From Chloroflexota bacterium (lineage in GTDB: Bacteria > Chloroflexota > Anaerolineae > Anaerolineales > Villigracilaceae), in the NCBI GenBank assembly GCA_016213105.1, contig JACRBN010000016.1, positions 186,001 to 250,000 on the forward strand: a DNA stretch of 64,000 nucleotides, read 5' to 3'. Under the pieces are notes generated by a model. The model did not search any database. It had not been told where the DNA came from and was given only the letters and a program-made list of their open reading frames with translations. Positions 1-64,000 of this stretch are shown in pieces; position 1 is the first letter of the stretch; each line of letters opens with the position of its first letter. Both the position numbers and the translations under genes were made by a program.

Positions 1-2
1 AC

Positions 3-239
3 AGCGATTTCCACAAGCGGCCCGCCTACGACGGCTCGGACACGTACAACTCGGTGCCGAAATTCATGTGGCTGACCTCGGAATACGTGGCACGCAGCTC
101 CCTAAAGGCGCTGGAACATGGCGGCCTGTATTGCACGCCAAGCCTGCTCTACAAACTGCTCGTGCTGGCGGGCAGGCTGGGGCTGACTCGTTTCGTCAGA
201 GGCTCGATCTTGAAACGTTTGGGACGGGATGGGAAATAA
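3..239 (+). CDS. SDR-family oxidoreductase, C-terminal fragment
   Basis: This is the last 78 codons of a gene that begins before the window. The visible tail starts SDFHKRPAYDG and continues with PKFMWLTSEYVARSSLKALE, then a hydrophobic stretch and a basic end. This pattern matches the C-terminus of DltE/YqjQ-like short-chain dehydrogenases, which reduce or oxidise small carbonyl or hydroxyl substrates with NAD(P). The Rossmann fold and the YxxxK catalytic residues lie upstream and cannot be seen. The stop codon is 7 bases before the preferred start of the thioesterase gene, so the two are probably co-transcribed. The substrate cannot be inferred. Confidence 0.6.
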   Translation, partial: SDFHKRPAYDGSDTYNSVPKFMWLTSEYVARSSLKALEHGGLYCTPSLLYKLLVLAGRLGLTRFVRGSILKRLGRDGK

Positions 240-246
240 GGGAGAA

Positions 247-690
247 ATGAAACGACAACTTCCCTATCACGGTTCGTGTTTCGTGTGCGGCACGGACAAT
301 CCGCACAGCATCGGCATCACCATGTGGGTGGACGATGACGGCGTCATGACCTCGGAGTTCACCCTGAACGACGCCCAGCAGGGTCCGCCCGGCCACGCTC
401 ACGGCGGGGCTTCGGCCGCCATCCTCGACGAGGCGATGGGGCTGGTCGTCTGGGCGGCGGGATTGAAGGTGGCGGCGGTCAACATCGAGATCAACTACCA
501 CAAGCCCGTGCCGCTCGGCCAGCCGCTGACCCTCGAAGCGCGCATCACGGAGCATGACGGACGCAAGGCCTTCTCGACGGGCGAGATCCGCCTGCAGGAT
601 GGGACCGTGGCCGTCAGCGGACGCGGCATCTACGTCATCGCGCCGAAGCTGTTCGAGAAGGTCAAGCATCTCAAACATGAGGCATCCTGA
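247..690 (+). CDS. PaaI-like hotdog-fold thioesterase
   Basis: The protein has 147 residues when started at ATG 247. It carries FVCGTDNPHSIGITM near the N-terminus and a central GHAHGGASAAILDEAMG motif, which is the PaaI/YbgC-type hotdog signature (HGG followed by a catalytic acidic residue). The family hydrolyses acyl-CoA thioesters in the cytoplasm. An in-frame ATG at 229 would overlap the upstream gene; I prefer 247 because GGGAG lies at 240-244, although the spacing is only two bases. The closeness to the upstream oxidoreductase suggests a shared role in lipid or acyl metabolism, but the substrate is unknown. Confidence 0.75.
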   Translation: MKRQLPYHGSCFVCGTDNPHSIGITMWVDDDGVMTSEFTLNDAQQGPPGHAHGGASAAILDEAMGLVVWAAGLKVAAVNIEINYHKPVPLGQPLTLEARITEHDGRKAFSTGEIRLQDGTVAVSGRGIYVIAPKLFEKVKHLKHEAS

Positions 691-713
691 CTTGCTCAAG
701 AGTCAGCGGCTAG

Positions 714-771
714 CTGGCGGATTACAAATCCGCCAGGAGCATAGACCCGCTCAAAAGTCGGGAGACTTTTG
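714..771. repeat. Two adjacent palindromes in the thioesterase-racemase gap
   Basis: The first has arms CTGGCGGATT and AATCCGCCAG around ACA (714-736). The second has arms CAAAAGTC and GACTTTTG around GGGA (752-771). Neither has a clear T-tract. The first closely matches the hairpins at 20471-20489 and 30913-30931. Confidence 0.75.
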
Positions 772-795
772 ACTCCAAATCGCAACGAGGAACCC

Positions 796-1488
796 ATGAA
801 AACCATCGGTCTGATCGGCGGGATGAGCTGGGAATCATCCATCGAGTATTACCGCATCATCAATGAAGAAACGAAGAAACGCCTGGGCGGGCTGCACTCG
901 GCCAAAAGCGTGATGGTCTCGGTGGACTTTGCCGAGATCGAGACCTTGCAGCACGAGGGCCGCTGGGACGAGGCCGGGCGCATCCTGGCGCGGGTGGCGC
1001 AGGATGTGGAGCGCGGCGGCGCGGACCTGCTGGTGCTGTGTACCAATACCATGCACAAGGTCGCCGACCAGATGCAGACAGGCATGCACATTCCGCTGCT
1101 GCACATCGCGGATGCCACCGCGCAGCGCATCCAGGCGGCGGGGCTGACGCGCATCGGCCTGCTGGGCACGCGCTTCACGATGGAGCAGGATTTCTACAAA
1201 GGCCGCCTGATCGAAAAACACGGCCTGGAGGTGCTCACGCCCGACGAGGTCGAGCGTGAGATCGTGCACTGCGTGATCTACGACGAGTTGTGCCTGGGCC
1301 TCATCCAGGACGAGTCGCGCGAAGCCTACAAGCGCATCATGGCGGGCTTGATCGAACGGGGCGCGCAGGGCATCATCCTGGGCTGCACCGAGATCGAACT
1401 GCTCGTCCACGCGCAAGATTGCGCCGTGCCGCTCTTCCCCACCACGCGCATCCACGCCGAGGCGGCGGTGGAGTATGCGTTGAAATAA
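796..1488 (+). CDS. Aspartate/glutamate racemase family protein
   Basis: This 230-residue protein begins [15 protein letters not shown], the typical N-terminus of the Asp/Glu/hydantoin racemase family. Two catalytic cysteines are visible: Cys82 in LCTNTMHK and Cys197 in LGCTEIEL. They act as the acid/base pair for cofactor-independent inversion at the alpha carbon. The length fits aspartate racemase/YgeA. The start at 796 is supported by GAGGAA at 787-792; the longer reading frame from 769 has no such signal. D-amino acid supply for the wall or amino-acid catabolism are both possible. The gene stands alone between palindromic intergenic sequences. Confidence 0.85.
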
Positions 1489-1517
1489 CGTAGGGCGGGA
1501 TAATATCCCGCCCTACG
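1489..1517. repeat. Perfect 29-bp palindrome after the racemase stop
   Basis: The left arm CGTAGGGCGGGATA and its exact complement flank a single central A at 1503. It starts directly after the TAA stop. The core GATAATATC is shared with the palindrome at 19312-19338, although the outer arms differ. No T-tract follows. Confidence 0.8.
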
Positions 1518-1573
1518 CAGGGCTTGCAGCCCCCGTTTCTTCGCGGTACAACTACGGGAAGGAGACTCCCGCG

Positions 1574-4474
1574 ATGAAAACGAATATCCTCTTTAGAATT
1601 CTGGTCGTCCTGCTCCTGCTGAATCTGCCGCTTTCCATTCCAGCCCAGGCACAGGGACAAGCGGACGCGCCCGCCTTTACCGAACTGCGCGATTTCGATT
1701 TCGACTCTCCCACCCAGGGCTGGGTGCTGCTCGACAATCAACTCTTCCGCACCACAGACGGCGGCGCGACCTGGGACGAGGTCACGCCCGCGGCGGCGCA
1801 CATCGCCGCGGTGACCTTCCTCAGCGCGGACGGCTGGGCCGTGCTGACCGAGGCGGCCGAGGGAGGCGCCGCCTATTCCCTGGCGCGGACGCGGGATGCG
1901 GGGGCGACCTGGCAGACCCAGCCCATCACGCTGTTTGCCGCAGAAGACGCGTGGATCCAGCCCAAGTCGATTCGCATCCAATTCAACGACTCCCGACACG
2001 GGACGATTCATATCCAGCACGCGACCAGCGCCAACTTCAACATCCAGTCGGCGTTCGTGACGGAAGATGGCGGCCTGACGTGGAAGCAGGTGGAGGCTGG
2101 CGTGGAAATGCCGCCCGAGCGACAGCCAGAGGAAGCGGACCTCCTTCGACGCGACATGCTGACCGACTCGCTGGGCTGGGCCAAATCGCAGAGCGGGAAC
2201 TGCTCGTTCGGTGATGCAGTTACCAAGTCTGACGCGGACTGCACCCAGGAGACCCGTCTCGTCAAGACGACCGATGGCGGGAAGAGTTGGCAGACCGTCC
2301 CCCTCCCTCAGACCGCGAATGGAATTCTCGAACGACACGTGACCCAAAGCGAAACGAACATTCCCCAGCCAGGCCTGGCTTATACCCAGATCTGGGTCGG
2401 GCAGGGCGTGGACATCTGCGAAATTCCCAACCTGGGCAAACTGCAAGCCTGGTGGAGCAACAGTCCATACACGGCCGTCAACCTGTATATCGGCGGGGAC
2501 GCGCGCGCCTGCGACAACGTCAACCTGTCCAAATCCTTTTTGGTGCAACTGAACCAGCAGGGCTGGAAATTCATCCCCACCTGGGTCGGACCGCAGGCCG
2601 CCTGCACGGGCTATTCGGTGCGCATGAGCTACGATCCCGTCACGGCCTACCTGCAAGGCATCAGCGAAGCCAACGATGCGCTGACGGTCGCTGCCCAATT
2701 GGGGCTGACCGAGGCCGACCAAACGGGCACGGTCATTTATTACGACCTGGAAGCCTACGACACCAGCAACACCGCCTGCAAGAATGCAGCTCTGGCATTC
2801 ATCAAGGGCTGGACCGACCAGATGGAAGCTGCGGGGGACGTCTCGGCCCTGTATGGCGCTTCGTGCGCCTCGGCCCTGACGGACGTCGGCAATTTGGCGA
2901 ATCCGCCCGATGCGATCTGGATCGCCAACTGGTATTTCAACTACGAATACAATCCCAGCGCCACGGTCTGGAACACGGCCTGCCTGTCCAACAGCTATTG
3001 GCCCAACCACCAGCGCATCCGCCAGTACACGGGCGGACACACCGAGACCTGGGGCGGAATCGCCATCGGCGTGGACAGCAACGTGTTGGACGGCGTGGTG
3101 GCCGTTCCCGCACAGGGCCTGGTCAGCGATGCGTTCGCGAGCGCGTCGGTCATTTCCACCACGCCCTACGTGGACGCGCAAGTCATCGGCGCGGCCACGA
3201 GCGAGGCCAATGATCCCATCCTGCCGTGCAGCGCGGGACAGGGTCACAACTCGGTCTGGTATCGCTTCACGCCCACCTCCAGCGAGCGGATGCTGATCCG
3301 CACGCTGGGCAGCACGTATGACACCATCCTGGCAGTGTGGACCGGCTCGGCGGGCAGCCTGACCAATCAGGCGTGTAACGATAACTTTAACGGCCAGCAG
3401 GCCGAGGTCCAGGTGGATGTGGTCGCGGGGACAACCTACTTTATCGAGGCCGCCAGCCCGTCCGCCGTCGGCGCGGGCACGCTGGTCATTTCCGTCTTCC
3501 AGCCCGCGCAGGACGATTTCAACGGCGCAAAAGTCCTCGCGCCCAAACCCTCCACCGCCAGCTTGAACACCACCACGACAGGCGTCTCCAACGATGATCC
3601 CGCCGCGCCGGGGTGTGGCCTCGCGCCCGGGTCGAACTCGGTCTGGTACAAGTTCACGCCCGCGGCCAGCGGCCCCGTTTCGCTGGACACCTTCTCCAGC
3701 AATTACGACACCTACATCGCGGTGTGGAGCGGCGCGCGCGGCAGCCTGAGCGTAGTGGCCTGCAACGACGATATGGCGGGCGGGCAGCAGTCGCAGGTGG
3801 ATTTGTCGCTGACGAGCGGCGCGACGTATTACATTGAGGTGGCGCAATACAACGGGACGGTCTCCGCTCCCCAGGCGGTCGGCGGCGGGACACTGAAGCT
3901 GCACCTGACCAGTTTCCACGACGTGCCTGGCACGCACTGGGCCTGGAGTTGGATCGAGACGCTGGCCGCCAACGCCATCACAGGCGGATGCGGGACCGAG
4001 CCCATGTCGTATTGCCCCAACAACGGGGTGACGCGCGCCCAGATGGCGGTCTTCCTCGAACGCGGCATGCACGGACCAGCCTTCAATCCGCCCGAAGCGA
4101 CGGGCGCGATCTTCCTCGACATCCCCGCCGACCATTGGGCGGGCGGCTGGATCGAACAGCTCGCGACGGACGGCGTGACAGGCGGCTGCGGAAACGGCAA
4201 CTACTGCCCCGGCCAGATCGTCACGCGCGCGCAGATGGCGGTCTTCCTGCTGCGGGCGAAGCACGGTCCCGACTACCTGCCGCCCGACGTCGGCGCGGAA
4301 ACAGGTTTCGCGGATGTGGCGGTCGATTTCTGGGCCGCAGCCTGGATCAAGCAACTGGCGGCTGAAGGCATCACGGGCGGCTGTGACGCGGAGAATTACT
4401 GCCCCGGGGACCCGGTCACACGCGCGCAGATGGCCGTCTTCCTGACCACAACCTTCAACCTGGCGCTGCCGTAG
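1574..4474 (+). CDS. SLH surface protein with DUF1906 glycosidase-like domain
   Basis: The 966-residue exported protein starts with a signal peptide ending near AQAQG. Next come YCF48/BNR-like repeats with [10 protein letters not shown] motifs (about residues 35-250). A DUF1906 (Rv2525c-type glycoside-hydrolase-like) domain follows at about 270-512, starting [12 protein letters not shown] and holding the YYDLEAY acidic strand. Two PPC-like beta domains (515-645 and 645-780) share NSVWY[RK]FTP and YDTxxAVW motifs. Three SLH domains fill 781-966 and would tether it to the wall polymer. The ribosome-binding site GGAAGGAGA lies at 1557-1565. Each SLH copy has a Cys pair (GGC...YCP). It is probably a peptidoglycan- or polysaccharide-acting surface enzyme; activity is not proven. 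Confidence 0.85.
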
Positions 4475-4527
4475 GCGGAACAAAGCCTGGCCCGACCGCG
4501 TCTGATGGAAAATCTCAAGGAGTTCCC

Positions 4528-4986
4528 ATGCTGCGTAAAACCCTTCCCGTGCTTCTTCTACTCGCCCTGCTGGCCGCCTGCGCCCCGCAAGCCGCCTCTC
4601 CTGCACCCGACCAGCCCACGAACAACGAAACGCCCACTTCCCCTGACGCCGTCGATTACCTCCCCCAACCCGCCGACAGCGCCCTGACCCGCGACGGGGC
4701 CAGCCTCGATTCGTATCAACTGCTCACCCTGGAAAGCTACCCCCTGCAATTCAACCTGACGCTGACAGGCAGCCTGCCCACGCCCTGCCACCAACTGCGC
4801 GTGGCGGTCAGCCCACCCAATGCGGGGAACAAGATTGCCGTGGAGGTTTACTCCGTGGTCGACCCGAACGCCGTCTGCGCCCAAGTGATCCAACCCTTCG
4901 AGGTCAGCGTGCCGCTGGGCAGCTTCCCCTCGGGACACTACTTCCTGCACATCAACGGAAACCAGGCCACCGAGTTCGACGCATAA
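4528..4986 (+). CDS. Small lipoprotein of unknown function
   Basis: The 152-residue protein begins with a lipoprotein signal whose lipobox is LLAAC (Cys18), then a Pro/Ser/Thr-rich linker. The C-terminal half (about 60-152) looks like an all-beta domain with two cysteines (PCHQL and AVCAQ) that could form a disulfide. AAGGAG at 4517-4522 supports the start. It follows the SLH protein by 53 bases and may be co-transcribed. It resembles no enzyme I recognise; a wall- or membrane-attached accessory role is a guess. Confidence 0.65.
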   Translation: MLRKTLPVLLLLALLAACAPQAASPAPDQPTNNETPTSPDAVDYLPQPADSALTRDGASLDSYQLLTLESYPLQFNLTLTGSLPTPCHQLRVAVSPPNAGNKIAVEVYSVVDPNAVCAQVIQPFEVSVPLGSFPSGHYFLHINGNQATEFDA

Positions 4987-4989
4987 AAA

Positions 4990-5075
4990 AGCGGAAGGCA
5001 GTGACTAATTCTCTGCTTTCTGCCTTCCACTTTCTGCCTTCTGCCTTCCGCTCTCTGCTTTCCGCCTTCTGCTTT
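4990..5075. repeat. Low-complexity CTGCCTTC-type repeat with inverted ends
   Basis: The segment 5012-5075 is built of tandem variants of TTCTGCCTTC and CTCTGCTTTC. The left edge AGCGGAAGGCAG (4990-5001) is complementary to CTGCCTTCCGCT (5041-5052), so the stretch can fold. It fills the gap between the lipoprotein and the convergent ybaK. Confidence 0.6.
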
Positions 5076-5078
5076 TCC

Positions 5079-5570
5079 CTACTCCTCCCTGCTCACCTTT
5101 CCCAGCCTCGCATTCGTCAACCTGACCAGGTCATCCACCCGCAGATGAATATCCAATCCGCGCTGGCCGCCCGAGATGTAGATGCGTTCGTACTTCTGCG
5201 CCGCATCATCGATCACCACCTGGAAACCTTTGTTGATCAATGCCAGCGGGGAGATGCCGCCCGCCTGTAAGCCCGTCAGCTGTTCGGCCTCGCGCTCGGT
5301 CGGCAGGGTGACCTTCTTCTCGCCCAGGAAGGCCGCCAGCAGTTTCAAGTCCACGGCGGAGGGGCCGGGCACGGCTACCAGCAGCGGCTTCCTCGGTTTG
5401 TCGCGGGTGATGACGATGGTCTTGAAGACCTGTTCGGGCGGGACGTTCATCAACTGCGCCACCTCCACCGCGCCCATTTTTTCGGCGGGGAATTCGTGCG
5501 CTTCGTAGGGAATCTTGCGGGAATCGAGCAAACGGGTCACATTGTTGGTGATAGGCATCTTGACATCCAT
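5079..5570 (-). CDS. ybaK: YbaK/EbsC aminoacyl-tRNA deacylase
   Basis: The 163-residue protein matches the YbaK family across its length: LDSRKIPYEAHEF at the N-terminus, VFKTIVI with the catalytic-type Lys50, and GGISPLALINKG in the C-terminal half. The family clears mischarged Cys-tRNA(Pro) after prolyl-tRNA synthetase errors. The start at 5570 lies directly beside a divergent AT-rich promoter; a second ATG at 5558 is possible because no clear ribosome-binding site decides between them. Confidence 0.85.
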   Translation of the reverse strand: MDVKMPITNNVTRLLDSRKIPYEAHEFPAEKMGAVEVAQLMNVPPEQVFKTIVITRDKPRKPLLVAVPGPSAVDLKLLAAFLGEKKVTLPTEREAEQLTGLQAGGISPLALINKGFQVVIDDAAQKYERIYISGGQRGLDIHLRVDDLVRLTNARLGKVSREE

Positions 5571-5572
5571 GC

Positions 5573-5579
5573 TATACTA
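5573..5579. promoter_or_regulatory. Overlapping divergent -10 elements
   Basis: The plus strand reads TATACT at 5573-5578 and the minus strand TAGTAT at 5579-5574. Both are plausible -10 hexamers, for the cyclic-nucleotide-binding gene and for ybaK. Convincing -35 elements are not visible. Confidence 0.4.
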
Positions 5580-5615
5580 ATTTCAGTAATTTTATCCCAA
5601 TCCACGGAGGTCACG

Positions 5616-6068
5616 ATGATCACAAAGGAATTTTTAGGCGAGTTCGAGTTGTTCAAGGGTATCCCTGAATCCGTTTTGCATGAGATCGCCGGCATCTGCC
5701 AGGAGATTTCGGTCAAGGGCGGGGATGTCGTTTTTCGCGAGGGTGAAAAGGCGGACCTGCTGCACCTGCTCGTCAAGGGCAGCATCGCCCTGCGAGTCAA
5801 ACTGACCTCGCGCCCCGAACACGTGACCGTCAGCATCGTCGCCCGTCCGCATCAGACGCTCGGCTGGTCGGGCGTGGTTAAGCCCTTCCATTACACCGCC
5901 ACCGCTTTTTGCGAAGAGGACAGCCAGTTGATCGCCATCCCCGCCCAGGGATTCCTCGACATCCTTGCCAAACACCCCGAGGCGGGCTATGCCATCATGC
6001 TGCGCATCACCGAGATCATCTCGGATCGCCTGCGCAACAGCCGCCAGGCGCTTTTGAAAACCATGTGA
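5616..6068 (+). CDS. Cyclic-nucleotide-binding (cNMP) domain protein
   Basis: The 150-residue protein is essentially one cNMP-binding beta-barrel: FELFKGIPESVLHEIA, VFREGEKADLLHLLVKGSI, then a late helix ending MLRITEIISDRLRN. No DNA-binding helix-turn-helix follows, so it is not a complete CRP/FNR regulator. It more likely acts as a small sensor or a partner of another protein. The start at 5616 is set by GGAGG at 5605-5609; the longer frame starting at 5496 runs into ybaK and is rejected. The next gene begins 8 bases downstream, suggesting an operon. Confidence 0.75.
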   Translation: MITKEFLGEFELFKGIPESVLHEIAGICQEISVKGGDVVFREGEKADLLHLLVKGSIALRVKLTSRPEHVTVSIVARPHQTLGWSGVVKPFHYTATAFCEEDSQLIAIPAQGFLDILAKHPEAGYAIMLRITEIISDRLRNSRQALLKTM

Positions 6069-6076
6069 GGTGAACC

Positions 6077-6427
6077 ATGCCCACCAACCAGGAACAGGAA
6101 CGGCTCAGGCGGCTGCGCGAACGCCAACTGACCGACCGTGATCCCTTGGTCAAACAGCGGAAGGTCCAACGCACGACCGCTGTCCGCACGCGCAAAGCGA
6201 TGCGCTCCTTCTCTTTCAAGGAAAGCCTGTCCGCCATTCCCCAAGTGTGGAAGGGCGCCTTCATCGGCCTGCTCGTGGGACTGGTGGTGGTCTTCGTCCT
6301 GCCGCTGCTGTGGGCCTCGCCCTACGCCCTGCTGGTCGGCATTGGTGTGACGATGATCTGCATGATCTTCGGCGTCATCACCGGCAACGCCCTCGACCTG
6401 CGCGACAACATCAAGAAGGATTTGTAG
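6077..6427 (+). CDS. Small basic membrane protein
   Basis: The 116-residue protein has a highly charged, basic N-terminal half (about 1-55) followed by two hydrophobic helices (about 60-80 and 84-105) and a short charged tail. It sits 8 bases after the cNMP-binding gene with a GAGGTG ribosome-binding site, so the two are probably translated together. It may anchor or receive a signal from the cNMP protein at the membrane; this is inference only. No family recognised. Confidence 0.65.
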   Translation: MPTNQEQERLRRLRERQLTDRDPLVKQRKVQRTTAVRTRKAMRSFSFKESLSAIPQVWKGAFIGLLVGLVVVFVLPLLWASPYALLVGIGVTMICMIFGVITGNALDLRDNIKKDL

Positions 6428-6437
6428 GTGAATCCGT

Positions 6438-6460
6438 GGGGCGGAATGGCATTCCGCCCC
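6438..6460. repeat. Perfect 23-bp palindrome upstream of rel
   Basis: Arms GGGGCGGAATG and CATTCCGCCCC flank a single G at 6449. The centre ATGGCAT is shared with the palindromes at 13728 and 38393. Confidence 0.75.
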
Positions 6461-6471
6461 GCCAGGCGTAG

Positions 6472-6477
6472 TAAAAT
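6472..6477 (+). promoter_or_regulatory. -10 element TAAAAT, possibly giving leaderless rel mRNA
   Basis: TAAAAT ends 6 bases before the ATG of rel, and no Shine-Dalgarno sequence is present. A start of transcription at or next to the A of the ATG would give a leaderless message. Confidence 0.45.
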
Positions 6478-6483
6478 ACACGG

Positions 6484-8703
6484 ATGAAAAACTCCACCGC
6501 CGCCATCCCGCTCGAAAAACTCCTGGATCAGTTGCCCGAGAACTACAGCCTCGCCGACCGCGAACTGGTGCAGCGCGCCTTTCGGGTGGCGGAGGAAGCC
6601 CATCGCGAGCAGAAGCGCGCCTCGGGTGAGCCGTACATCAACCACTGCCTGTCCGTCGCCAGCATCCTGGCCGAAATGCGCGTCCCGCCCGAAGTCATTG
6701 CGGCGGGACTTTTACATGATACCGTGGAGGATACGACCGTAACGCTGGATGACCTGCGCCGCGACTTTGGCGACACCATCGCCAGCCTGGTCGACGGCGT
6801 GACCAAGCTCACCAATCTGCCGCGCGTCTCCCGAGGCGACCAGCACGCCGAGAAGGACAACGGCGACGACAACGGCGCAGCCCCGCAGCCCCCCGCCCTG
6901 GGCCGCCGCGCCGATCTGGTCTCCGAGACGCTGCGCAAGACCTTCCTGGCCATGGGTGACGACGTGCGCGTGGTGCTGATCAAACTGGCCGACCGCCTGC
7001 ACAACATGCGCACCCTGGGCTACATGCCCGAGCACAAGCGCAAGCGCATCGCCCAGGAAACACTCGAGATCTTCGCGCCGCTCACCAACCGCCTGGGCAT
7101 CTGGCAGATCAAGTGGGAACTGGAAGACCTGGCTTTTCGATACGTCAACCCCGAGAAATACAAGGAAATCGCCGAGCAACTGGCCGAGCGCCGTCCCGAC
7201 CGCGAGGCGCAGATCGAAACGATCAAGGCCAACCTGATCGAATTGCTGGCCCACAACAACATCAAGGTGGAAATCAGCGGGCGCCCCAAACACATCTACT
7301 CCATTTACAAGAAGATGGCCAAGAAGGGCAAACCCTTCGACCTGGTGCGGGATGTGCGCGCCGTGCGCCTGCTGGTGCCCGACGTGCCCTCCTGCTACGC
7401 CGCCCTGGGCGTGATCCACACCCACTGGCGGCCCATCCCCGGCGAGTTCGACGACTACATCGCCGCCCCCAAGGACAACTTCTACCAATCCCTGCACACC
7501 GCAGTCATCTACGACGACAAGCGTCCGCTCGAAGTGCAGATCCGCACCCAGGAGATGCACCAAAGCGCGGAATACGGCATCGCCGCGCACTGGCGCTACA
7601 AGGAAGGCGCCAAGCATTCGGACAAGCATTTCGAACAGCGCGTCAACTGGCTGCGCAACATGATGGAATGGCGCTCGGACGTGAAGGATGCGGCCGAGTT
7701 CGTCGAGTCGATGCGCACTGACGTGTTCCAGGACCGCGTCTACGTCTTCACCCCCCGCGGCGACATCATCGACCTGCCCGCTGGCTCCACCCCGCTCGAC
7801 TTCGCCTACCACGTCCACACCGACATCGGCCACCGCTGCCGCGGCGCGCGCATCAACGGGAAATTGATTCCGTTATATCAGGAACTGAAGACGGGCGACC
7901 AGGTCGAGATCCTCACCGCCAAACGCGGCGGCCCCAGCCGCGACTGGCTCAACAACAACCTCGGGCTGGTCAAGACCCAGCGCGCCAAGTCCAAGATCCG
8001 CGTGTGGTTCAACAAACAGGAAGACGAGCAGAACCTGGCCCAGGGCCGCGATTCGCTCGAACGCGAGATAACGCGCCTGGGCATCGGCGAGATCAATTTC
8101 GAGAAGATGGCGCGTTCGCTCGGCTTCAAGGTCCCCGATGAAATGTTCATCGCGCTCGGCACGGGCGATCTCTCGGTCAGCCGCATCATTAAGGAATTCT
8201 CCGAGGACACCGCCAACGCCGACATCCTGGCCGCCACCGCTCCCGCCAGCGAAGCCACCTCCACCGACGCCGTGGAAGTGGTGGGGCTCAAGGGCCTGCT
8301 CTCCTCGGTGGCGCGCTGCTGCAACCCCACGCCCGGCGACCAGATCGTGGGCTACATCACGCGCGGGCGCGGCGCCACCATCCACCGCCAGGACTGTCCC
8401 AACATCCTGCGGCTGAAGGACCGCGAACGCCTGCTGCAAGTCGGCTGGGGCCGCTCCGAGCGCACCTACCCCGTGCCCATCGAAATCAAGGCCTACGACC
8501 GCCAGGGCCTGATGGGCGACATCTCCAACCTGCTGGACGGAGAAAACGTCAACATCGTGGATGTGACCGTCAAGGTCAACCGCAGCCTGGCCGACCTGCA
8601 CCTGATCGTGGAAGTGCGCGACCTGGAGCAGCTCAGCCGCATCCTGACCCGCATCGAAAACCTGCCCAACGTCATGGAAGCGCAGCGGACGAACCCGGGT
8701 TGA
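6484..8703 (+). CDS. rel: Bifunctional (p)ppGpp synthetase/hydrolase
   Basis: The 739-residue protein has the full long-RSH layout. The hydrolase HD domain (about 25-180) keeps His54, His78-Asp79 and IKLADRLHNMRTL. The synthetase domain (about 260-370) has KDNFYQSLHTAV and EVQIRTQEMHQSAEYG. A TGS domain starts near 417, a Cys-containing zinc-finger domain (ARCCNPTPGD) near 613, and an ACT domain fills 662-735. Both active sites look intact, so it should make and degrade the stringent-response alarmone. A Gly/Asp/Pro-rich insert of about 30 residues lies near residue 120 inside the hydrolase region. It is followed by a strong terminator. Confidence 0.93.
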   Translation: MKNSTAAIPLEKLLDQLPENYSLADRELVQRAFRVAEEAHREQKRASGEPYINHCLSVASILAEMRVPPEVIAAGLLHDTVEDTTVTLDDLRRDFGDTIASLVDGVTKLTNLPRVSRGDQHAEKDNGDDNGAAPQPPALGRRADLVSETLRKTFLAMGDDVRVVLIKLADRLHNMRTLGYMPEHKRKRIAQETLEIFAPLTNRLGIWQIKWELEDLAFRYVNPEKYKEIAEQLAERRPDREAQIETIKANLIELLAHNNIKVEISGRPKHIYSIYKKMAKKGKPFDLVRDVRAVRLLVPDVPSCYAALGVIHTHWRPIPGEFDDYIAAPKDNFYQSLHTAVIYDDKRPLEVQIRTQEMHQSAEYGIAAHWRYKEGAKHSDKHFEQRVNWLRNMMEWRSDVKDAAEFVESMRTDVFQDRVYVFTPRGDIIDLPAGSTPLDFAYHVHTDIGHRCRGARINGKLIPLYQELKTGDQVEILTAKRGGPSRDWLNNNLGLVKTQRAKSKIRVWFNKQEDEQNLAQGRDSLEREITRLGIGEINFEKMARSLGFKVPDEMFIALGTGDLSVSRIIKEFSEDTANADILAATAPASEATSTDAVEVVGLKGLLSSVARCCNPTPGDQIVGYITRGRGATIHRQDCPNILRLKDRERLLQVGWGRSERTYPVPIEIKAYDRQGLMGDISNLLDGENVNIVDVTVKVNRSLADLHLIVEVRDLEQLSRILTRIENLPNVMEAQRTNPG

Positions 8704-8711
8704 AAATCAAA

Positions 8712-8744
8712 GAAACCGCCTGAAAAATTCAGGCGGTTTCTTTT
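8712..8744. terminator. Bidirectional intrinsic terminator
   Basis: Stem GAAACCGCCTGAA / TTCAGGCGGTTTC with loop AAA, followed by TTTT on the plus strand and flanked by A residues that serve the minus strand. It separates rel from the convergent surface-protein gene. Confidence 0.85.
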
Positions 8745-8764
8745 GAACTCAATCCATGTCTGTA

Positions 8765-10721
8765 TCAACAACCATCTGTACAGGGTTGGGTAGGGGAAGA
8801 CGTAGGCGTTTTTGTTGAGGTGGCAGTCGGCGTGGGGGTTTCTGTGCCAGTCGCTGTGGGCGGCAAGGGAGGCAGAATAAGCGCTTTGACCAGAAACACC
8901 GCCATCTGCGCCCGCGTCACTACCGCCGCAGGACAAAAATTCCCATTGCCGCAACCACCCGTAATCCCTTCATTGGCCAATTGCTCGATCCACGCGGCCG
9001 CCCAATGATTGGATGCCACATCCGCAAACAGAGCGCCGCTTGCAGCAGGGGGAACATAGCTTGCGCCATATTTGGCGCGCAAAATCAAAATCGCTGCCTG
9101 GTCGCGAGTCACCTGACTGTCAGGACAATAATTCCCATTGCCACAGCCGCCCGTAATTCCCTCCCTGGCTAGTTCTTCGATCCAGGGCGCCGCCCAATGG
9201 TCTGCAGGGACATCGTCAAATTTCGTGCCGCTGGCCGCAGGCGGTGCATAGGTTGCACCGTGGATGCCGCGCAAGAGAAAAACCGCCATCTGTGCGCGGG
9301 TCACTGCCATATTCGGGCAGAACAACATGGGGTCCCTCGAACAGCCGCCTGTCAGGCCCGCATGATACAGATGCTCCACGTATAGCCAGGCCCAATGCGT
9401 GCGCGGAACGTCCTCGAAGGTGACTGTGTTGATGGGGGTGGAGGTAAAGGTGGCAGTTGATGTTCGAGTTTCCGTGGATGTTGCGGTTGGAGTGCGGGTA
9501 TTTGTCGATGTCGGAGTTGCAGTTGGGGTAAAAGTTCCCGTGGGCGTCGCGGTTGGAGTGGGAGTTTCTGTGCGCGTCGGAGTGGTTCTCGGGGTATGGG
9601 AGGGCGTACGCGTGATATAACCAGGGTCGTATTCATAGTATGACCATAACTCATACCCAGCCCCATCGCCGCCATCTGCGCGGAAATACAGCACATCGTT
9701 ATACACTGCCATATGGCTTGGATAGGAACCGGCGCTGCCACTATAGACGTCCGCCACTCGACTGGCTGTCACGCCATCATAAGACCACAATTCAACCCCC
9801 GCGCCATCACCGCCATCCGCCTGGAAATGTAGCTTGTTATTATAGACAACCATTGAAAAGAGCCTGTTATTCGGATCAGTACCGGTCTGAATATCCAACG
9901 CATGGATGGGTGGATTAACGCCATCATATACCCAGAGTATGCGAGAAGGTGAAGCAGCATCGTTTTTAGCCTGGAAATAAAGTTTTCCATTGAACACAGT
10001 CAAAGACTGAAGTCCATAATAATCATATGGTGCCTGCAAGACTTTACCAGGCGGGTTGATTCCATCGTATACCCATAATGTATAAAAGCCGTAATTTTCG
10101 ATATCAGTCGCTGAAAAATAAAGCTTATCATTGAATACTGTGTAACTTGAACCATTAATAGGATCCGTTGCAACCATACTAGGGGGATTAACCCCATCAT
10201 ACATCCACATTTGATATAGATTTCCACCGCTTGGATAGGCTGTAAAATACAACTTGCCGTTGAAAACAGACAAATATACAGGTCGAGAATACGAAGGTCC
10301 GGGGATAATATCTGCGGCAAGAGTGGGAGTATTATTCCCATCATATCTCCATAGCTCAAAACCTGTGTCGTCACTATATGCAGAAAAAATACAACTCACC
10401 ATTGAATTCTGTAAAATATTCTGGGTAGGGCGCATACATCATCCCAGTCCGCATCCATACATCAATGGGTGGATTTACACCATCATACATCCACAGGGTT
10501 CGGCCCACACCATCATTTCCGTCTGCTGAAAAATACAACTTATTATCAAAGACCGTCAGGTGTTGTGGAATGGAGCTAGTTGCCCCCGGGTAAATATCCG
10601 CCACGCGCTGAGCGGTCCCAGTCGCACGCGCGGGCGTCAATTTCCAGGTGGACATGACCAAAGCTACAAAAATAAATATAGCCAGTCCCCACCAACCGAT
10701 CAGAGAATTTTTCCATTTCAT
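8765..10721 (-). pseudogene. SLH-anchored ELWxxDG-repeat surface protein, frameshifted
   Basis: Two overlapping frames join into one protein of about 650 residues. It begins with a signal/anchor helix (MKWKNSLIGWW..., start 10721, AAGGAGG upstream). Then come about ten beta-propeller-like repeats ending LWxYDG with LTVFNGKLYFSA strands (ELWxxDGT family). A Thr/Pro stalk and three SLH domains with Cys pairs follow, and a second Thr/Pro tail ends the protein. The frame breaks in a run of six A at 10384-10389: the upstream frame stops after LYFFCI, while removing one base gives LYFSAYSDD and continues. Sister repeats at 10114 and 10529 have five A. A sequencing or assembly error, or recent mutation, is likely. 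Confidence 0.8.
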
Positions 10722-10783
10722 GAGCAACCTCCTTTGAAAATCCACCAGCATGCAGTGACCTTGCTCCCACTTGGGTAGCAAGA

Positions 10784-10811
10784 AGTATAAACAACAAGCC
10801 GAGGCACTGCA
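10784..10811 (-). promoter_or_regulatory. Promoter of the ELWxxDG surface-protein gene
   Basis: On the minus strand, TTGCAG (10811-10806) and TATACT (10789-10784) are separated by 16 bases and lie about 60 bases upstream of the start codon. Confidence 0.5.
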
Positions 10812-10864
10812 AGTGTGAAATGTCACCGTATCAACGCAACAGAAAAATCCCTGCCCGCCGGTGG

Positions 10865-10870
10865 TATAAT
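10865..10870 (+). promoter_or_regulatory. -10 element TATAAT of moeA
   Basis: A consensus TATAAT ends 11 bases before the moeA ATG, leaving an untranslated leader of about 0-5 bases. No Shine-Dalgarno sequence fits, consistent with a leaderless or near-leaderless message. The -35 element is not recognisable. Confidence 0.5.
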
Positions 10871-10881
10871 CGCGCCGTTTT

Positions 10882-12114
10882 ATGAGCCTGTTGAGCGTCG
10901 CCGAGGCGCGTGAGCGCATTCTCTCGTATTTCGAACCGGTTGCGGCAGAGACCCTGCCGCTGGCAGAGTGCGCCGGCCGCGTGCTGGCAGGCGACGTCAC
11001 GGCCTCGACCGAGCTTCCCCTCTTCGACAATTCATCCATGGACGGCTTTGCCCTGCACGCCGCAGACTCGGCCGCGGCTTCGCCCGAGGCCCCGCGCCGC
11101 CTTCGGGTGGTGGCCGACATCCCAGCCGGCGCCCAGCCGACGGTTTCCATCGCCGCGGGTGAAGCAGCGCGCATCATGACGGGCGCGCCCCTGCCAGATG
11201 GCGCGGATGCGGTCCTCCCCGTGGAGGACACGGATTTTCAAAACCGCGTTGCGGGCCTGCCTGCGCCCGAACACGTGCGTATCTTCAAGGCCGCCAGGCC
11301 GGGCGAAAACGTCCGCCCGCGCGGCATGGATGTGCATACAGGCGAGGTGATCCTGCGGGCGGGCCATGCGCTCAAGCCGCAGGACCTGGGCGTGCTGGCC
11401 ATGCTGGGCGAGGCGCGGGTGAATGTGCATCACAAACCGCGCGTGGCCCTGCTCTCCAGCGGCGACGAACTGCTGGCCGTGGACGCTCCGCTCGAAAGCG
11501 GCAAGATCCGCGACTCGAACTCGTACACGCTGGCGGCCCTGCTCGAAGGCGCGGGCGCGGAAGTCCTCCGCCTGGGCGTGGCCGCCGACCGCCGTGAGGC
11601 CGTCGAGGCGCTGCTGGAAAAGGCCGCCGCCCTGCAGGCGGATTTGATCCTGTCCTCGGCGGGAGTCAGCGTAGGCGCCTTCGATTTCGTCAAGGAGGTG
11701 GTCGAAGCGCGCGGCAGGCTGGATTTCTGGCGCGTGAATATGCGACCAGGCAAACCGCTGGCCTTCGGCGAATATCGCGGCATCCCCTTCATCGGCCTGC
11801 CAGGGAATCCCGTCTCGGCCTTCGTGGGCTTCGAGGTCTTCGTGCGTCCCGCGCTCGGGCGGCTGGGCGGCCTGAAAACGGCGGAACGGCTGACGGTCCG
11901 CGTGCGGTTGGGGGAGGCGGTCGAATCCGATGGGCGGGAGAGCTACCTGCGCGCCGAGGTGCGCGAGGAGGCGGGCGTCCTGGTCGCCCGCTTGAGCGGC
12001 CACCAAGGCTCGGGGAATCTGCTTTCCCTGGTGCGCGCAAATGCTTTACTTATTATCCCCGCTGGGGTAAAATCTGCGCCTGCTTATCAGGAAGTAGACG
12101 CCTGGATGCTATGA
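10882..12114 (+). CDS. moeA: Molybdopterin molybdenumtransferase
   Basis: The 410-residue protein aligns with MoeA from end to end: LPLAECAGRVLAGDV, LPLFDNSSMDGFAL, AARIMTGAPLPDGADAVLPVE, SSGDELLAV, SAGVSVGAFDFVKEV and FGLPGNPVSAFVGFEVF-type motifs. It inserts molybdate into adenylylated molybdopterin in the last step of molybdenum cofactor synthesis. No other cofactor genes are nearby. The VKOR gene begins 6 bases after its stop, so they may be co-transcribed by chance of spacing rather than by function. Confidence 0.93.
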   Translation: MSLLSVAEARERILSYFEPVAAETLPLAECAGRVLAGDVTASTELPLFDNSSMDGFALHAADSAAASPEAPRRLRVVADIPAGAQPTVSIAAGEAARIMTGAPLPDGADAVLPVEDTDFQNRVAGLPAPEHVRIFKAARPGENVRPRGMDVHTGEVILRAGHALKPQDLGVLAMLGEARVNVHHKPRVALLSSGDELLAVDAPLESGKIRDSNSYTLAALLEGAGAEVLRLGVAADRREAVEALLEKAAALQADLILSSAGVSVGAFDFVKEVVEARGRLDFWRVNMRPGKPLAFGEYRGIPFIGLPGNPVSAFVGFEVFVRPALGRLGGLKTAERLTVRVRLGEAVESDGRESYLRAEVREEAGVLVARLSGHQGSGNLLSLVRANALLIIPAGVKSAPAYQEVDAWML

Positions 12115-12120
12115 GGAAAC

Positions 12121-12561
12121 ATGGATAAATGGCTCTACCGCACAATGATCGGTCTGGCCCTCATCGGTCTGATAGTGGCGACGTACATGACCATCTACAA
12201 ATGGACGAATAACAATGCCATGTGTCTGGGCAGCGGCGACTGCGGCACCGTGAACGCCAGCAAGTACTCGGAAGTCAGGGGCATTCCTGTGGCGCTGATC
12301 GGCGTGCTTGGATATGCCGCCATCCTGGTGACGCTGGCCTTCGAGAAGCGGGCATTCTTCCTCGAGGATTTCATTACCGAAAATGCCACCCTGCTGGTCT
12401 TCGGCTTTTCGTTGACAGGGTTCCTGTTTACGCTCTGGCTGATATATGCGGAAATTTTCCTGATCAAGGCGTTATGCCCGTTCTGCCTGGCTTCACAGTC
12501 GGTCATGACGATCATATTTATCCTGTCCATCATACGGCTGGTGCGCCAGCCACAACTTTAG
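12121..12561 (+). CDS. VKOR-family thiol oxidoreductase
   Basis: The 146-residue membrane protein has four predicted helices. Cys35 and Cys41 (CLGSGDC) form the loop pair, and Cys119-Cys122 (CPFC) the quinone-proximal active-site pair, as in bacterial vitamin K epoxide reductase homologues. These pass electrons from a DsbA-like partner to quinone and so drive disulfide formation outside the cell. No thioredoxin domain is fused and no DsbA gene is adjacent. The window encodes several exported proteins with paired cysteines (SLH domains) that could be its indirect clients; that link is inference. Confidence 0.88.
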   Translation: MDKWLYRTMIGLALIGLIVATYMTIYKWTNNNAMCLGSGDCGTVNASKYSEVRGIPVALIGVLGYAAILVTLAFEKRAFFLEDFITENATLLVFGFSLTGFLFTLWLIYAEIFLIKALCPFCLASQSVMTIIFILSIIRLVRQPQL

Positions 12562-12569
12562 GAGGAGTG

Positions 12570-12797
12570 ATGCCTCGGATCAAGTGCCATTACATGGATT
12601 GCGTGTTCCTGGACGAAGGCCTGTGCAGCGCCGCTGCGGTGGAGATCGATCCTGACACGGGCTGCGTCACCTATTCACCCTCGGAGGCGGCCGCCATCGA
12701 GGATGAGTGGGAGGACGATGAAGAACTGGATGAGTGGGAAGACGACGAAGAGGACGGGGAAGACGAATGGCTGGATGAGGAAGAAGACGAATTCTAG
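12570..12797 (+). CDS. Small Cys-containing protein with acidic tail (DUF1540-like)
   Basis: The 75-residue protein starts at ATG 12570 behind GGAGGAG at 12561-12567. Its N-terminal part has cysteines at 6, 11, 19 and 32 in a pattern like DUF1540 metal-binding domains. The C-terminal half (from about 42) is almost entirely Glu, Asp and Trp. It follows the VKOR gene by 8 bases. A metal-binding or chaperone-docking role is conceivable; the function is unknown. Confidence 0.65.
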   Translation: MPRIKCHYMDCVFLDEGLCSAAAVEIDPDTGCVTYSPSEAAAIEDEWEDDEELDEWEDDEEDGEDEWLDEEEDEF

Positions 12798-12822
12798 CCC
12801 CCCCGACATCCGAATGAAATAA

Positions 12823-12849
12823 CGTAAGGGCGCGAGCTGCGCCCTTACG
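12823..12849. repeat. 27-bp palindrome overlapping the trmH-family stop codon
   Basis: Arms CGTAAGGGCGC and GCGCCCTTACG flank GAGCT. The TAA stop of the minus-strand methyltransferase gene lies inside the right arm. Confidence 0.75.
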
Positions 12850-13651
12850 CGTTTAATGCGTAGAGCAAGACCCCCGCGGCCACCGCCAGGTTGAGCGAAC
12901 TGACCCGTCCGCGCATGGGCAGGGAAACGGTCACGTCGCAGGCGGCGGTCTGCCCGTGCGAGAGGCCCTTCTGCTCGCTGCCCAGCACCAGCGCCCACGG
13001 TTCGTGCGGGACAAGGGTGTGATAGTCCACGTCGGCGTGGGCCGAGGTGCCGACCAACTGCACGGAGCGCGTCCGCGCCCACAGGGCAAACTCGTCGAAG
13101 GAAGTCTGCACGATGGGCTTCCAGAACATGGCGCCCATGCTGGCGCGCACGACGGTGGGATGATACAAATCCACGCCGCCGTCGAGCAGGAACAGTCCAT
13201 CCGCGCCGACGGCGTCCAGGGTGCGCAGGATGGCGCCCACGTTGCCCGGGTCCTGCGGAGAGACGAGGGCCACGAAGGTCTTTCCATTGCGCATCGCATC
13301 CAATGTCTGATGGCGCTGGGCCACGATGGCGAGCAGGCCCTGCGGGTTGTCCTTGTCGGCCAGGGATTTCATCACTTCCGCGGAGACAGGCTGGAGGCGC
13401 GGCTGGGTTTTCCCAGATTGGGGCTTTTCGAGGCGTTCGATCAATCCGCGCGCAAAGGTACTCGTCAGGAACTCGGGTGCATACAGCAGGGTTTCCACGT
13501 CCCAGCCGGCTTCGACCGCCTGGCCGACGGGATGCAGTCCCTCAACCAGGAACAGGCCCGATTCAACGCGGGCTTTGCGCTGACGCAGGGCGCGCGCCTG
13601 TTTGATAAGTGGATTGGAGAGGCTGGTGATCAGCGGCTGCGGGGAACTCAT
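12845..13651 (-). CDS. TrmH/SpoU-family RNA 2'-O-methyltransferase
   Basis: The 268-residue protein has an N-terminal substrate-binding domain (ITSLSNPLIKQARALRQRKAR...GLFLVEG) and a C-terminal SpoU domain. The family motifs are visible: VSPQDPGNVGAILRTLDAVGADG, WALVLGSEQKGLS and VSLPMRGRVSSLNLAVAAG. It should methylate a ribose in rRNA, as RlmB or the thiostrepton-resistance methyltransferase do. The specific site cannot be told. It is monocistronic and ends inside a palindrome. Confidence 0.88.
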   Translation of the reverse strand: MSSPQPLITSLSNPLIKQARALRQRKARVESGLFLVEGLHPVGQAVEAGWDVETLLYAPEFLTSTFARGLIERLEKPQSGKTQPRLQPVSAEVMKSLADKDNPQGLLAIVAQRHQTLDAMRNGKTFVALVSPQDPGNVGAILRTLDAVGADGLFLLDGGVDLYHPTVVRASMGAMFWKPIVQTSFDEFALWARTRSVQLVGTSAHADVDYHTLVPHEPWALVLGSEQKGLSHGQTAACDVTVSLPMRGRVSSLNLAVAAGVLLYALNA

Positions 13652-13727
13652 GCCCCGATTGTATCAAAAAGAACCCCATCCATCAGAAGTAAACCTTCCA
13701 TCAATTTTAAATTCTGATTGTCTGTGG

Positions 13728-13746
13728 TGCGGGATGGCATCCCGCA
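13728..13746. repeat. 19-bp palindrome in intergenic gap
   Basis: Arms TGCGGGATG and CATCCCGCA flank G13737, with the ATGGCAT centre seen at 6449 and 38402. Confidence 0.7.
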
Positions 13747-13816
13747 TTTTCAGCGATGGGCAAAACCAGACCTGATGTGCAGATTATCAATCCGCTCCAC
13801 GAAGAACGCAGGGAAC

Positions 13817-14224
13817 TCAGGGCGCTACAACGATGATCTTTCCGATCATACCCGCCATGTAGTGACCGGGCGTACTGCACACCAGCTGGTATTCGCCCGG
13901 GTCGATGGGAGCGGTGAAGGTGGCCGTCTCTTCGCCGCCCGCTCCCACTTCGATTTTCCAGTAGACGTTCCCCTCATCCTCGTCACCGAAACTGTCACCG
14001 ACCTCCGTGTCTGAATTCATGATGACAAAATTATGCACCACCGCCCCATCGTTTTTAGCCGTGAACGTGATCACCTCCCCGGCAGGGATGGTAAACGTAT
14101 TGGGCGTGTAGGTAAAATCGGTCATCATCACATCGATGGTGGTCTTTGCGGAACTTCCTCCCCCACAGGCAGCCAGGCTCAAGCTGAGGATGGCAACAAT
14201 CAAAAACAAACCAGGCTTTTTCAC
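13817..14224 (-). CDS. Cupredoxin (plastocyanin-like) lipoprotein
   Basis: The 135-residue protein starts best at GTG 14224 (MKKPGLFLIV...), which places GGTGGAGA just upstream and gives a classic lipoprotein signal with lipobox LAAC (Cys20). The mature part is a cupredoxin barrel with type-1 copper ligands His64, Cys116, His121 and Met126 (LVCSTPGHYMAGM). It probably carries electrons at the outer face of the membrane. A TTG five codons upstream is less likely. The divergent neighbour is a metal-transporter-like protein. Confidence 0.87.
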   Translation of the reverse strand: MKKPGLFLIVAILSLSLAACGGGSSAKTTIDVMMTDFTYTPNTFTIPAGEVITFTAKNDGAVVHNFVIMNSDTEVGDSFGDEDEGNVYWKIEVGAGGEETATFTAPIDPGEYQLVCSTPGHYMAGMIGKIIVVAP

Positions 14225-14289
14225 GGGTCTCTCCACCAATAAGATTGACGAACGGGATTATTCTAATCTTATTTGCTCGAATTTTCAAT

Positions 14290-14322
14290 TATCATTCCCC
14301 TTGATATGAAAACTCATTCTCA
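14290..14322. promoter_or_regulatory. Putative metal-regulator (Fur-like) operator
   Basis: TATCA and TGATA flank 7 bases at 14290-14306, directly followed by an imperfect TGAAAA/TTCTCA inverted repeat at 14307-14322. The pair sits 13 bases before the start codon of the CDF-like gene. Resemblance to Fur-family boxes is moderate. Confidence 0.3.
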
Positions 14323-14334
14323 TAAGGTAAATCC

Positions 14335-14982
14335 ATGACCAGTGTCACCAAAACTCAAATGGATCGCGTCTGGCAGGCTGCTCTTTGGCTGGCCATTTTC
14401 ACGATTGTGTATAACCTCGCCGAGGGCTTGATTTCGATCTTCTTCGGCATCAGCGACGAGGCCCTGACCCTCTTCGGCTTCGGCGTGGACTCGTTCATCG
14501 AGGTCATGTCGGGCATCGGCATCTTCGCCATGGTGCTGCGCATCCGCCGGAACCCTGAGACGGAGCGCTCCCAATTCGAGCGCACCGCCCTGCGCGTGAC
14601 GGGCGCGTCGTTTTACCTGCTCGCGGCGGGGCTGGCAGTCACTGCCCTCTACAACATTTTCGCAGGGCACAAGCCCGAGACCACCCTGCCTGGCCTGGTC
14701 ATCTCGGTTGTCTCCATCGCAGTCATGTGGGCGCTGGTCATGGCCAAGCGCAGGGTTGGGCGGGCGCTCAACTCCGCGCCCATTTTGGCCGACGCCAACT
14801 GCACGCTGGTTTGCATCTACATGTCGGTCGTGCTGCTGGTCTCCAGCCTGGTGTATCAATTCACAGGCTTCGGCTTCATCGACAGCCTGGGCGCCATCGG
14901 CCTGATCTACTTCTCGTATAACGAAGGGAAGGAAGCCTTCGAGAAAGCGGCGGGCCTGGAGTGTGATTGCGAGGATGATTAA
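14335..14982 (+). CDS. CDF-like cation transporter, membrane domain only
   Basis: The 215-residue protein has about six membrane helices. Helix 2 contains FGFGVDSFIEVMSG, and helix 5 ADANCTLVCIYMSV, which matches the metal-site helices of the cation diffusion facilitator superfamily in position, with an acidic/Cys variation instead of the usual His-Asp pair. The cytoplasmic C-terminal domain of full CDF proteins is absent, and the tail ends with a CDCEDD Cys/acidic motif. It could export a divalent metal. AAGG at 14323-14326 is the ribosome-binding site. The TAA stop merges with the palindrome that follows. Confidence 0.75.
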   Translation: MTSVTKTQMDRVWQAALWLAIFTIVYNLAEGLISIFFGISDEALTLFGFGVDSFIEVMSGIGIFAMVLRIRRNPETERSQFERTALRVTGASFYLLAAGLAVTALYNIFAGHKPETTLPGLVISVVSIAVMWALVMAKRRVGRALNSAPILADANCTLVCIYMSVVLLVSSLVYQFTGFGFIDSLGAIGLIYFSYNEGKEAFEKAAGLECDCEDD

Positions 14983-15078
14983 CCTTGCGAAGGTTTTGAC
15001 ACAAACAAACCTTGGTTCTTCACCTCACTTGATCGAATCAACGAACCATTCAACTTGATTCCAAACCTTCGCAAGGTT
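14981..15078. repeat. 98-bp nested inverted repeat upstream of the ABC-F leader
   Basis: The ends are exact 16-bp inverted repeats (AACCTTGCGAAGGTTT and its complement), each itself nearly palindromic. A weaker inner pair, TGGTTC/GAACCA, is also present. The architecture is MITE-like. The left end supplies the last two bases of the transporter's TAA stop. Confidence 0.65.
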
Positions 15079-15088
15079 CAATTTGATG

Positions 15089-15094
15089 TATAAT
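15089..15094 (+). promoter_or_regulatory. -10 element TATAAT of the ABC-F operon
   Basis: A consensus TATAAT placed about 130 bases ahead of the ABC-F start. Transcription would begin near 15101, giving a leader that contains a short ORF and a terminator. The -35 element is weak. Confidence 0.6.
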
Positions 15095-15121
15095 CGCGCC
15101 ATCAAATCAGGAGTAGTTGCA

Positions 15122-15142
15122 GTGACAGACAGCATTCTCTAA
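15122..15142 (+). CDS. Putative six-codon leader peptide MTDSIL
   Basis: GTG ACA GAC AGC ATT CTC TAA is preceded by AGGAG (15109-15113) at an ideal 8-base spacing and lies about 21 bases after the presumed transcription start. Its place between the promoter and an intrinsic terminator fits the ribosome-sensing leader ORFs found ahead of inducible ABC-F, Erm and Cfr-type resistance genes. It is short and unproven, but the combination of signals is unlikely to be chance. Confidence 0.5.
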   Translation: MTDSIL

Positions 15143-15186
15143 CCAAACGCTTTTCAGGGTATGACCCGCTGTTTTGATTCTTACAG

Positions 15187-15215
15187 CCGAGGGCTTGCCC
15201 TCGGTTTTCGTTTTT
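15187..15215 (+). terminator. Attenuator-type intrinsic terminator in the ABC-F leader
   Basis: Stem CCGAGGGC / GCCCTCGG with a tight TT loop, then TTTTCGTTTTT. It lies 45 bases after the leader ORF stop and 16 bases before the ABC-F start codon, so it would stop transcription of the operon unless it is disrupted. An imperfect alternative pairing of CCCGCTG (about 15163-15171) with CAGCCGAGG (from 15184) could act as an antiterminator. Confidence 0.75.
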
Positions 15216-15231
15216 AAGTTACGGAGTGCTT

Positions 15232-16853
<1,622 letters not shown>

Positions 16854-16860
<7 letters not shown>

Positions 16861-17627
16861 ACCCAACGCCTTATCCCGAAATCAATCTTGTATTGAATGA
16901 ACTGCACGCGGGCGCAAAGTCGGCGCTCGGCGGACAATTCGTCGGCATGATCCTGTTCGGCTCGCTGACCACGGGCGCCTTCGACGAGGCCAGCGACGTG
17001 GATGTGTTGTTCGTCACGCAAGCTCCCGTCTCGGACGAAACCTTCGAGGCGCTCAAGTCCATGCACGCGCAGGTCGCTGAACTGAACGTATGGTGGGCGA
17101 CGCAGCTTGAGGTCTCCTACATCCCGCAGAAGGCTGTGCGCCGCTTCGACCCGAACGACAAACTGTATCCGCGCCTTGACCGTGGACGCGGCGAGCAACT
17201 GCACTGGATGTCGCACGAAAGCGACTGGGTCGTGCAGCGCCACCTTGCCCGCGAAAATGGAATCGCCCTCGCAGGGCCATCGCCCAAAGACTTGATCGAT
17301 CCCGTTTCTCCCAATGAATTGCGCGAGGCCATGCGCCCGCTGTTGAGCAATTGGCTTCCGTACCTGACCGAGGAACCCGTCACACACCGCGGATATCAAT
17401 CCTATATCGTGCTGACGGTTTGCCGTGTGCTGTACACGATCCAATTGGGCGATGTCGCCACCAAACCCCAGGCCGCTGAGTGGGCCATGCAATCCCTCGA
17501 CCCGCGCTGGGTCCCGTTGATCGAGCACGCCATCATCGGACGGCAGGAAGGCGGTCCTGTCGACCCCGCAAAGTTGGAAGAAACCATGGAGTTCCTTCAT
17601 TATGGAATCGCCCTCAGTGAAAAATAA
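16854..17627 (+). CDS. AadA-like nucleotidyltransferase (paralogue 1)
   Basis: The 257-residue protein has an N-terminal nucleotidyltransferase core, FGSLTTGAFDEASDVDVLFV, with the GS motif (36-37) and metal-binding Asp48 and Asp50. It also has an AadA/DUF4111-type helical C-terminal domain (VLTVCRVLYTIQLGDVATKPQAAEWA). The related ANT(3'')/ANT(9) enzymes adenylylate streptomycin or spectinomycin. Whether this protein uses an aminoglycoside is unknown. Its start overlaps the ABC-F stop by 7 bases, so the two are translationally coupled. It is clearly paralogous to the gene at 18555: the first 30 residues are nearly identical. Confidence 0.82.
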
Positions 17628-18558
17628 AATCCATCTTGATACCGACCTGGGCGGAGACATCGATGACCTGTGCGCGCTGGCCATGCTGCTGCGCTGGTCG
17701 GATGATCTGCAGATCTCAGGCATCACCACGGTAGCCGAAGCCAATGGAAGACGGGCAGGCTATGTTCAACATGTATTGAACCTCGAAGGAAGAAATGAAA
17801 TCCCTGTCGCCGCAGGAGCCGACGTCTCGCAGGAGTTTTATCGCTACCCCGAGCTGGGCTACCCAGACGAGGGACGTTATTGGGCACAATCCATTCCAAC
17901 ACGCACGAACGAGATTGAAGCCGCACTTGCGCTCTTGAAACAAAGCATCGAACAAGGCGCAACCATCATTGCCATTGGACCCTACACGAACTTGTATCTG
18001 CTCGATCTGCAATACCCAGGAATTTTGATGGAAGCCAACCTATATCTGATGGGAGGTTATGTTTACCCCATCCGACCAGGTTATCCCAATTGGAGCAACG
18101 AATACGACTGGAATATTCAAGTGGACGTGAGATCAGCCAGGCACGTTCTCGAAAATTCAAAGCCTGTGATGATCCCTCTTTCGGTCACTGTCGAGACGGC
18201 GCTGCGCAGGGCACATGTGGAGCGGCTGCAACAGGCAGGTCCGCTGGGACAGTTGCTGGCCATGCAAGCTGAGGCTTTTGCAGTGGACGAAAAAAATGAA
18301 AGCGGCATTGGCGAAACCTGTCCTGGCCTGCCACGCGACATCATCAACTTCCAGCATGACCCGCTGGCCTGTGCAATTGCCCAGGGATGGGATGAGGGAG
18401 TCGAATTCGAAACCGTTCCCCTCGTTTTGGAGGAAAAGGATGGCTGGCTGCATGAGCGCATTGGCACCACAGGCAAGCCTGTTCAGATCGTGACGAAAAT
18501 CGACGGCCCACGTTTCAACGAGTTCTGGCTTGACAAAGTCACAAAGAGAGGCTCATGA
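17602..18558 (+). CDS. Inosine/uridine-preferring nucleoside hydrolase family protein
   Basis: The 318-residue protein has the family calcium site near its N-terminus, LDTDLGGDIDD (Asp13, Asp15, Asp19-Asp22), plus IGPYTNL, LMGGYV and the late HDPLA motif. The family cleaves the N-glycosidic bond of ribonucleosides. Its start overlaps the preceding nucleotidyltransferase gene by 26 bases (GTG 17617 is an alternative). Its stop overlaps the next ATG by 4 bases. It is thus embedded between the two AadA-like paralogues. The substrate could be a normal nucleoside, or a nucleoside-like compound linked to the neighbouring enzymes; the latter is speculation. Confidence 0.85.
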   Translation: MESPSVKNKIHLDTDLGGDIDDLCALAMLLRWSDDLQISGITTVAEANGRRAGYVQHVLNLEGRNEIPVAAGADVSQEFYRYPELGYPDEGRYWAQSIPTRTNEIEAALALLKQSIEQGATIIAIGPYTNLYLLDLQYPGILMEANLYLMGGYVYPIRPGYPNWSNEYDWNIQVDVRSARHVLENSKPVMIPLSVTVETALRRAHVERLQQAGPLGQLLAMQAEAFAVDEKNESGIGETCPGLPRDIINFQHDPLACAIAQGWDEGVEFETVPLVLEEKDGWLHERIGTTGKPVQIVTKIDGPRFNEFWLDKVTKRGS

Positions 18559-19325
18559 CCAACCCAACACCCTACCCCGAGATCAACCTTGTGCTGAACG
18601 AATTGCTGACAGGTGCAAAATCCGCGCTTGGCGATCAGTTCGTCGGCATGTACCTGTACGGTTCGCTTTCCAGCGGCGATTTCAACCTCGACACCAGCGA
18701 CGTGGACTTTTTGTTCGTGACTGAAGGCGAATTACCCGAGGAGCGCGTGTTGGAAATCGAAATGCTGCATCAGCGCCTGTGGGCCAACGGCTCGAAATGG
18801 GCCTACAAACTGGAAGGCGCGTATGTGCCCAAAACCCTCATTCGCCGCCATGACCCGTCCGCGCCGCCCTGCCCCACGGTCAACGAGCACGCGTTCTACG
18901 TGGCCCGCCTGGGCAGCGACTGGATCATTCAACGCCACATCCTGCGCAACGGCCTGGTCGTGGAAGGACCGTCTCCCGCGGAACTGATCGACCCCGTCAC
19001 GGGCGATGAAGTCCGCGCGGCGGTTGTTCAACTGGTGAAAGAATGGTGGGAACCCATGCTGAAAAATCCCGCCTGGCTGGACGAGCGCGGCCCCGAGTAC
19101 AAAGTCTATGCCGTGGTCAGCATGTGCCGCGTGTTATACACGCTGGAGCATAAAGAAATTGCCTCCAAGCCCGTGTCCGCGCGCTGGGCCTTGACCCAGG
19201 TGAATGAAGCCCAAAGGCGACAGATCGAAGATGCGCTCGCCTGGAATTACGGCGTAGAATGGAATCATACGCTCGAAGAAGCGTTGAATCTGATTCGGGT
19301 TGCGGTGGAGCGTAGCGCGAGATAA
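18555..19325 (+). CDS. AadA-like nucleotidyltransferase (paralogue 2)
   Basis: The 256-residue protein begins MTNPTPYPEINLVLNELL, almost the same as paralogue 1, and has YGSLSSGDFNLDTSDVDFLFV with Asp49 and Asp51 as metal ligands. The C-terminal helical domain (VVSMCRVLYTLEHKEIASKPVSARWA) is again AadA-like. The ATG overlaps the hydrolase stop in ATGA, so the four-gene run is tightly coupled. Divergence in the substrate-facing middle region suggests different targets. The TAA stop lies inside the palindrome 19312-19338. Confidence 0.82.
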   Translation: MTNPTPYPEINLVLNELLTGAKSALGDQFVGMYLYGSLSSGDFNLDTSDVDFLFVTEGELPEERVLEIEMLHQRLWANGSKWAYKLEGAYVPKTLIRRHDPSAPPCPTVNEHAFYVARLGSDWIIQRHILRNGLVVEGPSPAELIDPVTGDEVRAAVVQLVKEWWEPMLKNPAWLDERGPEYKVYAVVSMCRVLYTLEHKEIASKPVSARWALTQVNEAQRRQIEDALAWNYGVEWNHTLEEALNLIRVAVERSAR

Positions 19326-19338
19326 TATCTCGCGCTAC
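19312..19338. repeat. 27-bp palindrome joining two convergent gene ends
   Basis: Left arm GTAGCGCGAGATA and its exact complement around A19325. It contains the TAA stop of the plus-strand nucleotidyltransferase and, at 19335-19337, the TAG stop of the minus-strand glycosyltransferase. Confidence 0.8.
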
Positions 19339-20420
19339 TTCTCCAGCATTTGCCGATAGATTTCAAGGTGACGATTAATAACCGCGTCGTACGAGAAAAA
19401 CTCATTGACGTAGGCGTGGCCCTTTTCACCCAGAGCGCGCCAGCGGTCATTCTCCAATAAGTACCGCAGCCCGTTTGCGAAGTCATCCTTCTCGGCGAAA
19501 TAGCCAAACTGTGTGGCAAACTCGTCAGGGTTGACCGAGCTGAGGATGGCGCATCGATGCGCAGCCGCCTCGATGAACGCGTTGGGCAGTCCCTCGCGCG
19601 CGGCGGTGTTGACCAGGATCCAGCTCTTTACGTAGAGCTGGGCCAATTGCGTCGTATCGAACTGATCCACAAAACCAGGCAGTTCGAGGTTGGGCAGGCG
19701 GCCATACTCGGCGCGCAGGGATGCGTCCCAGGCCTGGTCGTGGCTGGCGCCCACCGCGATGAAATTCACCTGCGGGAACTGCTTCGCCAGTTCCAGGAAC
19801 ATCTCGGGGCGTTTGCGGCGGTCCCAGCGGGCCACGAAGCACACGGTCGGCTTCTCGGCCTTCCTGACCTGAGCGGGAACCACCACGGGCGTCGCCAAAA
19901 ACTCGGGCGGCGGATTCAGGTGATAGCGCTTGCGCGCCTTCTCCTGCACGATGTACGAGGCGGCGTAGACCTTGTCCGCGTTGCGCACGGCCCACTCGAC
20001 CAGATAATTATCTTCGTACAACTGGTTCTTGATAACCTGAAAGACGCTCTTCGTCGGCAGGCTGCGCTCGATGCGCCAATCCTCCGCATCGCGCGTATCG
20101 CGGCAGGTGACCAGGTGTACCTTCTTCGGCATCGTGACCCGCGCCAGGAAGGTACCAAAGGACGGCTCCTCCGAATGGTAAATGTCCGCGTTCACCTGGC
20201 GGTACAGGTGCCGCGCCGACAGAAAACTCGAAGGCTCGAAGCCGTAGACCTTGATACCGTCCAGCACCTCAAAGGGCTTCTGCTCGCCGCGCCGCGGGAT
20301 AATGGCGCACACATCCACGCCGCGCCGCACCAGTTCCCGCCCGATCGTGCGCGTGGCGCGCCCAAAGCCGCCGTATTTTCCCCAGGCAAAAATTTCAACC
20401 GAGACAAAACAGATCTTCAT
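19335..20420 (-). CDS. Glycosyltransferase family 4 protein
   Basis: The 361-residue protein starts MKICFVSVEIFAWGKYGGFGRATRTIG, a GT-B N-terminus with the glycine-rich acceptor loop. The C-terminal half has CFVARWDRRKRPEMFLELA, GFVDQFD and AAREGLPNAFIEAAAHRCA, which corresponds to the nucleotide-sugar-binding EX7E region of family 4. It transfers a sugar from an NDP donor; donor and acceptor are unknown. The start at 20420 is chosen because the longer frame runs through repeats and into the neighbouring gene. It stands alone and divergent from the G5/3D gene. Confidence 0.82.
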   Translation of the reverse strand: MKICFVSVEIFAWGKYGGFGRATRTIGRELVRRGVDVCAIIPRRGEQKPFEVLDGIKVYGFEPSSFLSARHLYRQVNADIYHSEEPSFGTFLARVTMPKKVHLVTCRDTRDAEDWRIERSLPTKSVFQVIKNQLYEDNYLVEWAVRNADKVYAASYIVQEKARKRYHLNPPPEFLATPVVVPAQVRKAEKPTVCFVARWDRRKRPEMFLELAKQFPQVNFIAVGASHDQAWDASLRAEYGRLPNLELPGFVDQFDTTQLAQLYVKSWILVNTAAREGLPNAFIEAAAHRCAILSSVNPDEFATQFGYFAEKDDFANGLRYLLENDRWRALGEKGHAYVNEFFSYDAVINRHLEIYRQMLEK

Positions 20421-20442
20421 AACCCTGTCCGATCCATGCTTC

Positions 20443-20527
20443 TGCTGGATTTGTAATCCAGCAATCGGCTGGCGGATTGCAAATCCGCCGGGAGTGTAAA
20501 CTCCGCCTGCAGTTGAACTGCAGGCGG
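20443..20527. repeat. Block of four consecutive hairpins
   Basis: Four distinct palindromes lie head to tail: TGCTGGATT/AATCCAGCA (20443-20463), GGCGGATT/AATCCGCC (20471-20489), GGAGT/ACTCC (20491-20504) and CCGCCTGCAGTT/AACTGCAGGCGG (20503-20527). The second and its flanks match the element at 714-736. Confidence 0.75.
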
Positions 20528-20554
20528 GCACAAAAATTATATCCCAATATCGGG

Positions 20555-20560
20555 TAGAAT
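20555..20560 (+). promoter_or_regulatory. -10 element TAGAAT, possibly giving a leaderless mRNA
   Basis: TAGAAT ends 7 bases before the ATG of the G5/3D gene and no Shine-Dalgarno sequence is present, the same layout as at rel. Confidence 0.45.
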
Positions 20561-20567
20561 CCCCGTC

Positions 20568-21770
20568 ATGCGTTTGCACCGACTGACGCTCGCCCTACTC
20601 CTGCTCCTGACCGCCTGCGGCACGGGGGCACCCCCCACCACCACGATCACCATTCTCGACGGCGGACAGGCCTTCACGCGAACCGATCCAGCGGGCTCCC
20701 CCGCGGATTTGTTCCTCAAGGCTGGCGTGATTTTCGGCCCAAACGACCGCGCCCTGCTGAACGGGATGCCCGTCCCAATGAACGACCCTGTACCGATGGC
20801 TGGCCCCGTGACCCTGCAGCTCCTCCGCGCCCAGGCGTTGACCCTCGTCACCCCCGAGGGGACGCGCGCCCTGCAAACCTCCGCGCCGACAGTGGGCGAG
20901 GCGCTGCGCGAGGCGGGCATTCCCCTCCACCTCAGCGACTTCCTCGACCCGCCTGCCGGGACGACCATCACGGGCGCGCTGACCGTCACGTACACGCCCG
21001 CACGCGAGTACATTGTCGGCGTGGGCGGGCAGACCCTGCGCATCCGCTCCTCCGCGCGGACAGTTGGGGCGGCCCTGGCCGAAGCGGGGATTCCGCTGCT
21101 CGGACTGGACTACAGCCTCCCGTCGGAGAACGGGGCGCTTCCCATCGACGGGCAAATCCGTGTCGTGCGCGTCAGCGAATCGGTCGTGCTGGCCCAGAAA
21201 TCCATCCCGTTCGAAAGTGAATTCGTCGCCTCGGCCGACGTGCTGCTCGACCAGCAGCAAATCCTCGAGCCAGGCCAGACGGGGCTGACCGTCAGCCGCG
21301 TGCGCATCCGCTACGAGGACGGGCAGGAGATTACGCGCCAGACCGAAGCCGAGACGCTCGTCCGCCCGCCGCAGAAGCAGATCACGGGTTTCGGGACGAA
21401 GGTCGAGATCAAGACCGCCAGCGTGGACGGCGTGCAGATCGAGTACTGGCGCGCCGTGCAGATGTACGCCACCGCCTACTCGCCCTGCCGTTCGGGCACG
21501 AGTCAGTGTTATCCCTTCACGGCCAGCGGCAAACCCGTCAAACGCGGCGTGGTGGCGGTCATCTCGTCGTGGTATGCCAATATGCGCGGACAGCCTGTGT
21601 ACGTCCCCGGCTACGGCCGCGCCACCATCGAGGACCTGGGCGGCGGCATCCCCGGCCGACACTGGATCGACCTGGGGTACACAGACAGCGAGTACCAATC
21701 CTGGGGCGTCTGGGTGACCGTGTATTTCCTGACGCCCGTGCCTCCCACCATTATGTATGTGCTGGATTGA
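20568..21770 (+). CDS. G5/3D-domain lipoprotein (YabE/RpfB-like)
   Basis: The 400-residue exported protein has a lipobox LLTAC (Cys17). Ubiquitin-like DUF348 segments follow (PADLFLKAGV, TVGEALREAGIPL, TVGAALAEAGIPL). A G5 domain around 205-275 has FESEFVASADVLL and ITRQTEAETLVRPP. A C-terminal 3D domain has MYATAYSPC, TASGKPVKRGVVAV and the three-Asp tail IEDLGGGIPGRHWIDLGYTD. This is the YabE/RpfB/MltA-like layout of peptidoglycan-acting enzymes. It lacks an Rpf lysozyme domain; the 3D domain itself would be the catalytic part. The LCP gene starts at the next base. Confidence 0.87.
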   Translation: MRLHRLTLALLLLLTACGTGAPPTTTITILDGGQAFTRTDPAGSPADLFLKAGVIFGPNDRALLNGMPVPMNDPVPMAGPVTLQLLRAQALTLVTPEGTRALQTSAPTVGEALREAGIPLHLSDFLDPPAGTTITGALTVTYTPAREYIVGVGGQTLRIRSSARTVGAALAEAGIPLLGLDYSLPSENGALPIDGQIRVVRVSESVVLAQKSIPFESEFVASADVLLDQQQILEPGQTGLTVSRVRIRYEDGQEITRQTEAETLVRPPQKQITGFGTKVEIKTASVDGVQIEYWRAVQMYATAYSPCRSGTSQCYPFTASGKPVKRGVVAVISSWYANMRGQPVYVPGYGRATIEDLGGGIPGRHWIDLGYTDSEYQSWGVWVTVYFLTPVPPTIMYVLD

Positions 21771-22964
21771 ATGACAAAGCCACAGAAAATCATTCTAGGG
21801 GTTCTGACCCTGGCCGCTTGCATGCTGGTCAGCCTGATGCTTCTCGTGGGCATCCTGGCCTACCTGAGCTGGGTTCGGAAGCCGCTCGGTCCCGCGCTAT
21901 CGACCGTCCCGCCGCTGACCATGCCCGCCACATGGACGCCCGCGGCCATCCCCGATTTTCAGCCGCCCAGCCCAACCGTCACCCTCCTGCCAGGCCAGCC
22001 CGTCCCCACCGAACCCGTGCAGATGACCGCCCTGCCCACCGACACGCCCGTTTCCAGCCTGGCGCGCTGCGGCGGGCCGAGCGTGATGCACCTGTTGTTG
22101 ATCGGCTCGGACCAGCGCGGCGACAGCTATGCCTACGGCCTGGGCGACGTCATCCGCCTGGTGCGCATCGATTTCGTTGTCCCGAAAGTGACCGTGCTGG
22201 AATTTCCACGCGACCTGTGGGTGCAGATTCCCGACATCGCCGACAACCTCAGCGGCCAGGACCACGAGCGCCTCAACCAGGCCTACCTGTACGGCAACCC
22301 GGGCTTCGGCTACACCGACGACCCCGCCCAGGGTCCAGGCCTGATGGCGCGCACGCTGACGCTCAACTTCGGCGCGCAGGTGGATCACTATGCCGCGGTC
22401 AACATGCGCACCTTCGAGAAGATCGTCAACGCCGTGGACGGCATCGACATCTACCTGCCCGAAACGCTCAGTTTCCTGACCGCCGACACGGCCAAGCCGC
22501 AGCGCATGATCCTGCCCCAGGGCTGGAATCACCTCAACGGCAACGAGGCGCTCTGGCTGGCGCGCCTGCGCGAGGATGGCGTTTTCGAACGCGCCAACAG
22601 CCAGGATCAAGTCCTGTGCGCCCTGCGCAAGAAATTGACCGAGCCCGAGGTGCTGCCGCGCATCCCCAAGCTGATACAATCCTTCCAGGACAACGTCCAG
22701 ACCGACCTGAGCCTCGAACAGATCGGCCAGCTCGCCTGCCTCGGTCCGCTGATCAACGCTGACAACGTGGTCTTCGTCAGTTTCCCGCAGGAGGAGTTCA
22801 AACAGTCCAGGATCTACGATCCCGTCTTCAAAAAGGAAGTCTTCGTCTGGGACGTGGATTTCGACATCCTGCGCCAATACGTCGCCAGATTCCAGGCGGG
22901 CGAATGGCCTGCGCCCACCTTCCCAGGCCAGCCGGATATTCAAGACCAGATGAATTGCCAATGA
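21771..22964 (+). CDS. LytR-CpsA-Psr (LCP) family protein
   Basis: The 397-residue protein has one N-terminal membrane helix (about 7-33), a Pro/Thr-rich linker, and an LCP domain from about residue 105: LLLIGSDQRGDSYAYGLGDVIRLVRID, EFPRDLWV, RLNQAYLYG and RLREDGVFERANSQDQVLCAL. The conserved Arg and Asp residues that bind the pyrophosphate lipid are present. LCP proteins transfer glycopolymers from undecaprenyl carriers to peptidoglycan. It abuts the G5/3D gene and overlaps rsmA by 4 bases. Confidence 0.88.
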   Translation: MTKPQKIILGVLTLAACMLVSLMLLVGILAYLSWVRKPLGPALSTVPPLTMPATWTPAAIPDFQPPSPTVTLLPGQPVPTEPVQMTALPTDTPVSSLARCGGPSVMHLLLIGSDQRGDSYAYGLGDVIRLVRIDFVVPKVTVLEFPRDLWVQIPDIADNLSGQDHERLNQAYLYGNPGFGYTDDPAQGPGLMARTLTLNFGAQVDHYAAVNMRTFEKIVNAVDGIDIYLPETLSFLTADTAKPQRMILPQGWNHLNGNEALWLARLREDGVFERANSQDQVLCALRKKLTEPEVLPRIPKLIQSFQDNVQTDLSLEQIGQLACLGPLINADNVVFVSFPQEEFKQSRIYDPVFKKEVFVWDVDFDILRQYVARFQAGEWPAPTFPGQPDIQDQMNCQ

Positions 22965-23803
22965 ACCTCACCGACATCCCCCCGCTGAACGCCCCCGCCC
23001 TGCTCAAACGCTACGGCCTGCACGCCGACAAACGCCTCGGCCAAAATTTTCTCGAAGACGCCGAAGCCCTCGAAAGCATCACCCGCGCCGCCGGGATCGA
23101 GGCCGACGATACCGTGCTGGAGATTGGTCCCGGCCTGGGAAGCCTGACCCGCTACCTGGCCGTCTCCGCCAAACAGGTCGTCGCCGTCGAACTCGACCAG
23201 AAGCTGATCCCGCCATTGAAGACCGTACTCAAGCCGCATGCCAACGTGCGCCTGATCCACGCCGACATCCTCGACCTGGCCCCGTCCGAGATCGTCGACC
23301 AGCCCGACTACCTGGTCGTGGCCAATATCCCGTACTACATCACCTCGGCTATCATCCGCCACCTGCTCGAAAGCGAACGCAAACCGCGCCGCATCGTGCT
23401 GACCATCCAAAAGGAGGTGGCCGAACGCATCTGCGCCAAACCAGGCGACTTGAGCCTGCTGGCGCTCAGCGTGCAAGTCTACGGCCAGCCGCGCATCGTC
23501 GCGAAGATCCCCGCCTCGGCCTTCTTCCCCGCCCCCAGCGTGGACTCGGCCGTGCTGGTCATCGAAATTTACCCCGAACCACTCATCCCCGTTCCCATGC
23601 TGGCAAGCTTCTTCCAACTCACCAAGGCAGGTTTTGGCCAGAAACGCAAGACCCTGCGCAATTCGCTCTCCGCGGGACTGCACATCGCACCCGCCCAGGC
23701 CGAGTCCATGCTGCGCGAGGCAGGCATCGATCCCATGCGCCGCGCCGAGACGCTCAGCATCCCTGAATGGGACGCATTGATTCGCTTGCAGACAAAGAAG
23801 TGA
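22961..23803 (+). CDS. rsmA: 16S rRNA dimethyladenosine transferase
   Basis: The 280-residue protein starts at ATG 22961 (MNLTDIPPLNAPALL), overlapping the LCP stop as ATGA. It keeps KRLGQNFL, the SAM-binding EIGPGLGSLT, VAVELD and the catalytic NIPYYITS motif, and ends in the family C-terminal domain (TKAGFGQKRKTLRNSLS). It dimethylates the two adjacent adenines near the 3' end of 16S rRNA during small-subunit assembly. The loss of this methylation gives kasugamycin resistance in other bacteria. Confidence 0.94.
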   Translation: MNLTDIPPLNAPALLKRYGLHADKRLGQNFLEDAEALESITRAAGIEADDTVLEIGPGLGSLTRYLAVSAKQVVAVELDQKLIPPLKTVLKPHANVRLIHADILDLAPSEIVDQPDYLVVANIPYYITSAIIRHLLESERKPRRIVLTIQKEVAERICAKPGDLSLLALSVQVYGQPRIVAKIPASAFFPAPSVDSAVLVIEIYPEPLIPVPMLASFFQLTKAGFGQKRKTLRNSLSAGLHIAPAQAESMLREAGIDPMRRAETLSIPEWDALIRLQTKK

Positions 23804-23815
23804 GACAAAGATACT

Positions 23816-23840
23816 CCCGCTGGATGACATATCCAGCGGG
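23816..23840. repeat. 25-bp palindrome after rsmA
   Basis: Arms CCCGCTGGAT and ATCCAGCGGG flank GACAT. No T-tract. Confidence 0.7.
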
Positions 23841-23862
23841 CACATTACAATCCTCCGCAAAA

Positions 23863-23885
23863 AAATAGGCCCGTTGGGCCTATTT
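23863..23885. terminator. Bidirectional terminator between rsmA and the GT2 gene
   Basis: AAATAGGCCC, loop GTT, GGGCCTATTT, preceded by a run of A. The stop codon of the minus-strand GT2 gene lies in the right arm. Confidence 0.65.
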
Positions 23886-24632
23886 CATTTCCACACTCAA
23901 ACGGGCGTTCTTCCCGCTCCTTCGCAGGTCGCGGTAATTCCACAACACCTGCCAGATGCGCACCGCCGCCTCGGCCTGGATCTTGAACGACATCTTCGAC
24001 TTGCCCCAGCGTCGATCCGCGAAGTAGATGGGCGACTCGCCGATGCGATATTCGACGCAGTGCGCCAGGTAGATCATCTCGACCAGGAAGATGTACCCGT
24101 TGGCCTTGATGCGGTGCAGGGGCATGCCTTCGAGCGTGGCGCGGCGCCACATGCGGTAGCCCGTGGTCACGTCGCGCAGAGGCAGGCCCAAAATGGTGCG
24201 GGCGTAGAAGTTGCCAAAGGCAGAGAGGGACTTGCGCCACAACGGCCACTGCCTGTCGACGGAGCCGCCGTCCACGTAGCGGGAACCCAGCACCACGTCC
24301 GCGTTTTCGAGGCGCTTCGCCATGTCCACCAGCGCGGCGGGATCGTGGGAAAAGTCCGCGTCCATCTGGACGATCACGTCCGCCCCGCCCGCCAGGGCGA
24401 TCTGGATGCCTTCGAGGTAGGCCGAGCGCAGGCCCAGTTTCCCCGCGCGGTGATGAACGCGCACACGCGGATCGGAACCAGCCAGTCGGTCCGCCACCTG
24501 GCCCGTGCCGTCGGGGCTGTTATCGTCCACGACCAGGATGTGCAAATCCAGCGGAAGCGCAAATAAAGCGGAGACCAGATTGGGCAGGTTCTCCGCTTCG
24601 TTATAAGTTGGGGTGATGATGGTGATCTTCAA
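23880..24632 (-). CDS. Polyprenyl-phosphate mannosyltransferase-like GT2
   Basis: The 250-residue GT-A protein resembles DPM1/Ppm1: ITIITPTYNEAENL, VVDDNSPDGTG, IVQMDADFSHDP (DxD metal site) and GSRYVDGG. It has no C-terminal membrane helices. The family moves mannose or a related sugar from an NDP donor to a polyprenyl phosphate for use outside the membrane. ManC at 36173 could supply GDP-mannose. It is the last gene of a four-gene operon with the response regulator, V4R and roadblock genes, at 8-base spacing. Confidence 0.85.
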   Translation of the reverse strand: MKITIITPTYNEAENLPNLVSALFALPLDLHILVVDDNSPDGTGQVADRLAGSDPRVRVHHRAGKLGLRSAYLEGIQIALAGGADVIVQMDADFSHDPAALVDMAKRLENADVVLGSRYVDGGSVDRQWPLWRKSLSAFGNFYARTILGLPLRDVTTGYRMWRRATLEGMPLHRIKANGYIFLVEMIYLAHCVEYRIGESPIYFADRRWGKSKMSFKIQAEAAVRIWQVLWNYRDLRRSGKNARLSVEMK

Positions 24633-24640
24633 ATACGAAC

Positions 24641-25495
24641 CTATTTTTTCTGCCGCAAAAACTCCGCCTTGAGCTGTTCCAGACTCGCAAAATGCAAAGT
24701 CGTCAGGTCGATCTCGGCGATCTTGACCGCCAAGCGATCTTTGCGTTTGGAGGCCTGTTCGCGATCCTTGATGGGATAGAAATAATCCAGGGATTGGTCA
24801 AGACGGGAGCGCAGGCGCTCGTGCAGGGCGGTGAGATTGCCCGGCGGAACGATCAGGACGAATTCAGCGGGGGTCATGTGACCCAGGAAATCATCCGCGT
24901 TGCTGACTTCGCGCAGGGTATTGGTGATCATCACGCTGACGGCGCGCAGCACGTCATCGGAGGCCACAAATCCGTAGGCCTCGCGGAAGGCGTCCATGTT
25001 TTCGAGCGAAACGACCAGGAGTCCCAACGAATTGGTCTTCATGGCGTCGTTCAGGTGCTCGTCCACCAGCGGACCTTCGGGCAGTCCGCTGACGGGGTTG
25101 GTCAGGGAGCCCTGGCTCATACGCTTGAGAGCGTTGCGCACGCGCAGGCGCAATTCCTGCACGTCGAAGGGCTTGGTGATGTAATCGTCCGCGCCAAGCT
25201 CCAGCCCCTGCAGGCGGTCGGCGCGCTCGCGTTTTTCGGTCAGGAAGATGATCGGGATGTCCTGGGTGCGGCGGTCACCGCGCAGGCGGCGGGCTACTTC
25301 GTAGCCGTCGATATCGGGCAGACGAATGTCGAGAATGACCAGGTCGGGGTGGACAGTCTGGGCGGAGCGAACCCCGTCCTCGCCCCAGTTGACGGTAAAT
25401 ACCTCATAGCCTTGAACGCGAAAATACGCGTTCAACATCTCGGCCACGTCGAGATCGTCTTCGATGATGAGAATTTTCGGCTTGGCTTCGGGCAT
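24641..25495 (-). CDS. Response regulator with degenerate GGDEF output domain
   Basis: The 284-residue protein has a receiver domain (7-125) with EDD acidic pocket, phospho-acceptor Asp56 (LVILDIRLPD) and Lys108. From about 130 to 235 lies a GGDEF-like fold (VVSLENMDAFREAYGFVASDDVLRAV), but the active loop reads GHMTPAEF (205-212) in place of GGDEF. It therefore should not make cyclic-di-GMP. It may instead bind a nucleotide or a partner. It is encoded between the V4R protein and the mannosyltransferase-like gene. Confidence 0.85.
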   Translation of the reverse strand: MPEAKPKILIIEDDLDVAEMLNAYFRVQGYEVFTVNWGEDGVRSAQTVHPDLVILDIRLPDIDGYEVARRLRGDRRTQDIPIIFLTEKRERADRLQGLELGADDYITKPFDVQELRLRVRNALKRMSQGSLTNPVSGLPEGPLVDEHLNDAMKTNSLGLLVVSLENMDAFREAYGFVASDDVLRAVSVMITNTLREVSNADDFLGHMTPAEFVLIVPPGNLTALHERLRSRLDQSLDYFYPIKDREQASKRKDRLAVKIAEIDLTTLHFASLEQLKAEFLRQKK

Positions 25496-25503
25496 ATCTC
25501 GGC

Positions 25504-26139
25504 CTAGGAGATGGGATCTTTTTGGACGATAAACTCACAAACACTGTCGCCGACGGCCACGCACTTCGATTCATTGACGCGGAATTCATTGCCGCCCGAC
25601 ACCCACTTGAGCGACTCTTGCAGAAGGCCGGTCGAGATGAAACAGACGGGCTTGTCGACACCGGAGCGGCCCCAGCAGCAGGGGCACTTATGGATGGTCC
25701 AGATGAACTCGTTGTCCTTTTCCTCGACCGTGGTCACCTGGTCCGACAATTGCGTGAATATCTTGGCGAAGGCAGGCAGGCCGATGCGCAGTTTGGACTG
25801 GAGCGGGAGAACCACGAAGGCCAGGTCCGCAGCGCCAGCCAGGGCGCCAAAGTTCTTGAGGGCGTCCGAGAACGTGGCGCGCCCTGCGCGCAAAGCCAGA
25901 CCGCGCCCACCGCGCGGCCCGTACATTTCCTCGAGGGCCAAACCGATGGCGGAAAGCTCGGCGAAATCGAAACCTTTTTCGAGGTTATCCGGGGGATAAT
26001 TCTCGATGTAGCTGGTCAGGCCGGCCAGGTTCAGAATGGCGTTGAGACCGTTCTTGCCCATCACCTCTTCGAGCGACTTGATGGTGATCAGGCCGAACTT
26101 GTTGGGATAATTCAAACCACTTTTTTGAACTGGGCTCAT
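25504..26139 (-). CDS. V4R-domain (4-vinyl reductase type) sensor protein
   Basis: The 211-residue protein ends in a V4R domain (about 70-205) with KCPCCWG, SGVDKPVCFISTGLLQESLKW and CVAVGDSVCEF. Such domains bind small hydrophobic molecules and often a zinc ion through clustered Cys. The N-terminal part (LEEVMGKNGLNAILNLAGL) is the helical portion common to stand-alone V4R proteins. It lies 8 bases ahead of the response regulator and 10 after the roadblock gene, so it is probably a signal-input subunit of this operon. Confidence 0.82.
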   Translation of the reverse strand: MSPVQKSGLNYPNKFGLITIKSLEEVMGKNGLNAILNLAGLTSYIENYPPDNLEKGFDFAELSAIGLALEEMYGPRGGRGLALRAGRATFSDALKNFGALAGAADLAFVVLPLQSKLRIGLPAFAKIFTQLSDQVTTVEEKDNEFIWTIHKCPCCWGRSGVDKPVCFISTGLLQESLKWVSGGNEFRVNESKCVAVGDSVCEFIVQKDPIS

Positions 26140-26149
26140 ACCGACTCCA

Positions 26150-26521
26150 CTAGATTAATTTCGCCAGGTCTTCGGCGGCGCGGCGCATGTCGAGGAAGAT
26201 CAAGCCCAACTTGGCCTGTTCGCGCGCCAGAGCGGTCAGCACAGCTTCCTCTCCAACCGACATCAAGACGACGTACCCATTGGTGCCCTTGATATGCACC
26301 TGCTCCAGGGAACCACGTCCCAATTCAGAGGCGATGCGCTCACCGAGGGAAAGCATGGCAGCAGACATGGCCGAGACGCGATCCTCCTCCACTCCCTGCG
26401 GAAGCGCGGAGGCAATGCTCAACCCATCCACACTGACGACTGCGGAGGCTTCAATATCCGGGGACGACGCCTGCAGCTCTCGCAGGCGATCCACCATTTG
26501 TTGTGTGCGTGATTTGGACAA
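26150..26521 (-). CDS. Roadblock/LC7-domain protein
   Basis: The 123-residue protein is a single roadblock/LC7 domain: LRELQASSPDIEASAVVSVDGLSIAS, MSAAMLSLGERIASELGRG, VLMSVGEEAVLTALAREQAKLGLIFLDM. In bacteria these act with small Ras-like GTPases (MglA type) or as dimeric scaffolds. No GTPase gene is in the operon. A TTG start at 26521 with GAGGAGG just upstream is preferred; the longer frame from 26602 lacks such a signal. Confidence 0.8.
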   Translation of the reverse strand: MSKSRTQQMVDRLRELQASSPDIEASAVVSVDGLSIASALPQGVEEDRVSAMSAAMLSLGERIASELGRGSLEQVHIKGTNGYVVLMSVGEEAVLTALAREQAKLGLIFLDMRRAAEDLAKLI

Positions 26522-26759
26522 GCCGGCCCTCCTCAAGGATATTTGCGCCTGATTGATTTGATTTTGTGCGCAAAAGATGGCAAGGTTGAATAAATTTAGC
26601 ACATGGCCTAGATTGTGTCAAGTTGCGCATTGCAGGTCTTTTCAAAACAGTAAGCATTTCGTCTCCCGAGCGCTCCAAATCGGCAATGCAATTTGATTCG
26701 ATCCCCTATCGACAAGGCGGGCATGCAGCGAGGCTGATTCCCGCGCCTTTTCATCATGC

Positions 26760-26765
26760 TATAAT
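26760..26765 (+). promoter_or_regulatory. -10 element TATAAT of the L,D-transpeptidase gene
   Basis: TATAAT lies 23 bases ahead of the ATG, with GAGG at 26779-26782 as ribosome-binding site. The -35 element is not clear. Confidence 0.5.
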
Positions 26766-26788
26766 TCCGCAACATTTCGAGGTTTCCC

Positions 26789-27931
26789 ATGAAAAAAACA
26801 TTGTATTTCCTCCTGGGCGTCGCATTACTGGTTTCCGTGCTTCCCGGCGGGTCCGTCATGGCGCAGGATGCGACCCCGCCCGAGCCTGACAGCGGCTCAG
26901 TCGTCTGCGAACCGGGCGTGTACCTGGCCGCCCCCGATGACTGCCTGCCCCTGGGCCCATCCGCCTACCTGACGGACCTGGCGCGGCAGGGCATCACCAT
27001 CCCCCCGCGCCCCCTGCCCGCCTTCCGCCCGGACGCGGCCCTGGCCCAGCTTCCCTACCGGTATTTCCATCTCGACCCGGATCATTACGTCCCTGTCTAC
27101 AGCGCCCCCGGCGAGACCGGGTCGGGCGGACAGCAGTTCATGCCCGGCTTCGTGTACGTCTCCTACATCGACCGCGTGGAACAGGGCGGCGTGTACTACA
27201 TGCTTCAAAACGGCGGCTGGATTCCGGGCAAGGGCGAGCGCATTTCCATGCCCGAGCTTTTCCCGGGGCTGCAATTCAGTTCCACGCCGCGCAACTCCTT
27301 TGGATGGCCGTTCGAGCAAATTCCCGTGCGCAGCGCCCCCGGCTACAACGCGCCCGATACGGGCAAACAGGTTTTCTCCTACCAGGTGGTGCAAATCTTC
27401 GCCACCCAAAACGTGGACGGCGCGGACTGGAACATGATCGGCCCGAACGAATGGGTCGAAGATCGCAAGGTGGCGCAGGTGGTCATCGACGCCACCCCGC
27501 CCGAGGGCGTGACCAACGGCCGCTGGATCGAAGTCGACCTGGAAGAGCAGACCCTGTCCGTGTATGAAAACCAACGCCTGGTCTATGCCACCGTCATCGC
27601 CAGCGGCCTGGAACCCTTCTGGACGCGCCCGGGCCTGTTCCAGATCCAGCAAAAGAAGGAAACCGAGACGATGCGCAATAACGATCCCGCGGATTTCTAT
27701 TACCTGGATAACGTACCCTGGACGATGTACTTCGACGGCGCGCGCGCGCTGCACGGCGCCTACTGGCGCACCCGCTTCGGCTATCCCCAATCGCACGGCT
27801 GCATCAACCTCTCCCTGGGCGATTCGCACTGGCTGTTCAACTGGGCCGTGGAAGGCGACTGGGTGTTCATTCACGATCCCTCCGGCCTGACTCCCACAGA
27901 TCCAGCGCTTTACCAGGGCGGAGCATATTGA
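26789..27931 (+). CDS. L,D-transpeptidase (YkuD) with long N-terminal region
   Basis: The 380-residue exported protein has a signal peptide ending near VMAQD. Two SH3-like segments follow (YVPVYSAPGETGSGG about 106-160 and IPVRSAPGYN about 178-235). The YkuD domain from about 245 starts GRWIEVDLEEQTLSVYENQRLV. Its active site is SHGCINL with Cys338. It forms 3-3 cross-links in peptidoglycan or attaches proteins to it, and is carbapenem- but not penicillin-sensitive in related enzymes. Its TGA stop overlaps the -35 element of the tRNA-Asp promoter. Confidence 0.9.
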   Translation: MKKTLYFLLGVALLVSVLPGGSVMAQDATPPEPDSGSVVCEPGVYLAAPDDCLPLGPSAYLTDLARQGITIPPRPLPAFRPDAALAQLPYRYFHLDPDHYVPVYSAPGETGSGGQQFMPGFVYVSYIDRVEQGGVYYMLQNGGWIPGKGERISMPELFPGLQFSSTPRNSFGWPFEQIPVRSAPGYNAPDTGKQVFSYQVVQIFATQNVDGADWNMIGPNEWVEDRKVAQVVIDATPPEGVTNGRWIEVDLEEQTLSVYENQRLVYATVIASGLEPFWTRPGLFQIQQKKETETMRNNDPADFYYLDNVPWTMYFDGARALHGAYWRTRFGYPQSHGCINLSLGDSHWLFNWAVEGDWVFIHDPSGLTPTDPALYQGGAY

Positions 27932-27956
27932 CAAGCACAAGGGTGCATGATAAACT
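27928..27956 (+). promoter_or_regulatory. Promoter of tRNA-Asp
   Basis: TTGACA (27928-27933) and TAAACT (27951-27956) with a 17-base spacer, about 20 bases ahead of the mature tRNA. Confidence 0.75.
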
Positions 27957-27975
27957 ATCGGCCGCTCGAAAAATT

Positions 27976-28052
27976 GATCCCGTGGTGTAGCGGTTCAACA
28001 TGCGGCCCTGTCAAGGCCGAGATCGCGGGTCCGAATCCCGTCGGGATCGCCA
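27976..28052 (+). tRNA. tRNA-Asp (GTC), CCA encoded
   Basis: A full cloverleaf of 77 bases: acceptor GATCCCG/CGGGATC, anticodon stem CGGCC/GGCCG with loop CTGTCAA (anticodon GTC), T-stem GCGGG/CCCGT, discriminator G and an encoded CCA. The T-loop reads TCCGAAT instead of the usual TTCGAAT. Confidence 0.93.
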
Positions 28053-28085
28053 AAATGACCTGGAGAAATCCAGGTCATTTCTTTT
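28053..28085 (+). terminator. Terminator of tRNA-Asp
   Basis: Twelve-base arms AAATGACCTGGA and TCCAGGTCATTT with loop GAAA, followed by CTTTT. Confidence 0.85.
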
Positions 28086-28176
28086 ATTCCAAAGGCTGGG
28101 TGCTGCTCTTCGACTTCCGAAGCAACGCGGCGTAAACCGCATCAATCTGATGGATGAATTCCTCCTGCAATCCTGA

Positions 28177-28182
28177 TAAAAT
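28177..28182 (+). promoter_or_regulatory. -10 element TAAAAT ahead of the YwaF-like gene
   Basis: TAAAAT at 28177-28182, about 45 bases before the start codon, which has GGGAG nearby. No clear -35. Confidence 0.4.
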
Positions 28183-28227
28183 CGGGCCATTAACCTCGTT
28201 CACAAATCTCTCTTCGGGAGAACTCAC

Positions 28228-28962
28228 ATGGGACAATTCTTCACAGGCGATTATCAAGGCGCCGCTTTTGCACTATTCGACCCCGCGCACCTGGCGGTCC
28301 TGCTGGCCGTGGTGCTGCTCAACGTTCTTCTGTTGCGTTTCAAAGGCGCGGATGAACGCACCCGTCACGCCATACGCTGGACGATGGCGATCATCCTGTG
28401 GGTCAATGAGTTTGCCTGGCACGCCTGGAATTATGCTGTCGGCCGCTGGACGATCCAGACCATGCTGCCGCTGCACCTGTGCAGTGTGCTTGTCTGGGTG
28501 GGCGCCTTGATGCTGGTGACGAAGAATTACCGCATCTACGAGTTTGCCTACCTGCTGGGCATCAGCGGCGCGCTCCAGGCCCTGCTCACGCCCGATCTGG
28601 GCATTTACGGTTTTCCCCATTTCCGCTTCTTCCAAACTTTTATCTCGCACGGCCTGATCGTCACCGCCGCCATCTACATGACCACGGTGGAAGGTTTCCG
28701 TCCCACGTGGAAATCCCTGGGGCGCGTGGCCCTGTGGGCAAACGTATACATGGTCATCGTCTTCTTCATCAACCGCGCCATCGGCTCGAATTACCTGATG
28801 GTCAACGGGCGTCCCGCCACGCCCAGCCTGCTGGACCTGCTGCCCGACTGGCCCGTGTACATCCTGTACATGGAAGCCATCGGCCTGGTCTGCTTCCTGC
28901 TGCTGTACCTGCCCTTCGCCATTACGGACTGGCGGGCCGCCCGCGGAACCACAACTCTGTAA
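28228..28962 (+). CDS. TIGR02206/YwaF-like integral membrane protein
   Basis: The 244-residue protein has about seven membrane helices. Family motifs are visible: FDPAHLAVLLAVV, LPLHLCSVLVWVGAL, GIYGFPHFRFFQTFISHGLIVTAAIYM and NRAIGSNYLMVNGRP, with conserved His and Asn residues between helices. The family (YwaF of Bacillus) has no assigned biochemical function. It stands between two tRNA genes with its own promoter. Confidence 0.85.
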   Translation: MGQFFTGDYQGAAFALFDPAHLAVLLAVVLLNVLLLRFKGADERTRHAIRWTMAIILWVNEFAWHAWNYAVGRWTIQTMLPLHLCSVLVWVGALMLVTKNYRIYEFAYLLGISGALQALLTPDLGIYGFPHFRFFQTFISHGLIVTAAIYMTTVEGFRPTWKSLGRVALWANVYMVIVFFINRAIGSNYLMVNGRPATPSLLDLLPDWPVYILYMEAIGLVCFLLLYLPFAITDWRAARGTTTL

Positions 28963-28989
28963 TATGGAATGATTCGCCCCTTCCCCATC

Positions 28990-29017
28990 TTGACGGAATC
29001 CACCCTTCGGGTAGAAT
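28990..29017 (+). promoter_or_regulatory. Promoter of tRNA-Leu
   Basis: TTGACG (28990-28995) and TAGAAT (29012-29017) with a 16-base spacer, 10 bases before the tRNA. Confidence 0.7.
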
Positions 29018-29027
29018 TGTCCCTGCC

Positions 29028-29111
29028 GGGGCGATGGCGGAATCGGCAGACGCAGCGGACTTAAAATCCGCCGGTAGAGATACTGTGAGGGTTCGACCCC
29101 CTCTCGCCCCA
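29028..29111 (+). tRNA. tRNA-Leu (TAA)
   Basis: An 84-base class II tRNA: acceptor GGGGCGA/TCGCCCC, anticodon stem GCGGA/TCCGC around loop CTTAAAA (anticodon TAA), a long variable arm, T-loop TTCGACC and discriminator A. CCA is not encoded, unlike tRNA-Asp. Confidence 0.92.
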
Positions 29112-29119
29112 CTCCACCA

Positions 29120-29227
29120 TGTCATTGCGAGCCGTTCTTCCCTGCATCCAATGCAGGACGATGTGGCAAAGCACTTCCACTTGTTGGCGGGATTGCTTTT
29201 CCAGGAAGAACAACCTTCGCAATGACA
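29120..29227. repeat. 108-bp GTCATTGCGA-type intergenic element
   Basis: Ends TGTCATTGCGA and TCGCAATGACA are exact inverted repeats, with an inner pair GTTCTTCCCTG/CAGGAAGAAC. The ends match a repeat family seen in many bacterial genomes. A shorter relative lies at 39195-39245. Confidence 0.75.
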
Positions 29228-29250
29228 TTTTCATCTGAAAGCGAGGCCGC

Positions 29251-30402
29251 ATGATTTTCACTCGCCAGCAACTGGAAGAGATCGAAGACCGAAGCCTGGC
29301 GCCCTACGGAATGCGCAGCAAGGACTCGAAGGGCCGCGCCCACCTCGACCACGAACCCGAACACCGCACGGCCTTTCAACGCGACCGTGACCGCATCATC
29401 CACACCACGGCCTTCCGCCGCCTGGAATACAAGACCCAGGTCTTCATAAACTTCGAAGGCGATTACTTCCGCACGCGCTTGACGCATACCATCGAGGTGG
29501 CCCAGATCGGGCGCACCCTGGCGCGCGCCCTGGGCGGCAACGAGGATCTGGTCGAAACGGTCTGCCTGGCGCACGATCTGGGGCACTCCCCCTTCGGCCA
29601 CTCCGGTGAGGTATCCCTGGCGCGCCTGATGAAGGATCACGGCAGTTTCGACCACAACAAGCAATCCCTGCGCATCGTGACCGAACTGGAGCAGCGCTAC
29701 CCCGAGTTCCCCGGCCTGAACCTGACCTGGGAGGTGCGCGAGGGCATGGTCAAGCACGAGTCTGAATATGACATCTCGGACGCCCGCGATTTCAGCCCCG
29801 ACCTGCGCGGCAACCTGGAGACCCAGATCGCCAACGTGGCCGACGAGCTGGCCTACACCACCCACGACCTGGACGACGGCCTGCGCTCGGGCATGATCAC
29901 CCCGCACATGCTGGATGGCATCGCCCTGTGGGAGATCCTGCGCGACACGTTCAAATGGACCAGTCCCATCCTGGACGACATGGAACGTCACCGCATGATC
30001 CGCCACCTGGTGGGCCTGATGGTCACGGACATGGTCGATGCCACGGACGCGCGCCTGCGGGAGAGCGGTGTCAAATCGCCGCTCGACATCCAGAGACTCA
30101 AGCACAACGTGATCGGGTACAGCGAGGACGTGCAGCGCCGCAACCGCGAGCTGAAGGATTTCCTGTATCGCAAACTGTACCGTCACTACCGCGTGGTCAG
30201 GATGCAGGTCAAGGCCGAGCGCATCATCACCGACCTGTTCAATGCCTATCGCGCCGAACCGGCCATCCTGCCCGACCACGTCCAGAAGCTGATCGACAAG
30301 CGCGGACTGGAGCGCACCATCTGCGACCACATCGCAGGCATGACCGACCGGTACGCCATCGAGGAACACCAAAAACTCTTCAACCCGGGCGAAAAGCCAT
30401 AG
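29251..30402 (+). CDS. dgt: dGTP triphosphohydrolase-like protein
   Basis: The 383-residue HD-domain protein has RTAFQRDRDRIIHTTAFRRLEYKTQVF, FRTRLTHTIEVAQIGRTLAR, the metal-binding HDLGHSPFGHSGE (near residue 110) and DELAYTTHDLDDGL. It splits dGTP or other dNTPs into nucleoside and tripolyphosphate. The length fits the shorter type-1 family. GCGAGG precedes the ATG. greA follows after 17 bases, so the two form an operon. Confidence 0.9.
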   Translation: MIFTRQQLEEIEDRSLAPYGMRSKDSKGRAHLDHEPEHRTAFQRDRDRIIHTTAFRRLEYKTQVFINFEGDYFRTRLTHTIEVAQIGRTLARALGGNEDLVETVCLAHDLGHSPFGHSGEVSLARLMKDHGSFDHNKQSLRIVTELEQRYPEFPGLNLTWEVREGMVKHESEYDISDARDFSPDLRGNLETQIANVADELAYTTHDLDDGLRSGMITPHMLDGIALWEILRDTFKWTSPILDDMERHRMIRHLVGLMVTDMVDATDARLRESGVKSPLDIQRLKHNVIGYSEDVQRRNRELKDFLYRKLYRHYRVVRMQVKAERIITDLFNAYRAEPAILPDHVQKLIDKRGLERTICDHIAGMTDRYAIEEHQKLFNPGEKP

Positions 30403-30419
30403 GAAACAACGAGGCAACC

Positions 30420-30887
30420 ATGACTCAACAACAATCGTACCTGACCCCCGAAGGCGAAGCAAAGCTGAAAACTGAGCTGGCCGAGTTGACCGGCCCGCGC
30501 CGCGAGGAGCTTTCCCAGCGCCTGCGCTCCGCCATCCAGATGGGCGACCTCTCCGAAAACGCGGATTACCACAAGGCCAAGGAGGATCAGGGCTTCCTCG
30601 AAGGCCGCATCCAGGAAATCGAGGCCATCCTGCGCAGCGCCGTCATCATCGAGGAGAACGCCAACAAGGATGTGATCTCCATCGGCTCGCGCGTGACCAT
30701 CCAGGAGGAGGGCTTTCCGCCCGAAACCTATCACCTGGTGGGGCCGACCGAAGCGGATCCGCGCAACGGCAGGATCTCGCACGAGTCGCCGATTGGCCGC
30801 GCCCTGCTCGGCAAGAAGGTCGGCGAGACGGCTGAAGCCGAGGCGCCCGGTGGCGCGATCAAGTTCAAAGTTTTGAAGATCGAATAG
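30420..30887 (+). CDS. greA: Transcription elongation factor GreA
   Basis: The 155-residue protein has the N-terminal coiled coil (YLTPEGEAKLKTELAELTGPRREELSQRL) with the acidic tip GDLSENADYHKAKEDQ that reaches the polymerase active site. It ends in the FKBP-like domain with GSRVTIQEEG, SPIGRALLGKKVGE and KVLKIE. It rescues backtracked RNA polymerase by stimulating transcript cleavage. The ATG at 30420 is in frame with a longer reading frame that is a shadow of dgt. Confidence 0.94.
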   Translation: MTQQQSYLTPEGEAKLKTELAELTGPRREELSQRLRSAIQMGDLSENADYHKAKEDQGFLEGRIQEIEAILRSAVIIEENANKDVISIGSRVTIQEEGFPPETYHLVGPTEADPRNGRISHESPIGRALLGKKVGETAEAEAPGGAIKFKVLKIE

Positions 30888-30912
30888 AACCGCGGGAGAC
30901 ATCCCTGCTCAA

Positions 30913-30962
30913 GGCGGATTGCAAATCCGCCGTCATGGTCACAAAGGCGACATAAATGTCGC
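30913..30962. repeat. Two palindromes after greA
   Basis: GGCGGATT/AATCCGCC around GCA (30913-30931) matches those at 714 and 20471. GCGACAT/ATGTCGC around AA (30947-30962) ends with GCGCTAC, as at 19332 and 38409. Confidence 0.75.
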
Positions 30963-30976
30963 GCTACAGAATCAAA

Positions 30977-31005
30977 AAAATGCCCGGCGATACGCCGGGC
31001 ATTTT
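30977..31005. terminator. Bidirectional terminator greA / membrane protein gene
   Basis: AAAATGCCCGGCG, loop ATA, CGCCGGGCATTTT, with A-rich and T-rich flanks that serve both strands. Confidence 0.85.
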
Positions 31006-31018
31006 TCGTTTCTGGGAA

Positions 31019-32041
31019 TTATCCGCCTTTGGGCCAGATGGCCAGTTCGAGCGTCAGGCGTTCGAAGTAGCTGTCGGCGGGCATGGGGCCCTGGCCGTAT
31101 TGAACGTCCACCACGGTGGCCAGCAACTGCAGTGTCTCGGTTTCGAGCATGACCTGCTTGTGCGCGCCAACCTGCACCAGTTCACCCTTGGGTTCAAGGC
31201 GGCTGCGGATACCCTGGTCATTGAAGGCGTGTTCGCTCATCAGCACCTTGGTAGCAGTCTTGATGTCGTTTTTGTCGAACAGCCAGATCTCCAACGCCGT
31301 CACCTTCTTTGGGTCGCCGACACCGACAGTCTCGGAGATGCCCACGCCGTACTCCCCAAGGAATTCACCGCCCTGGGTGTCGATGCTGAATGATTCATCA
31401 TACAGGTCATCGCCGAGCATGTAGGTGGTCATGGTCTGCGTGATGGGCGGGGCCAGGCCCAGCTCTTCGAAATCCGTCTTCTCGGCATTGCGGCTGAGTT
31501 CGTTGGCCTTCATGCTGACCGTCGGCTCACCGCCCCCGCGTTTGGCAAGCAGGCGCGGCAGGAAGTAGATGGCCGCCGCGGCCAGGAAGAACAGGAACAG
31601 GATGCCTGTCACGCTCAGCACCCAGCCCGCTGTCGACATGGGCGACTTGGCCGTACCCGCTGCATCAGGCGACACAGGCGTCCCACCCGCCACAGGGGAT
31701 TGCACCTGCTGGGTCAACTGGGAAAAAGCAGCCAGCGTCCCCACATCCAATCCGCTCGGATTGTTCCTTACCTGGTTGAGCAATTCAGGCCCGTATTGGC
31801 CGAGCGCATTCCAGCGAGCCATGGCCAGGTTGGGATTGCCATTGACCCGGTAGGAATCAATCGTCATCCGCAAGTAATCCTCGCGCAGTTCGGGACGCAT
31901 ATAGGAGGGATCGGTATTCACCACCTCCACAGGCCAAAGCCACCAACCGATGATCAACCCCACCATCAACCCGGCGAGGACGCCCAGGGTAACCATGACA
32001 ACCGGACGTTTCAGGAAATTCAACACGGTCTCTAGCTGCAT
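31019..32041 (-). CDS. Membrane protein of unknown function with two helices
   Basis: The 340-residue protein starts best at ATG 32041, because AAAGGAG lies 6 bases upstream; the frame from 32065 does not have this. Helix 1 (about 15-35) is followed by an extracellular region (about 36-135), helix 2 (about 140-160) and a soluble cytoplasmic C-terminal domain (about 190-340). This domain begins LGLAPPITQTMTTYMLGDDLYDESFSID, carries EIWLFDKNDIKTATKVLMSEHA and ends in an all-beta region. No enzymatic motif is visible. It may belong to the topA-methyltransferase transcription unit. Confidence 0.7.
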   Translation of the reverse strand: MQLETVLNFLKRPVVMVTLGVLAGLMVGLIIGWWLWPVEVVNTDPSYMRPELREDYLRMTIDSYRVNGNPNLAMARWNALGQYGPELLNQVRNNPSGLDVGTLAAFSQLTQQVQSPVAGGTPVSPDAAGTAKSPMSTAGWVLSVTGILFLFFLAAAAIYFLPRLLAKRGGGEPTVSMKANELSRNAEKTDFEELGLAPPITQTMTTYMLGDDLYDESFSIDTQGGEFLGEYGVGISETVGVGDPKKVTALEIWLFDKNDIKTATKVLMSEHAFNDQGIRSRLEPKGELVQVGAHKQVMLETETLQLLATVVDVQYGQGPMPADSYFERLTLELAIWPKGG

Positions 32042-32084
32042 AATCGGCTCCTTTATCAATGACAACTTGATTATACAAGAAAAA

Positions 32085-33467
32085 TCAGCGAACTTCCAGA
32101 AAATACAAGGTTCGTTCGGATTCCCGCAGGTTTATCTTTTCCAAAATCCTGAAACGCGGGGCAAAAGCCGCCTCGAACCCTTCCAACGTGTAGGTTGGAA
32201 AGATGTCCAGGCGGGTGGCCAGCAATTTTTTCACCTGACTGTCGGATTTGGGCACGAACTCGATGATCAGGCGTTTGCCCGCTTCGGCGAAGAAATCGGC
32301 CAGTTGCGGCAGGGGGACATTGTTCGAGATCGCCAGGTGATGGATGACCGCCAGCGCCAGGATCAGGTCCGCGGGACCGCGCTGGGTGAAGGAATCGCGC
32401 TCGCGGTTGGCCCAGCCCAGGGCGGGGCTGGGATTGGTCAAGTCCAGCACCAGCGGCAGGAGGGTCTGTTCCTTTTCAGCCTTGATCTGGCGATAGTTCT
32501 GCTCCACGGCGGCGGGATCGACATCGAAGGCGACGGTGTAAGCGCCCGCGGCGGCCGCCTGGCGGCTAAAGACGCCGTTATTGGCGCCCAGATCCCAGGC
32601 CAGCGCAGGCTGGACGCGGGCGGCCCACTCTCCCACAAGTTGTTTCTTGTGCTCGAAGGCGGCATCAGTATAGTTGGTGATGCCGTAGTAATTGCCCCAT
32701 TCCGTGCCGGCCGGCTTCCACTCCAATTTCCTGACCGTCCCCTCCAGGCTTTCGATCAGGCCCAGGAAGGCGTTGCGGGTCATCTGGCCTTTGGGAGCCT
32801 CGCGCTTCACGTCCGCGTCGGCGTAGCGGGTTTGGGCGCTCGCGTGGACGTGGATATGCGTCAGCAGGCCGAAGTCCAGGCGGGTGCTGAAGGGCAGCAG
32901 GCGGCTGGCCAGGTCGAGCGGGACGCCGTCGATGTAGATGCGCAGGAGCTGGTTCAGGCGCACATCCACACGCGCCATCAACGCCAGTGGCGCCAGGAAA
33001 TGCTGGCAGAACTGACGATAGGCATCCCAGGGCTGGCCTTCCTTGTAGAGGCCAAACGAAAGCGTGTCGATCAGAGTGGCCTTGCCGCGCACGAACTGGA
33101 TGTTGTATGCGCTGGCATCCTTGAGCGACATGTCCGCCTTGAGCGCGCGCTTCTGGATCGAAAGCGTCGCCAGGGCGGCATCCTTCAACTGGCTGAACGA
33201 CCACTCGTAGGGATAGGAGATGAACGCAACCCGCTCGGGCTGGATAACCCTGAAGGCAGATTCCGCCTGCGCCGGGGGCTGGTCAGCCTCCACGTGCGGA
33301 ATCAGCAGCCCAGCCTTGACCAGCTTGTCGTACAGCCCCGACTCGTGGAGTCGGGTGTATTCATCCGCATAGGAACGGTTGACCTGCCGCAAGAGGACGC
33401 CCGCGCGGGTGAATAAAAATCCGCTGGGGTCCCGAAACGACGCGGCGAGCTGTTCTGAATCAGGCAT
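32085..33467 (-). CDS. Class I SAM-dependent methyltransferase
   Basis: The 460-residue protein has an N-terminal half of unclear fold (LKDASAYNIQFVRGKATLIDTLSFG) and a methyltransferase domain from about residue 270. The SAM-binding loop is WDLGANNGVFSRQAAAAGAYTVAFDVDPAAVEQNY, followed by LVLDLTNPSPALGWANRERDSF, HHLAISNNVPL and IIEFVPKSDSQVKKLL. The acceptor is unknown. The start at 33467 overlaps the small upstream gene by 8 bases; ATG 33482 is an alternative. It lies just downstream of two tiny YxDPxxG membrane proteins. Confidence 0.82.
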   Translation of the reverse strand: MPDSEQLAASFRDPSGFLFTRAGVLLRQVNRSYADEYTRLHESGLYDKLVKAGLLIPHVEADQPPAQAESAFRVIQPERVAFISYPYEWSFSQLKDAALATLSIQKRALKADMSLKDASAYNIQFVRGKATLIDTLSFGLYKEGQPWDAYRQFCQHFLAPLALMARVDVRLNQLLRIYIDGVPLDLASRLLPFSTRLDFGLLTHIHVHASAQTRYADADVKREAPKGQMTRNAFLGLIESLEGTVRKLEWKPAGTEWGNYYGITNYTDAAFEHKKQLVGEWAARVQPALAWDLGANNGVFSRQAAAAGAYTVAFDVDPAAVEQNYRQIKAEKEQTLLPLVLDLTNPSPALGWANRERDSFTQRGPADLILALAVIHHLAISNNVPLPQLADFFAEAGKRLIIEFVPKSDSQVKKLLATRLDIFPTYTLEGFEAAFAPRFRILEKINLRESERTLYFLEVR

Positions 33468-33639
33468 CTTTCGTTTCGTCATCCTGGTCTTCGGTTTTGG
33501 CCTTGCCGCCGAAGAGGGTTTTGATCCTGGACCACGAAGCGCGCAGGGCAATGCCAAGGCCCAGCAGGGAGGCGATCACGATCTGGAGGATGAAACTACC
33601 GGAGCCCGGGTCGAGATAGGGAAGGGGAGAGAAATTCAT
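33460..33639 (-). CDS. 59-residue YLDPGSGS membrane microprotein
   Basis: Frame reading of the minus strand gives MNFSPLPYLDPGSGSFILQI, then one hydrophobic helix (about 16-33) and a basic, then acidic tail (KTLFGGKAKTEDQDDETKDA). AAGGA stands 9 bases ahead of the ATG. The YLDPGSGSF start is a motif I recognise from small bacterial membrane proteins next to methyltransferase or sulfatase genes, without assigned function. It overlaps the methyltransferase start, which argues for translational coupling. Confidence 0.75.
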   Translation of the reverse strand: MNFSPLPYLDPGSGSFILQIVIASLLGLGIALRASWSRIKTLFGGKAKTEDQDDETKDA

Positions 33640-33660
33640 GGGAATTTTTCCTTTGATGGG

Positions 33661-33810
33661 TTATGACGCGGAATCGCGGTCGTTTTTATTTCTATTGAGA
33701 AAGAATACAAGCGCAGTGCCTCCGCCGATCAACAAAACAGCGGAAAAACCGCACAAGACGCAGGTCAAAGTGGAAAACAACAAGCCGCCGGCATTGGGAT
33801 CGATATACAT
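33661..33810 (-). CDS. 49-residue YIDPNAGG membrane microprotein
   Basis: The minus strand encodes MYIDPNAGGLLFSTLTCVLC followed by the rest of a single helix (to about 37) and a charged tail RNKNDRDSAS. GGAG lies 6 bases before the ATG. It starts 10 bases after the topA stop and ends 21 bases before the second small gene. The YxDPxxG start makes it a relative of that protein. Function unknown. Confidence 0.75.
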   Translation of the reverse strand: MYIDPNAGGLLFSTLTCVLCGFSAVLLIGGGTALVFFLNRNKNDRDSAS

Positions 33811-33819
33811 GCTTTTCTC

Positions 33820-36126
33820 CTACTCCACCGCCTCAGGGACAACTTCCTCCAGCAGGAAGGTCTCCTGGCAGTTGACGCATTGTGCTTCGCGCTTGTTGGC
33901 GATGACCAGCAATCCGCTGCACTTTGGGCAGGGATGGGCCAGCGGGCGCTTCCACGAGGTGAAATCGCAATTGGGATAGTTCATGCAGCCGTAGAAGACG
34001 CGGCCCTTGCGGGTCTTGCGCTCGACCAGGTCGCCGCCATCCTTCGGGCAGGTGACGCCAATCTTCTCCAGCCAGGGTTCGGTATAACGGCAGGTGGGGA
34101 AGCCGCTGCACGAGATGAATTTGCCGTAGCGCCCGTAGCGGATGACCAGGTCCCGCCCGCATTCGGGGCAGGCGCGGCCGATCGGTTCAGGACCAGACTT
34201 GACGACGGGCATGTCGGCCTGGGCCTTTTGCACGTCGGCAGCAAAGGGCGTGTAGAACTCCTGCATCACCTCCACCCACTGGGCCTGGCCTTCGGCGATC
34301 TTGTCGAGGTCCGCTTCCATGCGGGCGGTGAAGGACAGGTCGACCACGTCGGAAAAATACTGGATCATCAAATCGTTGACCAGCGCGCCCGTCTCGGTCG
34401 GAACCAGGCGCTTTTCGATGCGCTCCACGTAGCCGCGCGCCTGGATGGTCGAAAGCGTGGGCGCATACGTGGACGGGCGGCCGATGCCGTTTTCCTCCAG
34501 CGCCGCCACCAGCGAGGCTTCGCTGAAACGCGGCGGAGGCTGGGTGAAATGCTGTTCGGGAATCAGGCGGATCAGTTCCTGCTTCTGCCCCTCGGCCACA
34601 TCGGCCGGGATGCGGACATTTTCCTCGTCATCCTCGGATTTGGCGTCCTCGTTGCGGGCTTCCTCGTATACGACCAGGAAACCAGGGAACTTGACCGCCG
34701 AGCCGGAGGCGCGCAGCAAATACTCGTGCGCAGAGGTCCTGCCTGTCACCTCAACCTGCAGGGTGTCGTACACGGCCGCTTCCATCTGTGAAGCCACGAA
34801 GCGCTGCCAGATCAGGTTGTAAAGCTTGTACATGGCGGGTTCGAGGGAGGCCTTGACCTTCTCGGGGGAACGCATCACCGAGGTCGGGCGGATGGCCTCG
34901 TGGGCCTCCTGCGCGCCAGCGGCCCTGGTCTTGTAGATGGGCGGCTCGGGCGGCAAATATTCGCTGCCGTATTTTTCGCCCACATATTGACGCGCCTCAT
35001 TCTGGGCCAGCGTCGAGACGTTGGTCGAGTCGGTGCGCATGTAGGTGATCAGGCCGGTCGTGCCGCCCTCGCCCACATCCTGGCCTTCGTACAGGCCCTG
35101 CGCCAGCGCCATCGTGCGCTTGGCGGTGAAGCCCAGCTTGCGCGAAGCCTCCTGCTGCAGCGTGGAGGTGGTGAACGGCGCAGACGGCCTGCGGCGGCGT
35201 TCGCCGCGCTTGACCTTGGTGATGACATAGGCCGCGGTCTCCATGTCCACCAGGAAGGGCTTGACCGACTCCTCGTTGGGCAGTTCGGGTTCCTTGTCAT
35301 CGACCCGCACCAGCTTGGCGAGGAAGGATTGTTTCAAGCCTTCGGGCTTGAACTCGGCATGGATCGACCAGTATTCGACGGGGATGAAGGCATCGATCTC
35401 GCGTTCGCGCTCGACGATCAGCCTGAGCGCCACCGACTGGACGCGTCCTGCCGAGAGGCGGCTGCGCACTTTTTCCCACAAGATGGGGCTGATGCTGTAG
35501 CCGACCAGGCGATCCAACACGCGGCGCGCCTGCTGAGCGTTAACCAGGTTCATGTCGATGTCGCGCGGATGCGAGAAGGCCTCGTTGATGGCGGGTTCGG
35601 TGATCTCGTGAAAGACCACGCGTTTGGTGCGCGCAGGCTCGATCTCGGCGGCTTCCATCAAATGCCAGGAGATCGACTCGCCTTCGCGGTCGGGGTCGGT
35701 CGCCAGGTAGATTTCCGCGGCGGATTTCGCCAGCTTCTTGATCTCCTTGACGATCTCCTTTTTTTCGTTCGGGACGCGATACTTCGGCAGGAAGTTATTC
35801 TCCACATCCACCGAAAGCTGCGATTTCAACAGGTCGCGCACGTGTCCCACCGAGGCGCGGACGGTGTAGCCCCGCCCCAGGAAGCGGCCGACCGTCTTGG
35901 CCTTGGCAGGCGACTCGACGATGACCAGCTTACCCTCGCGCGGCTTCTCCACCTTCTCGGGCGGAGTCAGGCCGGCGTGCGCTTCGGTCCTGCCCATGCG
36001 AAAGAGTTTTGTCCCGCATTCGGGACAAATGCCGATGGTCACGGGCGAGCCCTTGGCATTGAAGGATGCGATGGGATCCTTCATTTCCCGCTTGGTCTTG
36101 CACTTCATGCAATAAGCTTCCAACAC
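33820..36126 (-). CDS. topA: DNA topoisomerase I with fused N-terminal zinc ribbon
   Basis: The 768-residue protein is a type IA topoisomerase: Toprim domain from residue 66 (KLVIVESPAKAKT), DPDREGESISWHLM, and the catalytic Tyr362 in GLITYMRTDSTNVS. The C-terminus has three zinc-finger modules (CPECGRDLV...CSGFPTCRY; CPKDGGDLV...CMNYPNCDF, which lacks one Cys; CPKCSGLLV...CVNCQ). Residues 1-50 are an extra DUF5679-like zinc ribbon with Cys6, Cys9, Cys34 and Cys37. It relaxes negative supercoils. The start is GTG 36126 or TTG 36123, with GGAGG immediately upstream. Confidence 0.94.
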   Translation of the reverse strand: MLEAYCMKCKTKREMKDPIASFNAKGSPVTIGICPECGTKLFRMGRTEAHAGLTPPEKVEKPREGKLVIVESPAKAKTVGRFLGRGYTVRASVGHVRDLLKSQLSVDVENNFLPKYRVPNEKKEIVKEIKKLAKSAAEIYLATDPDREGESISWHLMEAAEIEPARTKRVVFHEITEPAINEAFSHPRDIDMNLVNAQQARRVLDRLVGYSISPILWEKVRSRLSAGRVQSVALRLIVEREREIDAFIPVEYWSIHAEFKPEGLKQSFLAKLVRVDDKEPELPNEESVKPFLVDMETAAYVITKVKRGERRRRPSAPFTTSTLQQEASRKLGFTAKRTMALAQGLYEGQDVGEGGTTGLITYMRTDSTNVSTLAQNEARQYVGEKYGSEYLPPEPPIYKTRAAGAQEAHEAIRPTSVMRSPEKVKASLEPAMYKLYNLIWQRFVASQMEAAVYDTLQVEVTGRTSAHEYLLRASGSAVKFPGFLVVYEEARNEDAKSEDDEENVRIPADVAEGQKQELIRLIPEQHFTQPPPRFSEASLVAALEENGIGRPSTYAPTLSTIQARGYVERIEKRLVPTETGALVNDLMIQYFSDVVDLSFTARMEADLDKIAEGQAQWVEVMQEFYTPFAADVQKAQADMPVVKSGPEPIGRACPECGRDLVIRYGRYGKFISCSGFPTCRYTEPWLEKIGVTCPKDGGDLVERKTRKGRVFYGCMNYPNCDFTSWKRPLAHPCPKCSGLLVIANKREAQCVNCQETFLLEEVVPEAVE

Positions 36127-36134
36127 AACCTCCA

Positions 36135-36166
36135 GGGAACCAGGCTTCCTGCCTGTTTCGGTTCCC
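36135..36166 (-). terminator. Hairpin between manC and topA
   Basis: GGGAACC/GGTTCCC with an inner AGGC/GCCT stem. There is no T-tract on the minus strand, so termination is uncertain; it could also affect topA translation. Confidence 0.3.
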
Positions 36167-36172
36167 TTATCT

Positions 36173-37276
36173 CTATAAATATTGATTTAGCTCAGACTTC
36201 TTCAACATGTCCACCACGGTGCGGACCTTTTGCGAATGATCCTTGTGGCAGACCAGCAGCACGTCGCCGCTGTCCACGATGATTACGTCATGCAGGCCGA
36301 TGGTCACGACCAAACGTTCACTGCGGTTGCCGTACACCAGCGAGTTGCGCGTGTCCTCGGCGATGTGCTGACCCGCAAAGACGATATTGCCGTTCTTGTC
36401 GGGCAGGAGCACATCGAAGAGCGAATCCCACGAGCCCACGTCGCTCCATTCCAGGCCGCCCGCGGGCAGCACCGCCACCTTGTCGGCCTTTTCCATGATG
36501 CCATAGTCGATGGTCTCGTTCTTCAGGCCAGGCCAGGCGCGCTGGACAACCTCGTCGCGCTGGGGCGTCTTCCAGGCCGCTTCGATCTGGGACAGGGGCG
36601 CATACAAGCCGGGCATCTGTCGCTCGATCTCGGACAGGATCACATCCACACGCCAGACGAACATGCCCGAGTTCCACGAATGGTCACCCGTGCTGAGCAT
36701 GACGCGCGCCTGTTCCTCATCGGGCTTCTCCCTGAAGTGGGAGACGTGGTACACGGGATAGATGACCCGTTCGGGGATGGGCTCGCCGCGCTGGATGTAA
36801 CCATATCCCGTGCCTGGATAGGTGGGCGTGATGCCCAGGGTGACCAGGTAATCTTTCTCGGCCACGTCCACGGCCACGCGGATCAACAAATGGAACAGGT
36901 CGCGGTTGCGGATGAAGTGGTCAGCGGGCAGTACCGCCATGACGGCCTCGGGGTCGCGCTGGCGCAGGGCGACAGCCGCCAATCCTACCACCGAAGCGGT
37001 GCCGCGTGGAAGGGGTTCCATCAGGAAATTTTCGAGGGGCAGTTCGGGGGCCTGTTCCTGCAGGCTGGGGGCCTGATCCGCCACGGTCACCACCAGGATG
37101 CGCTCGGGCGGCAGCAGTCCCTTCAAACGGTCGACGGTCGTCTGAAAGAGCGTGCGATGTTCCTCAAGCAAGGGGAGCATCTGCTTCGGGCGGTCACGCC
37201 TTGAGACGGGCCATAAACGCGTCCCACCGCCGCCTGCCATGATAACCGCATACGTGTGATCAAGAATGTCGGTCAT
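36173..37276 (-). CDS. manC: Mannose-1-phosphate guanylyltransferase
   Basis: The 367-residue protein has the nucleotidyltransferase signature MAGGGGTRLWPVSRRDRPKQ, VLPADHFI, the second motif FREKPDEEQA, WNSGMFVWR and GLEWSDVGSWDSL. It makes GDP-mannose from mannose-1-phosphate and GTP. The length corresponds to the mono-functional form without a phosphomannose isomerase domain. It overlaps dprA by 4 bases (ATGA). It could feed the mannosyltransferase-like gene at 23880 and the exopolysaccharide cluster beyond 52 kb. Confidence 0.92.
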   Translation of the reverse strand: MTDILDHTYAVIMAGGGGTRLWPVSRRDRPKQMLPLLEEHRTLFQTTVDRLKGLLPPERILVVTVADQAPSLQEQAPELPLENFLMEPLPRGTASVVGLAAVALRQRDPEAVMAVLPADHFIRNRDLFHLLIRVAVDVAEKDYLVTLGITPTYPGTGYGYIQRGEPIPERVIYPVYHVSHFREKPDEEQARVMLSTGDHSWNSGMFVWRVDVILSEIERQMPGLYAPLSQIEAAWKTPQRDEVVQRAWPGLKNETIDYGIMEKADKVAVLPAGGLEWSDVGSWDSLFDVLLPDKNGNIVFAGQHIAEDTRNSLVYGNRSERLVVTIGLHDVIIVDSGDVLLVCHKDHSQKVRTVVDMLKKSELNQYL

Positions 37277-38379
37277 GTTGTATATTCTCCATTCGATTCA
37301 CGGATCGAGACATAGTGCATCCCGCCAACCTGACGCACCATACCCTTGAGTTCCATCATGGTAAGTGTAGCGGAGACTTTCTCAATTGGCAAGCCAGTTT
37401 GATTGCGCAATTCGTCCACGTGAATGGGCTGCTCGCCCAGGACGGCGAACAACTGCGCCTCGACCTCGTCAGCGGGCAGGATCTTGCGGGCGGCCTTTTG
37501 TTCGCCCATGCGGGTCAGGTTGAGGGCCTGCATCAGGTCGCTGGCGCTGAGCAGCGGCAGGGCACCCTGCTGGATGAGCTTGTTCGTGCCCTTGCTTTGC
37601 GGGGCCAGGATACTGCCAGGCACGGAGAAAACCTCGCGCCCCTGTTCGGCCGCAAACTCGGCAGTGATCAGCGCGCCGCTGGTCTCGCCCGCCTCGATCA
37701 CCACCACCGCCAGCGACAGGCCAGAAATGATGCGGTTGCGCGGCGGAAAATTCGAGGCGTCGGGCGGGGTGCCCGGGGCGTAATCGCTGAGGATCGCGCC
37801 GCGCTCCAGCATCTGCTCGGCCAGCGCGCGGTGCTCGGGCGGATAAATGCGGTCGACCCCCGAACCCAGCACGCCGATGGTGCGTCCGCCTGCCTTGAGC
37901 GCGGCCGTGTGCGCCACCGCATCCACGCCGCGAGCCAGCCCGCTGACCACGGTGATGCCGTTCGAGGCCAGGAAGGAAGCAATTTCTTCCGTCACTTGGC
38001 GGCCATAGGGTGTGACGCGCCGCGTGCCGACAATGGCCACTGCGAATAGATCGTCGGGCAGGTATTCGCCGCGCAGGTACAGCACGGGCGGCGGCTGATC
38101 GATCTCCCGCAGGCGCGCGGGATAGGTTTCATCCTCCCAGGTCAGGATCTGGATGCCCTGGCGTGTGATCTGGTTGGAAATTTTTTCGAGGTCGACACTT
38201 TCACGGGCCTGGACGATGCGTTCGACCAGTTTGCCTCCCAGGCCTGCCTCCGCCAAAGCGGCGGGGTTCGCCTTCCAGGCCGTTTCCAAATCCCCAAAGT
38301 GATGGATCAGCGCCTGCAAGCGCACGGCGCCGATCCCTTTGATCAACGTAAATCCAACCCAGTAGCGTTTATCTTCCAT
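37273..38379 (-). CDS. dprA: DNA-processing protein DprA
   Basis: The 368-residue protein has a helical N-terminal domain (GFTLIKGIGAVRLQAL, helix-hairpin-helix type) and the DprA Rossmann core (VAIVGTRRVTPYGRQVTEEIA, VSGLARGVDAVAHTAAL, IGVLGSGVDRIYPPEH, SEYAP-like SDYAPGTPP). A C-terminal winged helix (PIHVDELRNQTGLPIEKVSATLTMMELKG) completes it. It loads RecA on incoming single-stranded DNA. A TTG at 38397 lies within a palindrome; ATG 38379 (MEDKRYW) is preferred. It lies 32 bases after rimM. Confidence 0.92.
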   Translation of the reverse strand: MEDKRYWVGFTLIKGIGAVRLQALIHHFGDLETAWKANPAALAEAGLGGKLVERIVQARESVDLEKISNQITRQGIQILTWEDETYPARLREIDQPPPVLYLRGEYLPDDLFAVAIVGTRRVTPYGRQVTEEIASFLASNGITVVSGLARGVDAVAHTAALKAGGRTIGVLGSGVDRIYPPEHRALAEQMLERGAILSDYAPGTPPDASNFPPRNRIISGLSLAVVVIEAGETSGALITAEFAAEQGREVFSVPGSILAPQSKGTNKLIQQGALPLLSASDLMQALNLTRMGEQKAARKILPADEVEAQLFAVLGEQPIHVDELRNQTGLPIEKVSATLTMMELKGMVRQVGGMHYVSIRESNGEYTT

Positions 38380-38392
38380 TTCTATGTCGTAA

Positions 38393-38411
38393 CGCAAAAT
38401 GGCATTTTGCG
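38393..38411. repeat. Palindrome between rimM and dprA
   Basis: Arms CGCAAAATG and CATTTTGCG flank G38402. The following GCGCTAC carries the TAG stop of rimM (38412-38414). Confidence 0.75.
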
Positions 38412-38948
38412 CTACAGTCCCTCTAACACATGCACACGGATGAATCCCGCCTGCGGCTGGAGCTCCAGGATCACGTCGGGAATGGCAGGCAGCAGCAGTT
38501 CCTTGCCCGCCTCGTCCGTCACAATGTACACGTCGTTGGCGCCCGTCTCGATGATGCCAGTCAGGGTGCCGAGCAACTGATCGTTCTCGTCCACCACCTT
38601 CAGGCCGATCAATTGATACTGGTAGTATTGGCCTTCGGGCAGGGTGGGCGCATCCTTGGCCTTGATGAAGACCCAGGTGTTGCGCAATTGTCCGGCCTGT
38701 TCGGGGGTGCTCACGCCGCGCAGGCGCACCAGCAGCGACTTCCCGTGCGGGCGCACCGAGGCCAGGGTCATCGGCTTGTAGTCGTCCCCTACATATAACT
38801 TGCGGCCTGTGCGAAACCGTTCGGGAAAATCGGTGTGCAGGTCCATGATGATCTCGCCGCCCACCCCATGCGGGCGGCGCAGGAACCCAACCACCAAATA
38901 TTCAGGCTCGCCGACTGGCGAGCCTGGAAGTTTCATCACATCGGCCAT
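38412..38948 (-). CDS. rimM: Ribosome maturation factor RimM
   Basis: The 178-residue protein has the N-terminal barrel (YLVVGFLRRPHGVGGEIIMDLHTDFPERF) and the PRC-like C-terminal barrel (YYQYQLIGLKVVDENDQLLGTLTGIIETGANDVYIV, LLPAIPDVILEL). It helps assemble the 30S head and binds S19. The start codon overlaps the khpA stop by one base, in the usual rpsP-khpA-rimM order; trmD, the normal next gene, is missing here. Confidence 0.93.
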   Translation of the reverse strand: MADVMKLPGSPVGEPEYLVVGFLRRPHGVGGEIIMDLHTDFPERFRTGRKLYVGDDYKPMTLASVRPHGKSLLVRLRGVSTPEQAGQLRNTWVFIKAKDAPTLPEGQYYQYQLIGLKVVDENDQLLGTLTGIIETGANDVYIVTDEAGKELLLPAIPDVILELQPQAGFIRVHVLEGL

Positions 38949-39181
38949 TAGGGTTCAACCACATCGAGCGTGACCTGCTTGCCTTCTCGTTCGGCGGCCA
39001 CTCGCAACAGCGTTCGGATGGAGTTGGCCACCCTGCCGCTCTTGCCAATGACGCGCCCCATATCGTCCTTGGACACACTCAGTTCGAGGCGGATGCGATT
39101 TCCGCTTCCGGTCTCGCGCACTTCCACCTCTTCAGGGTGTTCCACCAGGGATTTGGCAATATATTCGATGAGTTCTTTCAT
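38948..39181 (-). CDS. khpA: KH-domain RNA-binding protein KhpA
   Basis: The 77-residue protein is a single KH domain with the GxxG loop in MGRVIGKSGRVANSIRTLLRVAA. It starts MKELIEYIAKSLVEHPEEV, typical of KhpA (YlqC). It binds RNA with KhpB in other monoderm bacteria and affects cell elongation. It lies between rpsP and rimM, separated from rpsP by a repeat element. Confidence 0.92.
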   Translation of the reverse strand: MKELIEYIAKSLVEHPEEVEVRETGSGNRIRLELSVSKDDMGRVIGKSGRVANSIRTLLRVAAEREGKQVTLDVVEP

Positions 39182-39194
39182 GGCAGTTTATATG

Positions 39195-39245
39195 GTCATT
39201 GCGGAGAGCGGGTTGCGATGTTGCTTCGAGGCTCCCCGCAATGAC
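39195..39245. repeat. 51-bp GTCATTGCGG-type element between rpsP and khpA
   Basis: Ends GTCATTGCGG and CCGCAATGAC (with one mismatch just inside) mark a short relative of the 108-bp element at 29120. It is inserted within a ribosomal operon without disrupting a frame. Confidence 0.65.
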
Positions 39246-39253
39246 AATCATAT

Positions 39254-39598
39254 TTAGTCCTTGCGGGTGCGGGACGGGGCGGCGCGCTTGCCGGCAGCCG
39301 CTTCCGCTTCCGCAACCAGGGTCTCAATCGCCTCGCCCTTCTTGAAACGCTCGAAGCGTTCCTGGGTGCCAGACGACTTGAAGATCATGGCCACAGATTC
39401 GGTCGGCAGGGCGCCGTTCTTCATCCAGTGGAACACACGGTCTTCCTTCAGTGTGATGGTGGCCGGCTCGGTGCGCGGATTATAGAAGCCCAGGATTTCC
39501 AAGAAACGGCCATCGCGGGGGCTTTCCTTGTCCGCGGCGACAATGCGGTACGAGGGCTGGCCCTTGAGACCGACACGGCGTAAACGAATACGTACCAT
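39254..39598 (-). CDS. rpsP: 30S ribosomal protein S16
   Basis: The 114-residue protein starts at 39598 (MVRIRLRRVGLKGQPSYRIV) and matches S16 throughout, including ADKESPRDGRFLEILGFYNPRTEP. The C-terminal extension after about residue 85 is Ala/Glu- and Arg-rich. GGAGAACG lies ahead of the ATG; the frame from 39679 is an artefact. It heads the rpsP-khpA-rimM run. Confidence 0.95.
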   Translation of the reverse strand: MVRIRLRRVGLKGQPSYRIVAADKESPRDGRFLEILGFYNPRTEPATITLKEDRVFHWMKNGALPTESVAMIFKSSGTQERFERFKKGEAIETLVAEAEAAAGKRAAPSRTRKD

Positions 39599-39720
39599 CG
39601 GGAACGTTCTCCTTATGTTGAAAGTTGCGAATTCAGTGTGCAATCCCACCAGCGAGAGAGGGGTGCGTGTAAAGGTCACGCGCTCACAGGCAGAACTACA
39701 GCGGCATATTTTACCAGAGT

Positions 39721-40812
39721 TTAGGGAAAGAGCGTGAACGAGATTCGCGTTCCCCGCCCCATTTCGCTTTCCGCGTGGATCTTCCCGCCGTGCGCCTCGA
39801 CCAATACCTTCGCAATCGAGAGGCCCAGGCCCATGCCGCCCGAGTCGCTGGATTTATAAAAGCGCTCGAAAATGTGTGGCAAGTCGGCAGGCGGGATGCC
39901 CGGGCCATCATCCTCCACGGCCACCGCTTGGCCGTCGTAGCTCACGCGCACCGTTCCACCAGCCGGCGAATAGCGCAGGGCATTGCTGATCAAATTGGAT
40001 AGGACTTCCCGCACCCGCACTGGATCGACCTCCACGGGCGGAGTCTCGGCGAGGGAGGTTTCCAGTTTAACGGAACCAAGTTCGGCCCTGGACCCGAAGC
40101 CTGTCACCGTTTCGCGGATGAGGTCGGCCAGCTCGGTCGGTTCCCGTTTCACCGGCAAAGTCCCGCTTTCCGCCAGGGCCAGGGTGCGCAGGTCGTCCAC
40201 CAGGCGCGAGAGCAGTTGCGTCTCCTCGAGAATCGACCTGAGTTGTTTCTCATCGGCAGAATACAGGCCGTCCAGCATGCCCTCCACGTTGCCCTGGATA
40301 ACCGTCAACGGCGTGCGCAGTTCGTGGGTCACGTCGGCCAGCATGGCGCGGCGCTGTTTGTCGCTGGCTTGCAGCTTGCCGACCATCGCGTTGAATCCGC
40401 GCGCCAGGGAGCGCGTCTCGGGCCAGCCCTTCTCCTCCAGCCGCACGGAGTAGTCCCCTTCCGAGACCTTCTCGGAGGCGGCCAGCATTTCATCCAGCGG
40501 CACCGACATGCGGCGGATGCGTACGGCGGCAAAGGCCATGATCGCCATCGTGAATAACGCAAAGACAATGCCTGCGGGAATCAATAACCACGAAAAAGAA
40601 TCAAGGGCAAAATGAGTCACCCCAAAATAATTCAGGGCATAGATGAATACGAAGAGAAATAAAGTCGTCCCCACAAAATTGAAAAAACCGAACAAACAGC
40701 CCATCCTGCGCGAGAACGGCCTGTGATTCTTCCACGGGCGGACAGGCGGCCAGGTTTCGTTTTCGGGCCACCAGGGCGGGCGGTGCGGGGGGATGCGGGA
40801 ATGGGAGGACAT
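39721..40812 (-). CDS. HAMP-containing sensor histidine kinase
   Basis: The 363-residue protein has a Pro/Trp-rich cytoplasmic N-terminus, two membrane helices (about 40-66 and 75-98) with almost no extracellular loop, and a HAMP linker (about 99-152). The H-box DVTHELRTPLT carries phospho-acceptor His163. The ATPase domain has LSNLISNALRYSPAGG, VEDDGPGIP and GMGLGLSIAKVLVEAHGG. The tiny sensory loop suggests that it senses the membrane or a partner, possibly the His/Met-rich protein at 41563. ATG 40812 is preferred over TTG 40830. Confidence 0.9.
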   Translation of the reverse strand: MSSHSRIPPHRPPWWPENETWPPVRPWKNHRPFSRRMGCLFGFFNFVGTTLFLFVFIYALNYFGVTHFALDSFSWLLIPAGIVFALFTMAIMAFAAVRIRRMSVPLDEMLAASEKVSEGDYSVRLEEKGWPETRSLARGFNAMVGKLQASDKQRRAMLADVTHELRTPLTVIQGNVEGMLDGLYSADEKQLRSILEETQLLSRLVDDLRTLALAESGTLPVKREPTELADLIRETVTGFGSRAELGSVKLETSLAETPPVEVDPVRVREVLSNLISNALRYSPAGGTVRVSYDGQAVAVEDDGPGIPPADLPHIFERFYKSSDSGGMGLGLSIAKVLVEAHGGKIHAESEMGRGTRISFTLFP

Positions 40813-40826
40813 GAGGCTTGGGAATC

Positions 40827-41513
40827 TCAACGGTCGGCGAATTTGTAGCCGACGCCGTAGACGGTCAGGATGTATTTCGGCTCGCTGGCTTTGATCTCGA
40901 TCTTGCGGCGGATATTCTTGATATGCGCGTCGATGGCGCGCTCATAGGACTCGAACGCCACGCCGTGGATGGCATCCAGCAGTTGGGCGCGGGTGAACAC
41001 CCGTCCAGGCTGGCGCGCCAGGGCGGCCAGCAGTTCGAACTCGGTGGGAGTCAACTCCTCGATGCCCCGCCCTTCTGCCGTCACGCGCAGACGCGGCAAG
41101 TCGAGGGTCAGATCGGCGGCACGGATCACATCCGCGGCATTCGTCACCGCATGTTCCACCCGCCGCAGCACCACACGCACGCGCGCCACCAATTCCTTGG
41201 GGCTGAACGGCTTGGTCATGTAATCGTCCGCGCCCAGTTCGAGGCCGACCAGTTTGTCGGTCTCCTCGGTGCGCGCAGTCAGCATGATGATCGGGGCGTT
41301 GGAGGTCTTGCGAAATTCACGGGTGAAGTCGAGGCCGTCCATGTGCGGCAGGCCCAGGTCGAGCACGATCAGGTCGGGCTTCTCGGTGCGCGCCGTAGAA
41401 AGCGCCGCGCGTCCGTCGCTGGCTACACGCACGACATACCCAGCCCGTTCGAGGTAATCCCGCACGAGCTGGGTGATCTTGGGTTCATCATCGACTACAA
41501 GGATGGTTTTCAT
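40827..41513 (-). CDS. OmpR-family response regulator
   Basis: The 228-residue protein has a receiver domain with phospho-acceptor Asp52 (LIVLDLGLPHMDG) and Lys101 region (DDYMTKPFSPKEL). A winged-helix DNA-binding domain ends it (LTPTEFELLAALARQPGRVFTRAQLLDAIHG...HIKNIRRKI...VYGVGYKF). The start at MKTILVVDDE is certain from family length. The kinase gene follows after 14 bases. A TGTGAA direct-repeat pair near 42038-42054 is a plausible binding site. Confidence 0.93.
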   Translation of the reverse strand: MKTILVVDDEPKITQLVRDYLERAGYVVRVASDGRAALSTARTEKPDLIVLDLGLPHMDGLDFTREFRKTSNAPIIMLTARTEETDKLVGLELGADDYMTKPFSPKELVARVRVVLRRVEHAVTNAADVIRAADLTLDLPRLRVTAEGRGIEELTPTEFELLAALARQPGRVFTRAQLLDAIHGVAFESYERAIDAHIKNIRRKIEIKASEPKYILTVYGVGYKFADR

Positions 41514-41521
41514 CGTATTGT

Positions 41522-41548
41522 GTGGGGGCGGGGAAACCCCGCCCCCAC
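41522..41548. repeat. 27-bp palindrome inside the two-component operon
   Basis: Arms GTGGGGGCGGGG and CCCCGCCCCCAC flank AAA. It lies 8 bases upstream of the response-regulator start codon in transcript order and could influence its translation. Confidence 0.7.
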
Positions 41549-41562
41549 TACGTTGCATTATA

Positions 41563-41991
41563 TTATTCTTTCTTGTCTTCGGCAGGCTGTTCGCCGTGAG
41601 CGCGCTTGTGCCATTCATTGAACATGGGCGGGAATCCAGCCTCTCCGCAGCCACCACGGCCCCAGGGACCGTTTCCACCGTGCATACGGTGACTCCAGCG
41701 CGGACCCCACAACATCATGCGGAAGGCCTTGACGGCCAGGAAGAACAGGAACAACGGGATGAGGATGCCGAAACAGCCGAAGCCCCAAAAGGGCATGCCA
41801 TGATGGTAGCCGCGGTAGCCGAAGGGCATTCCGTAATATGGCATCTGCTGGGAGGTCTCACCCGAAGGCGCCTGGATGGTGACGGGCGAACCCTTGGCCA
41901 CGCCGGCCTGGAAGGCAAAGAAGGCGATGCCTGTGATGGCGGCGATCAGCACCAGGGCTGAGACGATTCGTAACACAATTTTTCCGTTCAT
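41563..41991 (-). CDS. His/Met/Gly-rich small membrane protein
   Basis: The 142-residue protein has helix 1 at about 5-30, a short exported loop rich in Tyr, Met, Gly and His (YYGMPFGYRGYHHGMPFWG), helix 2 at about 72-92, and a cytoplasmic tail rich in His, Trp and Gly ending in acidic residues. AAAGGAG precedes the ATG. It is the first gene of the two-component operon. The composition hints at metal (copper) contact, or at a partner of the kinase; both are inference. Confidence 0.7.
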   Translation of the reverse strand: MNGKIVLRIVSALVLIAAITGIAFFAFQAGVAKGSPVTIQAPSGETSQQMPYYGMPFGYRGYHHGMPFWGFGCFGILIPLFLFFLAVKAFRMMLWGPRWSHRMHGGNGPWGRGGCGEAGFPPMFNEWHKRAHGEQPAEDKKE

Positions 41992-42022
41992 TTTTCACTC
42001 CTTTGTGTGAACTATGAACGTG

Positions 42023-42054
42023 AGTATAGGAGCCGCTTGTGAATTGAGTGTGAA
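42023..42054 (-). promoter_or_regulatory. Promoter and putative OmpR-type site of the two-component operon
   Basis: On the minus strand TATACT (42028-42023) is preceded by two TTCACA boxes at 42054-42049 and 42043-42038, in direct orientation and 11 bases apart, overlapping the expected -35 region. The spacing fits a dimeric winged-helix regulator, so autoregulation is plausible. Confidence 0.45.
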
Positions 42055-42134
42055 TGCAGGAAGGAGAAAGGATGGAAGGCGCCAATATTTTCCCTCCGCA
42101 ACAGGGCTATACCGCACTCGGGTATTCTATGAAA

Positions 42135-42166
42135 AAAAGACGGTCATCTTTCGATGACCGTCTTTT
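42135..42166 (-). terminator. Terminator of ffh
   Basis: Fourteen-base arms AAAAGACGGTCATC and GATGACCGTCTTTT with loop TTTC. A run of seven A on the plus strand gives the T-tract on the minus strand. Confidence 0.9.
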
Positions 42167-42169
42167 GAT

Positions 42170-43492
42170 TTACCCAAACAACCTGCCCAATCCTTTGCCG
42201 CCTGTTTTTTGCAGGGTCTTCATCAACTTCTGCGCCTCGCGGAACTGCTTGATGAGGCGGTTGACCTCCTGCACTTCCACGCCCGAACCGGCCGCGATGC
42301 GGCGGCGACGCGATGCGTTCAGGATCTCGGGATCACGGCGTTCCTTCAAGGTCATCGAACTGATGATGGCCTCGGAGGTCTTGAAATTCTTCTCGATATC
42401 CTTCGGGTCAACCTGGCGGGCGGCCTGGCCGAACTGGCCCGGCAGCATATCCATGATCTGGGCCAGCGGGCCCATCTTTTTCATCTGGCGCATCTGGTCA
42501 AGGAAGTCCTCCAGCGTAAACTGGCCCTTCATCATGCGGTCGGCGGTTTTCTGCGAGGCAGCCTGGTCGAAGGCGGCCTCGGCCTTTTCGATCAGGCCGA
42601 TCATGTCGCCCATGCCCAGGATGCGCGAGGATAGGCGCGAGGGGTCGTAACTTTCGAGCGCGTCGAGCTTTTCGCCTGTACCGATGAACTTGATCGGCAC
42701 GCCCGTCACCGAGCGGATGGAGATGGCCGCGCCGCCGCGCGAGTCGCCGTCCATCTTGGTCAGCATCAGGCCCGTGATGTTGACGTTATCGCGGAAACCT
42801 TGCGCGATGGGCAGCGCCTCCTGGCCGATCATCGAGTCGATCACGAGCAGGATTTCCACGGGATTGACCTTCGCGGCGATGGCCTTCAGCTCGGACATCA
42901 ACTCCGCATCCAACTGGGAACGACCCGCCGTGTCCACGATCATGACGCCAAACCCGCCCTTATCGGCCTTGTCGAGGGCGCGCCTGGCAAGCTCGGGCGG
43001 CGTGATGGAAAGGTCCGCCTCGACGGGGACATCCAGCCGTTCGCCCAACTGCTGCAACTGCTGGACAGCCGCGGGACGATAGGGATCGCCGGCCACAAGC
43101 AGGACGCGCTCCCCTTTCGAGCGCAGAAGCCGCGCCAGCTTGCCCGCGGCAGTCGTCTTGCCCGAACCCTGCAAACCGACCAGCATGACCACGCGCGGCT
43201 TCGGCCCCGAGAGATTCAACGGGGCAGGCTCGCCCAGAGTGGCGATCAATTCCTCGTTGACGATCTTGACAACCTGCTGCCCGGGATTGAGCGCCTTCGA
43301 GACCTCGGCCCCGACGGCGCGCTCGCGCACACGGGCAATGAAGGTCTTGACCACGCTGAAGTGTACGTCGGCCTCGAGCAGGGCGAGGCGCACTTCGCGC
43401 ATGGCGGCATCCACATCCGCTTCGCTAAGCTTGCCACGTTTGCGGAGTTGGTCGAACAGTTGGTTGAGTCTTCCAGTGAGTGTCTCGAACAT
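42170..43492 (-). CDS. ffh: Signal recognition particle protein Ffh
   Basis: The 440-residue GTPase has the N domain (1-95), the G domain with P-loop GLQGSGKTT (106-114), DTAGRSQLD and TKMDGDSRGGAA, and a methionine-rich M domain (about 325-440) with GMGDMIGLIEKAE, RRRRIAAGSGVEVQEVNRLIKQF. With 4.5S RNA it delivers nascent membrane proteins to FtsY. The start at 43492 (MFETLTGRLN) is set by homology; the frame from 43609 is artefactual. No 4.5S RNA was identified nearby. Confidence 0.95.
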   Translation of the reverse strand: MFETLTGRLNQLFDQLRKRGKLSEADVDAAMREVRLALLEADVHFSVVKTFIARVRERAVGAEVSKALNPGQQVVKIVNEELIATLGEPAPLNLSGPKPRVVMLVGLQGSGKTTAAGKLARLLRSKGERVLLVAGDPYRPAAVQQLQQLGERLDVPVEADLSITPPELARRALDKADKGGFGVMIVDTAGRSQLDAELMSELKAIAAKVNPVEILLVIDSMIGQEALPIAQGFRDNVNITGLMLTKMDGDSRGGAAISIRSVTGVPIKFIGTGEKLDALESYDPSRLSSRILGMGDMIGLIEKAEAAFDQAASQKTADRMMKGQFTLEDFLDQMRQMKKMGPLAQIMDMLPGQFGQAARQVDPKDIEKNFKTSEAIISSMTLKERRDPEILNASRRRRIAAGSGVEVQEVNRLIKQFREAQKLMKTLQKTGGKGLGRLFG

Positions 43493-43602
43493 GGGGTCCC
43501 TTTCAGCGCAGGCGGGGATTGTAGTGCGGAAGCAGGCCAGGGTCAAGGGCTTCGTCCAGTGCAGGCAACCACGGGAAACCCATTTTGATTTCCAAAAATT
43601 GC

Positions 43603-43631
43603 TTGACAATCTCCAACCCTGCTAGTAAAAT
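43603..43631 (+). promoter_or_regulatory. Promoter of the tRNA-Phe/Gly/Cys cluster
   Basis: TTGACA (43603-43608) and TAAAAT (43626-43631) with a 17-base spacer, 27 bases ahead of tRNA-Phe. It is the best sigma70-type promoter in the window. Confidence 0.85.
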
Positions 43632-43658
43632 CACGGACGCTTAACAACAGAATACCTG

Positions 43659-43731
43659 GCCGAGATAGCTCAGTTGGTAGAGCACGCGACTGAAAATCGC
43701 GGTGTCCCCAGTTCGATCCTGGGTCTCGGCA
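43659..43731 (+). tRNA. tRNA-Phe (GAA)
   Basis: A 73-base cloverleaf: acceptor GCCGAGA/TCTCGGC, anticodon arm GCGACTGAAAATCGC (anticodon GAA), T-loop TTCGATC, discriminator A, no encoded CCA. Confidence 0.94.
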
Positions 43732-43757
43732 CTCTCGGTCAGTTAGACGGCCAAGAC

Positions 43758-43833
<76 letters not shown>

Positions 43834-43845
43834 TGTTCTTTAATC

Positions 43846-43916
43846 GGCGTCGTGGCCAAGTGGTAAGGCAAGGGTCTGCAAAACCCTCATCAGGGGTCCG
43901 AATCCCCTCGACGCCT
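43846..43916 (+). tRNA. tRNA-Cys (GCA)
   Basis: A 71-base cloverleaf: acceptor GGCGTCG/CGACGCC, anticodon arm GGGTCTGCAAAACCC (anticodon GCA), T-loop TCCGAAT, discriminator T, no encoded CCA. A degenerate copy of its 3' part lies at 44107-44151. Confidence 0.94.
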
Positions 43917-43921
43917 CAAAG

Positions 43922-43948
43922 CGAGTCCAGCAATGGGCTCGTTTTTTT
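43922..43948 (+). terminator. Terminator of the tRNA cluster
   Basis: Stem CGAGTCC/GGGCTCG (one T-G pair), loop AGCAAT, followed by seven T. Confidence 0.85.
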
Positions 43949-43982
43949 GGTTCATTGGTATTTGGTGGAGCACCTAACATTT

Positions 43983-44054
43983 CACCACAGAGACCACAGA
44001 GTTCACTGAGAAAAACCTCTAAAAATCTCCATGTTCTCCGTGTACTCTGTGGTG
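43983..44054. repeat. 72-bp CACCACAGAG-type inverted repeat element
   Basis: Ends CACCACAGAG and CTCTGTGGTG are exact inverted repeats. The inside is built of further CAGAG/CTCTG motifs. I recognise this as a common intergenic element in environmental genomes. It lies in the 401-base gene-free stretch between tRNA-Cys and the giant surface-protein gene. Confidence 0.65.
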
Positions 44055-44106
44055 GGCAAGGGGTTTTACCCCACTCAAAACCAGAGAGCCGTTTTTTATC
44101 TCTCAT

Positions 44107-44151
44107 GGGTCTCCCCGCAGGGGGGACGGTGCGAATCCCCTTGACACCTCA
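44107..44151 (+). pseudogene. Degenerate tRNA-Cys 3' end
   Basis: The segment ending GGTGCGAATCCCCTTGAC then ACCTCAA matches the tRNA-Cys 3' end at 22 of 25 positions. Upstream similarity is limited to GGGTCT at the matching distance. It may be the remnant of a duplicated tRNA or of a tRNA-targeted integration. Confidence 0.5.
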
Positions 44152-44160
44152 ACATGACAT

Positions 44161-44246
44161 CCGCAACATGAATGTTGCGGTACATGTTTTTTGCGCAGGT
44201 TGTCCAAAATACATAACCGCCCTGGAGTTGATTCCAGGGCGGTTAT
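44161..44246. terminator. Palindrome plus strong hairpin downstream of the giant SLH gene
   Basis: CCGCAACAT/ATGTTGCGG around GA (44161-44180) is followed by a 14-bp stem ATAACCGCCCTGGA/TCCAGGGCGGTTAT with loop GTTGAT (44213-44246). The latter is probably the minus-strand terminator of the SLH gene, although the T-tract is poor (ATGTATTTT). Confidence 0.45.
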
Positions 44247-44317
44247 GGTTTCTTACTCTGGTGGGAGGATCAGGATCACCCATCCTCCCGGTTTGGAGTC
44301 GTCAGATCCTTCGCGGG

Positions 44318-47300
44318 TTACGGTGTGGGCAGGTCGAAGGTCTTGACGAGGAAGACGGACATCTGGTCGCGGGTGACAGAGGTGGACGGGCAGTAATTTC
44401 CGCCGCCGCAGCCACCAGTCACACCTTCGGCAGCCAGTTGTTTGATCCACGCCGCAGCCCAATAGGTCACAGGCACGTCGTTGAAACCAGTGCTGGTTCC
44501 CACAGGAGGCGGTGTATAGGTATTGCCGTACTTGGTGCGCAGCAGGAAGACAGCCATCTGGTCGCGGGTGACGACGGTGGCCGGGCAATACTTGCCTCCA
44601 CCGCAGCCGCCGGTCACACCTTCGGCGGCCAGTTGCTTGATCCAGGCAGCGGCCCAATGCGTGATGGGCACGTCACTGAAGCCGGTGCTGGTTCCGACTG
44701 CCGGGGGATTGTAGTCTGCGCCATGCTTGGCCTTCAACAGGAAGACGGCCATCTGGTCGCGGGTAACTGCTTTGACCGGGCAGTAAATGAGCGGGCTGGC
44801 GCCGCATCCGCCGGTGATCTTGAAGGCATAGAGCGACTCCACATACTTCCAGGCCCAGTGGCTCATGGGAACGTCAGCAAAGGTCGCAGAGTTGACACCG
44901 GAGACCGTCAGGATGCCATCGACGTACGTGGTGAAGTCATAGTTGTTGTCCAGGCCGCCCGAGCAGACGATCGGGTAGGTGCCTGGCGATCCGTGCGCGA
45001 CAGACACGCCGCAGGTCGGGGCGGTGTCGATCACAGCAGCGGTTTCGCCATTCTGCAAACCGGTCAGGGTGAAGATGAAGGCCGGGTCGGAAGCGCCAAA
45101 GGCCTTGGTCTGGCTGACCGCGGTCACGGTCAGGGCAGCCTTGTTCACAGCCAGGGTACCGTTGGCATAGGAGATGGTGTAGTTGCCAAGTCCCGTGCCG
45201 AGGGCGGCGCTGGGCGCGATGGGGTAGGTCCCGACGCTGGCTGTGGCAGCCGCGCCATTGCTGGTAAGCGTCACAGAGGCGACGGCATCGGCATTGACCA
45301 GGCCCAACACCGTGAACTCAGTGCCGGCGAAGGTCTTGACCGCGCCATAGGTCTTGCTGGCATTGTTGGCCGTGATGGTCAGCGACCTGGCGTTGACTGT
45401 GAGGGTGCCATTGGCGTAGGTGATGGTGTAGTTACCAAGGCCGGTACCGAGGGCCGTGCTGGGAACGATTGTGTAGGGGCCGACTGCGGCCGTGGCGGGC
45501 GCGCCGTCGCTGGTCAGGGTCACGCTGCTGACCGTGTCGGAACCGATCAAGCCGGTAACGACAAACTCCGCGCCGGTGAAGGTGGCAATATCTCCGTAGG
45601 TTTTGCTGGCATTGTTGGCTGTGATGGTTAGAGCCTTGGGTTCGACTGTCAGCAAGCCGGAGATATAGTTGAATTCGTACTTGTCATCCACGCCGCCGGA
45701 ACAGGTGACGGGATAGGGGCTGCCAACGACCGTGAAGGGTCCAGCGCCCGCAGTGCAGGTCGGAGCCGTATCCAGATCGGAAATATCATCGTCAGACACG
45801 AAGCCGGTGATGGTGGGCGTGAGGGTCGGGAGCGCGCCGCCATAGACGATGCTGGGGCTGGGAGCCGTCACGTCCAGGATGATCTTGGCAGTGACGGTGA
45901 ACAGGCCATTGTGATAGACAATGGTGTAGTTCGAGCCCGCATCGCCGCCAGAGCAGACGATTGGATAGGTGCCAACATCGGTGTGCGGATCGGCAACCAA
46001 GCAGGTGGGAGCGGCGATGAAGTCATCGGGAGCGATGAAGCCGCTGACCGAGTAGTCGAAGAGCGGGTCGGGGCTGCCCACGAAGACGATCTTGTTGTTG
46101 GCCGTGACATGCAAATCGGCAGGCGTGATGGCGCCAAGCGCGGTGATGAAGGAAATATCGTAGTTCGCGCCGCCGTTACCATCATCGATGGAGCCGATCG
46201 GGGTCAGAACCTTGCCAACACCGGCGTTCTTGTCATTGAAGGATTGGGTCCAGTTGGCGGTGTCGCCCACGGCCAGACTGCCCGAAGTAATGGTCGGCAG
46301 GGCAGCCGAGGAGGCGTTGCCGTCGTAGACCTTGGTATCGCTGGCGGCGGTGACCGCCATCGCGCGGACGGTGATCTCGCCATCCGTCACTGCAACGAAG
46401 GACACGAGGTAGTTGTTGCCGCCGTTGCCGTCGTCGACCAGGCCAGACGCGGTCAGCGTCTTGCCGGTGCCGACGTTGCGGGTGTCGAAGGCCTGGGAGA
46501 AGGCTTCCGTATCGGCGCCCACCAGGGCAGGCGTGATGGTCGGTTCCGCAGCGGAGACAGATGTCCCGTCGTAGACCTTGCTGTCGGTCACGGCTGTGAC
46601 GGTGATGCCCAGCTTGGAGATCGTGCCGGTATTCACCGAGACGAAGGTTACGTCGTAGTTCAGACCGCCGTTGCCATCGTCGACCGAACCGCTGGGGGTC
46701 AGCGTCTTGCCGGTGGCGGCATTCTTATCGGCAAAGGCCTGCGAGAAGCCTTCCGTATCGCCGCCCACCAGGGCAGGCGCGACGGTCGGTTTGGCCGCGG
46801 AGGCGGTCGTCCCGTCGTAGACCTTGCTGTCGGTCACGGCTGTGACGGTGATGCCCAGCTTGGTGATCGAGCCGTTATGCACCGCGACGAAGGTGACGAT
46901 GTAGTTGTTGCCGCCATTGTCATCGTTGATCGCGCCAGCCGGGGTCAGGGTCTTGCCCGAGGCGACGTGGCGGGTATCGAAGGTCTGCGTCCATGCGGCG
47001 GTATCGTCGCCAACCAATGCCCCGGAGGTGATGGTCGGCACGCCGTCGGATGCGATGGTTCCATCGTAGACCTTGCTGTCCGTCACCGCGGTCACGGTCA
47101 GGGCGGCCGGGTTGATGGTGAAGTCGGCGGTGTGGTAGGTGATGGCGTAGTTGGAGAGCACACCGGCCGGGGCCAGGGTGGCGCTGATCGGATACGCGCC
47201 AGCGTTCTCACCGGCAGTGCGGCTGTAGGTGGCCGTCACGCCATCGGCAGGCAGGAAGCCGCTCAGGGCGCCGCCCAGGATCGGGTCTGTCGCGCCATAG

Positions 47301-50300
47301 GTCTTGGCGGCGGCAGAGGGTGTCACGGAGGCGGGCTTGGGGGCGATGGTGAAGTCGACCGGGGTGTAGGTGATGGTGTAGTTGGAAAGCACACCCGTCG
47401 GGGCGAGGACGGCGCTGATGGGATAGTCGCCAGCGTTCTCGCCAGCGGCGCGGCTGTAGGCAGCCGTCACGCCATCGGCGGGCAGGAAGCCGGTCAGGGT
47501 GCCGTCAAGAGTCGGGTCGGCATCGCCATAGACCTTGCCGGCAACGGTCGGCGTCACGGAAGCGTTCTTTGGGGTGATAGTGAAGTCGGCAGTGTTATAG
47601 GTGATCGTGTAATTGGACAGCACGCCAGCCGGGTCGAGCGCCGCGCTGATCGTGTACGGCCCACCGAGGACGGTCTCGCCAGCCACACGTGCATAGGTGG
47701 CAGTTACGCCATCGGCCGGCAGGAAGCCGGTCAAGGTGCCGGTGAGAATCGGGTCGGCATCGCCATACACCTTGCCGGCCGCATCCGGGGTCACCGAAGC
47801 GGTTTTTGGGATGATGGTGAAGTCGGCGGTATTGTAGGTGATGGCGTAGTTGGAGAGCACGCCAGCCGGGTCGAGCACCGCGCTGATCGCGTACGGCCCG
47901 CCCAGGACGGTCTCGCCTGCGGCACGCGCATAGGTGGCAGTGACGCCATCGGCCGGCAGGAAGCCGCTCAGGGTGCCGCTGAAGGTCGGGTCAGCCGCGC
48001 CATACACCTTGCTGGCGGCATCCGGGATCACCGAAGCAGCCTTGGCGGTGATGGTGAAGTCGGCGGTGTTGTAAGTAATGGCGTAATTGGACAGCACGCC
48101 AGCCGGGTCGAGCACTGCGCTGATTGCGTACGGCCCACCGAGGACAGTCTCGCCAGCCACACGTGCATAGGTGGCAGTCACGCCATCGGCCGGCAGGAAG
48201 CCGGTCAGAGTGCCGGTCAGGGTCGGGTCGGCGTCGCCGTACACCTTGCTGAAGGCATCGGGCGTCACCGAGGCAGCCTTGGGAGTGATGGTGAAGTTGG
48301 CGGTGTTGTAGGTGAGGGCATAATTGGAGAGAACACCGTCCGGGGCCAGGGTGGCGCTGATCGCGTACGGCCCGCCCAGAACAGTCTCGCCGGCGACACG
48401 CGCATAGGTGGCAGTGACGCCATCCGCAGGCAGGAAGCCGGTCAGGGCGCCGGTCAGGGTCGGGTCGGCTTCGCCGTAGACCTTGCTGAGGGCGTCAGGC
48501 GTCACTGAAGCGGCCTTGGGCGTGATGGTGAAGTTGGCGGTATTGTAGGTGATGTCATAGTTGGAAAGCACGCCCAGCGGATCGAGCACGGCGCTGATCG
48601 CATACGGCCCGCCCAGGACGGTCTCGCCCGCGGCGCGGATGAAGACAGCCGTCACGCCATCGGCCGGCAGGAAGCCAGTCAGGGTGCCAGTCAAGGTCGG
48701 GTCGAGTTCGCCGTACACCTTGCCGGCGGCGTTCGGGGTGACCGAAGCGGCCTTGAGGGTGATGGTGAAGTCGGCGGTGTTGTAGGTGACGGTGTAGTTG
48801 GAGAGCACACCGGCCGGGGCCAGGGTGGCGCTAATCGCGTACGGTCCGCCCAGGACGGTTTCGCCAGCCACACGTGCATAGGTGGCGGTCACGCTGTCGG
48901 CCGGCAGGAAGCCGTCCAACGTACCGGTCAGGATCGGGTCAGCCTCGCCGTAGACCTTGCTGAGGGCGTCAGGCGTCACCGAAGCAGCCTTGGCGGTGAT
49001 GGTAAAGTCGGCGGTGTTGTAGGTGATGGTGTAGTTGGAGAGCACAGCCGCCGGGTCGAGCGTGGCGCTGATCGCGTACGGCCCGCCCAGGACAGTTTCA
49101 CCGGCAATACGGCTGTACGTGGCGGTTACACCATCGGCAGGCAGGAATCCATCCAACGTACCGGTCAGGATTGGGTCAGCTTCGCCATAAACCTTTGTGG
49201 CGGCGTTCGGGGTCACCGAAGCGGCCTTGGGAGTGATGGTGAAGTCGGCGGTGGCGTAGGTGATGGTGTAGTTGACAAGAACCTCAGTCGGGGCCAGGGT
49301 CGCGCTGATTGCATACGGCCCGCCCAGGACGGTTTCACCCGCGATGCGGCTGTAGGTGGCGGTCACGCCGTCGGCCGGCAGGAAGCCGGTCAGGGTGCCG
49401 GTCAGGATCGGATCGGCGTCGCCATAAACCTTGGTTGCAATATCGGGCGTCACCGAGGCGGCCTTGGGAGCCACCGTGACAGTCTGCGTCCCGGAGCTGG
49501 CGAAGAAGTTCGTGTCACCGGCGTAGCTGGCCGTGATCAGGTGGGAACCGGTCCCAACGGCGGAAGGTGTGTAGGTAACGGAGCAGGTGGCGGTCCCGCC
49601 GCTGCCCGAGAGGGTGCAAGGACTGGTGGCAAAACTGCCGCTGCCATTCGTCGCCCAGTTCACGTTGCCGGTCGGGGTATTGCTGCCGCCCGAGCGTACG
49701 ACGGTGGCAACGCACGAAATACCAGTCCCGTAGGTTGTAGTCGGAGTACCCGCGCCGCAGTTCACGCTGGTGGTGGTGGTTCTGCGATACGGCAGGGTGT
49801 AGTAGACCTTGATCGAAATGGCATCCAGGTCGGCATCGCCCCATGAACCGCTGGTACCCACCCTCACCTTGAAGGTGGCGTCGGCGAAGTCGGCCGGAGT
49901 CCAGGTGGTGCCCCATTTGTCGGTCGCGGTGCCGAGGATCGGGGTCGTGTCGTTGTTCGACATTCCAGCCGTCTTGCTGGCTGTGTAGGCGTCGGGGTTC
50001 AAGGCCGAGGTGTTCCACAAAGCGACCGTGAAATCGCGGTTCTGCATCGTCCCATTGCGCTGGCCTTCGACAGCCACCTGGATGCCGTCAATGGTGGCGT
50101 CAGCCGGGATGCCGAGGGACGGGAAGCCATATTCCGCCCAGTCGCTGCTGTTGAAAGTGGCATACTGGTCGTTGGACGTCCAACCGCGGTCCGGGTTGGA
50201 AACACTGCTGGAGGACACCGTCGCATTGGCGAAGATGAAGCCGGTATTGCCCGAGGCGGAGAGGGTCGTGAAGCTGACGTCCTCGCCATAGGCGGTGCCG

Positions 50301-52048
50301 GTCGTGTTGGTGGCATACGCGCGAACGTGATACAGCGTGCTGGGTGCCAGGCCCACGATGCTGCTGGTAAAAGCGCCCGTCGCGGAAAGCGGGCCCTCGG
50401 TAGTCTTGTTATCCGCAATGGTTGGGTTGGCCAACGTGCTCCAGACCACACCATGTTCGTACGGATCGGGAATGCCCAGGGAGACGATGGTGCCATTTCC
50501 GATGGCGGAGGCCACTTCAATGGTTGTCACGGCCTGGGTGCTGACGACGGGCAGGGCCACCAGACCCGAGGGCTGGAATTCGTAGGCGCCGCGGTCATCG
50601 TAGGTGCGCGCGCCGGCGCCAGAGTCGGCGGTGGCGGGATCATCCACGCGGGCGTGGCCCTCGATGTCGATGGACGGCTCATACGGAGCGTCGGCATTGG
50701 CGCTGTCAATCGCCGGGGACCCGTCCGTGATGCGATAGTCGCCTGTCGTGGTCGAAGCGGCAAAGACCACTCCGGACGTTCGCAATACGGGCGTTACCGG
50801 CGATACGAAGCGCGGATTGCCCTCCAGGCCATGCACTTCCTGGCTGGGCACCGCCGCGCGGAAAGCCGCCAGCGACGTATAACTGGCGTTGTTCCAAATG
50901 ATTTGAACTGAGGCTCCCTGGCGGTCGAAGAGATCATAATCCAGGGTCGTCCCCACGATGGAGGGCGTATCGACGCGCAGGTTGCCGCCGAAGGAACCTG
51001 ACGGAGGCGTCAGACCGTTGCCAACGCTGATGTTGTTGGCCACCGTCGCGTGGTGCGATCCCAGGGTAACCTCACCCTCGAAGTTGATGCCGACCGTGCC
51101 GTTGCCCTGCACGGTGTTGCCGATCACGGTGTTGTAGGGCGAGTTGTTGTTGTCGATGCCATGATCGCCGTTGCCGTAGCTCAGGTTTCCAACCACCACA
51201 TTATAGGTGGAGGCCACACCGCTGGAATTCACGTACAGGTTGATGCCGCTGTCCTCATTGCCATAGGTGATGTTATTGATAATGGTGTTATGGCTGGCGC
51301 CGGTCAATTCGATGCCGGCGGCATCGCTCACCACCACTGAGGCATTGGCAAAGGAGACATTGTCGCTGACGGTGTTGTAATCACTGCCATTGACCAGGCG
51401 GATGCCGATGCAGGTGTTGTGGTCGGTGGTGTTGCCGGTGATCGTGGAGTAGGTAGTGCCCTTCAGGTAGATACCCTGAACGTGCAGGGAGGGATCCGCC
51501 GGGTCACCCGCATAACTGACGTGGTTATTCGAGATGGTGATATGTTCCGAGGCATCCACGTAGATGCCCTTGTTGTGCGTCCCGGTGATGTTGAAACCAT
51601 CGATGACCACGTAGGTCCTGGCCGAAACAGCAAAGGCGCTGCCAAAGCCGGGCACGGATCCGGTGATGGTCGCTGCGGACTTCGTGGGAGTGGCGGCTTC
51701 CGCATGGAAGGTGACAGGGTTTCCCACCGTGCCGCTGGCAGGGTAGACCGTCTCGGCATAGGTGCCGCCGGGCAGGACTCTCACGGTATCCCCCGGCCCG
51801 GCCATGGACGCAGCCTTCGTCAGGCTGCAATACGGCACGGCCTCGCTGCCGGCCCCCAGGTCGTTGCACAAAGCGTTGGTGTTGTCAACATAGTAGGTTG
51901 CGACCGCAGCCTGGGCGGCGGTGGGGTTCATCCCCACCAGCGACCAGGCGAACACCAGGACGAACAGGAGCATTTTGATTCTGGTGGATAGGGTGGAGTG
52001 GCTTGTAGTGCGCCAAAACCTTCCCAATGAACGAACAAACTTAGACAT
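44318..52048 (-). CDS. Giant SLH surface protein with beta-helix and MBG/YDG repeats
   Basis: The 2576-residue exported protein begins MSKFVRSLGRFWR and a signal peptide ending TAAQAA. Residues to about 470 form a right-handed parallel beta-helix with many ITGN/ISNN turns (NosD/DUF1565 type). A fibronectin-like segment, a concanavalin-like segment and one Ig-like (Big_3) domain lead to residue about 860. Next come ten near-identical 77-79-residue MBG domains, four YDG domains of about 82, five further MBG-like domains, and three SLH domains with Cys pairs at the C-terminus. It should be wall-anchored and long and rod-like, with the beta-helix outermost as adhesin or polysaccharide-binding tip. 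GGAGG sits 5 bases before the ATG at 52048. Confidence 0.9.
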   Translation of the reverse strand: MSKFVRSLGRFWRTTSHSTLSTRIKMLLFVLVFAWSLVGMNPTAAQAAVATYYVDNTNALCNDLGAGSEAVPYCSLTKAASMAGPGDTVRVLPGGTYAETVYPASGTVGNPVTFHAEAATPTKSAATITGSVPGFGSAFAVSARTYVVIDGFNITGTHNKGIYVDASEHITISNNHVSYAGDPADPSLHVQGIYLKGTTYSTITGNTTDHNTCIGIRLVNGSDYNTVSDNVSFANASVVVSDAAGIELTGASHNTIINNITYGNEDSGINLYVNSSGVASTYNVVVGNLSYGNGDHGIDNNNSPYNTVIGNTVQGNGTVGINFEGEVTLGSHHATVANNISVGNGLTPPSGSFGGNLRVDTPSIVGTTLDYDLFDRQGASVQIIWNNASYTSLAAFRAAVPSQEVHGLEGNPRFVSPVTPVLRTSGVVFAASTTTGDYRITDGSPAIDSANADAPYEPSIDIEGHARVDDPATADSGAGARTYDDRGAYEFQPSGLVALPVVSTQAVTTIEVASAIGNGTIVSLGIPDPYEHGVVWSTLANPTIADNKTTEGPLSATGAFTSSIVGLAPSTLYHVRAYATNTTGTAYGEDVSFTTLSASGNTGFIFANATVSSSSVSNPDRGWTSNDQYATFNSSDWAEYGFPSLGIPADATIDGIQVAVEGQRNGTMQNRDFTVALWNTSALNPDAYTASKTAGMSNNDTTPILGTATDKWGTTWTPADFADATFKVRVGTSGSWGDADLDAISIKVYYTLPYRRTTTTSVNCGAGTPTTTYGTGISCVATVVRSGGSNTPTGNVNWATNGSGSFATSPCTLSGSGGTATCSVTYTPSAVGTGSHLITASYAGDTNFFASSGTQTVTVAPKAASVTPDIATKVYGDADPILTGTLTGFLPADGVTATYSRIAGETVLGGPYAISATLAPTEVLVNYTITYATADFTITPKAASVTPNAATKVYGEADPILTGTLDGFLPADGVTATYSRIAGETVLGGPYAISATLDPAAVLSNYTITYNTADFTITAKAASVTPDALSKVYGEADPILTGTLDGFLPADSVTATYARVAGETVLGGPYAISATLAPAGVLSNYTVTYNTADFTITLKAASVTPNAAGKVYGELDPTLTGTLTGFLPADGVTAVFIRAAGETVLGGPYAISAVLDPLGVLSNYDITYNTANFTITPKAASVTPDALSKVYGEADPTLTGALTGFLPADGVTATYARVAGETVLGGPYAISATLAPDGVLSNYALTYNTANFTITPKAASVTPDAFSKVYGDADPTLTGTLTGFLPADGVTATYARVAGETVLGGPYAISAVLDPAGVLSNYAITYNTADFTITAKAASVIPDAASKVYGAADPTFSGTLSGFLPADGVTATYARAAGETVLGGPYAISAVLDPAGVLSNYAITYNTADFTIIPKTASVTPDAAGKVYGDADPILTGTLTGFLPADGVTATYARVAGETVLGGPYTISAALDPAGVLSNYTITYNTADFTITPKNASVTPTVAGKVYGDADPTLDGTLTGFLPADGVTAAYSRAAGENAGDYPISAVLAPTGVLSNYTITYTPVDFTIAPKPASVTPSAAAKTYGATDPILGGALSGFLPADGVTATYSRTAGENAGAYPISATLAPAGVLSNYAITYHTADFTINPAALTVTAVTDSKVYDGTIASDGVPTITSGALVGDDTAAWTQTFDTRHVASGKTLTPAGAINDDNGGNNYIVTFVAVHNGSITKLGITVTAVTDSKVYDGTTASAAKPTVAPALVGGDTEGFSQAFADKNAATGKTLTPSGSVDDGNGGLNYDVTFVSVNTGTISKLGITVTAVTDSKVYDGTSVSAAEPTITPALVGADTEAFSQAFDTRNVGTGKTLTASGLVDDGNGGNNYLVSFVAVTDGEITVRAMAVTAASDTKVYDGNASSAALPTITSGSLAVGDTANWTQSFNDKNAGVGKVLTPIGSIDDGNGGANYDISFITALGAITPADLHVTANNKIVFVGSPDPLFDYSVSGFIAPDDFIAAPTCLVADPHTDVGTYPIVCSGGDAGSNYTIVYHNGLFTVTAKIILDVTAPSPSIVYGGALPTLTPTITGFVSDDDISDLDTAPTCTAGAGPFTVVGSPYPVTCSGGVDDKYEFNYISGLLTVEPKALTITANNASKTYGDIATFTGAEFVVTGLIGSDTVSSVTLTSDGAPATAAVGPYTIVPSTALGTGLGNYTITYANGTLTVNARSLTITANNASKTYGAVKTFAGTEFTVLGLVNADAVASVTLTSNGAAATASVGTYPIAPSAALGTGLGNYTISYANGTLAVNKAALTVTAVSQTKAFGASDPAFIFTLTGLQNGETAAVIDTAPTCGVSVAHGSPGTYPIVCSGGLDNNYDFTTYVDGILTVSGVNSATFADVPMSHWAWKYVESLYAFKITGGCGASPLIYCPVKAVTRDQMAVFLLKAKHGADYNPPAVGTSTGFSDVPITHWAAAWIKQLAAEGVTGGCGGGKYCPATVVTRDQMAVFLLRTKYGNTYTPPPVGTSTGFNDVPVTYWAAAWIKQLAAEGVTGGCGGGNYCPSTSVTRDQMSVFLVKTFDLPTP
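46121..47107 (-). repeat. Four tandem YDG domain repeats
   Basis: Four units of about 82 codons share TVTAVTDSKVYDGT, a FDTRN/FADKN strand, GKTLTPSG and DDGNGGNNY. They are part of the giant SLH protein. Confidence 0.85.
47108..49465 (-). repeat. Ten tandem MBG repeats (231-237 bp units)
   Basis: Ten consecutive units: eight of 79 codons and two of 77. All carry KxASVxP, KVYGxADP, GFLPADGVTA, AGE and VLSNYxITY. Units are so alike at the DNA level that copy number could change by recombination or be mis-assembled. Confidence 0.9.
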
Positions 52049-52119
52049 TCTTCCCTCCGATTGAAACAGGTATGTAGTGAACTGTTTGGCAGACAACCAG
52101 GCCGGCGCCGCTCAAACGA

Positions 52120-53937
52120 TTAGATGGGTGAAACGGGCAATTCTTCGGTTTCGCCTTGGGCCTCATAGGCATTCTCCTTTTTTCCTTTCTTTCTTATTAA
52201 AGACAAAAGCTGTCTTATTAATGTCCGACGTGATCCAGCCTGGTTGAGCACGGCGCCCACCACCCTTGCGCCGATCAACTGGAATTTTTTCAAGGTGATC
52301 CTGGCTTCTTCGAGCCGGGTGTGACCGGAGCGAATCACCATCAGGACCGCGTTCATCCTGGCGGCCAGGATCTGGGCATCCGCCACATCCGCAGCCGGGC
52401 TGTCCACGATGACCATTTCGGCCTGGCGCTTCAGTTCCAACAACAACTGTCCCCACTTCTCCGAATCCAGCCAGGCGGCGGCATCCCTTTTCGAAAGACC
52501 GCCGGGGATCAGGGAAAGTCCCTTGATATCGGCCAGCGTTCGACAGGCGCCCTTGACGTCGCAGCGCCCGTCCAGCAGATCCGCCAATCCTTTTTGATTC
52601 TCGACCCTGAACAGGCTGTGCAGGTGGGGGTGCCTGATGTCCCCGTCCACCAGGATGACCTGTTTGCCCTGCTGGGCGTTCACAATCGCCAGGTTTGCGG
52701 CGATGGTCGTCCTGGCGTCCCTGGGGCCGCCATTCAGCACCAGCAGGGTGCGGATGTTCCGCTCCAGGCCGATCATCTCCAGGCTGGCGCCCAGGGTGCG
52801 GAAGGCGTCCGCCTCGGCTGAATAGGGATCGTTCAGCGCAACCAGCCTATGGGAGCGATGCGCGTCATAAACCTGCCCCAGAACCGACAGTCCAAGCCGT
52901 TCCTCGACCTGGGAAGGCGTCCGCAGGGAATCATCGAAGTGGTCGACCACTAGGACGAGGGTGACTGCCAGTGACAACCCCACGACCGCGCCCAACAGGA
53001 TGTAGAGGATCGGGATCGGCCGCACGGGCTTCTGGAGCGGAACTGCAGACACGATCTGCACGACGTTCTGGCGGCTCTGCATGCGCGCCAGATGCACCGT
53101 TTCCTGATTGGTAATCAAACTCAAATGCATCTGTTGGTAGAGATCGAGGGTGGATTGCAGGGTCGCCAGGCGTGGATTCTCCAGGCTCGCGCCGCCCTGC
53201 CCGGGCTTGCCGGTAAAGGTCAGGTTGGTTTGGATCTGCTGGTAGAGAGTCATCAACGAATTGAGCTGATCCAGCTGCGCCTGCTTTTCGGCCTGCGCCA
53301 TCCGCTCCAGGGCGGTGGGCACCAGCGGATAAGCGGCGATCTCCTTTTCGAGAACGGAGATGTCCAGCTTGAGCCGCCCGATCTGCTGGTCGACTTGGGC
53401 CAACTGCTCCTGCACGCTGGTATCGTTGATCTGGCTGATTTGGGTCTGCAAATCCCCGATCTGCGCCTGCACCTGCTCGATCTGCGAGGTGATGGCTTCC
53501 TCGAAGGCCGCATAACGCCCGGAGAGCAGGGACTCGTTCTGCTGGATCAGCACGTGAACGAGCAGATTCGCGATCTTCGCCGCGCGGGCCGGGTCGGTGT
53601 CCTGAACCTTGATCTGGACGATCAACGTGTTGGGGATGGAACTGACCGCGATGCGATCCGCGTCGACTTTGCCGCCCAACTGGTCGGAGATCTCATCCAA
53701 AACGGGCTGGGATTTCGCCAATTGGAGGTTGATAGCCACCAACTGCTCATCGCTCAGCGGCAGCATGTCCGCGTTGCTTTGCTGGCGGGTGCGGCTGACC
53801 AGGATCTTGGTGGTGGCCTCGTAAACGGGCGTCTCGATCCTTACAACGAGAACCCCCAGGGCCAGGCCCAAGAGCAATCCCAGGATCAGGAAAAGTAGAT
53901 TTCTCCATAGCAGGGAAATGAGATGTTTGATTTCCAT
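52120..53937 (-). CDS. Wzz/BY-kinase-like polysaccharide chain regulator
   Basis: The 605-residue protein has the Wzz layout: helix at 12-32, an extracellular domain with coiled coil (about 150-240), the VRPIPILYILLG second helix (310-331), then a cytoplasmic BY-kinase-like domain from about 375. Walker A' (VILVDGDIR, 427-435) and Walker B (MVIVDSPA) are present. The P-loop, however, reads GGPRDARTT at 403-411, with Arg in place of the catalytic Lys and two glycines lost. The C-terminal tail has one Tyr instead of a Tyr cluster. It probably sets polymer length or export without normal autokinase activity. AAGGA precedes ATG 53937. Confidence 0.87.
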   Translation of the reverse strand: MEIKHLISLLWRNLLFLILGLLLGLALGVLVVRIETPVYEATTKILVSRTRQQSNADMLPLSDEQLVAINLQLAKSQPVLDEISDQLGGKVDADRIAVSSIPNTLIVQIKVQDTDPARAAKIANLLVHVLIQQNESLLSGRYAAFEEAITSQIEQVQAQIGDLQTQISQINDTSVQEQLAQVDQQIGRLKLDISVLEKEIAAYPLVPTALERMAQAEKQAQLDQLNSLMTLYQQIQTNLTFTGKPGQGGASLENPRLATLQSTLDLYQQMHLSLITNQETVHLARMQSRQNVVQIVSAVPLQKPVRPIPILYILLGAVVGLSLAVTLVLVVDHFDDSLRTPSQVEERLGLSVLGQVYDAHRSHRLVALNDPYSAEADAFRTLGASLEMIGLERNIRTLLVLNGGPRDARTTIAANLAIVNAQQGKQVILVDGDIRHPHLHSLFRVENQKGLADLLDGRCDVKGACRTLADIKGLSLIPGGLSKRDAAAWLDSEKWGQLLLELKRQAEMVIVDSPAADVADAQILAARMNAVLMVIRSGHTRLEEARITLKKFQLIGARVVGAVLNQAGSRRTLIRQLLSLIRKKGKKENAYEAQGETEELPVSPI

Positions 53938-54024
53938 AAGGTTTTCCTTGGCGGCAGGTGTCGACAAAATCCAAACCGTTTCCCCCGTTGAGAAAGGTTG
54001 GGCTGCAAAATCGTCGATGCAGGA

Positions 54025-55161
54025 TCACACGAAAACCAGCGCCCGCGCCATGGTTCTCACGATGTTGTAAACGTCCTCATCGGTCATGCCCGCATATAGC
54101 GGCAGGGTGATCTCGCGCGCGGCGATGTCAATCGTGTTGGGCAGGTACTGTCTGCCCTTGCCGCGATAGGCCGCAAACGTATGAATGGGCGGATAGTGAA
54201 TACTGGTCTGGATACCCCGCGCTTTCATAAGCTCCATAAAGTAGGAGCGTCCCATGCCGGCCGGCAGCAGGATGGGCATCAGATGAGCGGCGGAAATGCC
54301 GGGATGCTTCTCGAACGGCACGCTCACCTGCGGGACCAGTTCGCGCAGCGTGTCGCGGTAGATCTGGGTGAGGCGGCGGCGGCGCTCGTTGTTGACGGGC
54401 AACTTTCCAAGCTGGACCCGTCCCAGCGCGGAACGGATCTCATCGATGCGATAGTTGTAGCCCAGGTCGACAACGTCATAACTCCAGGCGTGTCCCTTGT
54501 GGCGATCCCAGGTGAGGGTGGTCATCCCATGTGAACGCAGCAGGCGCAGCCGCTGGGCGAACATCTCGTTGTCCGTGACGATCATCCCGCCTTCGCCGGT
54601 GGTCATGTTCTTGTTCGAGAAAAAGCTGAAGCAGCCGATATCGCCCCAGGTTCCCAGCTTGCGGCCGCCCAATTCCGAACCGGGCGCGTGGGCCGCATCC
54701 TCGATCACCTTCAGGCCGCGCTCGCGGGCCAATTCCATGATGCTGGGCATGTCGCAGGCGTAACCGCCATAATGCATCACCAGGATGGCGCGCGTCCGTT
54801 CGGTGATGGCCCGCTCGATGGCATGGTATGAAATGTTCAAATCCTGTTCGCCGACAATGTCGGCAAAAACGGGAAGCGCGCCCGTATAGCGGACGGCGTT
54901 GGCTGTGGCGACAAAGGTCAGCGAAGGGACAATCGCCTCATCCCCCGGGCCCAGGCCTGCCACCACGCAGGCAAGGTGCAGCGCCGCTGTGGCGTTGGTC
55001 ACCGCAATGGCATACTTCGAACCGATATACGCCGCGAAGGCCTGCTCGAAGGCTTCGGTGGCCGCGCCCATGGTCAGCCACTTGCTTTGCAGGACATTCT
55101 GCACGGCGAGCATTTCTTCCGGGCCAAAGTCGATATCGGAAAGTGGAATTTTCCAGTCCAT
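54025..55161 (-). CDS. DegT/DnrJ/EryC1-family sugar aminotransferase
   Basis: The 378-residue PLP enzyme has IPLSDIDFGPEEMLAV, TNATAALHLACVVAGLGPGDE, VIEDAAHAPGSELGGRKLGTWGDIGCFSFF and the PLP lysine Lys184 in SNKNMTTGEGG. It aminates a keto-sugar nucleotide to make an amino sugar for the exopolysaccharide. The matching dehydratase is not in the window. It lies 3 bases after the nucleotidyltransferase gene. Confidence 0.92.
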   Translation of the reverse strand: MDWKIPLSDIDFGPEEMLAVQNVLQSKWLTMGAATEAFEQAFAAYIGSKYAIAVTNATAALHLACVVAGLGPGDEAIVPSLTFVATANAVRYTGALPVFADIVGEQDLNISYHAIERAITERTRAILVMHYGGYACDMPSIMELARERGLKVIEDAAHAPGSELGGRKLGTWGDIGCFSFFSNKNMTTGEGGMIVTDNEMFAQRLRLLRSHGMTTLTWDRHKGHAWSYDVVDLGYNYRIDEIRSALGRVQLGKLPVNNERRRRLTQIYRDTLRELVPQVSVPFEKHPGISAAHLMPILLPAGMGRSYFMELMKARGIQTSIHYPPIHTFAAYRGKGRQYLPNTIDIAAREITLPLYAGMTDEDVYNIVRTMARALVFV

Positions 55162-55164
55162 GAT

Positions 55165-55884
55165 TCAATCTCCTCGATGATTGGGCAGGAATTGGGCATG
55201 CATCTCCTCGAAATCCTTCGAGGCGCGCGCATAATCGTCGGGACGCCCGAGATCCTCCCAATAGCCATTGAACTCGTATCCAACCACCTTTTCCCCGGCG
55301 GCGATCAACTTCCTGACCAGGTCGGGAAAATCCAGGTACTGGTTCTGCTCGATGTACGCCAGCACTGAAGGCTCGAAAACATAAATCCCCATGCTTACCA
55401 GAAAATCGTAGATGGGCTTTTCGATATAGCCCGTGACCCGTTGATCCCCGTCGTGCTCGATCACGCCCAGATCGATCTTCGTTTGTCTGTGGTGGGCGGC
55501 AATGGTGGCAATGGCGTGCTGCTGCTTGTGAAATTCGATCAGGTTGCGCAAATTCAGGGTGGTCAGCACATCCCCATTCGTAACCAGGAAGGTATCGTCC
55601 AGGCCGCCGACTAGGGCAATCGGACCGGCCGTCCCCAGTGGATGTTCCTCATAACTGTAGGTGATATTCAATCCAAAATGGCTGCCGTCCTTGAAGAAGG
55701 CGCGCAGCAATTCGGACAGATGTCCAACGGTCAGCACGACCTGGGTGATGCCTGCATCCCGCATCTGGTGCAGCAGGACTTCCAGGATGGGCATGTCGCC
55801 TATCGGCATCAACGGTTTGGGCAGGATGGTGGTGTAAGGCGAAAGACGGGCACCTTTTCCCCCGGCCAACACGACGGCTTTCAT
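55165..55884 (-). CDS. NDP-sugar nucleotidyltransferase
   Basis: The 239-residue protein has the N-terminal signature MKAVVLAGGKGARLSPYTTILPKPLMPIGDMPI, then EEHPLGTAGPIALV, the metal-binding VTNGDVLT and IEKP. It is of the RfbA/GlmU-N/mannose-1-phosphate guanylyltransferase-like group and makes an activated sugar (base and sugar not deducible). It lies within the tightly packed exopolysaccharide operon. Confidence 0.88.
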   Translation of the reverse strand: MKAVVLAGGKGARLSPYTTILPKPLMPIGDMPILEVLLHQMRDAGITQVVLTVGHLSELLRAFFKDGSHFGLNITYSYEEHPLGTAGPIALVGGLDDTFLVTNGDVLTTLNLRNLIEFHKQQHAIATIAAHHRQTKIDLGVIEHDGDQRVTGYIEKPIYDFLVSMGIYVFEPSVLAYIEQNQYLDFPDLVRKLIAAGEKVVGYEFNGYWEDLGRPDDYARASKDFEEMHAQFLPNHRGD

Positions 55885-55887
55885 GAT

Positions 55888-57495
55888 TCATCCTCCTTCC
55901 TTTGGGATGTTCTGCGCCTGATGCTGGGGAGCGGCTGAACGGGCCAGGCAATATTGACATTGAAAATCGTTCGCGCCGCCTGCGGATTTGTGATCCTGCG
56001 AAGCGCCATCCAGGCTGCTCAAGGAGCCGAAGATGTCCGGTGCTACGACGACCCTGGCCGGGCTGAACACGGTCATGTCGCGAAACACCTGGTGGGTTCG
56101 CAGGGCCGCCTGGCTGTCGGCCAAAATGATCAGGTCGGCATGCTGCTCCCTGGCAATTTTCGGGACATCCGCCACCCTGCCGATCACCCTGGCGCCGTAG
56201 ATCTGCATGCCCTGCGAGAGCAGGTCATCCTCGATGAAGCCGACGACGCGGAATTTTCGGGCGTAGGTCGGATGACCCATCAACCAGGCGATGTGCTCGG
56301 CGGTGCGCCCCGAGCCGACAATCAACACGCGCTCGCGCGGCGTCCGCGCATCCAGGCGACGCGCCGCCAGGCGGCTGGCCAGTCCCCGGAGAAAGCGCCG
56401 TCGATAGCGGATGAAGGTGTACCCGGCCAGCGAAAAAAGAGATGCGGCGAGGATCGCCCCCACCGTGCGCGCGTCCGACAACCCGAAGACATTGGCATGT
56501 AGTCCCAGGGCCACCGCGGTGACAATCAGCCAGGTCAGCAGGAGGCTGCCCGATTCCCATGAGGTGGCCTTCGTCCAACTGATGCGATTCGTATTCACGA
56601 GGAGTCCGGCCAGGTCGAAGGTGACAGCGTACCAGAATGCCATCTTCAGGAGCATGAGCCGGTCGAGGCCCAAAGGAGCGAACCAGCCCATCACGGCGTC
56701 CGTCGCGCTGATCGCCAAAAGCGCAACCAGGAAATCCCAGAGAAACCAGCCCAGGTAGCGCTGCATCAGGCGCGTCACCGGCCCGACGAAGAGGAGCTGC
56801 TCCGGCGGCGAATAGGTCTTGATCCTGGGCAGCAGGAGGATGGCGGTCCACAGGATGACATCGAGGTCGAGCCAGAAGGAACGGTAATGCACGTAGAGCT
56901 GGTCGAGCCGAATCTTGTCCGGACTCAACTCGTGCAGATACTTCCGCATCACCTCGCCGGCGTGCAGCATGCTTTCCTCGTCCCGATACAGGATCGAGGC
57001 AGGGCTGGTCACGCCCGGCCGCACGGAGAGCAGTTCACAAGCGACTTTATGGGGCCAGGTTTTGGAGATGTCCGGGTCCTCGGGCCGCGGTCCGACCAGG
57101 CTCATCTCGCCGATCAGCACGTTCCAGAGTTGGGGCAGCTCGTTGATCTTGGTGTCGCGCAGCCATTTTCCAAGGGACGTAATGCGCTCATCCTCCCTGC
57201 ATGTGACGGGCAGGCCCAGGTAGCTTTTCGGCGTTTCGTACATCGTGCGGAATTTAAGGATCTGAAAGACCCTGCCGTTTCGCCCAATGCGCGGCCCCCA
57301 ATAGAAAACGGGACCCGGCGAATCCCGTTTGATCAGGATGGCGATCAACAGGAAGATCGGCGCAAGCAGGATCAAGCCAATCGATGCAGCCACCACATCG
57401 AAGGCGCGCTTGATCATCAGGCTCATTACATCGCTGAATACATTGGTGTTCAAATCCAAATCACTCACGGCCCTGGATTGTTTAACACGGATCAT
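55888..57495 (-). CDS. Sugar-phosphate transferase fused to a C-terminal membrane/Rossmann region
   Basis: The 535-residue protein starts with the polyprenyl sugar-1-phosphate transferase domain (28-230): KRAFDVVAASIGLILLAP, FQILKFRTMYE, LGKWLRDTKINELPQLWNVL, LVGPRPE. About four membrane helices follow (about 245-370), then a CoA_binding_3-like Rossmann domain with VLIVGSGRTAEHIAWLM (from about 395). This order is the reverse of WcaJ/WbaP, where helices and Rossmann domain come first. It should start polymer synthesis by loading a sugar phosphate on undecaprenyl phosphate. Confidence 0.88.
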   Translation of the reverse strand: MIRVKQSRAVSDLDLNTNVFSDVMSLMIKRAFDVVAASIGLILLAPIFLLIAILIKRDSPGPVFYWGPRIGRNGRVFQILKFRTMYETPKSYLGLPVTCREDERITSLGKWLRDTKINELPQLWNVLIGEMSLVGPRPEDPDISKTWPHKVACELLSVRPGVTSPASILYRDEESMLHAGEVMRKYLHELSPDKIRLDQLYVHYRSFWLDLDVILWTAILLLPRIKTYSPPEQLLFVGPVTRLMQRYLGWFLWDFLVALLAISATDAVMGWFAPLGLDRLMLLKMAFWYAVTFDLAGLLVNTNRISWTKATSWESGSLLLTWLIVTAVALGLHANVFGLSDARTVGAILAASLFSLAGYTFIRYRRRFLRGLASRLAARRLDARTPRERVLIVGSGRTAEHIAWLMGHPTYARKFRVVGFIEDDLLSQGMQIYGARVIGRVADVPKIAREQHADLIILADSQAALRTHQVFRDMTVFSPARVVVAPDIFGSLSSLDGASQDHKSAGGANDFQCQYCLARSAAPQHQAQNIPKEGG

Positions 57496-57525
57496 TCTTC
57501 CTCAACTCTTTCCGAAGCAAACCGG

Positions 57526-58053
57526 CTAACTGGAAACCCTTTCGAGCCATTCCTCACGCCAGAATAGGAGACAGCAGCGGTCACAGGCGCCAAATGTCGG
57601 CGCCCCGTGGCAGAATACGTTCTCCAGCAGGATGACACCGCGCACCTTCTTGAGTTTGTAATCGCGTTCGTCCATAAAAGTCCGCATGGACTTGAACACG
57701 CGCTGGCGGGTTCCACAATATTCGTACATCTCGGGCAGGAACGCGCAGCCTTTCAATTCCTTGAAGGGGTCGAGCGTGGACTGGATTTCCTCGCGGGAGC
57801 GCACCCTGACCAGGTCGCCTTCCGAGAATGGGAGCGCGGGCGCAAAATCCTGCGCCGCAAACTGCAGGGGAGATGTTCCGCGCATACGGAGCGAGGCGTA
57901 ATAGGCCTGCTTGAGCCATTTTTTGGCGTAGCGATTCCACGGCACGGCCAGGGAACGCTTGATCCGTTTCAGCAGCGAGCGATCCACTTCTTCGGCGGGT
58001 CCGTCTGAGAATTTTGGCACGCCAGGGAGCTGACAACCTTCGAAGTTCGACAT
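57526..58053 (-). CDS. Conserved Cys-rich protein of exopolysaccharide clusters
   Basis: The 175-residue soluble protein has FSEGDLVRVRSREEIQSTLDPFKELKGCAFLPEMYEYCG, RVFKSMRTFMDERDYK and a C-terminal CDRCCLLFWREEWLERV. The last motif, with the earlier LENVFCHGAPTFGAC, gives several conserved cysteines suggestive of a metal or Fe-S site. I recognise similar proteins beside glycosyltransferases and asparagine-synthase-like genes in sugar clusters, but know no function. It lies 9 bases after the FemAB-like gene. Confidence 0.7.
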   Translation of the reverse strand: MSNFEGCQLPGVPKFSDGPAEEVDRSLLKRIKRSLAVPWNRYAKKWLKQAYYASLRMRGTSPLQFAAQDFAPALPFSEGDLVRVRSREEIQSTLDPFKELKGCAFLPEMYEYCGTRQRVFKSMRTFMDERDYKLKKVRGVILLENVFCHGAPTFGACDRCCLLFWREEWLERVSS

Positions 58054-58062
58054 TCCTGCTCC

Positions 58063-59055
58063 TTAGCCCACTTGCAAACTGATATTGGGCTGTGTTTGTC
58101 GGGTGGTCTCGCGCGCCTGGGGTCCCAGCCTGGGGTAACGCCTGCGTTCCAGGCACTCAGGCCAGGGCTGTTCGGGCAGGGCGCGCGTCCCATCCACGTG
58201 GAAGCGCAGCATGCCCTCGGTCTTGGCCAGCATCGGGTTGGACGGGTCGCGCTTCAACAGTTTCTGCGACCACGCCAGGATCGTCGGGTTTTCCAGCGGC
58301 TCCAGCAGCGGATGAAAGTCCACGCATTGGCGCACGGCCCTGGGCTTCAGTCCCATGCGGAACTTGAACTCGTCCACGTTGGCCGGCGCATCCAGCGACT
58401 GCACGGTGTAGAAAATCTGGTTCACACCCGGGCGTTCGAGCATGTTACAGGTGGCCGCATAAAAAACCGCGTTGTTGACGTGATTGCACAGGAAGCGGCT
58501 GTGGCTGAGCGCATACGGCACATTGAACACATCGTCGATGCGGCAGATGATCAGCGCGCCCGCCAGTTCCCCCTGCTCGATCCCCGCCCAGGCTTCGAAG
58601 CCGGGCAGGCCGTCGGCGGCGCGGCAAATGCCTTCCCATTCGGTTTGGGTCATGCTGCGGAGACGGTCCTGACGCGCCAGCGTATCCCGCTGCAAGTCCC
58701 AGCCTTCGGTGGCCAACCGCTCGAACGAAATCTGCTCCACGCAGAAATGAGCCAGCCCGCGCTTGATGCCGTTCCTGGTCTGCGACTTGAGCATGTCCAT
58801 GTGATAGGGCTTTTGCAGCACGACGTGATAACTGGCTTTGCCCCCATAAAAGTTGAGCGGCGCGGAATATCGCACGGCCACAATGCCATGATTCAGCATC
58901 AGGTCGCGAATTTCATTTTCCTCCGGGCGGATCACCCAGTGGTATGGAAATGCCTGGAACACGCGCGGCCCGGCTTCGTACCAGTAACTGCTGGCAGTGC
59001 GGTAGACCTGGTGCCCCTGACGGCGCATCCATTCTGCAAAATTCTCGGCGTTCAT
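58063..59055 (-). CDS. FemAB-like (GNAT-fold) acyltransferase
   Basis: The 330-residue protein resembles the FemAB/BioF2-like acetyltransferase group: an N-terminal GNAT half (HQVYRTASSYWYEAGPRVFQAFPYHWVI), NGIKRGLAHF (RNxxR-like), and GELAGALIICRIDDVFNVPYALSHSRFL. Members add acyl or aminoacyl groups to peptidoglycan or sugars. AGGAGGT precedes ATG 59055, which is preferred over 59073. Its place in the sugar cluster suggests decoration of the polymer. Confidence 0.75.
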   Translation of the reverse strand: MNAENFAEWMRRQGHQVYRTASSYWYEAGPRVFQAFPYHWVIRPEENEIRDLMLNHGIVAVRYSAPLNFYGGKASYHVVLQKPYHMDMLKSQTRNGIKRGLAHFCVEQISFERLATEGWDLQRDTLARQDRLRSMTQTEWEGICRAADGLPGFEAWAGIEQGELAGALIICRIDDVFNVPYALSHSRFLCNHVNNAVFYAATCNMLERPGVNQIFYTVQSLDAPANVDEFKFRMGLKPRAVRQCVDFHPLLEPLENPTILAWSQKLLKRDPSNPMLAKTEGMLRFHVDGTRALPEQPWPECLERRRYPRLGPQARETTRQTQPNISLQVG

Positions 59056-59076
59056 GATACCTCCTGTGTACATGGC

Positions 59077-60309
59077 TTAACGAACGGTTGTGCAGAGAGA
59101 CGTGAAAAGCGTTTCGTATTCATCGATGCAATGGGAGCGGGCATAATTCTTTTCGAGGCAGGAGCGCCCATTGCGTCCCATTTGGATTAATTGGGGCTCC
59201 TGGGCCTTCAGGTGCAGGATGGCGGCCGCCAGTTTCTCCGGCGACTCGGGCGGGACATTCCAGCCGCAGCCTGCCGCCTCGACGATCTGCATCACATCAC
59301 TTCCAGGCGGAGTCACGGCCAACACCGGCCGCGCGCTGGCCATCACGTTGAAGATCTTGCTCGGCAGCGAGGAAAGCGCCGCGCCGGCATTAAGCGTCAC
59401 AAGATTGATGTCGGATGCTGCGAGCATCTCCGCGAAAAGTTCACGCGGCTGGTAGGGAAGGAATTGAATATTGGTCAGGCGCCGTTCCTGCATTTCTGCA
59501 ATGAGCGTATCTTTCTTGACCCCTTCCCCAACAATCACAAATTGAATATCGTTTCTTTCTTTTAGAATTACGGCGGCGTGCAGGACATCTTCGAGGCAGG
59601 AGGTTAAACCGATATTGCCCGCATACATGACCACGAACTTATCGTTGAGACCGCATTTCTGTCGAAACCCGTTTTCCTTCTGCATCGGATGCACCGCATC
59701 CGGGTCGGCCCAGATCGGGATGACTTTTATTTTCGAATCGGGAACGCCCTTGCCCAACAGGTTCCTTCGGAAGTTTTCCGAAATGACGGATATACGCTGC
59801 GAATGTTTGTACTGAAACAGTTCGATCGCGCGGAAGAAGCCGATGACGCGCTGGTTGGTCATCACACCGGCGGCAATGGCCGCATCGGGGTACAGGTCTT
59901 CGAGCTGAAGCACCCAGGGGGCGCGCCAAATGCGGCTGAGCAGCCAGGCTGTAAGTCCAAGGGGCAGCGGAGGCGAATAGCTCAGGATCACATCGGGGCG
60001 GCCGGCCAAAAGTCCGCCGTGGAAGGCGGTCACGCTGTAGGTCCCGTAATGCAGCAGACGCGGCAGAATCCTCGTGGAGGGCGAAATGTAACTCCAGGTG
60101 CGAATGACGCGCACACCGTCCAGGCTCTCGTCCGCATAAAAACGGTTGCGATAGCCCTTGAAGACACGGCCGTACGGGTAGCTGGGCGCTCCCGTCACCA
60201 CCGTGACTTGATGACCGCGCCGGGCCAGGTCCGTGGCCAGTTCCGTGATCAGGACCGCCGCGCTGACATTTTCGGGGGCATAACATTGTCCCAGGATGAG
60301 GATGCGCAT
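59077..60309 (-). CDS. WbuB-like family 4 glycosyltransferase
   Basis: The 410-residue protein starts MRILILGQCYAPENVSAAVLITELATDLARRGH and has the WbuB-type TGAPSYPYGRVFKGYRNR, LQLEDLYPDAAIAAG, VMYAGNIGLTSCLEDVL and AALSSLPSKIFNVMASARPVLA. The family transfers acetamido sugars such as FucNAc to lipid-linked intermediates. The ATG at 60309 shares one base with the stop of the preceding gene. Confidence 0.9.
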   Translation of the reverse strand: MRILILGQCYAPENVSAAVLITELATDLARRGHQVTVVTGAPSYPYGRVFKGYRNRFYADESLDGVRVIRTWSYISPSTRILPRLLHYGTYSVTAFHGGLLAGRPDVILSYSPPLPLGLTAWLLSRIWRAPWVLQLEDLYPDAAIAAGVMTNQRVIGFFRAIELFQYKHSQRISVISENFRRNLLGKGVPDSKIKVIPIWADPDAVHPMQKENGFRQKCGLNDKFVVMYAGNIGLTSCLEDVLHAAVILKERNDIQFVIVGEGVKKDTLIAEMQERRLTNIQFLPYQPRELFAEMLAASDINLVTLNAGAALSSLPSKIFNVMASARPVLAVTPPGSDVMQIVEAAGCGWNVPPESPEKLAAAILHLKAQEPQLIQMGRNGRSCLEKNYARSHCIDEYETLFTSLCTTVR

Positions 60310-61463
60310 CAGCTTTGCCTTGCGGGGAGGGGCGACCCGGGGAAAATAATTTGCAGCAATTTCCCGACCACGGCATCCGCACAAAATTCACGGCCTTTCA
60401 GGTGGTTGGCGCGGCCCAGCTCTTTTCTTAAGGTCGGATTTACAGCCAGCAGCAGGATAGCCTCTGCCAGGGCATCGCTGTTTTGCGTCGGCACCAGTAG
60501 GCCATTGACTCCGTTCTTGATCAGCTCAGGAATGGTGCGGATTTGCGTGCTGATGGCCGGGACGCCCGCGTGCATGGCCTCGATCAACACGCCCGGGTGT
60601 CCCTCCGTATCGTAATACGTGGGCAAAACAAGCGCATCATAGTTCGCGATCAATTGCGGGCCCGTCCCAGGCTCGGCCATGCCGCAATAACGGGCATTGG
60701 GATTCGACCCGATCCCGTTCATGAACTCGTCATGGATTTCATCATGAATGGGACCGTAAAAATCACAGGTCACCTTTTCATCGCACATGCGCGAAACGAG
60801 CTTGAGAGCCTCCAGCAAAACGAGCGGACCTTTGAGCCTCGTAATATGGCCGAGGAAGATCAAGTGAAGTTCGGAAAAATCTGTTTTGGGAGCCGGGGAA
60901 ATGGAAGCCAGCGGCCTGCAGCCAGGCAGGTATTGGGCATTGGCGCAACCCAGCCTGCGCAGATCCTCTTCGAGCAATCGGGTCTGAGTCAGAATGCCAT
61001 CCGTGCCGCGCAGGAACCACAGCATGTATTTCTGAATTGGCTTGATCTGCGCATTGATGAACAGGTCCAAGCCTGCGCCGACCGGCTTGAGAAAATAGGG
61101 TTTGCCGTATATGCGGGCCAGGAACCACAAGATGGGCGCCAGGGTGAGCGCAAACAGATCATTCGCAAACACCAACACCGCATCGCACCGTGAAATTTCA
61201 CGAAGGTATTTTGGAAGGATGTACAGGGAGCGCTTGATCTTTTCGAATTTAAAACCCGACATCTCTTTCCTGACATCCAGCGTGGGCGAAGTGTTGATCA
61301 GGACCACCTCAAGGGTCGGATAATGCGCAAACTCCCCGAGCATGGCCTGCACCGTCAACGGCGACCCGCCGATGGGAGGCGGTTTGGGACCAACCATCAG
61401 CAGCCGTCTGCCCTGGCTGGCCGCCTGTACCTGTAATTTGCCGACAAAATCCACTTTTTGCAT
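60309..61463 (-). CDS. Family 4 glycosyltransferase
   Basis: The 384-residue GT-B protein has an N-terminal GPKPPPIGGSPLTVQAML and FLKPVGAGLDLF, and the C-terminal HLIFLGHITRLKGPLVLLEAL, PTYYDTEGHPGVLIEAMHAGVPAIST. These correspond to the donor-binding EX7E region. It extends the lipid-linked repeat unit. ATG 61463 is preferred; a TTG at 61478 would overlap the stop of the lyase gene. Confidence 0.87.
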   Translation of the reverse strand: MQKVDFVGKLQVQAASQGRRLLMVGPKPPPIGGSPLTVQAMLGEFAHYPTLEVVLINTSPTLDVRKEMSGFKFEKIKRSLYILPKYLREISRCDAVLVFANDLFALTLAPILWFLARIYGKPYFLKPVGAGLDLFINAQIKPIQKYMLWFLRGTDGILTQTRLLEEDLRRLGCANAQYLPGCRPLASISPAPKTDFSELHLIFLGHITRLKGPLVLLEALKLVSRMCDEKVTCDFYGPIHDEIHDEFMNGIGSNPNARYCGMAEPGTGPQLIANYDALVLPTYYDTEGHPGVLIEAMHAGVPAISTQIRTIPELIKNGVNGLLVPTQNSDALAEAILLLAVNPTLRKELGRANHLKGREFCADAVVGKLLQIIFPGSPLPARQS

Positions 61464-61474
61464 GGTCTGGTCTC

Positions 61475-62956
61475 TCAATCGAGCGGGTTCGTGCCGTTAA
61501 GAAATTCCTCGATATTGGTGTATCCATCCCCATCGTGATCGGCGGCGGCAGTGGTGGGATCGCCGGGAGCGAAGCCATATTGTTCCTCCCATTGATCCGG
61601 CATCCCGTCCTGGTCCACATCCGCGCAGGGATCGGAGGACGGGATCGTCAGCCAGCCGCCCACCTCGGCGGGATCGTCGATGATCCGACCGCTGCCGTTG
61701 CGCACATCGTTGACGATGCGCGCGTCGATGGCATCCCTGCGTGAAAAGAACGCGCCGTCGCAGGCCAGGCCAAGATTGGCTCCCGCACCCGCCAGAACCT
61801 GGTCGTAGGCCTCGAGCGCGGAGGTTGTGGTGATAAACGGAACGGGGATGGGCGTGGAAACCACAAAGGGCCGGGCCTGCGGGTCGACGATGTCGATCTC
61901 GGGCTGGGCGCCGTCGAACCGCTGCGGGCCGATATTTCCAAAAACGAAGATTTGCGCTCCCAGGATGGCTTCGCTGGCAATGTTGACGCCATATTTCCCA
62001 GGGTCCGTATCCGCGCCGGGTTTGAAATAATTCGCAATGTAGTTGACGGGCATGACGGTCAACTGGTGCTGGAAGTCCACATGGCTGAATGACCCAAAGG
62101 GATTGTAGACCACGTTGTTCACCACATCGGTCACACCGCTGGTCGAGACCAGCGGATTGCGCTCGCCGTTGTGGGCCATGAGATTATGGTGAAAGGAGAT
62201 GTTGCCTGCGCCGGGTTGATCCTTGTTCTCATCGCTGGCATAACCGCCGAGCAGCACGCCCTTGCTGTGGCAGCCCTTGGGGTGGATGCTGCAATTCAAG
62301 CCTTCCGCAAAAATATTCCATTGAATGGAAAGGTTGTGAACGTCATACCAGGTCGCCAGGTCGCGGTTCACCGCCCAACTGATGGAGTTGTGGTCGATGA
62401 CGACGTTGTAGGTGTCATGAGCATCCGTTGCCAAAATCATCACCCCGTCCCCCGCCGACGGCGGACCCGCGCGCAGCGTAAGATAGCGGATGACGACATC
62501 ATGCGTCTCGATCTCAAGGATCGCCTCCACGGCCGGGTTCAGGCTGCGCAGGGTAATGCCAGCGCCCGGGGAACTCTGACCGGCAATCGTAACGTACGGG
62601 CTGGAGATCACCAAACTGGATTCGAGCCCGATTGTGCCCGCCAGGCGAAAGACGATGATCCGCGGTCCTTCCGCTTCGACGGCGTCCCGCAGGGAGCCGG
62701 GCCCGGTGTCGTCCAGGGTGGTCACCTCGATCACCCTCCCGCCGCGGCCGCCCACCGTTAAAGCTCCGAACCCCTCCGCCCCCGGGAAAGCGAGGAGCCG
62801 CTCAGGGTCAGGAGTGGGCGAAGCGGTCACGGGGGTGTTCATCCGCGTGGGGGTGGGAATTGCGACAGACTCCGCAATCGGCAAACAACTCGACGAAAGG
62901 AGCAGGGCCGCTAAAACAAAACCCAGCGTCGAAGCCACCCCTGATTTGGTCGTCAT
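61475..62956 (-). CDS. Pectate-lyase-like lipoprotein with C-terminal calcium repeats
   Basis: The 493-residue lipoprotein has a lipobox with Cys24 (LLSSSC), a Thr/Pro linker, then a PL1/PL9-type beta-helix (about 55-400): FPGAEGFGALTVGGRGGRVIEVT, GSLRDAVEAEGPRIIVF, DVVIRYLTLRAG, VIDHNSISWAVNRDL. The end has two EF-hand-like repeats (DVDQDGMPDQWEEQYG, DHDGDGYTNIEEFLNG) of the thrombospondin-3/dockerin type. It may cut the polymer made by this cluster, or bind it. It overlaps the Wzy gene by one base. Confidence 0.85.
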   Translation of the reverse strand: MTTKSGVASTLGFVLAALLLSSSCLPIAESVAIPTPTRMNTPVTASPTPDPERLLAFPGAEGFGALTVGGRGGRVIEVTTLDDTGPGSLRDAVEAEGPRIIVFRLAGTIGLESSLVISSPYVTIAGQSSPGAGITLRSLNPAVEAILEIETHDVVIRYLTLRAGPPSAGDGVMILATDAHDTYNVVIDHNSISWAVNRDLATWYDVHNLSIQWNIFAEGLNCSIHPKGCHSKGVLLGGYASDENKDQPGAGNISFHHNLMAHNGERNPLVSTSGVTDVVNNVVYNPFGSFSHVDFQHQLTVMPVNYIANYFKPGADTDPGKYGVNIASEAILGAQIFVFGNIGPQRFDGAQPEIDIVDPQARPFVVSTPIPVPFITTTSALEAYDQVLAGAGANLGLACDGAFFSRRDAIDARIVNDVRNGSGRIIDDPAEVGGWLTIPSSDPCADVDQDGMPDQWEEQYGFAPGDPTTAAADHDGDGYTNIEEFLNGTNPLD

Positions 62957-63999
62957 CAGCGCGCCTCGGTTTTGATCGCAGGGCTGGCAGGAGACGGGAA
63001 GCGTTCGATGTCCCTGGAAGTATTCGTTACGGCCCGCCTGGCATGCAACTGCTCGCGGGTGAAATTCCCCTCGATGACAATAAAATTAAGCAACAGCCAG
63101 GTCAGCTTTCTGAATTCCCAGGAGAGCGAAAGAACGCCGATAACCCAGGTCAGGAAAATAGCCACCCAGAAACCCGCGTTTCCATTGGGGATGTTCAGCG
63201 CGCGCATAAAAACGACGGCCAGAATGGCAAGGAACAGGGTAAATCCGATAAAGCCCGTCTCCGCCGCAATCGACACAAAGGTGTTGTGAGCCGCCGAACC
63301 GATGACCACATCCAGGGTCCCTCCGCCCGAGCCGGTGAAGGGCTGCTCCTCCAGCACCAGGATGGCCTTCCACCACAATTCCACGCGGCCGCCAAGGTCG
63401 GCGGATTCAATCGAAGCGCCCAGCGTGCCCAGGCGGGCGGTGACCGATTGGGGGATGAATGGATACAGCATCAGGAGGGCCAGCAGGAGGATGCCAAAGA
63501 CCAGCATCTTTCGGTCGAATTTGATCTGCTGCGTCACCACCAGGTAAATGCCAAACGGGATCACCGCGATCAGCGAGGTGCGACTCCCGGTGAGCACAAT
63601 CGAAAAAACAGCCAGGGGAATGTAAGCCAGGTTGATCAATCTCAAAATGGTGCCCACCCTGCCCGGCTTGGCCACAAAAAATAATTGCATGGCAATCGGC
63701 AGCCCAATCATCAGGATCAGGGCCAGGTCGACGGCATTCACGCCCGTGGCGCTGTAGCGTCCCTCGTACACGACGGCGGCATTGCCCTGGATGTAATTGG
63801 TGATCGAACTGGTGATAAGCACATACCCGCCAAAGATATATGCCTGGAGGCCGGCCATGAGATCTTCAGGTTGCTGAAACAATTCCCAGAATACGAGCAT
63901 GAGAAGGTAAATCTGACCGTAGGTTTTGATGCGTTGAAGCGTGCTGTCCGTGTCCGAGCTCCAAAAAATGCTCACGACATTCCATAGAAAGAAAAGCAA
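62956..63999 (-). CDS. O-antigen ligase/Wzy-like polymerase, 5'-truncated
   Basis: The visible 347 residues hold about nine membrane helices with a large loop containing SIESADLGGRVELWWKAILVLEEQPFTGSGGGTLDVVIGSAAHNTFVSIAAETG, the Wzy_C/WaaL signature with its conserved Arg and His. The end has a cytoplasmic tail. It joins lipid-linked repeat units or transfers the chain to its acceptor. The gene runs off the right edge, so its true start is not seen. Confidence 0.85.
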   Translation of the reverse strand: MLFFLWNVVSIFWSSDTDSTLQRIKTYGQIYLLMLVFWELFQQPEDLMAGLQAYIFGGYVLITSSITNYIQGNAAVVYEGRYSATGVNAVDLALILMIGLPIAMQLFFVAKPGRVGTILRLINLAYIPLAVFSIVLTGSRTSLIAVIPFGIYLVVTQQIKFDRKMLVFGILLLALLMLYPFIPQSVTARLGTLGASIESADLGGRVELWWKAILVLEEQPFTGSGGGTLDVVIGSAAHNTFVSIAAETGFIGFTLFLAILAVVFMRALNIPNGNAGFWVAIFLTWVIGVLSLSWEFRKLTWLLLNFIVIEGNFTREQLHARRAVTNTSRDIERFPSPASPAIKTEAR

Positions 64000-64000
64000 T

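Follow-up and report, generated by a model that had tools for sequence, protein, structure and literature searches.

A candidate ribosome-gated attenuator upstream of a ribosomal-protection-like ABC-F gene in Anaerolineae

Drug-inducible control of ABC-F genes by upstream open reading frames (uORFs) has been described in Gram-positive bacteria (PMC9226507, PMC10201436). The leader of Bacillus subtilis vmlR, as presented in PMC9226507, combines a uORF encoding MIN with an intrinsic terminator and an antiterminator; the ribosome stalls at initiation, and lincomycin and retapamulin act early. The uORFs given for Clostridioides difficile cplR, VmlR2 and LsaA encode MR[I/M], MK[L/Q] and MAGN (PMC10201436). 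In the account of toiL-topAI, stalling of the ribosome on the start codon releases the paired Shine-Dalgarno (SD) sequence (PMC12121999). The ABC-F subfamily ARE4 (TlrC, CarA, OleB, SrmB) is entered for Actinobacteria and Chloroflexi in a survey table (PMC6723617), and no ABC-F leader in Chloroflexota appears among the matches listed in the open literature.

Here we analyzed a 64,000-nt stretch of DNA (the window) from the 5.4 Mb genome of a Chloroflexota bacterium (assembly GCA_016213105.1, contig JACRBN010000016.1, positions 186,001 to 250,000 of the forward strand). Judged by its sequence, the leader of an ABC-F gene in this window has the parts of an attenuator of the vmlR and cplR kind, namely a short SD-preceded uORF and an intrinsic terminator ahead of the gene. 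We consider it probable that this leader is a two-layer, ribosome-gated attenuator, in which an early stall on the uORF would unmask the ABC-F start and transcription would be attenuated as well. The proposed translational layer is well supported and the transcriptional layer is likely.

The ABC-F locus and its leader

All features described here lie on the + strand. The ABC-F gene (15232 to 16860, with an ATG start codon at 15232) encodes a protein of 542 aa that matches NCBIfam model NF000355 for ribosomal-protection-like ABC-F proteins at 422.1 bits, above the curated cut-off of 380. The best specific resistance model is NF000171 (ARE4; TlrC/CarA/OleB/SrmB), whose curated cut-off of 800 is not reached by the 330.9 bits scored. 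The gene is probably an antibiotic-resistance gene; it is not a methyltransferase gene of the sort found downstream of Cfr and Erm leaders. Its stop codon is overlapped by an aminoglycoside nucleotidyltransferase-like gene (AadA_C, 16857 to 17627), followed by a nucleoside hydrolase-like gene (17602 to 18558) and a second AadA_C nucleotidyltransferase (18555 to 19325), such that two divergent AadA-type genes flank the nucleoside hydrolase gene in one overlapping run (16857 to 19325). An AadA-type relative is found within about 0.9 kb downstream of ABC-F in 14 of 80 related loci, and the nucleoside hydrolase has no match in the 80 loci (flanks of up to 3 kb).

These related loci are the best 80 of 126 obtained by searching one genome per species, with ABC-F identities of 49-90%. 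The titles of their records name Chloroflexi, Anaerolineales, Anaerolineae and similar groups, along with two uncultured bacteria; among them are the cultured Bellilinea, Longilinea, Leptolinea and Ornatilinea. A thinned set comprises 26 loci under 65% ABC-F identity. In most loci the leader is arranged alike, running from -10 box and SD through uORF, T-rich tract and AGGGCA to the terminator and ribosome-binding site (RBS).

In the window, an AGGAG SD (15109 to 15113) is separated by an 8-nt spacer from the uORF GTG ACA GAC AGC ATT CTC TAA (15122 to 15142), which encodes MTDSIL*. SD-preceded uORF candidates are also present in relatives, and a short uORF could be assigned in 70 of the 80 related loci in addition to the window. 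The loci with none assigned are L043 (tandem ABC-F), L055, L070, L071, L072, L075, L077, L079, L083 and L087. Some counts leave out L013 (start-stop), L039 (doubtful uORF) and L073 (8 codons), and in L057, L063, L084 and L088 the uORF was chosen after its complementarity to the RBS had been seen. Across 69 loci (L013 and L039 excluded) there are 43 different peptides of 3-8 residues, mostly 5 (36 loci) or 6 (23 loci). The peptide starts with MT in 42 of these 69 loci and with MTD in 37, as it also does in 10 of the 26 thinned loci. Within MTD the Thr codon is ACG in 19 loci, ACA in 15, ACC in 2 and ACT in 1, and this freedom of the third base to vary suggests that selection acts on the amino acid. 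A second ORF running over the window terminator (ATG at 15161) was considered and rejected, an ATG being present in that interval in just 9/71 loci.

Two departures from the common uORF were noted. By a small difference from its relatives, either real or an assembly error, L013 has a start-stop uORF (ATGTAA) 84 nt upstream of ABC-F, and its terminator is a different hairpin from theirs. In a sister clade (L070, L072 and L075), a 20-codon uORF (MTDRAIDIQGVLWRSHVRAR, MTDRAINNKGSPWRSHIRVR and MTDNAINIQGVLWRNHVRAR) lies 153-163 nt upstream of ABC-F and ends in R-x-R, followed, by eye, by a different terminator-like hairpin. Such an R-x-R ending resembles macrolide arrest motifs.

The intrinsic terminator (15185 to 15215) has a core hairpin CCGAGGGCTTGCCCTCGG at 15187 to 15204, extended by the scan to 15185 to 15206, and a T-rich tail reaching 15215. 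A terminator is present in 63 of 71 loci, window included, compared with 0.7% of shuffled intervals. The -10 box, AGGAG, GTG mini-ORF and terminator of the original prediction were all read directly where it had placed them, and since uORF and terminator are both conserved, the lack of conservation it had named as counting against it is not what the relatives display. Eight loci have no terminator by score (L057, L062, L063, L067, L074, L080, L081 and L088), of which seven form one clade, L088 being the other.

Upstream of the uORF lies a TATAAT -10 box (15089 to 15094) with no -35 match, and transcription would probably start near 15101. Because a sigma-70 scan that also demanded a -35 found nothing between 14500 and 19500 (shuffles averaged 1.5), the promoter call rests on the -10 box and its conservation. 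A TATAAT-like box (at most 1 mismatch) occurs 30-57 nt upstream of the uORF in 64/67 loci, and at 30-40 nt in 56 of these 64; as 38% of shuffled regions also have such a box, one alone is not significant. Just before AGGGCA, the leaders have a T-rich tract (TTTTC at 15151 to 15155 in the window) whose distance from the uORF start varies little. NusG pausing is described as letting the ribosome load on vmlR (PMC9226507), and by analogy this tract could be a site of RNA polymerase pausing that lets a ribosome load.

Two further elements were seen in the upstream DNA. Immediately next to the leader promoter of the window, at 14981 to 15078, lies a 98-bp element (core AACCTTGCGAAGGTT) whose 24-nt ends are inverted; an overlap with the -35 region would result, and no copy is seen in the upstream DNA inspected for L009, the closest relative. 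The core has 68 copies in the genome at no more than 1 mismatch (25 exact, reversed control 0), often in inverted pairs about 82 bp apart, and this copy number and pairing suggest a MITE- or REP-like repeat. The other element, AAGTTTACC (at most 1 mismatch), is found 50-79 nt upstream of the uORF in 17/71 loci (L010-L013, L015, L017-L019, L024, L025, L028-L030, L033, L035, L038 and L069) versus 0.8% of shuffles, at 50-55 nt in 12 of the 17, and was not found in the window. It is possibly an operator or an unusual promoter element.

A covariance model (R1) was built from 31 of 48 aligned leaders. In its own genome R1 finds the window copy and one chance-level match (E 7). With stricter filters it matches in 14 of 396 class genomes at E<=0.01 and at 61 places in 152 family genomes at E<=6e-5, and ABC-F adjoins the leader in 42 of the 44 places looked at among these 61. 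The leader remains in L131, where ABC-F is reduced to a 38-residue C-terminal piece, and in L133, where there is no ABC-F match; a weaker place, L141 (E 0.005), has no ABC-F match and an AadA-like fragment next to it. Eight other weak R1 places and the E 7 place in the own genome have no matching gene context, look like chance and were not accepted as leaders. Rfam gave no match at gathering score in the leader, its one sub-threshold match being on the minus strand (E 0.49). In an ABC-F tree made by a quick method, leaders are present on both sides of a deep split, so that the leader is probably ancestral there.

Pairings within the leader

The strongest covariation signal, and the best supported of the predicted pairings in the leader, joins the tail of the uORF to the ABC-F RBS. 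The 3' half of the uORF provides an anti-RBS strand (15131 to 15143) that would mask the ABC-F ribosome-binding region GTTACGGAGTGCT (15218 to 15230; SD GGAG at 15223 to 15226), with 15131-15138 pairing with 15223-15230 and 15140-15143 with 15218-15221. The original prediction had read the leader as a transcriptional attenuator. Its uORF and terminator do stand ahead of a ribosomal-protection-like ABC-F gene, but that reading is incomplete, as the best supported pairing, uORF codons with RBS, is translational.

Consistent with this pairing, the mean duplex energy of each uORF with its own RBS was -14.0 kcal/mol versus -9.4 when partners were swapped (0/10000 permutations, 71 loci), and -14.5 versus -10.0 kcal/mol in the 26 thinned loci (0/10000). 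Compared with dinucleotide shuffles of the same uORF, pairing was significant (p<0.05) in 52 of 68 loci, 17 of 26 after thinning, and not significant in 16 of the 68. When partners are ranked, the own RBS comes first in just 9/71 loci and within the top five in 30/71. In all eight loci without a terminator the pairing is retained and reaches p<0.05. Pairs that changed on both strands and were kept include AGCAACCTGT/ACAGGTTGCT in L054, AGTAACCTGT/ACAGGTTACT in L058, AAGTTCATTCC/GGAATGAACTT in L063 and GAGAGCA/TGCTCTC in L049. Even in L009, with an ABC-F 90% identical to that of the window, both sides differ from the window (CTAACTT/AAGTTAG and GCATTC/GAATGC). In an alignment of 31 leaders (A1), the RBS helix is 74% paired; for this helix and the terminator together, cells changed on both sides numbered 15 versus 4.8 in shuffles (0/500), and pairs changed on both sides 5 versus 3.4 (72/500), which is no excess. 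Six loci (L011, L020, L022, L027, L032 and L036) have about 35-110 nt of extra DNA between the terminator and the ABC-F RBS and keep the RBS complement; pairing across the extra DNA reaches p<0.05 in L011, L020, L022 and L027, and not in L032 or L036.

The position of the helix follows the start codon of the uORF. For uORFs of 3, 5 and 6 codons, its centre lies at +14.3 (n 7), +15.9 (n 35) and +16.5 (n 22) from the start codon, and at +4.3, -0.1 and -2.5 from the stop; the standard deviation is 3.27 nt from the start versus 3.97 from the stop, a moderate difference. The longest helix includes the GG of the SD in 45/66 loci, and uORF codons are thus predicted to pair directly with the downstream SD, as in the toiL-topAI kind. 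Folding with and without a ribosome on the uORF, a check named in the original prediction, gave SD release across 68 loci, where the mean unpaired probability of the SD rose from 0.19 free to 0.29 blocked (control block 0.19), but not in the window, where it was 0.26 free and 0.21-0.27 with a ribosome on the uORF. With the ribosome at codon 3, SD accessibility increased by more than 0.2 in 30 of the 68 loci and decreased by as much in 8. The complementarity points to a masked SD like that of other ABC-F attenuators, with the folding model neutral in the window.

For the transcriptional layer, the likely antiterminator pairs the motif AGGGTA (15156 to 15161; consensus AGGGCA) with TGCCCT (15196 to 15201), a later choice among several tests, picked after earlier candidates had failed. 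Counted from the uORF start, an AGGGCA-like motif lies at +33 to +37 in 52/60 loci. In an ungapped-run swap test of this motif against the terminator loop and 3' arm, own partners scored 12.98 versus 11.32 for swapped ones in 24 thinned loci (0/10000), with 0/10000 over all loci too, and covarying pairs include AGGACAT/ATGTCCT (L015, L035), GAGCT/AGCTC (L047), GAGCAG/CTGCTC (L051) and AGGTAGA/TCTGCCT (L078). Tests of pairing energy gave 0/5000 in swaps over all loci, 572/5000 in thinned swaps and a null result against shuffles (3/61 loci), and the alternative fold was null against shuffled spacers (thinned mean z -0.10, control -0.41). Little separates the antiterminator fold from the terminator fold in energy (-18.7 versus -19.5 kcal/mol in the window), with a median gap of 1.7 kcal/mol and 31/60 loci within 2.

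The original prediction had instead named 15163-15171:15184-15193, in which ACCCGCTG (15164 to 15171) would be an inner antiterminator strand for the terminator 5' arm. This pairing can be drawn, and with slightly different limits it exceeds swaps over 60 loci (1/10000), but it reached p<0.05 against shuffles in just 1/61 loci versus 5/57 for a control region, gave 1714/5000 in one swap test and 1447/10000 in thinned swaps, and is kept as a weak candidate. Among the other pairings scored in the same way as AGGGTA:TGCCCT, it was the sole one whose result was not null. Searches for an anti-antiterminator found no extra structure from the SD to the terminator (mean z 0.23), scores below swapped for the uORF tail against the motif (9968/10000), and null results for a local AGGG..CCC hairpin and for uORF, 5' UTR and spacer pairings. 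These pairing and structure tests found no tie between the antiterminator and a ribosome on the uORF.

Proposed mechanism and alternatives

In the mechanism we propose, ribosomes in the absence of drug would quickly clear the 6-codon uORF and most transcripts would end at 15215; in those that read through, the uORF tail would fold back on the ABC-F SD, leaving the gene untranslated. A drug acting at the peptidyl transferase or upper tunnel would hold the ribosome between the start codon and about codon 4, where its footprint (some 16 nt past the first P-site base) would cover part or all of the uORF tail, free the RBS and allow ABC-F to be made, and antitermination via AGGGTA:TGCCCT would simultaneously raise the amount of full-length RNA. 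By clearing drug from ribosomes, ABC-F would in turn relieve the stall as feedback. A ribosome at a start codon is reported to reach +16 to +18 by toeprint (PMC9226507) and profiling (PMC12121999); with helix centres at about +14 to +17, the geometry fits an early stall, and this nearly constant distance to the uORF start codon predicts the position at which a drug must stall the ribosome. Drug induction of the leader is something we infer by analogy. Pleuromutilins and lincosamides are described as acting early (PMC9226507, PMC10201436) and tylosin-type macrolides as leaving di- to tetrapeptides (PMC10192219), and all three fit the leader geometry; no usable stall site came from a study of ermB induction by 16-membered macrolides (PMC9178857).

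Other explanations differ in which of these parts they take to matter. If stalling just blocked termination via 15163-15171:15184-15193, the complementarity to the RBS would be incidental. We hold this improbable, given that the RBS pairing is the strongest covariation signal and persists in the eight terminator-less loci, and that the named antiterminator is not significant against shuffles or in thinned swaps, even though the terminator is very conserved, the two folds are close in energy and that pairing exceeds swaps over all 60 loci. The leader might alternatively serve no drug response at all, acting in basal damping or in coupling to translation rate or starvation with a uORF that senses slow initiation generally. 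A variable peptide and a helix position tied to the start codon mean that any early stall would do, yet the recurrence of MTD in distant lineages with synonymous changes, and a ribosomal-protection-like ABC-F gene as in drug-induced vmlR and cplR, make such a device unlikely. That the terminator and mini-ORF occur by chance, with no regulatory feature present, we regard as wholly implausible in view of the conservation and covariation across relatives, unexceptional as the single-sequence fold may be (the whole leader is not unusually stable, with a z of -0.97 and 40/200 shuffles as good).

The ribosome-gated attenuator could also be refined, in that arrest might be peptide-specific and depend on nascent MTD, where Thr would be the penultimate residue with Asp in the P site. 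MTD is found in over half of the loci (37/69), and the cat-86 leader peptide MVKTD shares TD with it. The stalling context reported for chloramphenicol and linezolid has penultimate Ala and, less so, Ser or Thr (PMC8987054); Thr before Asp in MTD fits this context. We are nevertheless doubtful of this refinement, as 32/69 loci are without MTD, Thr is a weaker context than Ala (PMC8987054) and the best specific ABC-F resistance model is the macrolide-type TlrC/CarA/OleB/SrmB rather than OptrA.

A broader view, which we offer tentatively and hold slightly less probable than its contrary, is that the leader is a footprint-gauged switch across Anaerolineae. The uORF would serve chiefly as an antisense strand, placed at a distance from its start codon of roughly one ribosome footprint, and a ribosome detained on the first codons for whatever reason would expose the ABC-F start. 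It would have been retuned either as MTD* without a terminator, a pure translational switch, or as the long MTD...R-x-R* of L070, L072 and L075, giving three sensor designs in one gene family.

Comparison with known systems

If the attenuator reading is true, drug-inducible uORF control of ABC-F is also old in Anaerolineae. Two devices described in separate systems would then meet in a single 130-nt leader: an intrinsic-terminator attenuator, and a uORF whose sequence is antisense to the RBS of the gene that follows. The eight loci with the translational half only would represent a natural dissecting experiment. Both devices are already known from other systems; what is new, as far as our literature search reaches, is their combination, together with the peptide, the lineage and the terminator-less loci.

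The gene downstream sets the leader apart from cat-86 and ermC, being here an ABC-F gene. The cat-86 and ermC attenuators have longer leader peptides and are not known to carry a terminator. They are alike in principle, since in those translational attenuators a drug-stalled ribosome on the leader frees a masked RBS (PMC4191407). The likeness of the ABC-F protein to ARE4 is one of model score, with NF000171 the best specific model at 331 bits, far below its cut-off of 800.

The leader resembles that of vmlR in its ABC-F gene, very short uORF, intrinsic terminator and partly masked main-gene SD, as described in PMC9226507. It differs in peptide and phylum, in that vmlR uses a distinct hairpin (SL-4) to mask its SD where the present leader would use the uORF itself, and in that the vmlR model includes an anti-antiterminator (SL-1), of which none was found here (PMC9226507). 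As with cplR, transcriptional and translational attenuation of an ABC-F gene would act together; in contrast to the terminator stem of cplR, which holds the SD, the terminator here is separate and upstream of the SD (PMC10201436). Escherichia coli toiL-topAI is similar in that a uORF pairs at a distance with the SD of the next gene, but that system is a toxin-antitoxin operon with Rho-dependent termination and an unrelated uORF (PMC12121999), whereas the leader described here precedes an ABC-F gene and carries an intrinsic terminator.
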